Below are positions 1-35,390 of a stretch of DNA of 35,390 nucleotides, piece after piece. The position numbers and the translations under genes were made by a program. The notes beneath the pieces were generated by a model, which had not been told where the DNA came from, made no database searches, and was given only the letters and a program-made list of their open reading frames with translations. The first letter of the stretch is position 1. Every line of letters begins with the position of its first letter. This DNA is from an uncultured Anaerolineae bacterium (lineage in GTDB: Bacteria; Chloroflexota; Anaerolineae; JACIWP01): assembly GCA_938049385.1 (NCBI GenBank), contig CALIBQ010000028.1:1-35390 (forward strand), read 5' to 3'.

Positions 1-60
1 GGCTTCAGCCGCCAGGCCGCCCCTCCACAGATTGTATATTTGGACTTTTCAACACCCTCT
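1..60 (+). repeat. Partial copy of dispersed repeat family 2 (copy A)
   Basis: The first 60 bases align almost base for base with 2651-2705: a shared GGCTTCAGCCGCCAGGCCGC block, then CACAGATTGTAT, then a T-rich stretch running into AACACC. Only the downstream half of the element is inside the window. It ends about 70 bases upstream of the cooC start codon. It is non-coding and probably forms the outer part of the cooC upstream region. Confidence 0.75.
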
Positions 61-128
61 AGACTGTGATTTAACATAACTCCTCGCAATATGACGGGGA
101 GCTGTAAAGGAGAGGGACAGCGAACCAT

Positions 129-905
129 ATGGGTACGGTAACGATAGCAATTGCCGGCAAGGGTGGCACGGGCAAGACCACCCTGGCCGCACTGTTGATC
201 AAGTTTCTGAAGACGGAGCGCAAGGGGTACATCCTGGCCATTGACGGCGACCCCAGCTCCAACCTGAACCTGGCGCTGGGGCTGGAGCTGAAGGAGACCG
301 TGGGGGGCATTCGCGAGGAGGCCCTACAAGAGGTGCAGGCCGGCGGCGGGAGCACGCGCGGCATCAGCAAGCACGATTGGTTCGAGTACCGCATCAATCA
401 GGCGCTGGTGGAAAGCCCGCGGCTGGACCTGATTGCCATGGGCCGGCCGGAGGGCCCGGGCTGTTACTGCGCCGCCAACAATATTATCCGCGCTGTCATT
501 GACCGGCTGGGGGATGAGTACGACTATGTGGTGATTGACAATGAGGCCGGCATGGAGCACATCAGCCGGCAGACTACCCGCCACATTGATTACCTCTTCG
601 TCGTCTCGGATCCGACCCTGCGCGGGCTGATGGCGGCGCACGGCATCAAGGAGCTGGTGCGCGAATTGGGCCCACACGGGACGCGAGTCTCCCGCATGTT
701 CTTTGTGGTCAACCGCGTCAATGGGACCCTGCCGGAGATGTTCCAGCAGAAGGCGGCGGAGATGGGATTGGAGCCGCTGTTCGCCCTGCCGGCGGACCCC
801 ACCATTGGTGAGTTCGACATGCAGGGCCGGCCGATCATCGAGATCGGCGTGGATGCGCCCATTTACCAGGCGGTGCGGGAGCTGGCCATTAAGGCTGGCC
901 TGTAG
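129..905 (+). CDS. cooC: CooC/AcsF-type nickel-insertion ATPase for CO dehydrogenase
   Basis: This 258-residue cytoplasmic P-loop ATPase is of the MinD/CooC type. It is expected to use ATP to deliver nickel to the C-cluster of carbon monoxide dehydrogenase or the A-cluster of acetyl-CoA synthase. A deviant Walker A motif GKGGTGKTT lies at residues 10-18. An LAIDGDPSSN strand follows at about 36-45, and the metal-binding Cys-x-Cys pair (GPGCYCAANN, C112 and C114) is typical of CooC. VVIDNEAGMEH is the Walker B-like region near residue 134. The ATG at 129 follows a GGAGAGGG ribosome-binding site. acsE starts 71 bases downstream on the same strand, which fits a Wood-Ljungdahl gene cluster. The CODH/ACS catalytic subunits are not in the window and may lie upstream. 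Family assignment is firm; CooC versus AcsF cannot be settled from sequence alone. Confidence 0.93.
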   Translation: MGTVTIAIAGKGGTGKTTLAALLIKFLKTERKGYILAIDGDPSSNLNLALGLELKETVGGIREEALQEVQAGGGSTRGISKHDWFEYRINQALVESPRLDLIAMGRPEGPGCYCAANNIIRAVIDRLGDEYDYVVIDNEAGMEHISRQTTRHIDYLFVVSDPTLRGLMAAHGIKELVRELGPHGTRVSRMFFVVNRVNGTLPEMFQQKAAEMGLEPLFALPADPTIGEFDMQGRPIIEIGVDAPIYQAVRELAIKAGL

Positions 906-976
906 TCGTTTGGCGCTGTAGCTTCAGGCTGTGGTGAGGCGGTTTTCAGTTACCCACACGAAGGGAGGATAGAGAC

Positions 977-1900
977 ATGCTGATTATCGGAGAGAACATC
1001 CACATCATCTCCAAGCGGGTCAAGGAGATCATCCAAAACCGCGACACAGAAGCTCTGCAGAAGATGGCCCTGGTGCAGTGGGAGCATGGGGCGCGGGTGA
1101 TTGACCTGAACATCGGCCCACAGAAAAAGGAAGGGCCGGCCATCATGGAGTGGGCGGTCGAGGCCGTTCAGGATGTTATCCCGGATGTGATCCTTTCGCT
1201 GGACACGACGAACGCAGCGGCCATCGAGGCCGGCCTGAAGAAATGCAAGCGCCCGCCGTTTATCAACTCCACCTCGGCGGAGGAAGAACGCCTGTCGGTG
1301 CTGGGGCCGCTGGCGGCACAGTACAACGCCAAGATCATCGCCCTGACCATGACCAAGGCCGGCATTCCCGTCAGCGCCGAAGAGCGCGTGCGCATCGCCA
1401 TCGAAATCCTCATCCCGCGGCTGACGGAATACGGCATCCCCATGGAGAATATCTACATTGACCCGCTGGTGCTGACGGTGAACGGCTCTCAGGAGTATGT
1501 GCCCCACACTATCGAGGCGGTGCGCTTCCTGAAGGTTGCCGCGGAGCCGCCGCCCATGACGGTAGTGGGGCTGTCCAACGTCTCTAACAGTGTGTCGCCG
1601 GAGAACCGCAGTCTGATCAACCGCACGTACCTGGTGATGCTGATGGCCGCCGGCCTGGATGCCGCCATCGCCGACCCGCTGGATGAGGCACAGAACGAGT
1701 TTATCCGCATCGTGGAACAGCGCGACACCTCGACGCCGTTGGGCCGGCTCTTGGTCAACCTGTACGATGCGGTGGCCTCCATGAGCGAGCTGGACCCGGC
1801 GCTGGTGGATATGAGCGACCCGGACCAGGCGGCGATTTACAAGACGGTGCAGGTTCTGTTGAACAAGGTCATCTTCGCCGATTCGTACCTGCGGATGTGA
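977..1900 (+). CDS. acsE: Methyltetrahydrofolate:corrinoid/iron-sulfur protein methyltransferase
   Basis: This 307-residue protein with a dihydropteroate-synthase-like TIM barrel is expected to move the methyl group of methyl-tetrahydrofolate to the cobalt of the corrinoid iron-sulfur protein in the Wood-Ljungdahl pathway. Visible family marks are the N-terminal IIGENIH, VIDLNIGP near residues 41-48, SLDTTN near 74-79, and GLSN at 198-201, whose Asn matches the pterin-binding Asn of the Moorella enzyme. The length is normal for AcsE. The start follows GGGAGG at 963-968, and a strong terminator follows at 1920-1953, so acsE is the last gene of the cooC transcription unit. MetH-type pterin domains are related, but the isolated domain beside cooC favours AcsE. 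Confidence 0.9.
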   Translation: MLIIGENIHIISKRVKEIIQNRDTEALQKMALVQWEHGARVIDLNIGPQKKEGPAIMEWAVEAVQDVIPDVILSLDTTNAAAIEAGLKKCKRPPFINSTSAEEERLSVLGPLAAQYNAKIIALTMTKAGIPVSAEERVRIAIEILIPRLTEYGIPMENIYIDPLVLTVNGSQEYVPHTIEAVRFLKVAAEPPPMTVVGLSNVSNSVSPENRSLINRTYLVMLMAAGLDAAIADPLDEAQNEFIRIVEQRDTSTPLGRLLVNLYDAVASMSELDPALVDMSDPDQAAIYKTVQVLLNKVIFADSYLRM

Positions 1901-1919
1901 GGGCCGGCAGGGAAGGTGG

Positions 1920-1953
1920 AAGCCCCCGCGCGAGTGTTCGCGCGGGGGCTTTT
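1920..1953 (+). terminator. Intrinsic terminator after acsE
   Basis: A 14-bp perfect stem (AAGCCCCCGCGCGA paired with its complement) with a GTGT loop ends in TTTT. It begins 20 bases after the acsE stop and closes the cooC-acsE unit. Confidence 0.9.
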
Positions 1954-2002
1954 GCGCGCCGGCGGCAGGGATTAAGGCCAAAAGGGCTTTTCGGCTGTCC
2001 CG

Positions 2003-2031
2003 TTGATTGCGCGGCGATGCTGTGGTATCAT
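2003..2031 (+). promoter_or_regulatory. Possible sigma70-type promoter ahead of amidotransferase remnant
   Basis: TTGATT (2003-2008) and TATCAT (2026-2031) are separated by 17 bases. Transcription would start near 2038, almost on the ATG at 2041, so any message would be nearly leaderless. With a truncated gene behind it, this may be a chance match or a leftover. Confidence 0.35.
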
Positions 2032-2040
2032 TTGCAAAGG

Positions 2041-2502
2041 ATGGGGGCGGTTAATGGAACACTGCGTCAGCTTCCTCACCCCACTCGGTTTATACCCGAG
2101 GGGGATACCGACTCTGAAAGGGCCTTTTGTCTGCTTCTTGACTGGATGGAGGAAGAGACAGTTTCCTTCTCCGATTTTTGCCGGCTGGAAGAGCGGCTTC
2201 GAGAACTTAATAGCCACGGAAGCATGAATCTCCTCTTCTCGGACGGGCACGCCCTCTTTGCGTATCGTGACATAGGTGGTTACAACGCTCTCTACTTTAC
2301 GTACCGGCAAGCTCCGTTCCCAACCATTAGGCTCGTAGATGAGGATTGGGAAGTAGACCTCGCGGAGGAAAAGAGGCCATCCGAGAAGGGCTTTGTTATT
2401 GCCACACAGCCTCTTACCGATGAGCATTGGTATGGCTTAGATCCGGGACGGCTGTTGGTAATCCGAGATGGCAAGGCTGTTCATGGAGATTCTCGCAAGT
2501 AA
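2041..2502 (+). pseudogene. 5'-truncated class II glutamine amidotransferase (YafJ-like) remnant
   Basis: The reading frame matches only the C-terminal part of class II glutamine amidotransferases (YafJ/EgtC-like). NGTL near its start corresponds to the conserved HNGTL segment, and FIPEGDTDSERAF to the G-D/E-TDSE substrate-pocket motif. Then come NLLFSDG, an AYRD-type segment, a VIATQPLTDEHW segment and a final LLVIRDG strand. The family starts with an essential N-terminal nucleophile Cys followed by roughly 100 residues before HNGTL. None of that is present, and the preceding 100 bases hold the acsE terminator and no homologous sequence. The gene therefore cannot encode an active amidotransferase. 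Composition is more AT-rich than its neighbours. ATG 2041 is the in-frame start used here; a nearby ATG at 2017 is also possible. Family call is good; the remnant interpretation is an inference. Confidence 0.7.
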
Positions 2503-2580
2503 CGACGCCGAGGCTGTTCCATCGAGCGAGGGTGCGGAAAGGTCAAGATTGTCAATTCGATTTGCGGGTATTAGCCCATC

Positions 2581-2705
2581 GCCTGGTAGTTGAAACTGCG
2601 AGCCTGCGCCGACTTCGTGAAGCTTGCACAGGCAGGCTTCTTGTAGCCGTGGCTTCAGCCGCCAGGCCGCTCACAGATTGTATGTTTGGATTTTTAACAC
2701 CTTCT
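2581..2705 (+). repeat. Dispersed repeat family 2, most complete copy (copy B)
   Basis: This intergenic element of about 125 bp begins GCCTGGTAGTTGAAACTGCG, holds an imperfect palindrome centred on CTTCGTGAAG (about 2602-2633), then GCCGTGGCTTCAGCCGCCAGG, and ends in TTTTTAACACCTT. Related copies are at 1-60 (same strand), 33553-33632 (opposite strand) and 33809-33890 (partial). It fills most of the 260-bp gap between the amidotransferase remnant and the DNRLRE gene. The rest of the gap holds a promoter. Confidence 0.75.
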
Positions 2706-2715
2706 CCATGTGCAG

Positions 2716-2744
2716 TTGACAGCCCAGGAGGAGAATGATACACT
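2716..2744 (+). promoter_or_regulatory. Sigma70-type promoter of DNRLRE gene
   Basis: A perfect TTGACA (2716-2721), a 17-base spacer and TACACT (2739-2744) preceded by TGA (extended -10 pattern) lie just downstream of repeat copy B and about 50 bases before the ATG at 2794. Confidence 0.65.
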
Positions 2745-2793
2745 AATCATGTAAATTAAGCCGGTGGCCGCCGGTATTCCTAAGGATAACGAG

Positions 2794-3717
2794 ATGAAAT
2801 ATGCGCGAGCACGCCGGCCCGCCGCGTTATTCCTTCCTCTGCTCTTTGGGGGGATCGCCGGCCTTGCCGCGCTCTTCTTCCTCGCCCGCGGTCTGCCGGC
2901 CGCCCAGGCCCAAATCCCGCAGAGCGCCAGCACCCTTATCGCCCTGACCTCCACCGCCGATGCCTGCGTGCTGGAGGGCTATCCTACCCTCAACCTGGGT
3001 ATTACCGCGGATATGTGGGTTGGCTACGACGATTTCCTGAACCCGCCGGGCAAAACAGCGCGTTCCTACATCGCTTTCCCCTCGCCGGCTATTCCCGCCG
3101 GCCAGCAGGTCATCACCGCCGCTCTGCGCATCTTTCATGTCTTTACATGGGATGTGCCGGATGCACAGGATCACATCACTGCCTATGCGGCGGACGGCGC
3201 CTGGACCGAGGCTGGCATCACATGGAGCAATGCGCCGGCTTGGGGGCCGGCCTACGGCAGTGTAGATGTCGGGTTTGAAATTGGCTCCTGGTACGAGCTG
3301 GACGTCACAGAGCTGGTGCGTGATTGGATCGCCGGCCGGCGGCCCAATTACGGTATCGTCCTGCGCGGGGAAGAGGCTTCCGGCCCGGAGGCCTCGTGGC
3401 GAGGATTCAGCACCAGAGAGGGGGATAATCCGCCGCAGTTAGTGGTGGCGTATGGTCCGCCGGCGACGCCTACGCCCACTCCATCACGCACCTACACGCC
3501 CAGCCCTACTGCTACAATGACCAGCACCCCAACGTCTACGCCCACGGCGACGCCCACTGCCACCGCCAGCCCGACGGGGACGCCTACGTCCACGTCCACC
3601 CCCACCGCGACGCCCAGCCCCACGCTTTCGCCGACGCCGGCGGGGGTGCGCATCTGGTTCCCGCTGGCCTGGAAAAGCCGCTGGAAGAGTAGGACTGCAA
3701 CGCCTAATGCGCGATGA
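2794..3717 (+). CDS. Secreted DNRLRE-domain protein with Pro/Thr-rich tail
   Basis: This 307-residue exported protein begins with basic residues (MKYARARR) and a hydrophobic segment of about 25 residues ending near AQAQ, a Sec signal peptide or anchor. Residues about 45-220 match the DNRLRE domain of secreted proteins: a TADACVLEGYPTLNLG opening, RSYIAFP, ALRIFH, a WTEAGITWSNAP motif, a W-YELDVTELVRDWIAG motif and a GFSTREG-PPQLVVAY ending. About 70 residues of Thr/Pro/Ser-rich linker follow, and the protein ends with a short hydrophobic-aromatic tail (VRIWFPLAW) and basic residues. The domain is known from cell-surface and extracellular proteins; ligand unknown. The ATG has AAGGA seven bases upstream. 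Its 3' end overlaps the convergent MEDS-Hpt gene by 14 bp, so no terminator separates them. Confidence 0.8.
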   Translation: MKYARARRPAALFLPLLFGGIAGLAALFFLARGLPAAQAQIPQSASTLIALTSTADACVLEGYPTLNLGITADMWVGYDDFLNPPGKTARSYIAFPSPAIPAGQQVITAALRIFHVFTWDVPDAQDHITAYAADGAWTEAGITWSNAPAWGPAYGSVDVGFEIGSWYELDVTELVRDWIAGRRPNYGIVLRGEEASGPEASWRGFSTREGDNPPQLVVAYGPPATPTPTPSRTYTPSPTATMTSTPTSTPTATPTATASPTGTPTSTSTPTATPSPTLSPTPAGVRIWFPLAWKSRWKSRTATPNAR

Positions 3718-4627
3718 TGCGGCGCACCAATTCGATTTCTTGGAGGAGAGTCTCCAGCGCCGAGGGGGCGCCGGCCAGACTGCCGCGCTTGCCCATCTGC
3801 TCCAGCTCCCAGGCGGCATCCCGCACACGGCCGGCGCCGATAGTTGCGGCGGCGCCTTTCAGGCTGTGGGCATGATAATCCACCTTTTTGGCGTCGCCGG
3901 CCTGCACCGCCTGAGAGAGCTGGGCCACGTGATTCTCCGCTTCTTCCAGGAAAACGCGCAGATATTCCTGATAACTCTCGTCGTCCAGCCCCAATTGGGC
4001 CGTGACCGCATCACGTTCCAGAATGGGGGCAGGGATAGGACCGGGATATATGTGGTTGGCCACCGCCCAGCCGTTGAACAGGATAAAGGGGTGAAAGCGC
4101 AGGGCTTCGGCCAGCATCTCCGGCGGGCAGTAGCGGCGGTCATACTGGCAGAGGAACATGCCGTACAGCTCCTGGCCGGCGGAGTCCAGCAGGGACTCGA
4201 ACGCTTGCCAGCGGTCTGACCCGGGAAGTCCCCATGTCGCCCAGCTCATCTCCACAACGATCCAGGGCGCGGGAAGCTCGCCGGCGCGCTGTGGCTGGGT
4301 GAACTTCCGCAATTGGGTCAGCGCGGCTTGCTCGTCAAACCGTGCGTGGTCCAGCAGAATCTGCGGCGGCTCGAGCAGAAACACCCTGTCTTGAGCAGTG
4401 ATCTCCGGCGCGATGGCGCGAAGCTGACGCCGAAGGGCTGTGATGGGGCGCCTGTCCACAATGTACAGGAGCGCCGCGCCGGCGGATGCCGCCGCTCGCA
4501 CGATGCCAGAAAGCGAGGCATCAAAGTCTTCATCCCCATCTACCTGCCAGCAAATGTGGGAGCTGGCCGGCAGATGTTCCAGGGGATAGCGGTTCGCGCG
4601 TCCCACGGCGGAGAGCTTTTCGGTCAT
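3704..4627 (-). CDS. MEDS (DcmR-like) sensory domain fused to Hpt phosphotransfer domain
   Basis: This 307-residue cytoplasmic signalling protein has two parts. Residues about 20-195 resemble the MEDS/DcmR sensory domain: SSHICWQVDGDEDFDASLSGIV opens it, followed by ALLYIVDRRP and LYGMFLCQYDRRYCPPEMLAEALRFHPF. The C-terminal about 95 residues are a histidine phosphotransfer (Hpt) domain with the H-SLKG-A signature (HAHSLKGAAATIGA), so the phosphorylatable His is present. Such a protein should pass phosphate between a histidine kinase and a response regulator, with MEDS sensing a signal. The start at 4627 is chosen because AGGAGG lies six bases upstream. It is the last gene of a minus-strand operon, 24 bases after the aldolase. 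No cognate kinase is adjacent; an orphan kinase lies at 26104. Confidence 0.75.
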   Translation of the reverse strand: MTEKLSAVGRANRYPLEHLPASSHICWQVDGDEDFDASLSGIVRAAASAGAALLYIVDRRPITALRRQLRAIAPEITAQDRVFLLEPPQILLDHARFDEQAALTQLRKFTQPQRAGELPAPWIVVEMSWATWGLPGSDRWQAFESLLDSAGQELYGMFLCQYDRRYCPPEMLAEALRFHPFILFNGWAVANHIYPGPIPAPILERDAVTAQLGLDDESYQEYLRVFLEEAENHVAQLSQAVQAGDAKKVDYHAHSLKGAAATIGAGRVRDAAWELEQMGKRGSLAGAPSALETLLQEIELVRRIIAH

Positions 4628-4651
4628 ACGATGCCTCCTGTCTGGCAAGCG

Positions 4652-5416
4652 CTACCAGGAACGGCGCCGGCGCCGGGTGCGGTGCCACCGCAGGCGGCAG
4701 AAGCGTTCCAGATGGGCCAGCGATTCCTCGCTGGCCAGCCCACGCGCCCTGCGTTGGGCGATGAGCTTGGCAACCTCCGCCGGCGGAATGGGGGCATCGC
4801 ATCCCATGAGCTGGAGCAGATAGGTAATGTGGGCGGCATGTTCCAGCTTTTCAAGCTTCAGATAGGCGCGGAGCGGGGTTTTGTCCACGGTTACACTGCC
4901 GTGCCGGCGGAGCACTACCGCATCGTGTTCACCAATGTAGCGGTGAATGACCTCCGCGCCTTCCCTGGTGGACGGGGTGGCGTAAGGTGTCAGCGGAATC
5001 ATCCCCATGCCGACCAGCACCTCTGGGATCAGACATTCAGCCACAGGGATGCCGGCAATGCTCAGCGCGATGGCATACGGGGGATGGGCATGGACGACCG
5101 CGCCCACATCCGGGCGCAGTTTATACACTTCCAGGTGGAGCCAGATTTCCGAAGTGATGGAGAGGCCGGCAGGATTGGGACCATAGGGCGTCTCGGCCGG
5201 CACGTTCGCATCCCGGTCCAGGATGATCAACTGCTCTTCCGTGACCCATCCTTTGCTGATGCCGCTGGGAGTGGCAAGGACGTACTGGTCGTCCAGCCGC
5301 GCCGTCACATTTCCGTCCGTGGCGGCCACCAGGCCGTGGTCATACATCAGTCGGCAGGCTTGGATGATCTCTCTGCGGAGCGCGGTAACTCGCTCCTCTG
5401 TCTCGCTCGATGACAT
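4652..5416 (-). CDS. Class II aldolase/adducin family protein (fuculose-phosphate aldolase-like)
   Basis: This 254-residue cytoplasmic enzyme is of the zinc-dependent class II aldolase family, related to L-fuculose-1-phosphate and ribulose-5-phosphate 4-epimerase enzymes. Visible marks are the phosphate-binding GNVTARL near residue 35 and TPSGISKG near 50. The catalytic Glu region is SITSEIWLHLEVYK. The zinc ligands are HAHPP near 109-111 and the later His of VVLRRHGSVTV. The C-terminus is very basic (RTRRRRRSW). Start codon 5416 has AGGAGA eight bases upstream. It lies 12 bases after the YkvA-like gene and 24 bases before the MEDS-Hpt gene, so is co-transcribed. Substrate is unknown; 5-(methylthio)ribulose-1-phosphate and 5-deoxyribulose-1-phosphate are possibilities, given mtaP at 34437, but this is speculative. 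Confidence 0.85.
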   Translation of the reverse strand: MSSSETEERVTALRREIIQACRLMYDHGLVAATDGNVTARLDDQYVLATPSGISKGWVTEEQLIILDRDANVPAETPYGPNPAGLSITSEIWLHLEVYKLRPDVGAVVHAHPPYAIALSIAGIPVAECLIPEVLVGMGMIPLTPYATPSTREGAEVIHRYIGEHDAVVLRRHGSVTVDKTPLRAYLKLEKLEHAAHITYLLQLMGCDAPIPPAEVAKLIAQRRARGLASEESLAHLERFCRLRWHRTRRRRRSW

Positions 5417-5428
5417 GTGCTTCGTCTC

Positions 5429-5839
5429 CTATTGATGTATCGCGGACCATATTGCTTTGGCGGTAATGGCCAGGAGCATCAGCCACAGCAGTAAGATGAT
5501 GGCGCCAGCGGTCCAGTTGGTAGGGCGGCCGGCCTCCCGCACCCGACGCGCCTTCGCCCGGCATTCTTCCATGACGGCCGGGGGGATGAGCCAGATGGCC
5601 AGCGCAACACCCAGAGGGACCAGCACCAGGTCATCCAGGTATCCCAATACAGGGATGAAATCGGGCACCAGGTCTATTGGGCTGAAGGCATAGGCCACTA
5701 CGACGAGCGCCCATGCTTTGGCATACCAGGGGACGCCGGCATGCCGATAGGCCAGGTAGAGCGCATATACATCGTCCTGGAGTGCCTGTGCGCGCGCTTT
5801 CCAACGGCGGAGAAGACGCCGCGCGAAATCTGCTACCAT
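5429..5839 (-). CDS. YkvA family (DUF1232) small membrane protein
   Basis: This 136-residue protein carries the DUF1232/YkvA signature: WYAKAWALVVVAYAFSPIDLVPDFIPVLGYLDD, with the SPIDLVPDFIP core near residues 54-64. A hydrophobic stretch follows (LVLVPLGVALAIWLIP), with a second membrane segment near the C-terminus (AIILLLWLMLLAITAKAIW). Function of the family is unknown; it is associated with membranes. The frame is open farther upstream, but start 5839 is chosen because AGGAGG sits seven bases before the ATG and the family begins here. It lies between the polyferredoxin gene (24 bases upstream) and the aldolase (12 bases downstream) in the same operon. Confidence 0.85.
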   Translation of the reverse strand: MVADFARRLLRRWKARAQALQDDVYALYLAYRHAGVPWYAKAWALVVVAYAFSPIDLVPDFIPVLGYLDDLVLVPLGVALAIWLIPPAVMEECRAKARRVREAGRPTNWTAGAIILLLWLMLLAITAKAIWSAIHQ

Positions 5840-5862
5840 TATAGTCCTCCTGACGGGAAATA

Positions 5863-7446
5863 TCAACCGCGTTCGACCACCGGGGAGTATACTCGAATAG
5901 CGGCCTCGCCGGCAACCGGGCACTGATATTCGCAAATACCACACCCGATACAGCGCTCCCGCTCCACGTGAGGGAGCTTTACCATAACGGGTTGGCCGGC
6001 GGCAGTCATGACCTGGGTTTCCTGGAGCTTGATGGCCTTATCGGGCACCGGGCACATTTCCTCGCAGACGATGCAGTCGCGCCCCTCGGACCAGGGGATA
6101 CAGCGGCTGGTATCAATGTAGGCCTTGCCGATAATGACGGTGCGTTTGATGTCCAGCGGGATATCAGGGATGGCGCCGGTGGGGCAGATTTGCCCGCAGG
6201 CATGACAGGAGTAGTCGCAGTATCCCATGCGCGGCACCAGCACCGGGGTCCAGAGGTCCTGTCCATTGGTGCGAGGGAAGGCCGGCTGTAATCCACCCGT
6301 CGGGCAGACCTTCAGGCACAAGCCACAGCGGATGCATTTGCTGGCGAGGTCGTTCTCGCGGCCGCCAGGCGGCAGGATGCGGTGGGGGTCGCGCAGGTCC
6401 GTGTTGGGGCTGGAGCGGAACAGGCCCATCCCGATCAGGCTGACACCCAGCGTCACCAGGGCCTGCCGGCGCGTCGGGTCGTAGCTTTGCGCCGGCGCCG
6501 GCCGGATGCTCCCCCACGTGAAGGAAACAGCGGAGACAGGGCACTCGGCCTGGCAGATCAGACAGGTTGTGCACTCGGCGGGGTCGCTGGCGTAGACGCG
6601 GCCGGCGTCAATGGTGCCGGTGGGGCAGAGGCGGGCACAGTGCCCGCAGTCTATGCAGGAGGCATCTACCCGCCGGCGTACCCAGGCCGCTCGCGAAAGC
6701 AGGCCCAGCAGAGCGCCGAGGGGACAGAGATGCCGGCACCAAAAGCGCGGCACCAGCGCGTTGAGGGCGAGGATGCCGGCGAAGAGCAAGCCTGTCAGGA
6801 CGGCGCCGCCGTAAAAATGGCGCTCCAGCGGGAAAATGGTGCCGCGCAGAAGGTTGACAGCCGGAGATACGAGCGGGCGCGTCCATGATATGGCAAAGCC
6901 GGCCCGTTCGAGGAGCGAAAAGACCTGCTCCAGCAGGGGCAGAAAGACGCGCCCAACTGTCTGGGTCATCAGCACGATGGGGTCCAGGAGCATGAGGGTC
7001 AGACTGCCGGCGATCGCCGAGCCAGCGACCGCGATCAACAGGATGTATTTGGCGCGGCGCCAAGGGCTTTCCGGGCCGAAGGCCGCGCTGGGCTGTTGGC
7101 GCGCCGGCGTCCAGTCCAGCAGGGTCCCCAGCGGGCATATCCAGGCACACCAGGCGCGCCCGACCATCCATGTGAGACCGATGGTGAGGAGCGAGAGCAG
7201 GAGCGCCGGCAGGAACCGCCGGCCGGCCAGCATGCCCATAGCGCCGGCCAGGGGATCCAGCCGGAAGAACAGGTTGGCCCAGCTACGGCGGTCCCCCAGT
7301 GTCCAGGCGAGCGCCACAAGGACGATGAACAGGATCAGGGAACCGGCCTGTACATACGGCCGCAGATGCGAAAGGGGCTGAGCGCGCCGGCGGCCGGCGC
7401 TGGGCTGTGGCGTGCCTGATCGGCCCTGGACTGGCCTAGGGGTCAC
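5863..7446 (-). CDS. Membrane polyferredoxin, NapH-NapG (MauN-MauM)-like fusion
   Basis: This 527-residue protein probably carries electrons between the quinone pool and a partner. The N-terminal half (about 25-225) holds four or five membrane segments and two NapH/NosR-type Cys clusters, GRAWCAWICPLG and FWCRHLCPLG. Two 4Fe-4S motifs follow (CIDCGHCARLCP, CTTCLICQAECP). Then comes DPTRRQALVTLGVSLIGMG, which looks like an internal twin-arginine or anchor segment. A C-terminal NapG/MauM-like half has CIRCGLCLKVCP, CDYSCHACGQICP, CIPWSEGRDCIVCEEMCP and CIGCGICEYQCP. This gives an NapH-like protein joined to a NapG-like protein. The GTG start overlaps the stop of the DUF362 gene by 4 bp (GTGA), showing translational coupling. 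Electron partner is unknown. Confidence is high for family, moderate for the fusion reading. Confidence 0.85.
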   Translation of the reverse strand: MTPRPVQGRSGTPQPSAGRRRAQPLSHLRPYVQAGSLILFIVLVALAWTLGDRRSWANLFFRLDPLAGAMGMLAGRRFLPALLLSLLTIGLTWMVGRAWCAWICPLGTLLDWTPARQQPSAAFGPESPWRRAKYILLIAVAGSAIAGSLTLMLLDPIVLMTQTVGRVFLPLLEQVFSLLERAGFAISWTRPLVSPAVNLLRGTIFPLERHFYGGAVLTGLLFAGILALNALVPRFWCRHLCPLGALLGLLSRAAWVRRRVDASCIDCGHCARLCPTGTIDAGRVYASDPAECTTCLICQAECPVSAVSFTWGSIRPAPAQSYDPTRRQALVTLGVSLIGMGLFRSSPNTDLRDPHRILPPGGRENDLASKCIRCGLCLKVCPTGGLQPAFPRTNGQDLWTPVLVPRMGYCDYSCHACGQICPTGAIPDIPLDIKRTVIIGKAYIDTSRCIPWSEGRDCIVCEEMCPVPDKAIKLQETQVMTAAGQPVMVKLPHVERERCIGCGICEYQCPVAGEAAIRVYSPVVERG

Positions 7447-8513
7447 AGTTCGATCTCCGAGATGGCGATGCGTGTCAGATCGGCAGTACCCAGGCCGCGC
7501 TCAGCTCCCATGGAGGTGTAGGCCACATCGGCCGGCGTCAGCCCGAACAGCGTGGCGGCGTAGGCGTCCGCGGCCACGATATCCGGGCTGGCGATGACGG
7601 TATTCATCACCCGCACATCGTCCAGGTTCCCACCCGTCGGGCCGTTCGCCACCAGGATGCGGGTGGCGTCTACCACCGTCAGATGGGGCCGCAAGACCGT
7701 GTTCAGGTCCACAATGCACTGGTGCAGGCCGCGGGCGTGAAAGCCGGCGCGGTCCAGCACCAGTCCCATCAGGTTCTTCATGCCCAGGGTCAGGCGGGTG
7801 GAGCCGTGGTCCTTGGCGATGGGGACGTTAATGAGCACATCGGCGTCCAGCGCATCGCCATAGATGCTCCAGCGTTTGATGGCCTGGCCGGCGGGGATGT
7901 CCACCTGGCGGTAGTTGGCTTTGCTCATCACTTCCATCTGGCCGCCGGCGGCCTGGACCGCTGGGCCGATTCTGCTGGTCTCGTAGGCTTTTTGCGGGGT
8001 GCCGGCGAAGGGAAAGTCCATGACGCGCACCCGGCGGGCGCCGGCTTCCAGGCACATCTTCACCAGCGTTGCCACCACCTCGGGGTTCGTGGTGGATGCA
8101 TATTCCGGGCCGTGATAGGCGTTGCAGATGTTGGGCTTGATAATGACCTCATCGCCGGCTTTGACAAAGCGGCCCATGCCGCCCAGCGCGTGTACTGCCT
8201 GGCGGGTGATCTCTTCGGCGGAGGCGCCGCGCACCACCGCCAGGTACGGCAGTGCAGTGGATGGCGCCGGCGCCCTCGTGGGGGAAATGCCCATTGGTGA
8301 TGGGCTGGGCGGAGGTGCGGCCGGCGCGCCAGGGGTGTGCGTGCGGGTTGGCGCGGCGCTGGGTATGGCTGTTGGGGATGGTTCCAGCGTGATGCGGTTC
8401 AGCACGGGGGTAGCCGGCGCGCCGCATGCTTGGAGCAGGGCCGTCCCGGCCAGCCCCAGGCCGGCGCAGGCAACACTGCGGATGAATTTCCTGCGAGATG
8501 TGATATATTTCAC
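7443..8513 (-). CDS. Tat-exported DUF362 lipoprotein
   Basis: This 356-residue protein starts with a twin-arginine signal (SRRKFIRSVACAGLGLAGTALLQACG). A Cys at a lipobox-like position suggests an exported, lipid-anchored protein. A Pro/Thr/Ala-rich linker of about 60 residues follows, then the DUF362 domain: GDEVIIKPNICNAY, STTNPEVVATLVKM, GARRVRVMDFP, LINVPIAKDHGSTRLTLGMKNLMG, TVVDATRILVANGPTGG and IVAADAYAATLFGL. DUF362 proteins occur beside ferredoxin-like proteins; their reaction is not established. The linker would hold the domain away from the membrane. It is first in the operon, downstream of a promoter at 8550-8577, and coupled by a 4-bp overlap to the polyferredoxin gene, which strongly suggests a shared electron-transfer role. 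Confidence 0.88.
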   Translation of the reverse strand: MKYITSRRKFIRSVACAGLGLAGTALLQACGAPATPVLNRITLEPSPTAIPSAAPTRTHTPGAPAAPPPSPSPMGISPTRAPAPSTALPYLAVVRGASAEEITRQAVHALGGMGRFVKAGDEVIIKPNICNAYHGPEYASTTNPEVVATLVKMCLEAGARRVRVMDFPFAGTPQKAYETSRIGPAVQAAGGQMEVMSKANYRQVDIPAGQAIKRWSIYGDALDADVLINVPIAKDHGSTRLTLGMKNLMGLVLDRAGFHARGLHQCIVDLNTVLRPHLTVVDATRILVANGPTGGNLDDVRVMNTVIASPDIVAADAYAATLFGLTPADVAYTSMGAERGLGTADLTRIAISEIEL

Positions 8514-8549
8514 TGTCCACTTCCCTGAAAATTATGGTATCCAGGATAA

Positions 8550-8577
8550 ATTATAGCATACCTGGCCAGAGGGGCAA
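8550..8577 (-). promoter_or_regulatory. Sigma70-type promoter of the DUF362-polyferredoxin operon
   Basis: On the minus strand TTGCCC (8577-8572), a 16-base spacer and a perfect TATAAT (8555-8550) preceded by TGC (extended -10) lie 37 bases upstream of the DUF362 start. This would drive the five-gene operon down to 3704. Confidence 0.7.
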
Positions 8578-8600
8578 CCATGCCCAAGTGTGCCTGGCGG

Positions 8601-8744
8601 TTTATGGAATTTCTTTTATTTCCGCAACCGTCTTGGAGTCGGGTGGTACATCATGATGATCGGAGGATGCTGTCTCCATCCCGCACCTCGCCTGGCGCTG
8701 AAGCACCAGGCTCATGGTGCCAAGCCCCGCCGGGGCTTCGCTCC
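8601..8744 (+). repeat. Dispersed structured repeat family 1 (copy E)
   Basis: This element of about 144 bp is repeated on the opposite strand at 33657-33806 with high similarity along its length. It contains two consecutive hairpins: a 22-base near-palindrome at 8690-8711 (GCCTGG...CCAGGC), identical to the other copy, and AAGCCCC-GCC-GGGGCTT (8721-8737). The other copy differs in the loop of the second hairpin but keeps the stem. It is non-coding and abuts a response-regulator fragment. It fills much of the 370-bp gap between DUF362 and the Fe-S gene. Confidence 0.75.
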
Positions 8745-8745
8745 A

Positions 8746-8880
8746 TACGTTGGCTATGCGGATGACCGTCTGGCCGCGGAGGAAGTGGCGGCCGGCCAGG
8801 CGGCCTTCCTTTCCAAACCGTTCACGACCGCCCAACTGGCGCGCAAGGTGCGCGCAGTGCTGGACGGCAGGCTGTCATGA
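8746..8880 (+). pseudogene. C-terminal fragment of a response-regulator receiver domain
   Basis: About 42 residues in an open frame (GYADDRLAAEEVAAG, then AAFLSKPFTTAQLARKVRAVLDG) match the end of CheY-like receiver domains, including the conserved Lys-Pro of the SKPF motif. The N-terminal two thirds, with the phospho-accepting Asp, are absent. Upstream sequence in the same frame is repeat copy E, so the gene was cut at its 5' side next to the repeat. It stops at 8880, one base before the convergent Fe-S gene. It is not expected to be functional. Confidence 0.7.
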
Positions 8881-8881
8881 A

Positions 8882-9448
8882 TCAGCCGGCCGGGCCGCCC
8901 AGCAGTTCCGCCAGCCGGCGGTGGGCCTCGGCGTGGGCAGGCTCATGCATTGGGGGACATTCCTGCAGGGTACGCCGTCCCTGCAGGAGTGCTACCGCAA
9001 AGGCCATGCAGGTCGCCTCGCCGCACTGCTTGCAGTTGCTCTGCGGCAGTAAGCGGTAAATGTCGAGGGGCCCGAGCATGGATTTCGGCTGATAGGACGG
9101 CGTGATGGTGTGCCGGCGCTCCCATGTTTCGAGGCACAGCTCCCGGAACCATTCCAGTTGGGCGACGGCATCCTCCACGCCGTCCACCTTAGCGAAAATG
9201 GCGGTGCGCGGGTAAAAGGTCAGGAGACGTTCCCCCCGCCGCACTGTCACCGCGTTGGCCCCGGGGTTAAACGAGATGTAGGGGTACACGGCGTTCAAAT
9301 AGGGGAAGATGACCGAGATGTCGTCGGACAGCTCAACGATGATGCGGTTTTTTCTGGGGTCCGCGATGCAATCCAGCACGTGCGTGATGGAATAGGACGT
9401 CCAGCGGAAGACGGGTTCTTCGGGTGCGTCATTCGGGTCTGGAATCAT
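8882..9448 (-). CDS. Small (Fe-S)-binding protein with CFeSP-like cluster motif
   Basis: This 188-residue cytoplasmic protein has an N-terminal alpha/beta domain (residues about 10-125) that I do not recognise. The C-terminal segment contains SNCKQCGEATCMAFAVALLQGRRTLQECPP. The C-x2-C-x4-C-x16-C spacing is that of the 4Fe-4S domain of the gamma subunit of acetyl-CoA decarbonylase/synthase and the corrinoid Fe-S protein. The corrinoid-binding barrel of that subunit is absent. The start at 9448 has AGGAG eight bases upstream, and the ATG lies within the last codons of malQ (20-bp overlap), so the two are translationally linked. Similar short proteins with this motif occur in anaerobes; role unknown. 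A part in C1 metabolism with cooC and acsE is an inference. Confidence 0.75.
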   Translation of the reverse strand: MIPDPNDAPEEPVFRWTSYSITHVLDCIADPRKNRIIVELSDDISVIFPYLNAVYPYISFNPGANAVTVRRGERLLTFYPRTAIFAKVDGVEDAVAQLEWFRELCLETWERRHTITPSYQPKSMLGPLDIYRLLPQSNCKQCGEATCMAFAVALLQGRRTLQECPPMHEPAHAEAHRRLAELLGGPAG

Positions 9449-10976
9449 ACATTTTCTCCTGGAGCGGCGGTTTGGTTTCCGCCGGCGCGTATCTGCCGTA
9501 GTCCAGCGCCAGTTGTCGCAGGCGGCCGGCGATGGCCTCGGTGAGCGCGCCGGCCGGACAGCGCCAGGCCCAGTTGCCATAGGGCCGGCCGGGCAGGTTC
9601 ATGCGCGCCTCGCTTCCCAATCCCAGCACATCCTGAACGGGCACTACCGCCATTTCCGCGATAGAGAGCATGGCCAGCCGGATCATGTCCCAGTGAATTT
9701 CCTCGCCGTCTGAACCCAGGTAGCGGCAGACGTAGGCGCGCTCCGCGGAGGGAATCTTAGCGAACCAGCCGGCGGTGGTGTCGTTGTCGTGCGTGCCGGT
9801 GTAGACCACACAGCGCGGTGAAGTGTAATTGTGCGGGAGATACGGATTATTCGGTCCACTGCCGAAGGCGAACTGCAGGATTTTCATGCCGGGGAATCCG
9901 CAGGCGTCGCGCATCTGCTCCACTGCCGGCGTGATAAGGCCCAGGTCCTCGGCGATGACCGGCAGTGTTCCGATTTGGGCCTGGAGGGTCTCGAAAAATG
10001 TCAGGCCGGGCCCAGGCACCCAGCGGCCGTTGGTGGCGGTTTCCTCCTCCGCCGGCACCTCCCAATACGCCTCAAACCCTCGAAAGTGGTCGATGCGCAC
10101 CATATCTACCAGCTCAAGCGTTTTGCGCACCCGCTGGACCCACCATGCATAGCCATCCTCGGCCATACGGTCCCAGCGGTAGAGCGGATTGCCCCAGCGC
10201 TGGCCGGTCGGGCTGAAGTAGTCGGGCGGCACGCCGGCCACTACGGTGGGCTGGCCGGCCTCGTCGAGGGAGAAAAGCTCCGGATGCGCCCAGACATCGG
10301 CGGAGTTGTGGGCGACGAAAATAGGGATGTCGCCGATGATGCGTACACCATGCCCATTGGCATACTCTCGCAGAGCCTTCCACTGGCGGAAAAAGATGAA
10401 CTGGATGAATTGATGGATGCGGATAGCGCCCTGGAGGTCCTGTCGGGCGCGCTGGAGCGCGGCCGGCCGGCGCTGTGCCAGCTCCGGCGCCCAATCGGTC
10501 CATGGGGCGCCGTTGTGAGCTTCCTTCAGCGCCATAAACAGGGCGTAGTCTTCCAGCCAGCCGGCCTCCTCGCGACACCAGGCCTCGAACTCCTGGAATA
10601 GGGGCGAGGGCTTTTCGAGGAAAAAGCACGCCGCCTGCCGCAGGACGGTGTTCTTCCAATGCTCCACAGCGCTATAATCTACCCTGCCCTCCGGAAACGC
10701 CGGCGCCTGCTCCAATATTTCTCGGTCGAGCAGGCCGTCCTGCACGAGAAGCTCGGGCGAGATAAGCAGGGGATTGCCGGCGAAGGCTGAGAAGCACTGA
10801 TAGGGAGAATCGCCGAAGCCGGTCGGTCCCAGCGGCAGGATTTGCCAGAGCGTCTGGCCGGCGGCCTGAAGAAAGTCCACGAAGCGGTGGGCTTCGGGAC
10901 CCAGGTCACCGATGCCGAACCTCCCCGGCAGGGAAGTGGGATGGAGCAGTAGTCCGCTGGCTCTGGCGGTATGCAT
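9429..10976 (-). CDS. malQ: 4-alpha-glucanotransferase (amylomaltase)
   Basis: This 515-residue cytoplasmic glycoside hydrolase family 77 enzyme transfers alpha-1,4-glucan segments between maltodextrins or onto glucose, in glycogen/maltodextrin metabolism. The N-terminus has the typical GLLLHPTSLPGRFGIGDLG, and QILPLGPTGFGDSPYQ and SAFAGNPLLISPE follow. Conserved active-site regions are DIPIFVAHNSADVWAHPELF, the nucleophile Asp in MVRIDHFRGFEAYWEVPA, the acid/base Glu in VIAEDLG and the third carboxylate in YTGTHDNDTT. Length is normal. The start at 10976 is chosen because GGAGGA lies eight bases upstream and the family begins with this segment, although the frame is open 56 codons farther. 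It is followed by the overlapping Fe-S gene. Confidence 0.96.
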   Translation of the reverse strand: MHTARASGLLLHPTSLPGRFGIGDLGPEAHRFVDFLQAAGQTLWQILPLGPTGFGDSPYQCFSAFAGNPLLISPELLVQDGLLDREILEQAPAFPEGRVDYSAVEHWKNTVLRQAACFFLEKPSPLFQEFEAWCREEAGWLEDYALFMALKEAHNGAPWTDWAPELAQRRPAALQRARQDLQGAIRIHQFIQFIFFRQWKALREYANGHGVRIIGDIPIFVAHNSADVWAHPELFSLDEAGQPTVVAGVPPDYFSPTGQRWGNPLYRWDRMAEDGYAWWVQRVRKTLELVDMVRIDHFRGFEAYWEVPAEEETATNGRWVPGPGLTFFETLQAQIGTLPVIAEDLGLITPAVEQMRDACGFPGMKILQFAFGSGPNNPYLPHNYTSPRCVVYTGTHDNDTTAGWFAKIPSAERAYVCRYLGSDGEEIHWDMIRLAMLSIAEMAVVPVQDVLGLGSEARMNLPGRPYGNWAWRCPAGALTEAIAGRLRQLALDYGRYAPAETKPPLQEKMYDSRPE

Positions 10977-11006
10977 TCTGTTCCTCCTGGGCAGAATCAA
11001 GGTTGT

Positions 11007-11063
11007 AGAGCGCGCCGGCCGGCGCTCTGGCAAGATTATACCATTCGGCGGGGAGGATGGAAA
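11007..11063 (-). promoter_or_regulatory. malQ promoter region with palindrome in the leader
   Basis: On the minus strand TTTCCA (11063-11058), a 17-base spacer and TATAAT (11040-11035) preceded by TGG form a likely promoter. A GC-rich inverted repeat, AGAGCGC (11007-11013) with GCGCTCT (11022-11028), lies just downstream of the start point and could be an operator. Nothing else supports regulation. Confidence 0.5.
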
Positions 11064-11147
11064 TTTACGGGTGCTGAGGATATTGACAGGGTCCAACGGA
11101 TGCTGTCGTGGCTTCCGCCGCCTAACCATATGAGGTGGCGCCAATTA

Positions 11148-11156
11148 TGCTATAAT
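11148..11156 (+). promoter_or_regulatory. Extended -10 promoter of the lysine dehydrogenase-like gene
   Basis: TGC-TATAAT (11148-11156) is a perfect extended -10 element, 43 bases before the ATG at 11199. No good -35 box stands at the usual distance, which is acceptable for extended -10 promoters. Confidence 0.55.
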
Positions 11157-11198
11157 ACCTCGCGCTCGCACTTTACACTGTCACGGAGGGGAGTTCCT

Positions 11199-12371
11199 AT
11201 GGGGTACTGTTATCTGGTTCTGGGGGCCGGCATGCAGGGCACGGCGGCGGCGTTTGACCTGGCTGTGCGCGGGGAGGCGGACGAAATCACACTGGCGGAT
11301 AGAGATATCGGCATCGCGCAGGCTTCTGCCGCACGGGTCAACCGCCTGGCCGGCCGACAGGTGGCGCGCGCCGCGACACTGGATGTGGCCGATGAGCAGG
11401 CACTCATGCAGGCCATGGCCGGCTACACGGTTGCGCTCAGCGCCGTACCCTACCACTTCAACCTGGGCATCACACGGGCCGCCATCGCCGCCGGCACCAG
11501 CCTGTGCGACCTGGGCGGCAATACCGATATTGTGCTCCAGCAGTTGGCGATGGATGAGGAAGCCCGGCGGGCCGGCGTAACCATCCTGCCGGACTGCGGC
11601 TTTATGCCTGGCATGGGCAATGTGCTCATCGCACACGGCATCCGGCTGTTGGACCGCTGTGAGCGGGTGGATTCCTGGGATGGTGGACTGCCGGTGCATC
11701 CGCGCGGGCCGTTTCGTTATAAGCTGGTGTTCAGCATTGAGGGGCTGATCAACGAATATGCCGGCGACTGCGTGGTCCTGCGGGGTGGTCGGCGCACGCG
11801 GGTCCCATGCCTGACCGAACTGGAGGAAATCGAGTTCCCACCACCAGTGGGAAAAGCTGAGGCGTTTATTACTGGTGGAGGGATTTCCACCCTGCCGTGG
11901 ACGTTTGAGGGCCGGGTTCAGCACATGCAGAACAAGACTGTGCGCTACCCTGGCCACTGCCAAATGTTCGCCGCCTATCGCGAGCTGGGACTGTTCAGTG
12001 AGGAACCCATCGAGTTCCAGGGACAGCACATTGTGCCGCGGCAATTGTTGTTCGCTATGCTGAGACCGCTGATTGACTTCCCGGATGACCCCGAAGACCT
12101 GGTGGTGATGCGGGTGCGGTGCAGTGGGGAAAGGGCCGGCCGGCGCGCCGCGGTAACCTTTGAGCTGATGGAGTTCTATGACCCGGTGACAGGGTTTACC
12201 GCCATGGAGCGCGCCACCGGTTTTCCGGCCGCGCTGGCGATGACGCTGATCGCGCGCGGCAAGATCGCCCCTGGTGCCAGGCCGGCGGAAGTCGCTGTCC
12301 CGACGGAGGACTTTCTGGCGGGCCTGGCGGAGCGAGGGATACGCGTGCAGGAACGCTGGGAGATGGATTAA
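11199..12371 (+). CDS. Saccharopine dehydrogenase-family oxidoreductase (L-lysine 6-dehydrogenase-like)
   Basis: This 390-residue cytoplasmic NAD(P)-dependent oxidoreductase begins with a Rossmann nucleotide-binding motif (YLVLGAGMQGTAAAFDLA, GxGxxG at residues 8-13), then the acidic ADRD end of beta-2. SAVPYHFNLGITRAAIAAGTSLCDLGGN is the family's second conserved block. GVTILPDCGFMPGMGNVLIAHGI and VDSWDGGLPVHPRGPFRYKLVFSIEGLINEY are typical of lysine 6-dehydrogenase and close relatives, which deaminate L-lysine at the 6-amino group. The length agrees. Start 11199 follows GGAGGGGAG, and the open frame upstream lacks the family. A promoter lies at 11148-11156. No lysine-pathway neighbour is present, so the substrate stays an inference. 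Confidence 0.8.
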   Translation: MGYCYLVLGAGMQGTAAAFDLAVRGEADEITLADRDIGIAQASAARVNRLAGRQVARAATLDVADEQALMQAMAGYTVALSAVPYHFNLGITRAAIAAGTSLCDLGGNTDIVLQQLAMDEEARRAGVTILPDCGFMPGMGNVLIAHGIRLLDRCERVDSWDGGLPVHPRGPFRYKLVFSIEGLINEYAGDCVVLRGGRRTRVPCLTELEEIEFPPPVGKAEAFITGGGISTLPWTFEGRVQHMQNKTVRYPGHCQMFAAYRELGLFSEEPIEFQGQHIVPRQLLFAMLRPLIDFPDDPEDLVVMRVRCSGERAGRRAAVTFELMEFYDPVTGFTAMERATGFPAALAMTLIARGKIAPGARPAEVAVPTEDFLAGLAERGIRVQERWEMD

Positions 12372-12372
12372 G

Positions 12373-12500
12373 CCGGCGTCCAGGTTGATATCAAAGGCGC
12401 GATGGGCCAGGGGCAGGTTGCGCACCCCAAGGATGACGCAGTGAGCGGCGCATTCCATCAGGGTGTGAGGCGACAGCCGCCTTGGCTGTGCTGAGGTGTC
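12373..12500 (-). other. Possible decayed coding remnant, no family recognised
   Basis: On the minus strand a short open stretch reads RLSPHTLMECAAHCVILG and then VRNLPLAHRAFDINLDAG. Its third codon positions are strongly G/C-rich, as in the true genes here, and it looks protein-like. It has no start, ribosome-binding site or sensible end, and it runs straight into the antisense of the dehydrogenase gene. It may be the tail of a lost gene. The rest of the 254-bp gap holds the promoter at 12533-12560. Confidence 0.25.
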
Positions 12501-12532
12501 CTTAAGTGTTACCGCGCAAGCGAAATGAACGT

Positions 12533-12560
12533 TTGACAAGGTGCAGGATTGTGGTATACT
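12533..12560 (+). promoter_or_regulatory. Sigma70-type promoter of the molybdenum hydroxylase operon
   Basis: A perfect TTGACA (12533-12538), 16-base spacer and TATACT (12555-12560) stand 65 bases before the first gene. The short leader shows no riboswitch-like fold that I can identify. Confidence 0.8.
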
Positions 12561-12625
12561 AAAAACGCTCCATAGGGTGTTGTATTTGCCAGGGTAGCCT
12601 CACATTCTGGAAAGGAGGGCCGTCC

Positions 12626-13501
12626 TTGAGCATCAAGCATTTCGATTATGTGCGAGCCTCATCCTGTGCGGAAGCGGTTGCGCTTCTCAGTGACCCCACC
12701 CACATCTCCAGACCGCTGGCCGGCGGTACAGACCTCATGGTCCTGCGCCATAAAGGCGAGGTGCAGTGGGACCGCCTGGTGGACATCAGCCAAGTCCCCG
12801 AGATGCGAACCATCGTTCAGCAGGGTGAAGCCATTGTGGTGGGGGCGGCGGTAACCCATGCGGAAATCGTGGAACATCCCCTGATTCAACGCTATCTTCC
12901 TCTCCTAGCCGACGCCTGTCATTCCATCGGTTCCCCGCAGATTCGCAATCGCGGTACCATCGGCGGCAATGTGGCCAACGCCGCGGCATGCGCGGACACC
13001 CTGCCGGCGCTGGTCTGCTTGGATGCGGTTGCGCGCATCGTTACCAAGGATGGGGAGATGGCTGTGCCGGTGAAGGATGTGGTGGTGGGCCCCAACCGCA
13101 CGAGCCTGCCGGCGGCTAGCGTCATTCGCGATTTTGTCATCCCCATCCCGCCGGCGCAGGCCCGCATGGCCTTCTTTAAGATTGGCCGGCGGCAGGTGCA
13201 GTCCATCTCGCGCCTGAGCCTAGCCTGTCTGGGCTGGCTGGATGCAGATGGCCGCGTGGCGGAGGTGCGCATTGTGCCTGGCGCCTGCACACCGCAGACC
13301 CAGCGGTTCGACCAGGCGGAAGCGGTGATGCTGGGGCAAGTGCCGACCGAGGAGCTGGTGCGGAAGGCTGGTCAGGCCGGCGCGGTACAGATGATCGCCA
13401 TCACCGGCCGGCGCTGGTCCACGCCGTACAAGGAGCTGGCACTGCCGGCGCTCATCGAGCGGGCACTGCGCAAAGTGTTCGGACTGCCGGAGGTGAGATA
13501 A
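12626..13501 (+). CDS. FAD-binding medium subunit of a xanthine dehydrogenase-family hydroxylase
   Basis: This 291-residue subunit of a cytoplasmic molybdenum hydroxylase carries electrons from the 2Fe-2S clusters to FAD and an acceptor. Residues about 1-175 form the FAD-binding domain with AGGTDLMVLRHKG near 33-45 and the second FAD loop TIGGNVANAAACADTLPAL near 111-129. The C-terminal CO-dehydrogenase-flavoprotein domain follows (SISRLSLACLG, VRIVPGACTP). The start codon is TTG, supported by AAAGGAGGG eight bases upstream. The stop overlaps the next start by one base (TAATG), so the three subunits are coupled. No 4Fe-4S insertion like that of 4-hydroxybenzoyl-CoA reductase is seen. Substrate unknown. 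Confidence 0.92.
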   Translation: MSIKHFDYVRASSCAEAVALLSDPTHISRPLAGGTDLMVLRHKGEVQWDRLVDISQVPEMRTIVQQGEAIVVGAAVTHAEIVEHPLIQRYLPLLADACHSIGSPQIRNRGTIGGNVANAAACADTLPALVCLDAVARIVTKDGEMAVPVKDVVVGPNRTSLPAASVIRDFVIPIPPAQARMAFFKIGRRQVQSISRLSLACLGWLDADGRVAEVRIVPGACTPQTQRFDQAEAVMLGQVPTEELVRKAGQAGAVQMIAITGRRWSTPYKELALPALIERALRKVFGLPEVR

Positions 13502-13992
13502 TGGAGATTCGTTTTACGCTGAACGGCAAACCCACCGCGGTGGATGTCCCTCCGGATATTACCCTTCTACGTTTGTTGAGGGATTATCTGGACATGACGG
13601 GGACGAAATGCGGATGTGAGATCGGGGAGTGCGGCGCTTGCTCTGTCATTCTGGATGGGGAAGTGGTCAATTCCTGTCTGGTGTTGGCGCCGCAGGTGGA
13701 AGGCCGGCGGGTGGTCACCATCGAGGGTATTCGCGGGCCGGACGGCGGCCCTAACGATTTGCAGGAGGCGTTTATCGAGGCCGGCGCTATCCAATGCGGC
13801 TTCTGCACGCCAGGTATGGTGGTGGCGGCCACGGTGTTACTGCGCAAGCACGGCTATCCCACTCGCGAACAGATTATCGAGGGCATCTCGGGTAACCTGT
13901 GCCGATGTACCGGCTATCAGCAGATTGTGGAAGCCATTCAGATGACGGTACTGCGGCGGGGCGGCCTTCCCGAGAAGGAGGAGCATGCATGA
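13501..13992 (+). CDS. 2Fe-2S small subunit of the molybdenum hydroxylase
   Basis: This 163-residue subunit has two 2Fe-2S clusters that move electrons from the molybdenum site to FAD. The plant-type ferredoxin domain holds CGCEIGECGACSVILDG near residues 38-54 with a fourth Cys in NSCLVLAP. The all-alpha domain holds CGFCTPGM near 100-107 and LCRCTGYQ near 132-139. All eight cluster Cys residues are present. The length is typical of CoxS/HcrC-type subunits. It overlaps the FAD gene by one base and the large subunit by 4 bp (ATGA). Confidence 0.95.
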   Translation: MEIRFTLNGKPTAVDVPPDITLLRLLRDYLDMTGTKCGCEIGECGACSVILDGEVVNSCLVLAPQVEGRRVVTIEGIRGPDGGPNDLQEAFIEAGAIQCGFCTPGMVVAATVLLRKHGYPTREQIIEGISGNLCRCTGYQQIVEAIQMTVLRRGGLPEKEEHA

Positions 13993-16397
13993 GCGAGCTG
14001 AAATCCCTGGGCAAACCCACCCGTCGTGTCGACGCGCTGGAGAAGGTGCTGGGAACGGGGCGCTACACCCACGACCTGAAGATTCCTGGCATGCTGGTTG
14101 CGAAAGTCCTGCGCAGTCCGGTGCCTCACGCCGAGATCGTGAAACTGGACGTCACGCCGGCACTGAAGGTCCCCGGCGTCGTGGCCGCCATTACCAGCGA
14201 GGACTTCGTGGACCACGGCAATTGGGGCTTCCCAGTTAAGGACGACTATATGCTGGCCTATAAAAAGGTGCGCTACGTGGGTGACCCCATTGCGGCGGTG
14301 GCGGCGGAGACCGAGGAAGCGGCGGAGGCCGGCCTGCAGGCCATCGTGCTGGAACTGAAGGAACTGCCGGCGGTCTTTGATGTTCACGAAGCCCTGAAGC
14401 CGGATGCGCCGATCCTGCATGAGGAACTGGCCAAGGCCCAAGCCGAAGAGACCACCAGCGGAGAGCTGGAAGACGCCGAATTCATCGAGGTCCACGGCAA
14501 AGGGAACTTGTCGGAAACATTGATCGTCCGCCAGGGCGACCCGCTGAGCAAGCTTTCGGAATGTGATGTGGTGCTGGATGCCGCTTACAGCGTTGCTCAC
14601 CAGGAGCATGCCTATCTGGAGACCGAGGCGGCGCTGGCGGTACCGACGGCCGACGGCGGGGTGACGGTCTTTGTCGGCGACCAGAATCCCTTTATCACAC
14701 TCAGCAACCTGGTGATGACGCTGGGCATGCCGGGCAAGGTGCGGGTTGTCCAGTCTCCGCACACTGGCGGTGCCTTTGGCGGGAAATCGGACATGGTTTA
14801 TGAAACGGCTGCGCAGGCGGCGATGCTGGCCATCAAGTCAGGCCGGCCGGTCAAACTGGTGACCAGCCGCGAAGAATCCATGATTGCCTCGTATAAGCGG
14901 GATGCTATGGAGATGCGTTACCGGTTAGGGGCGACGAAGGACGGCCGGTTGCGCGCTGCCAAGATCGAATGCTGGGCCGATTCCGGCGCCTATGCTTCCA
15001 TGACGCCCTTCACAAGCTGGCGCGCCACTATCCACGCTATGGGGCCGTACCACTATGAGGACTGTCATGTGGATATGATGTGCGTCTACACCAACAACGG
15101 TTACTCGGGGGCCTTTCGCGGCTTTGGCAACACCGAGGTGACGGCCGCTTCCGAGCAGGCCATTGATGAGCTGGCGGAAATGTGCGGCATGGACCCCATG
15201 GATTTCCGGCTGAAGAACTGCGTTGAGTTGGGGGACACCCTCCCGTTCGGGCAGAAGCTGGAATACTCCGTGGGCCTCAAACAGTGTCTGGAAAGGGTGC
15301 GGAAGATTTCTGACTGGGACCGCAAGCGCGCCGAGTACAGCCGCCAGCCGGCGCATCAGGAGATCCGCCGCGGTATCGGGGTCGCCTCTTTCTTCCACGG
15401 CCTCTCCCTCGGCGCGGAAGGTCTCGATTTCGCCGAGCACACTATCCGCTTGGGAGAGGGGAACAAGTTTGAGATCCTCACTGGCTTGAGCGATTTCGGC
15501 CAGGGATCCCGCACCGTGTTCAGCTTGATTGCTTCAGAGGTGCTTGGCTTCCCGGTGGAGCGCTTCCAGTGGCTGCCGTGCGATACCGACGTGGTGCAGG
15601 AATGCGGCCCCACCGTCGCTTCGCGCTCGACCATTCTCGGCGGGAACGCGACACGCCTGGCGGCGATGCGCCTGTTGACCCAATTGTATGACGCGGCGGC
15701 GATGATGATGGGTTGTATGGTGCCGGAGGTCCGCCAGGAGGGTGAGGTGTTCTACGGGCCGGCCGGCCAGCGCGTGACGTTAGACGAACTCATCGCGTAT
15801 GCCCGAGCGAATCACATACCCCTGTCGGCCAAGGCGCGCTGGGAGATGCCCCGCATCCACTGGTCCTTCGCCAAGGGGCGCGGCGTGCCCTATGTGGCCT
15901 ACCACTTCGGTGCGCAGGTAGCCGAGGTGGAGGTGGACCGTCGCACCGGCGTGACTAAGGTGCTGAACATTTACGCCGTGCACGACGTGGGCAAGGTGGT
16001 CTTCCCGCAGGGCATTCGCGGCCAGATCATCGGCGGCATTTCCCAGGGTCTGGGTTATGCGCTGATGGAACGGGTCGAGTTCGAGAAGGGATACATCCAG
16101 AATCCCAACTTTGACACTTATCTCATCCCGACCGCGGCGGATATGCCCGTCGTGACGGTGGAATTTGTGGAGAGCGAGCTCCCGTTCGGCCCCTTCGGCG
16201 CCAAAAATGTGGCCGAGCCGTCCATGGTGCCGACCGCGCCGGCTATCCTCAACGCCATTTACCATGCGACGGGCCGGCGCATCCGCCATCTGCCGGCGAA
16301 CCTGGAGCGCGTCCTGCTGGGCTATGATCTCAAGGACACTGTGACAACAACGGTCTGTCAGGTAGGGGTCTGCGAACGGGCCAAGTGTGAGTTGTAG
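13989..16397 (+). CDS. Molybdopterin-binding large subunit of a xanthine dehydrogenase-family hydroxylase
   Basis: This 802-residue catalytic subunit binds a Mo-cytosine-dinucleotide-type cofactor and hydroxylates an unknown substrate. The N-terminal a/b hammerhead domain (KPTRRVDALEKVLGTGRYTHDL) is followed by LETEAALAVP, SPHTGGAFGGKSD (cofactor loop), YSGAFRGFGNTEV (substrate/cofactor loop) and the catalytic Glu in FGAKNVAEPSMVPTAPAI near residue 735. The aerobic CO-dehydrogenase signature AYRCSFR is absent, so this is not form I CODH; the usual AYRGAGR loop is also changed to AFRGFGN. The last about 15 residues are Cys-rich (VCQVGVCERAKCEL), an unusual tail. Start 13989 gives the 4-bp ATGA overlap. 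A terminator follows at 16416. An 8-oxoguanine deaminase-like gene nearby makes a purine or related heterocycle a plausible substrate, unproven. Confidence 0.92.
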   Translation: MSELKSLGKPTRRVDALEKVLGTGRYTHDLKIPGMLVAKVLRSPVPHAEIVKLDVTPALKVPGVVAAITSEDFVDHGNWGFPVKDDYMLAYKKVRYVGDPIAAVAAETEEAAEAGLQAIVLELKELPAVFDVHEALKPDAPILHEELAKAQAEETTSGELEDAEFIEVHGKGNLSETLIVRQGDPLSKLSECDVVLDAAYSVAHQEHAYLETEAALAVPTADGGVTVFVGDQNPFITLSNLVMTLGMPGKVRVVQSPHTGGAFGGKSDMVYETAAQAAMLAIKSGRPVKLVTSREESMIASYKRDAMEMRYRLGATKDGRLRAAKIECWADSGAYASMTPFTSWRATIHAMGPYHYEDCHVDMMCVYTNNGYSGAFRGFGNTEVTAASEQAIDELAEMCGMDPMDFRLKNCVELGDTLPFGQKLEYSVGLKQCLERVRKISDWDRKRAEYSRQPAHQEIRRGIGVASFFHGLSLGAEGLDFAEHTIRLGEGNKFEILTGLSDFGQGSRTVFSLIASEVLGFPVERFQWLPCDTDVVQECGPTVASRSTILGGNATRLAAMRLLTQLYDAAAMMMGCMVPEVRQEGEVFYGPAGQRVTLDELIAYARANHIPLSAKARWEMPRIHWSFAKGRGVPYVAYHFGAQVAEVEVDRRTGVTKVLNIYAVHDVGKVVFPQGIRGQIIGGISQGLGYALMERVEFEKGYIQNPNFDTYLIPTAADMPVVTVEFVESELPFGPFGAKNVAEPSMVPTAPAILNAIYHATGRRIRHLPANLERVLLGYDLKDTVTTTVCQVGVCERAKCEL

Positions 16398-16415
16398 TTC
16401 GCGACGTGAGCGAAG

Positions 16416-16452
16416 AACGGGCGAGGGAATACTCCTTCGCCCGTTTGTTTTT
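16416..16452 (+). terminator. Intrinsic terminator of the molybdenum hydroxylase operon
   Basis: A 12-bp stem (AACGGGCGAGGG with its complement, one G-T pair), an AATACT loop and TTTGTTTTT lie 18 bases after the large-subunit stop. The stem may also serve the convergent GNAT-like gene, although its T-rich side favours the plus strand. Confidence 0.88.
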
Positions 16453-16467
16453 GCCAGAAGGGAAGCA

Positions 16468-17595
16468 TCAATCGAGCCGTTTGGTGTACACGCGATGGAT
16501 CTTGTACAGGATGGCACCCAGGGCCTTCACTTCCGCCTGCATCTTCTCGTTGCCGGCCTCGACCTGCACCAGCTCGGCGAACTGGAAGCGGTTATCCTTG
16601 ATGGTGTGGGCCATCTCGGCATAAAGGACGGCATTGGCACCGCCGCCTTGGTGCTTCGGAAGGATGCCCATGCCGTTCAGGTCCACGCGTCGGGTGGTCT
16701 GGAGCGCCCGCAGTAGCTTGATGAAGCCGAAGGGCCACAGCCGGCCGCCGATCTGCTGGATGGCTTCATTGATGTTCGGGAATCCGAATAGAAAGCCGAT
16801 GATCTCGTCGCCCTTCATGGCCAGCTTGATCAGCTCCGGCCGCACGATGGGGAGCATGCGGTCGAGGATGGCCTGCATCTCGGCAGGGGTCACCGGTACA
16901 TATTCCCAGTTGTTAACAAAGGTCTCGTTGTAGACCTTCATAATGTCATTCGCCATCTGGCGGATTTCGTTCTTACTGCGGAAGGTCTTGATGGTAATGC
17001 CGCGGTGCTTTTTCACTTTCTCCGCCAGCTCGTAGACGCGCGGTGAGATGTCCATCTTCTCGGCGTCCATGTACCATGAGGTGATATCCACGAAGCGCTG
17101 ATAGCCCATATCGGTGACAAGCTTGTCGTAGTAGGGGTAGTTGTAGAGACCGCCCATTGCCGGCAGGGCATCAAAGCCTTGGATGAGCACCCCAAAGGCA
17201 TCGAAGGGGATGAAGCCCTTGGGCCCCAGCATTTGGTTCAGTCTGCGAGCGCGCGCCCAGTCCTCCGCGGCTTTGAAAAGGGCACGCGACACCTCGAGGT
17301 CATCAATGGAATCGAAGAAGTACCAGTATGCGGTGCGTTCATGCTTATGTTCGTTATGCCGGCGGTTTTCCAACACTGCGATGCGGCCGACATCGCGCCC
17401 GTCCTTCACAGCGATAAAGAAGTCGGCATCGGAGTGTTCGAAAAAGGGATTGCGTCGGCGGTCCAAGTAGAACTCCTGATCTCCCGGCAGTGGGGGCACC
17501 CAGTAAGGACAGCCTTTGTACAGATTCACGTTCACCTGAATAAAGCGCTTTACATGAGCCTTGTTGCCCGTATCAATCCTGACGATCTCCACCAT
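16468..17595 (-). CDS. GNAT-like acyltransferase family protein (YghO-like)
   Basis: This 375-residue cytoplasmic protein resembles two-lobed GNAT-fold proteins of the YghO type. The N-terminal half includes NLYKGCPYWVPPLPGDQEFYLDRRRNPFF and DADFFIAVKDGRDVGRIAVLENRRHNE. The C-terminal half includes IIGFLFGFPNINEAI and NGMGILPKHQGGGANAVLYAEMAH, the latter resembling the acetyl-CoA phosphate-binding loop (Q-x-x-G-G/A). Substrate and reaction are unknown, and some members may not be transferases. It starts 35 bases after the degV stop and is therefore co-transcribed with degV from the promoter at 18602-18630. Family call is moderate. Confidence 0.7.
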   Translation of the reverse strand: MVEIVRIDTGNKAHVKRFIQVNVNLYKGCPYWVPPLPGDQEFYLDRRRNPFFEHSDADFFIAVKDGRDVGRIAVLENRRHNEHKHERTAYWYFFDSIDDLEVSRALFKAAEDWARARRLNQMLGPKGFIPFDAFGVLIQGFDALPAMGGLYNYPYYDKLVTDMGYQRFVDITSWYMDAEKMDISPRVYELAEKVKKHRGITIKTFRSKNEIRQMANDIMKVYNETFVNNWEYVPVTPAEMQAILDRMLPIVRPELIKLAMKGDEIIGFLFGFPNINEAIQQIGGRLWPFGFIKLLRALQTTRRVDLNGMGILPKHQGGGANAVLYAEMAHTIKDNRFQFAELVQVEAGNEKMQAEVKALGAILYKIHRVYTKRLD

Positions 17596-17630
17596 AGGGA
17601 CTCTCCTCGTTCCGAATTGGACAACCGATA

Positions 17631-18476
17631 TTACGGTTTGGCGAAGAAGCTGGCACCCAGGGTACCTGGGCCGGCATGGGTGGCGATGGCCGGCACCACG
17701 TCGAACAATGGGATATCCTCTCGGCCAAGGCGCTGTCGGAAGAAGGAAACCAGCTCCTCCGCCTCCTGACGGGTGTCGCAGTGCTGAATCACCAGACAGG
17801 GCGAGAAGCTGAGGTCCATTTCCTCGAGGATAATCTCGCGGAAGCGCTCCAGCCCGCGTTTCTTGGTGCGCTCGCGGGCGTAGACATCCACCTTACCATC
17901 GCGGATGGTGAGTATAGGCTTGATCTGCAGGAGCTGGCCGACCAGCGCCGCGGCGCCGCCGATTCTGCCGCCGCGCTGGAGGTACTCCAGCGTATCCACC
18001 AGGAAGTAGGTGCGCAAACGGGGGATAAGCTCTTCCAGCCGGCGCTCTATCGTGTCAGCATCGAGGCCCTCCCGCACCCAGTTGTCCACCATCTGGACCA
18101 GCACGCCGAGCTGCGCGCCGATGGTACGCGTGTCAATGATGCGGATATCGGCGTCCGGGAAGGCCTCGGCTTTGGCGATCTGGGCGGAACGGACCGTGCC
18201 CGACAGTTCAGCCGTAGGATGGATGCAGAGGATAGTGTTATGGGCGGCATCCAGCTCTTCAAACGCTTTGATGAACAGGCCGGGAGGCGGTGCGGCGGTG
18301 CGCGGCAGGGCGCTGGAAGATTTGAGCCGGCGGATGAATTCCTCGACGCTCATCTCCTGAATTTCCAGGTATGATTCCTCGCCGAAATAAATGACCTGGG
18401 GGATAAGGGGAATGCCGTGCTCGGCGGCCCACTGCGGGCTTAAGCCTGATAACGTGTCAGTGATGATCCGAATCAT
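17631..18476 (-). CDS. DegV family fatty-acid-binding protein
   Basis: This 281-residue cytoplasmic protein has the DegV fold, related to FakB, which binds a fatty acid for phosphorylation by FakA. Marks are IRIITDTLSGL at the N-terminus and SSSALPRTAAPPPG near 53-66, like the TSQP loop. Others are IHPTAELSGTVRSAQIA, IIDTRTIGAQLGVLV, LEYLQRGGRIGG near 180-190, and the C-terminal GPGTLGASFF. The usual SxAD near the start and TSQPS loop are altered (DTLSG, LPRTAAP), so the ligand may differ. No fakA (Dak-like) gene is nearby. It lies downstream of a divergent promoter with a leader of about 120 bases. Confidence 0.88.
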   Translation of the reverse strand: MIRIITDTLSGLSPQWAAEHGIPLIPQVIYFGEESYLEIQEMSVEEFIRRLKSSSALPRTAAPPPGLFIKAFEELDAAHNTILCIHPTAELSGTVRSAQIAKAEAFPDADIRIIDTRTIGAQLGVLVQMVDNWVREGLDADTIERRLEELIPRLRTYFLVDTLEYLQRGGRIGGAAALVGQLLQIKPILTIRDGKVDVYARERTKKRGLERFREIILEEMDLSFSPCLVIQHCDTRQEAEELVSFFRQRLGREDIPLFDVVPAIATHAGPGTLGASFFAKP

Positions 18477-18601
18477 GCTGACCTCCTTGAGATAGCGTCG
18501 TGCGGCGGGAGGAACGGCCAGATGTCACGATCATACATAGAGCATGCCGCAGGGCAGTGAGGGGTCCATGGGGCCTGCTCTACAAGGGTGAAACACCGAT
18601 A

Positions 18602-18630
18602 ATCATAACCGGTTGCGCGCGCCCTGTCAA
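18602..18630 (-). promoter_or_regulatory. degV promoter, minus-strand half of a mirror-image divergent pair
   Basis: Read on the minus strand, TTGACA (18630-18625), 17-base spacer and TATGAT (18607-18602). The -35 box lies in one arm of the perfect inverted repeat described at 18621-18670. Confidence 0.75.
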
Positions 18631-18670
18631 ATTCTCCCGGCGGCCGGCGCCGGCGAAGGTTTGACAGGGC
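18621..18670. promoter_or_regulatory. Perfect 11-bp inverted repeat enclosing both -35 boxes (operator candidate)
   Basis: GCCCTGTCAAA (18621-18631) and TTTGACAGGGC (18660-18670) are exact complements 28 bases apart. Each arm contains the -35 box of one of two divergent promoters. Between them lies a GC-rich segment with CGGCCGGCGCCGG. The symmetry suggests one regulator, or DNA architecture, controlling both directions. Confidence 0.6.
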
Positions 18671-18689
18671 CTTGCTTTCATGCTATGTT
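18661..18689 (+). promoter_or_regulatory. Promoter of the amidohydrolase-asnS operon
   Basis: TTGACA (18661-18666), 17-base spacer and TATGTT (18684-18689) preceded by TGC (extended -10). The start point would be near 18696, which rules out the upstream ATG at 18680 and supports a start at 18719. Confidence 0.75.
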
Positions 18690-18718
18690 TGCGCTATCTG
18701 CTGAGGAGCGGGATGTAC

Positions 18719-20074
18719 ATGGCAACGCTGTTGGTGCGGCATGCCGCCGAGATCATCACTATGGACCCGGCGCGCCGGCGGATTCCGGACGGTGCTGTGC
18801 TGGCGCGGGACCATGTGATTGAGGCGGTTGGACCTACGGACACCCTGCCAGCGTCGGCGGACCGGGTCATTGACGCGCGGGGGATGGTCATCATCCCCGG
18901 CATGGTCAATACGCATCACCATCTGTATCAGACGCTGACCCGCGCACTGCCGGCGGTGGAGCACGCTAAGCTCTTTGACTGGCTGGTGTATCTCTATCCG
19001 CTGTGGGCGCGCATGGATAACGAGGCGGCATATGTCAGCGCGGTCATCGGGCTGGCGGAGCTGGTGCTGACTGGCTGTACAACTGTCAGCGATCACCTGT
19101 ACGTGTATCCCAACGATGTGGATATCGGTGCGACTATCCAGGCCGCCAGGGAGATCGGTGTCCGCTTTCATCCCTGTCGCGGCGGCATGTCGCTGGGCCA
19201 ATCGCAGGGTGGGCTTCCGCCGGATGAGATCGTCGAGGATGAGGAGCGCATCCTGCAGGACTTGGAGGAGGCGGTACGGCGCTATCACGATCCGGCACCG
19301 TATTCCATGTTGAGGATTGTGGCGGCGCCCTGTTCGCCGTTCTCCGTGACGCCGGCGCTGATGCGGCAGACAGCGGAATGGGCGCGCCGGCACGGCATCA
19401 CCCTGCATACGCACGTGGCGGAGACGCGTGACGAGGAGCGGTTCTGCCTGGAGCGCTTCGGCATGCGCCCGATCGCCTATATGGAATCGCTGGGCTGGCT
19501 GGGGCAAGATGTCTGGTTCGCGCATGTCGTGCATGTGAATCCGGCGGAGATCCGCCGGCTGGCTGAGACCGGCACCGGCGCGGCGCACTGCCCGACCTCC
19601 AACATGCGTCTGGGGTCCGGCATCGCGCCGGTGCGGCAAATGCTGGATGCCGGCGTGAAGGTCAGCCTGGCGGTGGACGGCTCTGCCAGCAACGACGGCG
19701 GCCACATGCTGTTGGAGGCGCGTATGGCCATGCTGTTGCAGCGTGTTCAGCACGGCGCCGATGGCTTGACGGTCGAAGAAGCGCTGGAGATGGCTACGCT
19801 GGGCGGCGCCAGGGTGCTGGGCCGGGAGGATATTGGCTCGCTGGAATTGGGCAAGGCGGCCGATTTCGTGGGCTTCCGGCTGGATGCGCTGGAGTACGCC
19901 GGCGCGCATGATCCCATGCTTGCCCTGCTTCTCTGTGCTCCGCGCCGCTGTGACCTTTCGGTGATCCACGGACGGGTGGTGGTGGAGGATGGCCGGCTGG
20001 TGAACTTGGACCTGGATCGGTTCATCGCCCGCCAGAACGAGCTGGCGAAGCGGTTAGTAAATACCATCTGTTGA
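18719..20074 (+). CDS. 8-oxoguanine deaminase-like amidohydrolase
   Basis: This 451-residue cytoplasmic zinc amidohydrolase of the TrzA/AtzA/guanine deaminase group is expected to deaminate 8-oxoguanine or a related purine. Metal-site motifs are [15 protein letters not shown] near residues 60-74, [11 protein letters not shown] near 235-245, AHVVHVNP and the Asp in [12 protein letters not shown]. Features typical of the 8-oxoguanine subgroup are [45 protein letters not shown] and [16 protein letters not shown]. Start 18719 is ten bases after GAGGAG and lies downstream of the predicted transcription start; ATG 18713 is the alternative. asnS follows after 20 bases. The Mo hydroxylase two genes away could act on its product, an inference. 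Confidence 0.88.
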
Positions 20075-20094
20075 TTCAAGGAGGAAGACACTCC

Positions 20095-21390
20095 ATGACG
20101 AAGTGGGTCTACATCCGGGAAATTGGAGAATACGTAGGGCAGGAAGTTACGCTGAAAGGCTGGGTGTACAACCGCACCGATAAGGGCAAGCTCCAATTCC
20201 TGGTGATTCGTGACGGCACCGGGTTCATCCAGGCGGTGGCGTTCCAGAAGGAACTGCCGGCGGAGGTGTTCCAGCGCGCCGCCTCGCTGACGCAGGAATC
20301 ATCGGTAGTGGTGACCGGCATCGTACGGGCGGACCCGCGTGCCCCGGGCGGCTATGAGCTGGGCATCACGAACCTCGAGATTATCCAGTTGGTGCAGGAC
20401 TATCCGATTGCCCTCAAGGAGCACGGCGTCGAGTTCCTCATGGCCAACCGGCACCTCTGGATCCGCACCAAACGACAGCATGCCATCCTGATGGTGCGGG
20501 TGGAGGTGATCCGGGCCATTCGCGATTGGCTGGATTCGCACGGGTTCGTGAACATGGACACCCCCATTTTGACGCCGGCGGCCTGCGAGGGCACCACCAC
20601 GCTCTTCGAGACCGATTACTTTGGGGAGCCGGCATACCTCACCCAGAGCGGCCAGCTGTACAACGAGGCCAACATCATGGCCTTCGGCAGGGTGTACTGC
20701 TTCGGCCCGACCTTCCGCGCCGAAAAATCGAAAACCCGCCGGCATCTGACCGAGTTCTGGATGGTGGAACCGGAGATCGCTTTCTGCGACCTGTATGATC
20801 TGATGGAAGTAGAAGAGCAGTTCGTGAGCTATATCGTACAGAGGGTGCTGGAGCGCCGGGCCAGGGAGCTGGAGGTGCTGGAGCGGGACACCAGCCGGCT
20901 GGCGAAGGTGGAGCCCCCGTTCCCGCGCCTGAGCTACGACGGGGCGGTGGAGCTTCTGCGCAAGCAGGGCTTTGACTTCCGATGGGGAGAGGACTTCGGG
21001 GCGCCGCACGAGACAGCCATCAGCGACCAGTTTGAGAAACCGGTGTTCGTGCACCATTATCCGACACAGTGCAAGGCGTTTTACATGCAGCCGGAGCCGG
21101 GCCGGCCGGAGGTCTGCCGTTCCGTTGACCTGCTTGCGCCGGAGGGCTATGGGGAAATCATCGGCGGAGGCGAGCGCATCGCCGATTACGAACTGCTGGA
21201 ACAGCGCATCCGCGAGCATAATCTGCCTCGCGAAGCGTATGAATGGTATTTAGACCTGCGCCGTTACGGCACAGTGCCCCACGCCGGCTTTGGCCTGGGG
21301 GTGGAGCGCACCGTGAGCTGGCTCACCGGCATCCATCATCTGCGGGAAGCCATCCCCTTCCCGCGCATGCTGGAGCGCATTTATCCCTAG
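20095..21390 (+). CDS. asnS: Asparaginyl-tRNA synthetase
   Basis: This 431-residue cytoplasmic class IIb aminoacyl-tRNA synthetase charges tRNA-Asn with asparagine. An N-terminal OB-fold anticodon-binding domain ([31 protein letters not shown]) precedes the catalytic domain. That domain has motif 1 around [25 protein letters not shown], motif 2 [21 protein letters not shown] and motif 3 [15 protein letters not shown] near the C-terminus. An aspartyl enzyme would have different residues around AFCDLYDLM and CSQ/SPQ; here [21 protein letters not shown] fits AsnRS. GGAGGA lies eight bases before the ATG at 20095; the TTG at 20071 overlaps the previous stop and is less likely. No T-box-like leader was seen. 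Confidence 0.94.
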
Positions 21391-21400
21391 GGGGCGGCCG

Positions 21401-22159
21401 ATGGACTTTGGACTGGCGGAGAAGGTGGTGCTGGTCACCGGCGGTTCTCGAGGATTGGAGCGCGTCACCGCCGGCCTGTTCGCCCGGGAGGGTGCCTGGG
21501 TGGTGGTGGACTATTTCTCTCATGCGGAAGCCGCCGAGGAGACAGCACATCTGGTGGAACAGGCCGGCGGGCGTGCGTTGGTGGTGCGGGCGGATGTGAG
21601 CGATGCCGGCTCCATGCAGGCCCTGGTCGCCAAGGTGAAAGACGCCTGGGGCAAGCCGGTGCAGGTGCTGGTGAACAATGCCATCGCCTTTGAGGGCGAG
21701 GTGGACCTTGAGGAGATGCCCATCTCCAGCCTGGAGCGCATGTACTCCATTGTGGTCAAAGGGGCGGTGCATACCGCACAGGCCTGCGTGCCGGGGATGA
21801 AAGCGGCCGGCTAGGGGCGCATCGTGAACATTACCTCGCGCGGGGCCTTAATGGGCGCTCCACGCATGTCCCATTACGCGGCCGCCAAATCCGCCCTGGT
21901 TGGGCTGACGCGTGCGTGGGCCAAGGAGTTTGGTCCCTGGGAGATCCTCACCAACGCAGTGGCGCCTACCCTGATGCTGACCGAGACGATGCAGGAGAGC
22001 CTGTCCGAAAGCGCCAAGGAGGCCATGGCGAAGCGGGTGCCCGTGCGCCGGCTGGCCCTGCCGGAGGACGTAGCGCGCGTGGTATTGTTCTTGGGTTCGG
22101 CCGCCAACACCTATGTCAATGGTGAGGTTATCACCGTGGGCGGCGGAGCCATGAGCTGA
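21401..22159 (+). pseudogene. Short-chain dehydrogenase/reductase interrupted by an in-frame TAG
   Basis: The two halves (21401-21814 and 21815-22159) are in one frame and join into a standard 252-residue SDR, broken only by TAG at 21812-21814. The conserved context is KAAG-stop-GRIVNITS, where a Gln (CAG) is the simplest ancestral codon. NNA (VNNA), the catalytic Ser block (NITSRG) and YAAAK are intact. The cofactor motif TGGSRGLE has lost the third Gly of TGxxxGxG (Glu instead), a second sign of decay. A product restarting at GTG 21824 would lack the Rossmann motif. It lies 10 bases after asnS, in the operon, and ends 4 bases before the convergent methyltransferase. Sequencing error or stop-codon readthrough remain alternatives. 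Confidence 0.8.
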
Positions 22160-22163
22160 GGCT

Positions 22164-23504
22164 TTACGGCTTTCGCATAATGATGATGTACTCGACCGGA
22201 TAGGCCTCGACGCACTGCGGTATTTGGTGAGAAACGAAGCGCCCGCTGTTGGGATCGCGCCGCTGGGGCAGGATTTTCGATGGGATCTGCCGCATGATGA
22301 CGCGTTCCAGGACGAAGCCGGCCTCCTGCATCAGCTCGACAAAGACTTCTGCATTGCGCACCGCGATGCCCTTGAGCTGGGTGTTGCCGATGACATAGCA
22401 GGCGCGGCCGCCAGGTTTCAGGATGCGGTAGCTTTCGGCGAAACATTCGCTCATATCGCTGAAGAAGCGGCGAATGCTGGGCACCAGGCCGACGTTCGCC
22501 GTTTCCATCTGAGCAAGTATCTCCTCCGCAATCGCCGAGCGGCCGTGATAGGGACGGTGGTTGGTCGGGCGCGATGTCCCGATGAATTTCTGCCGGAAAT
22601 CTCGCAGGTCATGGACATAATGCAACCAGAGCGCGGTGAGCTGGTGCAGGTCCGCATATTCATATGAGGTAACATACGGCGGTGATGTAATCTGGATGTC
22701 CACCGAGTTATCGGGGAAGGGAAGCTCTCGCGCGTCGTGACAGCGCACGTCCAGGTACTCATGGATGTGGGTACGCACCGCCGGCGGCACGGTGTGCCAG
22801 AAGGCGCGATTGCGGTCGGTCATCTTCTGCAGGTGCACGAGGAAGGTGGGCCAGGGCCGGCGCGGCTCGCGCGAAAGGTCGCGCGCCGGCTTGGTCGAAC
22901 CCATATGCCAGAGTGAGCAGTTTTTCAGGATGTGGCTGAAACAGCAGAGGAAAAAGTTCCGCTCATCCTCGTCCTCGATTTCCATCAAGGCGGCGAGGAT
23001 TTGTCCCAGCTCGTGCTTCTGGCGTTCGGGGAACCAGGTGTCGATGCGCTCGGACCCGGGTAGGATGGCGGGAAGCGCACCGTTGCTGACGTATCCATCA
23101 TCCAGAGGGCGCAGGCGTTCGTACAGCCAGAGCCGGCGGCGTTCCAGTTTCTCCGGGTCCAGCGGAGTGGACTTGGCGCGTGTGATTAGGCAGGCAACCT
23201 CGTTGATGTCCGTGCCTGTGGCGCGGTATCCCCGCTCGATGGCGCAGGCGATGGTCGTGCCGCTCCCCATGAAGAGGTCGTTGACCACGGTGGGCCAGCG
23301 CGGGTTGGTATAGCTATCCAGCAGTTTATCCACGATTTGGGGGATAAACTTGGCAGGATAGCGGTGGTAGCCGTGGGTCAACCGGCAGGTATCGCGGGGG
23401 GTGCATTCCGCGAACGACCAGGCCGGGTCGGGCTGAAGGCCGGCGAAGAGGTCCAGGATTTGCGATGCGGACAGCAGACGCTCTTTGAGTGCGATTGACG
23501 GCAT
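22164..23504 (-). CDS. Solitary site-specific DNA methyltransferase (amino-methylating, TSPPY type)
   Basis: This 446-residue S-adenosylmethionine-dependent DNA methyltransferase acts on exocyclic amino groups. The cofactor motif I-like NDLFMGSGTTIACAIERGYRATGTDIN is near residues 94-120. The catalytic motif IV TSPPYVTSYEYADLHQ, near 277, is of the T/S-PPY kind often found in N4-cytosine enzymes. The order is motif I, about 160 residues of putative target recognition, then motif IV. Motifs for the S-adenosylmethionine pocket continue with YRILKPGGRACYVIGNTQ. No restriction endonuclease is adjacent, so it seems solitary. Start 23504 lies 33 bases after a strong predicted promoter start. Target sequence is unknown; GCCGGC is a candidate by abundance only. 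Confidence 0.85.
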   Translation of the reverse strand: MPSIALKERLLSASQILDLFAGLQPDPAWSFAECTPRDTCRLTHGYHRYPAKFIPQIVDKLLDSYTNPRWPTVVNDLFMGSGTTIACAIERGYRATGTDINEVACLITRAKSTPLDPEKLERRRLWLYERLRPLDDGYVSNGALPAILPGSERIDTWFPERQKHELGQILAALMEIEDEDERNFFLCCFSHILKNCSLWHMGSTKPARDLSREPRRPWPTFLVHLQKMTDRNRAFWHTVPPAVRTHIHEYLDVRCHDARELPFPDNSVDIQITSPPYVTSYEYADLHQLTALWLHYVHDLRDFRQKFIGTSRPTNHRPYHGRSAIAEEILAQMETANVGLVPSIRRFFSDMSECFAESYRILKPGGRACYVIGNTQLKGIAVRNAEVFVELMQEAGFVLERVIMRQIPSKILPQRRDPNSGRFVSHQIPQCVEAYPVEYIIIMRKP

Positions 23505-23543
23505 CTTATTTTCCCATTCTCTGGTAGCGGCGACGCAGAGGAA

Positions 23544-23572
23544 ATTTTATCATAACTGCCGGCGCCGGTCAA
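23544..23572 (-). promoter_or_regulatory. Promoter of the DNA methyltransferase gene
   Basis: Minus-strand TTGACC (23572-23567), 17-base spacer and TAAAAT (23549-23544) with TGA before it (extended -10). It lies 40 bases upstream of the start codon and is divergent from trmFO. Confidence 0.7.
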
Positions 23573-23580
23573 ATCGGCCA

Positions 23581-23643
23581 AACCGGACATAACAAATCGA
23601 ACCGGACGGAATGCCTGGACTTTCTCTTAAAACCGGATATAAT
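23581..23643. repeat. Three AACCGGA-type 13-mer boxes in the divergent promoter region
   Basis: AACCGGACATAAC (23581), AACCGGACGGAAT (23600) and AACCGGATATAAT (23631) stand between the two divergent promoters. The first and third match at 11 of 13 positions and are exactly 50 bp apart; the third overlaps the trmFO -10 box. They could be an operator array for either gene. Confidence 0.45.
23616..23643 (+). promoter_or_regulatory. Promoter of trmFO
   Basis: TGGACT (23616-23621), 16-base spacer and perfect TATAAT (23638-23643), 58 bases upstream of the ATG at 23701. Confidence 0.6.
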
Positions 23644-23700
23644 GATTGATGATTGGAATGGTGTTACACCTTGCGGGTATATGGGAGAGCAAACGGAGCG

Positions 23701-25011
23701 ATGGAACCGATTGTGGTGATTGGGGGTGGGCTTGCCGGCGCGGAGGCGGCTTGGCAGATTGCTCAGCGCGGCGTGCCCGTCATCCTGTACGAGATGCGGC
23801 CGGCCAAAATGACGCCGGCGCATCAGACCGATAAATTTGCCGAGTTGATCTGCAGTAACTCTCTGGGTTCCGACCTGCCGGACCGGGCGCCTGGCCTGCT
23901 GAAGGAAGAGCTGCGCCGGCTGGGCTCGCTGATACTGGCTTGCGCGGATGCGACGCGGGTGCCGGCCGGCGGTGCGCTGGCGGTCGGCCGGGAGGCCTTT
24001 GCCGAGGCAGTGACGCGGCAGATTTTGGAACATCCGCTGATCGAGGTGCGCCGCGAGGAAGTGACTGAGATACCCCGCCAGGGCATCGTAGTGATTGCCA
24101 CTGGGCCGCTTACCTCTGCACCGCTGGCGGAGGAGATCCGCAAGCTCACGGGGGGCGAGCATCTCTATTTCTATGATGCGATGGCGCCGATTGTCACCCT
24201 GGAATCCATTGACATGACCAAAGCCTTTCGCGCCTCGCGCTACGGGCAAGGGGATGATGATTACATCAACTGCCCGATGACGGCCGAGGAATATTATCGC
24301 TTTGTGGATGCACTGGTAAATGCCGAGACCATCCCTCTGCATACCTTTGAGACAGAGGACCCGCGCTTTTTTGAGGCTTGTCTGCCTATTGAGGTGCTGG
24401 CCAAGCGGGGCCGGGATGCGCTGGCCTTTGGCCCGCTCAAGCCGGTGGGGTTGATTGACCCTCGCACGGGGGAGCGGCCGTTTGCCGTGGTGCAGTTGCG
24501 CCAGGACGACCTGGCCGGCACTCTGTACAATATGGTCGGGTTCCAGACCAACCTGCGCTGGAGCGAGCAGGACAGGGTGTTCCGCATGATACCGGGTTTG
24601 GAGCATGCGGAGTTTGTGCGCTACGGGCAGATGCACCGCAACACGTTTATTGATGGGCCGCGCCTGCTGAAGCCGACCATGCAGTTGCGTTCCGATGAGC
24701 GGATTTTCTTCGCCGGCCAGATCACGGGTACGGAAGGATACGTCGGTTCGACGGCCAGTGGGTTTGTGTCGGGAGTCAACGCCAGCCGGCTGGCGCGTGG
24801 CAAACCGTTGGTGGTGTTCCCGCCGACGACGATGATCGGCGCGCTGATGAATTATGTCAGTTCGCCGGCGGTTAAGGATTTTCAGCCGATGAAGGCCAAT
24901 TTTGGCATTATGCCGGCGCTGGAGCGGATGCCGCGAGGCAAGCGGACGAGGGCGCAGGCGTATGTCGCGCGAGCGCGTCGCGACCTGCCGAGCCTGTCAG
25001 ACATCGATTGA
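23701..25011 (+). CDS. trmFO: Folate- and FAD-dependent tRNA (uracil-54-C5)-methyltransferase
   Basis: This 436-residue cytoplasmic flavoenzyme makes ribothymidine at position 54 of tRNA using methylene-tetrahydrofolate and FADH2. The N-terminal FAD loop [21 protein letters not shown] (residues 4-24) is followed by [26 protein letters not shown], a block specific for TrmFO/GidA relatives. Other TrmFO marks are YFDAMAPI-like [10 protein letters not shown] and [13 protein letters not shown]. Further blocks are [46 protein letters not shown] and [19 protein letters not shown], with [15 protein letters not shown] near the end. Length is normal. ATG 23701 is used because the FAD motif follows it directly; GGAG lies upstream. 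This folate route replaces SAM-dependent TrmA and fits a folate-based C1 metabolism. Confidence 0.96.
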
Positions 25012-25036
25012 CTTCTGGCCCTCTGTCCGTTATAGT
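25008..25036 (+). promoter_or_regulatory. Promoter of the peptidase-kinase-lipoprotein operon
   Basis: TTGACT (25008-25013), 17-base spacer and TATAGT (25031-25036). The -35 box overlaps the trmFO stop codon. The leader is about 150 bases, in which I see no known riboswitch. Confidence 0.7.
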
Positions 25037-25193
25037 AAAAGGGGTGTCCTGGTTCGCCTTTCGTGTAGTCAAAAGTCGGAATTCAATCTAGTTTCGCTGT
25101 GGCATTTCTGGAAAGGCGCTGACACGCTATGCGAAAGCTACGGCCCGCCGTTTTTGGGCCGGCCGGTTGAAAAACACTGATGGGATTGCTCTC

Positions 25194-26093
25194 ATGCGCA
25201 AGGCCGTACTGCTCGCGATTATCGCTCTCGTCGTCCTTGCCTCCGTTCTGATATGGGCAGGGTGGGGAAGAGGCTGGGGTTCGCCGCAAACTGATAGCAC
25301 CTTCGACGGTCAGCGAGCATATGATTGGGTTACCAAACAGTGCGACCTCGGACCGCGACCGACGGGTTCCGAAGCGCATCGCGCGCTGAAACAGCTCATC
25401 CGCGCCGCCTTGCAGGAAAACGGGTGGCAGGTGGAATCGCAAACCTTTTCTCACCAGGGTATAGAGGTGGAAAACATCACCGGGAAGGCCGGCGGCATTG
25501 GCCGGCCCATCATTATCGGCGCCCATTATGACACTCGGCCGCAGGCCGACCGCGACCCGGACAATCCTACCGCGCCGATCCCCGGCGCCAACGACGGGGC
25601 CAGCGGCACGGCGGTGCTGTTAGAACTGGCGCGGGCGCTTCAACCTATCCGACAGCCGGTATGGCTGGTCTTTTTCGATGCAGAGGACCGAGGCGAGATC
25701 GCCGGCTGGGGTTGGTCGGTGGGGGCGCGGTACTATGCCCAGCATCTGGATACGGAACCGCAGGCCGTGATTGTGGTGGACATGATCGGCGACGCCGACT
25801 TGCAAATCTATCTTGAAGCCAATTCCACGCTGGCTTTATGCCAGGAGATATGGTCCACCGCCGCCGAACTGGGATACTCGGACGCCTTTATCCAGCGCAC
25901 ACGCTGGAGCATCATTGACGACCATCTGCCGTTCATCGAGCGGGGCTGGCCGGCATGCCTGCTGATAGACTTCGACTATCCTTACTGGCATACCCAGGCG
26001 GACACTCCCGACAAGGTCAGCCCGGAGAGCCTTCAGCGTGTGGGCACGGTGCTGGAGCGGTGGGTTGAAAAGAGGAGCAAACCGTTGAGATAG
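25194..26093 (+). CDS. M28 family peptidase / glutaminyl-peptide cyclotransferase-like protein
   Basis: This 299-residue protein has an N-terminal membrane segment (residues 3-25, AVLLAIIALVVLASVLIWAGWG), so it is anchored or secreted, with the catalytic domain outside. The zinc-site residues of the M28 aminopeptidase fold are all visible: His in IIIGAHYDTRP, bridging Asp in GANDGASGTAVLLELA, Glu in VFFDAEDRGE, Asp in VVDMIGDAD and the final His in YPYWHTQADTPDKVSPESLQRVG. The last block and IERGWPACLLIDFDY are closest to glutaminyl-peptide cyclotransferases, which form N-terminal pyroglutamate, though an aminopeptidase role is possible. Start 25194 begins the signal segment. It is first in an operon with a histidine kinase (10-base gap) and a lipoprotein. 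Confidence 0.85.
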   Translation: MRKAVLLAIIALVVLASVLIWAGWGRGWGSPQTDSTFDGQRAYDWVTKQCDLGPRPTGSEAHRALKQLIRAALQENGWQVESQTFSHQGIEVENITGKAGGIGRPIIIGAHYDTRPQADRDPDNPTAPIPGANDGASGTAVLLELARALQPIRQPVWLVFFDAEDRGEIAGWGWSVGARYYAQHLDTEPQAVIVVDMIGDADLQIYLEANSTLALCQEIWSTAAELGYSDAFIQRTRWSIIDDHLPFIERGWPACLLIDFDYPYWHTQADTPDKVSPESLQRVGTVLERWVEKRSKPLR

Positions 26094-26103
26094 ACCATGG
26101 ACA

Positions 26104-27000
26104 ATGGACGAGGGGCTTATGGACAATGGACCATACAATATAGACGCGGGTGAAATTCAGACCGCACTGGCCAGGCTGTCCAAGCTGGAGCAGACGAAAT
26201 CTGCTTTCATCAGTATTGCGGCCCATGAGTTGAAAACGCCGCTGACCCTGGTGCGAGGGTATGCGGCCATCCTGGGGGAACGCCTGCACGGCCGGCCGGA
26301 CGCCGACGAGCTGGCCGGCCTGGTGGCCGGCATCCTGCGCGGCGCGCAGCGTCTGGGCGAAATCATTGATGATATGATTGACGTGGCTTCCATCGAGGCC
26401 CAATCTTTGGAGCTGAACCTGGAGCCGCTCTCATTGGAAACGCTGGTGGACCTGGCGGTGAAAGAGGCCCTCGCCGGCGCGCCCGAACGCCAGGTCCGTA
26501 TTTTGGTCGGCGATCTGTCAAGCATGCCGCATATCATTGGCGACGCACAGCGTCTGCATCAAGCCCTGGTCAAGATCATCAGTAATGGCATCAAGTACAC
26601 ACCCGACGGCGGTCGAATTGACATCTCTGGCCGGCTGTTATATGTTGACGGTGCACAATCGGACGTTTTGGTGGAACTGGCGGTTGCCGATACGGGTATC
26701 GGCATTCCCCAAGAAGAGCTGGAGTGGATTTTCGAGAAGTTCTACCGTGTGGGGGATATCACACTGCACAGCACCAGTAAGTCGCGCTTCAAAGGTGCCG
26801 GCCCTGGCCTCGGGCTGACTATTGCGCGCGGTATCATTGAGGCGCACGGAGGCATTATCTGGGCCGAAAGCCCGGGGTATGACGAAACGTGCTGTCCAGG
26901 GAGTACGTTTCACATCATTCTGCCCCTTCAGCAGGGGAGCAGTCCGGCACGCACGCGCTATCTGGTGCAGTCCGGGCTACTGCGGACGTCGGGAGAATAA
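26104..27000 (+). CDS. Soluble sensor-less histidine kinase
   Basis: This 298-residue cytoplasmic histidine kinase has no membrane segment or recognisable sensor domain. A HisKA dimerisation domain has the H-box FISIAAHELKTPLTLVRGY near residues 35-53. The HATPase domain follows, with N-box LVKIISNGIKYTP (HQALVKIISNGIKY), G1 box VADTGIGIPQEELEWIFEKFYR and G2 box GAGPGLGLTIARGIIEAHGG. All ATP-binding residues look intact. It may get its signal from a partner, and its response regulator is not adjacent. The ATG 26104 is used; ATG 26119 is an alternative. The start lies inside a direct repeat of ATGGACAATGGAC. The overlap-free spacing to the next gene is 5 bases. Confidence 0.9.
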   Translation: MDEGLMDNGPYNIDAGEIQTALARLSKLEQTKSAFISIAAHELKTPLTLVRGYAAILGERLHGRPDADELAGLVAGILRGAQRLGEIIDDMIDVASIEAQSLELNLEPLSLETLVDLAVKEALAGAPERQVRILVGDLSSMPHIIGDAQRLHQALVKIISNGIKYTPDGGRIDISGRLLYVDGAQSDVLVELAVADTGIGIPQEELEWIFEKFYRVGDITLHSTSKSRFKGAGPGLGLTIARGIIEAHGGIIWAESPGYDETCCPGSTFHIILPLQQGSSPARTRYLVQSGLLRTSGE

Positions 27001-27005
27001 ATGGC

Positions 27006-28166
27006 ATGATGAGCAACCATTCCACACATCGCTGGCTGACCTGCATCGCGGTCATGCTCATGCTCGCCGACCTGCTGGCCGGCTGTCAGCTCTCTCCATC
27101 CGAGCTGATCCCGTCCTTGGCACGTTCGCTGGAATCGGGGGCGCCGCTTGCCGGCGCCGGCACCATTGCCGAACAACTGCAGGCTACGCCGGAACAGCCT
27201 GGCGCCGCAGGAGAGCGCATACTGTCGCCGCAAGCGGTGCCCACGCCGGCGCCCATGTCCGCCCAGGAACTGAACGCGTTCCTCAGCGGGCCGCGAGCGT
27301 TCGGCGTTGAGCCGTTCTGCCTTCAACTTGTGGACACAGATGGGGACGGCGAGCGGGAGTGGTTGGGGTTATTCGAATTGGTGCCGCTGGGCGGGACAGG
27401 GGCTGCCGGCTTTGTGCTGGACGGCGACCAGATGTACTTGCTCGGCAAGTCCGCGGATGCACACGCCGCAGAAGGGCAGGATTTCGGGACACTGTTGAGC
27501 GAAGCGCCGGTTTGCCAGGTCCAGGTGCAGGATGTGACGGGCGATGGGCTGGTGGAGATTCTTGTGCGCGGCCTGAGCCAGGCCGGCCAGCATCAGCTCA
27601 GCATCTTCTCCTGGAACCGGAATGACGCGTATGCTTTGCTGGCCAGCTTTGGCGGGGATGCCGGCGTGGAGGTGATGGACCTGGAGCAGGATGGCCTGCC
27701 CGAAATCGTAACTATCCAGGCGTTATGGGATGGCGTCGTCCTGCGGGAAATCTCGCGCTGGGATGGTATGGCGTACCGCTTCGATAGGAGCGTGTACGGG
27801 CTGGCGGCAGAATTCGCTGGCTCCCTGCCGGCTAACGGCCCAGAACAGGCACTGGTTTCTTATTATCTGAACTTATCACGCCGGGACTTCCAAGCGGCGT
27901 ATGACACGCTCTCGACGGAGATGCGGTCCCGGCAGGATTACAAAGCGTTTTTGCTCTCTGCGGCCGGCGTGCGGGACTTCTGGCTTGGGGAATTAAGCCC
28001 GCCGGCCCAAGAGGGTGACGTACTGCTCTTCCAGGCACTGCTCTGGATGGAAGCGGTGGAGAACGGCCGGCTCATTCGTCGCGCGTATCGCGGCGAATGG
28101 CGCGTGGGCCAGGAACAGGGTGCATGGAAAATCTTCAGCATTTCTCTGCATGCCTTTGGCTCATAA
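27006..28166 (+). CDS. Lipoprotein with EF-hand/FG-GAP-like Asp-rich loops
   Basis: This 386-residue exported lipoprotein has a signal peptide whose lipobox is LLAGC (Cys near residue 26). A low-complexity segment with Ala/Pro follows to about 90. Three Asp-rich loops resemble calcium-binding EF-hand-like or FG-GAP repeats: DTDGDGEREWLGL, DVTGDGLVEILV and DLEQDGLPEIVT, each followed by a beta strand, suggesting a propeller-like fold. The C-terminal about 110 residues (ALVSYYLNLSRRDFQAAYDTLSTEMRSR) look like the NTF2-like/DUF4878-type fold of secreted proteins. Function unknown. It follows the kinase by 5 bases and may be its extracellular partner, an inference. ATG 27009 is an alternative start. 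Confidence 0.75.
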   Translation: MMSNHSTHRWLTCIAVMLMLADLLAGCQLSPSELIPSLARSLESGAPLAGAGTIAEQLQATPEQPGAAGERILSPQAVPTPAPMSAQELNAFLSGPRAFGVEPFCLQLVDTDGDGEREWLGLFELVPLGGTGAAGFVLDGDQMYLLGKSADAHAAEGQDFGTLLSEAPVCQVQVQDVTGDGLVEILVRGLSQAGQHQLSIFSWNRNDAYALLASFGGDAGVEVMDLEQDGLPEIVTIQALWDGVVLREISRWDGMAYRFDRSVYGLAAEFAGSLPANGPEQALVSYYLNLSRRDFQAAYDTLSTEMRSRQDYKAFLLSAAGVRDFWLGELSPPAQEGDVLLFQALLWMEAVENGRLIRRAYRGEWRVGQEQGAWKIFSISLHAFGS

Positions 28167-28256
28167 GCCAGCGAATATGCGTATAGATAAGTATTCTGGT
28201 CTTGGTTAGCATACTTTTTGCATGAGGAGGGGAAACACGGAGCCAACGATCAGCCT

Positions 28257-29582
28257 ATGAGAAGACTGCGCACGCTGTATCGGCAACGGTTTCGGCAGGA
28301 GTTCTCCGGTGATGAGATCGCCCGGCCAACCCCTGAACGCGCGCTGTTGGTCGGAGTGGAGATTAAAGGGGAGGAGACCGATTGGCCGCTGGAGAACTCC
28401 ATGGAGGAGCTGGCGGAGCTGGCCCGCACCGCCGGCCTGGAGGTCGTCGGGCGCGTTACCCAGGCGCTGGAAAGCATCCACCCGGCCACATACATCGGCC
28501 AGGGTAAGGTCGAGCAGATTCAGGAGATCATTGCCACCCAAGACGTGGACATCGTCGTTTTCGATGTTGACCTGTCCCCCACGCAGCAGCGCAACCTCGA
28601 AGAAGCCCTCAACGTGCGCATCATTGACCGCACGGCCCTTATCCTGGATATTTTCGCCAAACATGCGCGCACTCGTGAGGGTGCCCTGCAGGTGGAGCTG
28701 GCACAGTACGAATACCGCCTGCCGCGCCTGACCCGGCAGTGGACGCACCTTTCCCGGCAGGGAGTGGGCGGCGTGGGCCTGCGCGGCCCCGGTGAGACGC
28801 AGTTGGAATCGGACCGCCGGCTCATCCGCAAACGCATCACGCAGTTGCGCAAGGAGCTGGAAGAGGTGCGCGAACACCGCCAGCGCTACCGCCAGCGCCG
28901 GCGTGAGGCCGCCATCCCCACGGTTGCACTGGTGGGATATACCAATGCCGGCAAATCCACCCTGCTGAATACCCTCAGCGGGGCCAGCGTCCTGGTGGAG
29001 GACAAGCTCTTTGCCACCCTCGACCCCACCACACGGCGTGTAAAACTGCCTGGGGGCAGGGAGGTGCTGTTCACCGATACCGTCGGCTTCATCCATAAAC
29101 TTCCGACGATGCTGGTGGCGGCGTTCCGTGCGACCCTGGAAGAGATCAGCGAGGCGGATTTGCTCATCCATGTTGTTGACATAACTTCGCCAGCGGTGCT
29201 GGGGCAGTGCCGCGCGGTGGCCAAAGTATTGAAAGAAGTGGGGGCGGATCATGTCCCCATTATCACTGCGCTGAATAAGATTGACAAGCTGGAATCGCCG
29301 GCGGCGGTGCAGGAGATGCTCAAGCAGTTCCCTAACAGCGTGGGCATCTCCGCGCTGACGGGGGAGGGGGTGGACCGCCTGCTGGAGCTGGTGGACCGCA
29401 CGCTGACCCAGCAGATGATTGACGTGGTGGTGCGCATCCCCTTCAGCGCCGGCGAGCTGGTCTCTTTGTTCCACCGCTTTGGGTCCATTGAGAAGGAAGA
29501 ACATACGGCAGAAGGTGTGGAGATCGTGGGGCAGTTGCCGGTGGACTTGGCCGGCCGCTTCGCTCCATATATGCGGTCGTAG
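28257..29582 (+). CDS. hflX: Ribosome-associated GTPase HflX
   Basis: This 441-residue cytoplasmic GTPase splits stalled or hibernating ribosomes. An N-terminal HflX domain (ALLVGVEIKG, ELAELARTAGLEVVGRV, TYIGQGKVEQIQEII, DVDLSPTQQRNLEEALNVRIIDRTALILDIFA) is followed by a coiled linker (GGVGLRGPGETQLESDRRLIRKRI). The G domain has G1 VALVGYTNAGKSTLLN, G2 FATLDPTTR, G3 FTDTVGFI and G4 ALNKIDK. Family length and order are complete. ATG 28257 is the most likely start; AGGAGG at 28226-28231 lies too far upstream for it, so an upstream non-ATG start is possible. The gap from the lipoprotein is 90 bases, and it ends 4 bases before the convergent gene without a terminator. Confidence 0.96.
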   Translation: MRRLRTLYRQRFRQEFSGDEIARPTPERALLVGVEIKGEETDWPLENSMEELAELARTAGLEVVGRVTQALESIHPATYIGQGKVEQIQEIIATQDVDIVVFDVDLSPTQQRNLEEALNVRIIDRTALILDIFAKHARTREGALQVELAQYEYRLPRLTRQWTHLSRQGVGGVGLRGPGETQLESDRRLIRKRITQLRKELEEVREHRQRYRQRRREAAIPTVALVGYTNAGKSTLLNTLSGASVLVEDKLFATLDPTTRRVKLPGGREVLFTDTVGFIHKLPTMLVAAFRATLEEISEADLLIHVVDITSPAVLGQCRAVAKVLKEVGADHVPIITALNKIDKLESPAAVQEMLKQFPNSVGISALTGEGVDRLLELVDRTLTQQMIDVVVRIPFSAGELVSLFHRFGSIEKEEHTAEGVEIVGQLPVDLAGRFAPYMRS

Positions 29583-29586
29583 GGAC

Positions 29587-30408
29587 TTACCAAAAAATGT
29601 CCGGGGATACGGTGCGGATGCCGGCGTCATACCCGACCCGCTTGTACATCCGCACCCCGTTCCAGGGTTCCCCCAGAATCCCATCGTGGATAGCCCAACT
29701 GCGTCCCCGCACGCTGTGGGCCAGCTCTGGCTGGCGGAACGGTGAGGAGCGGTCCAGCCGCTCCCATAGCTCGCCGCCGGGGCGGAACTCGCGATCGATC
29801 CATTCCATTTTGACCCGCCTTTGGACGTAGCCGCATCCGTAGCGCTCGAACAGCACAGCGGTATGATAGGCCAGCGGGGTAAGGAAGAAGGTATCGTGTC
29901 CCATCGCGGCGGTGAAATCTTCGATGAGGAAGAGCACCTCGCGCAGAAGGCCCAGCCCGCGGCGCACCTGGCCAGGGGCCAGGCCGGCCTTCATGGCTCG
30001 AATCTCCTCAGGGATATTGCGCGCCAGGGTGCCAAACTGTGTGGGATTGCCTTGCTCATCCCGGTCCACATGAAACCGCTCCGAACGCAAATTGTTCAGG
30101 ATGACCAGCAGTAGTTCCAACTGCGAGAACTGGGTGTCCGCCAGTTGGAGGTACAGGGCGCAGTCAGGCTCTTCCGGCACTGGGCGCACACGGATGATAA
30201 AGTACGCTGTCCCTGGAATGAACTCGAATTCCACCGCCGGCCGGCCCTGCGCATCCAGCAGACGGATGGGGTCTATCCCGAAATCGCGTAGGAGCATGGA
30301 AGGGATCAGCCGGCGCAGAATGGCGCGCTTCTCCGCATCAGACATCTGGTTGAGCATGCGGATAGATCGTATCGGGACACACTCGCGCCCCGGTATGCGC
30401 GCCGGCAT
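29587..30408 (-). CDS. Conserved-looking protein of unknown function
   Basis: This 273-residue soluble protein is not recognised. It has no signal peptide or clear membrane helix. It is rich in charged residues and includes FEFIPGTAYFIIRVRPVP, SQLELLLVILNNLRSERFHVDRDEQG, GLGLLREVLFLIEDFTAAMGHDTFFLTPLAYH and a C-terminal GVRMYKRVGYDAG. Codon use matches its neighbours and GGAGGA lies five bases before the ATG, so it is a real gene. It is the fourth gene of the S41-S41-smpB operon, 12 bases after smpB. A link with trans-translation or proteolysis is only a guess from position. Confidence 0.7.
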   Translation of the reverse strand: MPARIPGRECVPIRSIRMLNQMSDAEKRAILRRLIPSMLLRDFGIDPIRLLDAQGRPAVEFEFIPGTAYFIIRVRPVPEEPDCALYLQLADTQFSQLELLLVILNNLRSERFHVDRDEQGNPTQFGTLARNIPEEIRAMKAGLAPGQVRRGLGLLREVLFLIEDFTAAMGHDTFFLTPLAYHTAVLFERYGCGYVQRRVKMEWIDREFRPGGELWERLDRSSPFRQPELAHSVRGRSWAIHDGILGEPWNGVRMYKRVGYDAGIRTVSPDIFW

Positions 30409-30420
30409 AGCTTCCTCCGC

Positions 30421-30903
30421 TTACCAATCCTGCCGGCGGGTTGTTTCCCGCCATTCCCGCTCCATCTCGCGCTCGCTGTCGCGTTTGGCAATCGCCTCCC
30501 GTTTATCGTAGAGCCGTTTGCCGCGCGCCAGCGCAATCTCCACCTTCGCGAGATTGCCTTTCAGGTACATGCGCAGGGGCACGATGGTGTAGCCCTTTTC
30601 CTGCACGCGGCCGGCCAGCCGAGCGATCTCCTGTTTGTGTAGAAGGAGCTTGCGGTCGCGTTTGGGTTCGTGATTCTCGCGCGAGGCCTGCTCATACTGC
30701 GCAATATGGGCGTCCACCAGCCAGGCTTCTCCATCGCGAATCTGGACAAAACTGTCCCGGAGGTTGACGCGGCCGGCCCGCACCGATTTGATTTCTGAGC
30801 CAGTCAGGGCGATGCCGGCCTCAAAGGTCTGTTCCAGGTGATAGTCATGATAGGCTTTGCGGTTGGTGGCGATAACGCGGATCGCCGATTTGTCCTTCGT
30901 CAT
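30421..30903 (-). CDS. smpB: SsrA-binding protein SmpB
   Basis: This 160-residue cytoplasmic protein binds tmRNA and brings it to stalled ribosomes for trans-translation. Visible blocks are NRKAYHDYHLEQTFEAGIALTGSEIKSVRAG, VNLRDSFVQIRDGEAWLVDAHIAQYEQA, the HEPKRDRKLLLHKQEI loop and GYTIVPLRMYLKGNLAKVEIALARGKRLYDKRE. The C-terminal tail, which enters the mRNA channel, is basic/charged as usual. ATG 30903 with GAGGG five bases upstream is preferred over the GTG one codon earlier. Its RNA partner is encoded at 33938-34355, about 3 kb away on the other strand. It lies 12 bases after the first S41 peptidase. Confidence 0.97.
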   Translation of the reverse strand: MTKDKSAIRVIATNRKAYHDYHLEQTFEAGIALTGSEIKSVRAGRVNLRDSFVQIRDGEAWLVDAHIAQYEQASRENHEPKRDRKLLLHKQEIARLAGRVQEKGYTIVPLRMYLKGNLAKVEIALARGKRLYDKREAIAKRDSEREMEREWRETTRRQDW

Positions 30904-30915
30904 CACTGCCCTCGC

Positions 30916-32190
30916 TTACGAAGGGAAATAGACATGCACGGTGGGCAGGAACAAGGCACTGCCGGCGCCGCTGATGCGCTCTTTGAGCACCTCCAGGGCT
31001 TTTTCGAGCTGGGTATCACGGCCGGCCTGATATTCTTCCCAGGACAGCTCGACCTGCACGTCCGGCTCCAGGCCGTTCTTATGGATGTCGCGGCCATTGG
31101 GGGTGAACCAGTGGGCGATGGTGACACGCAGTTGAGAGCCGTCGGAAAGCTCATGCACCTGCTGGACGGAGCCTTTGCCGAATGTCTTGGTGCCGACCAG
31201 GAGGCCGCGTCCGGTGTCCTGGATGGCGCCGGCGACAATCTCCGATGCGCTGGCACTCGCCTGGTTCACAAGGACCACCAAGGGCAGGGAGGGATCGGTG
31301 GCCAGCCCGCCGGCAAGGGCCGGATATTGTTTGGTCGTGCCGTCCTTGGTCCGTTCCTCCACAATGATGCCCCGTCCGACGAACTCACTGCCCACCGAGA
31401 CTGCCACATCCAGCAATCCGCCCGGATTGCCGCGCAGGTCTAGAATGAGACCCTTTGCGCCGTGTTTATGCATTTCTTTCAGCGCTTCCCGAACCTTGTC
31501 GTCGGCCAGGGAGTTGAACTCCCGCAGGCGCAGGTAAAAGATGGTCCCATCCTCCAGCCAGCGGGTCTCGACAGTAGGGATGTCAATACGTTCGCGGGTG
31601 ATTTCCACCGTGAACTGTTCTCCAGTGCTGGGACGGTAGATCAGGAGCTGTACCTTCGTGCCGCGGGGGCCGCGGATTTTGGCCACGGCCTCGACGGTGC
31701 TCCAGCCTTGGATGCTTTCTCCGTCTACCTCCAGCACAATGTCACCCGGCCGTAAGCCGGCGCGGCTGGCCGGGCTGTTCTCGATGGGTTCGACGACGAT
31801 GAGGAAGCCGTTCTCGTCCGTCCGAACCGTTGCCCCGATGCCCTCAAACTGCCCGGAAATGTCCTCGCTCACGATACGCGCAAGCCCCGGGTCCAGCAGA
31901 ACCGTGTTCGGGTCATTCAACCGCTGGAGCACCCCTTTGACAGCATCCCTGGCCGCCTGCTGTGGGTCAGGCAGGTCGCCGTAAAAGCTCCGCTCCAGGA
32001 TATCCCAGGCCTCCCAGAAAAGCCGGAACGCTTTCTCACGCTCTTCCAGCACATCGGCGGAGGGCGTCGGGGTAGGGGAGACAGTCAACCGGCTCGAAAA
32101 GTGGCCGGCGACGAGGCCGGCCATGAAGACCGACGAAAGCAGTACCAGTTCCAGGATTACAATTACAGTTACTTTTATCCCACGCTGCAT
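30916..32190 (-). CDS. S41 family C-terminal processing peptidase (first of tandem pair)
   Basis: This 424-residue membrane-anchored serine peptidase of the CtpA/Tsp type works outside the cytoplasm. An N-terminal helix (VTVIVILELVLLSSVFMAGLVAGHF) is the signal anchor. A PDZ domain follows (IGATVRTDENGFLIVVEPIENSPASRAGLRPGDIVLEVDGESIQGW). The catalytic core has the Ser in NQASASASEIVAGAIQDTGR and the Lys in TKTFGKGSVQQVHELSDGSQLRVTIAHWFTPNG; the dyad is intact. Length is normal. It follows a paralogue by 31 bases and precedes smpB by 12. Confidence 0.94.
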   Translation of the reverse strand: MQRGIKVTVIVILELVLLSSVFMAGLVAGHFSSRLTVSPTPTPSADVLEEREKAFRLFWEAWDILERSFYGDLPDPQQAARDAVKGVLQRLNDPNTVLLDPGLARIVSEDISGQFEGIGATVRTDENGFLIVVEPIENSPASRAGLRPGDIVLEVDGESIQGWSTVEAVAKIRGPRGTKVQLLIYRPSTGEQFTVEITRERIDIPTVETRWLEDGTIFYLRLREFNSLADDKVREALKEMHKHGAKGLILDLRGNPGGLLDVAVSVGSEFVGRGIIVEERTKDGTTKQYPALAGGLATDPSLPLVVLVNQASASASEIVAGAIQDTGRGLLVGTKTFGKGSVQQVHELSDGSQLRVTIAHWFTPNGRDIHKNGLEPDVQVELSWEEYQAGRDTQLEKALEVLKERISGAGSALFLPTVHVYFPS

Positions 32191-32221
32191 GGATACCTAA
32201 CCCCATTGGTCATGAAAAATG

Positions 32222-33463
32222 TCAGGGTGTCTGGGCCATCAAAGCGGCAATGCCGGCGTTCAGCAGTGCGTCCACGCCTTGCTGGCGCTGTTCTTCCGTC
32301 AAGGAAACGCGATGATCTGGCTCAATGCCGGTCCCATCAATAGGCAGTCGCGAAGGCCTCAGCCAGCGAGCCACGGTGATATGGATAGATGAACCATCCG
32401 ATAGGTCGAACACCAACTGCACCGAGCCTTTCCCAAAGGTCTTCTCTCCCACAAGCAGGGCGCGCTGGTGGTCATGCAGGGCGCCGGCGACAATCTCCGC
32501 GGCGCTGGCGGTCCCACCGTTGACCAACACCACCATAGGGATGTCGCCGGCGGTCCCCCCTTGGCGCACAGGATAGCTCTTTTCCTCGCCGCCGCGGCGC
32601 ACCTCGTACATGAGCACGCCGTCCCGCAAGAACTGGCTGGCGACATCCAGGGCGGATTCCAGCAGACCGCCGGGGTTATCCCGCAGATCAAGCACCAAGT
32701 ATTCCATGCCGCGGGCGCGCATCTCCTGCAGTGCGGATTGTACCTCTGCGCCAGTGCGTTCGGTAAACATGGTGATGCGCAGATAGCCGGCGTGCGGTGC
32801 TTGGTCGTCCAGCATGCGCCATTCTACGGACGGCGTCTGGTACTCTTGGCGGGTGATGGTGAAGCTGAGCCGCCGGCCATCGCGCTCCACGACGATACGC
32901 ACCGGGGTTCCGATAGGTCCCCGCACGAGCGCCGCCACTTGATCAATGGTCATAGTTTCGGTCAGCACTACATCGTCCACCTGCACGAGCACGTCATCTT
33001 CCTGGACGCCGGCGCTCGCCGCCGGCCCGTCGGGATGCGGTTTGAGCACGAAGCGTCGGTCCGTCTCCCGCTGATAGAGCCAGACGCCGATGCCGCCGAA
33101 GCGGCCGCGGTGTTCATCGCGTTCCAGCTCGCGGCTGGCCGGCTCCACGAAAGTGGTGTACGGGTCGCGCAGTTCCTGCAGGGCGCCCTTGAGCGCGCCG
33201 TAGGCCACCTGCTGTGGGGCCGGGAGATCGCCCAGGAAATGCTGTTTGACGAGGTGCCATGCCTCCCAAAAGATGGCAAAGGCGCCGGCCTCTTCCTCGT
33301 CAGGCTGAGTAGGGTCCAGCAGGACGATTTGCTGGCCGGGGGTACTGGAGGCGGTGCGGCTTTCGGCCAGGACCATATGCGCGGCGAAGCCGGCGGAGAA
33401 GGCCGCCGCCACCGCCAGCAGACACAATAAAATGACGGCCAGGGCTTTCAGGGTTTGCCGCAT
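32222..33463 (-). CDS. S41 family C-terminal processing peptidase (second of tandem pair)
   Basis: This 413-residue paralogue of the neighbouring gene has the same plan. It has an N-terminal signal anchor (LKALAVILLCLLAVAAAFSAGFAAHM), then a PDZ domain (GGIGVWLYQRETDRRFVLKPHPDGPAASAGVQEDDVLVQVDDVV). The Ser of NGGTASAAEIVAGALHDHQR and the Lys of EKTFGKGSVQLVFDLSDGSSIHITVARW complete the dyad. The frame is open 74 codons farther upstream, but that extension is translated repeat DNA (CLRRLREAC also occurs in the repeat at 2581), so start 33463 is chosen. GGGAG lies upstream. First gene of the operon, driven by the promoter at 33506-33534. Confidence 0.94.
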   Translation of the reverse strand: MRQTLKALAVILLCLLAVAAAFSAGFAAHMVLAESRTASSTPGQQIVLLDPTQPDEEEAGAFAIFWEAWHLVKQHFLGDLPAPQQVAYGALKGALQELRDPYTTFVEPASRELERDEHRGRFGGIGVWLYQRETDRRFVLKPHPDGPAASAGVQEDDVLVQVDDVVLTETMTIDQVAALVRGPIGTPVRIVVERDGRRLSFTITRQEYQTPSVEWRMLDDQAPHAGYLRITMFTERTGAEVQSALQEMRARGMEYLVLDLRDNPGGLLESALDVASQFLRDGVLMYEVRRGGEEKSYPVRQGGTAGDIPMVVLVNGGTASAAEIVAGALHDHQRALLVGEKTFGKGSVQLVFDLSDGSSIHITVARWLRPSRLPIDGTGIEPDHRVSLTEEQRQQGVDALLNAGIAALMAQTP

Positions 33464-33505
33464 AAGCGGTACTCTCCCGTGTGAGAGCGTATCATTGTGC
33501 ACCGC

Positions 33506-33534
33506 ATTGTAGCACAGGAGGGCCGGCGGGGCAA
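33506..33534 (-). promoter_or_regulatory. Promoter of the S41-S41-smpB operon
   Basis: Minus-strand TTGCCC (33534-33529), 17-base spacer and TACAAT (33511-33506) with TGC before it (extended -10), about 43 bases upstream of the second S41 gene's ATG. Confidence 0.65.
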
Positions 33535-33552
33535 AGACTCCCCAACTCTCTT

Positions 33553-33632
33553 CGCGCCTGGCGGCCGAAGCCACGGCAACAACTGCGAAGCTTGCGCAGG
33601 CTTCGCGAAGTCGACGCAGGCAGGCAGTTTGC
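33553..33632 (-). repeat. Dispersed repeat family 2 (copy C, inverted)
   Basis: The reverse complement matches 2591-2670: AAACTGC, CTGCGTCGACTTCGCGAAG and GCCGTGGCTTCGGCCGCCAGG align with copy B at about 80% identity by eye. The central palindrome CTTCGCGAAG is perfect here. Confidence 0.7.
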
Positions 33633-33653
33633 CGGCGGCTGGAAGCCGCCGGC
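33631..33653. repeat. Perfect hairpin linking the repeat copies
   Basis: GCCGGCGGCT, a GGA loop and AGCCGCCGGC form a perfect 10-bp stem between repeat copies C and F. No T-run follows, so it is probably part of the repeat mosaic and not a terminator. Confidence 0.6.
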
Positions 33654-33656
33654 TTA

Positions 33657-33806
33657 GGAGGCGAAGCCCCGCAGGGGCTTGGCACCGTAAGCCTGGTGCT
33701 TCAGCGCCAGGCGAAGTGCAAGATGGAATGGGGCCACAGCGTCTTCGAATCATAGTGCTGTGCCGCCCCAACCCCAAGACTGTTGCGGGAATAAAATTCC
33801 CATAAG
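33657..33806 (-). repeat. Dispersed structured repeat family 1 (copy F, inverted)
   Basis: The reverse complement aligns over its whole length with 8601-8744. It holds the AAGCCCC-GCA-GGGGCTT hairpin (33664-33680) and the near-palindrome GCCTGG...CCAGGC (33691-33712), identical to the other copy. The rest is diverged but alignable, including a shared TTATGG-AATTT end. Confidence 0.75.
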
Positions 33807-33808
33807 CC

Positions 33809-33890
33809 GCGACAGCATCTGCGAAGTCGGCACAGGCCGGCTTCGCAAACACAGCCGCCGTTTCAACTACCGAGCTTTTTTAACACCTCA
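33809..33890 (-). repeat. Dispersed repeat family 2 (copy D, partial and rearranged)
   Basis: GCGAAGTCGGCACAGGC and GTTTCAACTACC match the reverse complement of copy B (2584-2615). TTTTTTAACACCTCA (plus strand) then matches the direct end of copy B, so the copy is rearranged. It ends 5 bases before the tmRNA -35 box. Confidence 0.55.
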
Positions 33891-33894
33891 CATC

Positions 33895-33923
33895 TTGCTT
33901 TTTCGCTGGAAAGGCAGTATAAT
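33895..33923 (+). promoter_or_regulatory. tmRNA promoter
   Basis: TTGCTT (33895-33900), 17-base spacer and a perfect TATAAT (33918-33923), placed 14 bases before the mature tmRNA 5' end. Confidence 0.85.
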
Positions 33924-33937
33924 ATAGGTGTCATCAT

Positions 33938-34355
33938 GGGGATGCACGGATTCGACGGGGAAGGCTGGTCACGGATGGCAAGCCGAGGTGCTCATCCTCG
34001 TTAATCCTGAGCAAAACAAACAAGTGCCAAAAACACTGTAAAGCCGGTGTTTGCGTTCCCCAAGATGGCCGCGAGCGTCGCTCTCGCTGCCTAATCCGAG
34101 GGTGAACCGACGCCTCAGTCACCAACAAGAGTGACTGCGTCCACCCCGTCCTCTCCTCGTCGGGATGGGAGTGGGCGTGAGAGCAGGCGAGGTGCGGATG
34201 GAGGGACGCCGATATCCCCATCCTAAGACCTATCGGCTGGCCTGATGACCCTGTGTCAGTCCGGTGCCGTCAGGCGAGATCCAAAGACTGACGAAGCTTG
34301 TACAACCGTCCGTGGCCGAATTCTTCGGACGCGGGTTCGATTCCCGCCATCTCCA
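33938..34355 (+). ncRNA. ssrA: Transfer-messenger RNA (tmRNA)
   Basis: One-piece tmRNA. The 5' end GGGGATGCACGGATTCGACGGGG pairs with CATCTCC (34348-34354) in a 7-bp acceptor stem. The T arm is GCGGG-TTCGATT-CCCGC, and the discriminator A is at 34355. The encoded next bases are CCT, so the 3' CCA must be completed by nucleotidyltransferase. The tag frame opens after an in-frame TGA, at GCA 34011 (AKQTSAKNT...) or at the later GCC 34026 (AKNTV...). It ends ASVALAA-TAA (34092-34094), giving 27 or 22 residues. The VALAA end is the usual ClpXP-type degradation signal. Pseudoknot-rich sequence follows the tag. It works with SmpB (30421-30903). It has its own promoter and terminator. Confidence 0.95.
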
Positions 34356-34359
34356 CCTG

Positions 34360-34395
34360 GGCCGCTTGAGCGTTATCAAGCGGCCTTGTCTTTTT
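34360..34395 (+). terminator. Intrinsic terminator after tmRNA
   Basis: A perfect 10-bp stem GGCCGCTTGA/TCAAGCGGCC with loop GCGTTA is followed by TTGTCTTTTT. It begins five bases after the mature tmRNA end. Confidence 0.92.
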
Positions 34396-34436
34396 CACCG
34401 CGCGGATATTTTGCATGCTTGGAGGGGAGTGTGCAC

Positions 34437-35324
34437 ATGGAAGCGCCGAAGATCGCCGTCATCGGCGGCACAGGGGTGTATGATTTCAGCGGGCTGGAGG
34501 ATATCGAGGAATATTATCCTGTTACGCCCTTCGGCCGGCCCTCCGACGTCATCCGCATCGGCACGCTGGAAGGCGAGCGCGTCGCCTTCCTGGCACGCCA
34601 TGCCAGGGGGCACCGCTTGCTCCCTGGTGAAATCCCCTTCCGCGCCAATATCTGGGCGCTGAAATCGCTGGGTGTGGAGCGGATCATCGCCATCAGCGCC
34701 TGCGGCTCCATGAAAGAGGCCTACAAGCCCGGCGATATCGTCATCCCGGACCAGGTTTTCGACCGCACCCGCCGGCGCGAACCCTCCTTCTTCGGAGAAG
34801 GGCTGGTGGCCCATATCTCCTTCGCTGATCCATTCTGCCCCCAGATGAGCCAATGGGTCGGGGACGCGGTGGAGGCGGCTGGCGGCACCGTCCATCGCGG
34901 CGGCATCTACCTGATTATCGAAGGCCCGCGCTTTTCCTCGCGCGGAGAATCCATTATCTTCCGGCAGTGGGGGGTAGATATCATCGGCATGACCATCATC
35001 CCCGAGGCACAGTTGGCGCGCGAGGCGGAGATGTGCTATGCCGTCATGGCACACGTCACCGATTACGACTGCTGGCATGAGACGGAAGAGGCGGTCTGTG
35101 TGGAGCTGGTGTTTGAGACGCTGGCGCGCAACGCCGAGCTGGCACAGAGGGCGGTGCGGGAACTGGTGCACCGGCTCCATGCTGAGCGGCCGGCGCGCAC
35201 CTGCGCCTGCGGCGATGCACTGCGCACCGCGCTGGTAACGCCGCTGGATCAAGTGCCCGAAGCGACCCGGGAAAAGCTTGCTCCCATCCTGGCGAAATAT
35301 CTGCACGCGGCCGGCAAGGTATAG
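34437..35324 (+). CDS. mtaP: S-methyl-5'-thioadenosine phosphorylase
   Basis: This 295-residue cytoplasmic enzyme splits methylthioadenosine (a by-product of polyamine and other SAM-using reactions) with phosphate, giving adenine and methylthioribose-1-phosphate. The phosphate-site motif IAVIGGTGVYDFSG opens the protein. ARHARGHRLLPGEIPFRANIWALKSLGVERIIAISACGSM follows. Further blocks are EGPRFSSRGES, IIGMTIIPEAQLAREAEMCYAVMAHVTDYDCWHETEE and a C-terminal CACGDALRTAL. The VTDYDCWH block is characteristic of MTAP and its close homologue MTI phosphorylase. ATG 34437 follows GGAGGGGAG, and the upstream open frame crosses the tmRNA and is not coding. It is placed beside the tmRNA by chance or local synteny. 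Confidence 0.93.
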   Translation: MEAPKIAVIGGTGVYDFSGLEDIEEYYPVTPFGRPSDVIRIGTLEGERVAFLARHARGHRLLPGEIPFRANIWALKSLGVERIIAISACGSMKEAYKPGDIVIPDQVFDRTRRREPSFFGEGLVAHISFADPFCPQMSQWVGDAVEAAGGTVHRGGIYLIIEGPRFSSRGESIIFRQWGVDIIGMTIIPEAQLAREAEMCYAVMAHVTDYDCWHETEEAVCVELVFETLARNAELAQRAVRELVHRLHAERPARTCACGDALRTALVTPLDQVPEATREKLAPILAKYLHAAGKV

Positions 35325-35358
35325 GCTGGGTCCGGCCCCTTTGCCAGCACGCGACGCG

Positions 35359-35390
35359 CGACAAGCCGGCATGTTCGGGCCGGCTTGTCG
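35359..35390. terminator. Probable terminator hairpin after mtaP, cut by the window end
   Basis: A perfect 12-bp stem, CGACAAGCCGGC (35359-35370) with GCCGGCTTGTCG (35379-35390) and an 8-base loop, 34 bases after the mtaP stop. Any T-run would lie outside the window. Confidence 0.6.

Follow-up and report, generated by a model that had tools for sequence, protein, structure and literature searches.

A many-copy family of mosaic hairpin elements, apparently mobile and often found near predicted promoters, in an Anaerolineae genome

The 145-bp repeat that occurs twice in the window, the whole 35,390-nucleotide stretch of DNA analysed here (contig C28 of a 3.37-Mb assembly in 85 contigs), is a module of a composite, many-copy, lineage-specific mobile family with about fifty copies in its own genome. 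For the GH77 protein of the window the best matches, at 57-60%, come mostly from MAGs labelled Chloroflexi or Anaerolineales, with Cyanobacteria and others mixed in at lower ranks, which suggests a Chloroflexota, perhaps of the Anaerolineae. The explanation I regard as probable is that the family consists of lineage-specific, non-autonomous mosaic elements, inserted upstream of promoters by a DDE-type transposase, with hairpins probably handled, now or once, by a Y1 (IS200-type) transposase. Its copy number, mosaic structure, end repeats, duplication signal, promoter spacing and intergenic location are visible in the sequence itself.

A sequence-only reading of the window had reported two copies in inverted orientation that align along their length, and BLAST agrees, aligning 8597-8741(+) with 33661-33810(-) at 77% (E = 1.4e-26). 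The identical 22-base near-palindrome that it described is present in both copies, as is its second hairpin, AAGCCCC-loop-GGGGCTT, which keeps its stem while the loop varies. The copies and their surroundings are as follows.

8550..8577 (-): promoter-like site of a DUF362 gene, TTGCCC at 8577-8572 and TATAAT at 8555-8550, read from sequence
8592..8744 (+): copy 1, comprising the 5' module, hairpin A at 8690-8711, a spacer and an AAGCCCC/GGGGCTT hairpin at about 8722-8738; hairpin B is missing
8690..8711 (+): hairpin A, the 22-base near-palindrome GCCTGGCGCTGAAGCACCAGGC, identical at 33691-33712(-)
8745..8880 (+): short coding-like remnant directly after copy 1, by eye the end of a response-regulator receiver domain
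33506..33534 (-): promoter-like site of an S41 peptidase gene, TTGCCC-N17-TACAAT, lying 21 bp beyond copy 2 on the side away from the tmRNA gene
about 33556..33889 (-): composite element of copy 2, with a degenerate end repeat, REP-like modules, the 145-bp repeat, hairpin B and a second REP-like module
33661..33810 (-): portion of copy 2 that aligns with copy 1 (BLAST)
33875..33889 (+): degenerate end repeat of copy 2, CTTTTTTAACACCTC as against CTTTTTCAACACCCTC
33895..33923 (+): promoter-like site 5' of the tmRNA gene, TTGCTT-N17-TATAAT, by eye, 5 bp beyond the degenerate end repeat of copy 2
33938-34358: tmRNA gene, tag AKNTVKPVFAFPKMAASVALAA

Copy 1 opens with a 9-base REP-like head, GCCTGGCGG (8592-8600), and has no end repeat within 450 bp, even with up to 3 mismatches allowed; the -35 box of the DUF362 promoter-like site lies 14 bp from its edge. 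The composite element of copy 2 has the tmRNA promoter-like site on one side, with its -35 box 5 bp away, and the S41 site on the other, with its -35 box at 21 bp. The remnant beside copy 1 matches Pfam Response_reg at E = 0.21, below the cut-off, and its resemblance to a CheY-like response regulator is a by-eye lead only. Two further places in the window belong to the family: at positions 1-59 a further element is truncated by the start of the contig, leaving its right end, in which GGCTTCAGCCGCCAGGC is the REP-like hairpin and CTTTTCAACACCCTC the end repeat, and positions 2581-2667 hold a REP-like inverted pair, GCCTGGTAGTTGAAACTGC ... GTGGCTTCAGCCGCCAGGC.

Rather than only two copies, the genome contains at least 42 BLAST matches to the repeat (40 of 90 first-look candidates scored), and the 22-base hairpin has 43 genomic sites at ≤2 mismatches (control 0). 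For further analysis 50 core copies were defined as the rows with E < 1e-6 among 79 BLAST rows, loci under two ids being merged by coordinates; the 29 rows dropped comprise 28 weaker ones, for the most part opposite-strand readings of hairpin B, and a single weak row, C78:8629, that looks like a true copy. The claim that the hairpin cores are better conserved than their flanks holds across the family: 34 of the 42 matches cover the hairpins only (start at query position ≥85), at 83-95% identity. The 145-bp unit is real, though in many copies the element extends further, and its 5' half is optional: just 6 of the 42 matches contain that module at length. In most copies the core runs in the order hairpin A GCCTGGYGCTGAAGCRCCAGGC, spacer TTACGGTGCC, the AAGCCCC-NNN-GGGGCTT hairpin, spacer CGCTTCCTAA and hairpin B GCCGGCGGCTTCCAGCCGCCGGC, and hairpins are at times inverted in place, with loop TTCA for TGAA or GGAA for TTCC. 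The core is embedded in mosaics with a REP-like 19-mer, GCCTGGCRGYTGAARCYGC, which has 177 genomic sites at ≤1 mismatch. Sixteen of the 50 core copies, copy 1 included, lack both an end repeat and a REP-like head in their vicinity; these must be remnants, or else form a second class whose right arm is different. Some loci carry a double hairpin, GCCTGG..CCAGGTTCATGAACCTGG..CCAGGC and variants, in which hairpin A is doubled head to head around TTCATGAA:

L028 near 1473-1522: double hairpin
L053 near 1473-1522: double hairpin
L056 near 1501-1550: double hairpin

With genes called from codon usage for this analysis, 43 of the 50 core copies overlap genes by less than 10% of their length, 3 by 10-50% and 4 by at least 50%, as against a coding share of 82% in the same stretches. 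Among gaps of at least 60 bp, those with a core lie between divergent genes in 22 cases, tandem genes in 19 and convergent genes in 2; those with an end repeat only number 11, 12 and 3, respectively, and those with neither 16, 42 and 6.

Many mosaics end in a 16-bp inverted repeat, GAGGGTGTTGAAAAAG / CTTTTTCAACACCCTC, found at 86 genomic sites at ≤1 mismatch (control 0). At that stringency an end repeat lies within 450 bp of 21 of the 50 core copies, compared with 2.5% expected from genome-wide density; a looser limit of ≤3 mismatches over the same distance (30 of 50) was set aside, since random places in the same stretches give 38.8%. The stretches read amount to about 0.36 of the 3.37 Mb and were partly picked for holding the end repeat. 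Within them 51 bounded elements of 82-414 bp were delimited, allowing ends with up to 4 mismatches and excluding nested end pairs from the target-duplication and edge-promoter counts. Their outer flanks agree at ≥5 of 6 bases in 17 of 51, versus 0.6% of cross-element flank pairs, and 4 of 51 have perfect 7-mer flank duplicates, versus 0.04%; no perfect 8- or 9-mer duplicate occurs among the 51, and in 34 a clear 6-bp duplication is absent. The bounded elements thus bear signs, at the level of sequence, of 6-7 bp target-site duplications. A short fixed target duplication is a mark of DDE-type transposases, and the inverted-repeat ends with their 6-7 bp duplications, together with the promoter distance and the broken transposase gene described below, point to such an enzyme for the composite elements. 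Short and non-coding, with terminal inverted repeats and signs of a target-site duplication, the elements share these features with MITEs.

The ends are also placed in a particular way relative to predicted promoters, defined here as TTGACA-N16-18-TATAAT with up to 3 mismatches. Among 115 ends scored in the stretches read (≤2 mismatches to the end repeat), 55 have an outward-facing sigma70-like site within 40 bp, compared with 5.15 in 100 shuffles, and 60 have no promoter-like site within that distance. The -35 box starts 10-12 bp outside 37 of the 115 ends (mean of 100 shuffles 0.38, largest 3). Seen from the bounded elements, 37 of 50 show a site facing outward no more than 110 bp from an edge (shuffled flanks 11%) and 9 of 50 one facing inward; of the core copies with a facing end, 14 of 30 show a spacing of 9-13 bp. 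The window copies are off the 10-12 bp peak, copy 1 at 14 bp and copy 2 at 5 and 21 bp. Information in the flanks is at most 0.09 bit per position, except at outside positions 11-13 and 35-36, so that the promoter is not apparently part of the repeat. The bounded elements resemble MITEs that have inserted a set distance upstream of promoters, and the near-fixed distance hints that a mobile element found its targets via the cell's transcription machinery.

The S41 promoter-like site occurs without an element in both congeners, G001 and G002 (the G002 stretch ends inside the -10 box), and the DUF362 site occurs without one in G002, G001 having no close DUF362 homologue. When the congeners are aligned over both window loci no homology extends upstream beyond the promoter, so the S41 and DUF362 loci are not clean empty sites. 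The family itself is nearly confined to its own genome. No core match was found in the two same-genus genomes (14 of 52 and 14 of 65 candidates scored); the REP-like 19-mer has 1 and 2 sites in them and at most 3 in each of 20 other genomes, congeners included, and the end repeat (≤1 mismatch) has 0 to 5 sites in each of those 20. The exact pattern of hairpin A plus spacer has no match in 84,980 species genomes, a set from which the own genome may be absent. Among the literature matches listed, neither work on REPs in Chloroflexi or MITEs in Anaerolineae, nor work on IS1182 and promoters, on MITEs upstream of promoters or on subclasses with REPs since 2018, contained a recognisable description of the family. 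The lack of a core match in the congeners, like the position of the Y1 gene between family palindromes and of a broken DDE gene within a matching end, both described below, is likewise visible in the sequence.

A candidate for the DDE-type enzyme came from another member of the class, G019, in which an element with the end GAGAGTGTTGAAAAAG holds a gene for DUF772 + DDE_Tnp_1, of IS5/IS1182 type. The gene is split in one of its two copies (L327, L328), a single end being seen at each, and one of the copies lies, by eye, 14 bp from a promoter-like site. Within the stretches read, pieces of the G019 gene match one place in the own genome, C8:26951-27652, at 58% and 46% identity, inside the following feature.

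C8:26764-27790 (L096 1765-2790): broken element of IS5/IS1182-like type, its left end matching that of the MITEs

The end at C8:26764 is GAGGGTGTTGGAAAAG, with a -35 box 12 bp outside it (TTGACA-N17-TATAGT). A DUF772 frame starts about 140 bp inside this end, stops, and is followed by a DDE_Tnp_1 piece; the gene is broken by the internal stop and has lost its 3' part. A degenerate opposite end lies near C8:27790, and the element has no evident target duplication and no second copy in the stretches read. The C8 and G019 genes fall below every listed NCBIfam family cut-off, as split or broken genes would. What appears to be a broken relative of the helper transposase is thus present in the own genome. 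No intact DDE transposase between matching ends was seen in the stretches read, and a possible 2.65-kb end pair, C25:109437 and 112073, encloses no ORF recognised by eye as a transposase. ISDol1, with duplications of 6-7 bp, was considered as the family and dropped, the literature matches listed having given no support for it. Insertion sequences of IS5/IS1182 type are not known to show promoter spacing.

The sequence-only reading had looked elsewhere for the source of mobility, comparing the repeats to REP/BIME elements spread by RAYT transposases. The RAYT idea has partial support: many-copy intergenic palindromes are indeed present, and the one Y1 gene has sister palindromes on both sides. 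A conventional RAYT is not supported. A PF01797 profile search of the own genome found one Y1/HUH gene (protein P0001), with a complete palindromic module in one flank and a degenerate module in the opposite flank. These are sister modules of the family, the 145-bp repeat's own core being absent from the flanks. P0001 reaches 74.2 bits with the NCBIfam IS200/IS605 model (cut-off 55) but only 21.2 bits with REP_Tyr_transpos (cut-off 80), and its motif YIELQKQHH fits Y---Q--HH, not Y---NP. Y---Q--HH is given as the signature of TnpAY1 subclass 1.2 in the available text of PMC6006769. It is common to 23 of the 28 proteins inspected among 32 matches, P0001 included. P0001 does not pass as a canonical RAYT.

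No Y1 homologue was found in the two congeners, which likewise lack the repeats, and 85 of 199 genomes of the class have one. The hairpin GTCGGCCTNCGCCGAC occurs in 50 of the 199, the reversed pattern at most twice per genome. A Y1 match is present in 18 of the 24 genomes with at least 10 such hairpins versus 67 of the 175 others (one-sided Fisher p = 0.0007, kinship not corrected; p = 0.0012 without the own genome); thresholds of 1, 5 and 20 hairpins give p = 0.009, 0.001 and 0.006. Of 48 Y1 loci, 8 have GTCGGCCTNCGCCGAC (≤1 mismatch, 300 bp) on both sides, 2 on a single side and 38 on neither, and near windows hold it in 17 of 89 cases versus 4 of 123 far windows. With 8 of 48 loci flanked on both sides and 38 on neither, the link between Y1 and hairpin concerns only part of the family. 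Three loci from relatives in the class, L245, L248 and L303, show arrays of GTCGGC..GCCGAC hairpins around Y1 genes, with up to 21 in 3.4 kb.

Could the Y1 transposase alone have spread all copies via their hairpins, the inverted-repeat ends being further REP modules? The single Y1 gene between sister palindromes would fit, as would REP-like pairs without a visible end repeat (L264, for example), the two-sided hairpins at 8 of 48 Y1 loci and the enrichment of Y1 in hairpin-rich genomes. On the complement strand GTAA or GTGA stands just 5' of hairpin A in most copies, 1-2 bases off the GTAG tag; GTAG and CGTC themselves, however, are absent from the 5 bases preceding hairpin A in all 50 core copies. 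This account is further opposed by the 6-7 bp duplications at the end repeats, as IS200-type single-strand transposition is not known to make target duplications, by ends at promoter spacing and by the DDE transposase gene inside a matching end. I consider it unlikely. The stronger evidence is for MITEs of DDE type inserted at promoter spacing, and a DDE-type transposase explains the ends better than the RAYT idea does; as one engine out of two, a transposase that reads hairpins is plausible.

On the explanation preferred here, the family would consist of mosaics of GC-rich hairpins, many of them bounded by GAGGGTGTTGAAAAAG. A DDE-type transposase, probably of IS5/IS1182 type, would recognise this end, insert the bounded elements and make the 6-7 bp target duplications. 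Insertion would be guided to a position about 10-12 bp upstream of a sigma70-type -35 box, possibly via RNA polymerase or the upstream promoter region. The REP/REPIN-like inner hairpins probably are, or were, handled as single-stranded DNA by a Y1 transposase of subclass 1.2. I infer that either enzyme may have acted on the elements, that recruitment to promoters may occur and that transcription may be affected. The most specific version, a two-engine element in which a promoter-spacing IS5/IS1182 DDE transposase, perhaps contacting RNA polymerase, is joined by a subclass 1.2 Y1 enzyme working on the REP-like hairpins, is one I advance only tentatively, and I would not yet bet on it.

The sequence-only reading had also suggested selection for structure, and a structured RNA or cis-regulatory leader whose fold is under selection was considered as an alternative. 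Folded as single strands, both copies are more stable than their dinucleotide shuffles (z -3.0 to -5.1), with a modest advantage for the complement of the strand first read, and stable predicted folds, kept stems and location beside promoters would suit an RNA. The alignment used to look for covariation contains 39 of the 50 cores, 38 with a recognisable hairpin B and hairpin alignment start, plus copy 1. A double change in stem pair 35-49 and the occurrence of pair 7-16 as both T-A and C-G are in favour, as is a covariation score matched by only 4 of 500 shuffles, which is the only one of five measures to be high and one that, by the tool's own warning, related sequences can raise without structure. 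Paired cells stand at 92.5% versus 92.3% in shuffles (157 of 500 as high), however, and pairs changed on both sides number 4 versus 2.6 (55 of 500 as high), so that substitutions roughly ignore pairing and the suggested selection is not borne out. Covariation is weak. Wobble mismatches show no strand preference with pair 7-16 set aside (26 vs 35). An RNA on one strand was considered because pair 7-16 has a C.A mismatch that would read G.T on the opposite strand; it was rejected, as the remaining pairs show no such signal. In Rfam only the tmRNA reaches its gathering score in the window; relaxed thresholds yield sub-threshold matches only, such as Acido-Lenti-1 at 18.5 bits vs 37. The window copies and the promoter-spaced elements, moreover, lie upstream of the promoter and hence outside a leader, and the congeners have no core match. 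An RNA under selection is very improbable; the stems would have been kept because the copies are young and the hairpins serve a mobile element.

It is hardly credible that the copies arose by segmental duplication long ago and have been homogenised by gene conversion, with no transposition involved: mosaic junctions and hairpins flipped in place would be compatible with it, but the flanks of the copies are unlike one another, the lack of long shared flanks speaking against duplication of segments, and there are target duplications and a near absence from the congeners.

A MITE family with dozens of promoter-spaced ends offers a natural data set on how a transposase finds promoters, and ssrA and the S41 peptidase gene are among the genes that have copies upstream. 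For the Y1 transposases of subclass 1.2, for which the available text of PMC6006769 reports no partner, the palindrome beside some of the genes is a candidate substrate in vitro. Were the two-engine reading true, insertion at a set distance from promoters would extend outside the Mutator group, and subclass 1.2 would gain its first REP-like partner.

Among known systems, REP/REPIN/BIME elements with their RAYTs resemble the family in being short intergenic palindromes, often inverted pairs, in many copies, and in having a single-copy Y1 gene between copies (available portions of PMC3733652, PMC6006769 and PMC3116915). They differ in that the Y1 protein here has the IS200-like subclass 1.2 signature, with no GTAG/CGTC tag before hairpin A, and in that many copies here are enclosed in elements that have inverted-repeat ends and target duplications. 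TnpAY1 subclass 1.2 itself shares Y---Q--HH, low copy number and the lack of typical IS200 ends in the flanks; the available text of PMC6006769 places it mostly in Cyanobacteria and Bacteroidetes and gives no REP association, whereas genes with the signature lie, in some cases in other genomes here, between repeated palindromes. Bacterial MITEs such as Correia/NEMIS and ERIC are likewise short, non-coding and intergenic, with inverted ends and near genes (PMC10969869 and PMC3733652, in the parts available), but the elements here carry REP-like hairpin modules and a sharp promoter spacing. Correia elements bring their own promoter (same portions of PMC10969869 and PMC3733652), whereas here the promoter is outside the element; for bacterial MITEs in general the available text of PMC10969869 names an intergenic preference and no such promoter spacing.

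The closest likeness in promoter spacing is to the TnGBS/ISLre2 and ISKra4 Mutator-type (p-MULT) elements, which insert at a fixed distance upstream of sigmaA -35 boxes, on both sides in the case of the ISKra4 type, and share a terminal C with the family (available text of PMC3942029). According to the same text, the distance for TnGBS and related ISs is 15-17 bp, versus 10-12 bp here, target duplications are 8-9 bp, versus 6-7 bp, and end repeats are 18-39 bp, versus the 16 bp defined here. The broken transposase found in the stretches read differs as well, being of DUF772/DDE_Tnp_1 (IS5/IS1182) type. With the IS5/IS1182-type ISs, DUF772 + DDE_Tnp_1 are shared by the broken C8:26764 gene and by the gene in G019.
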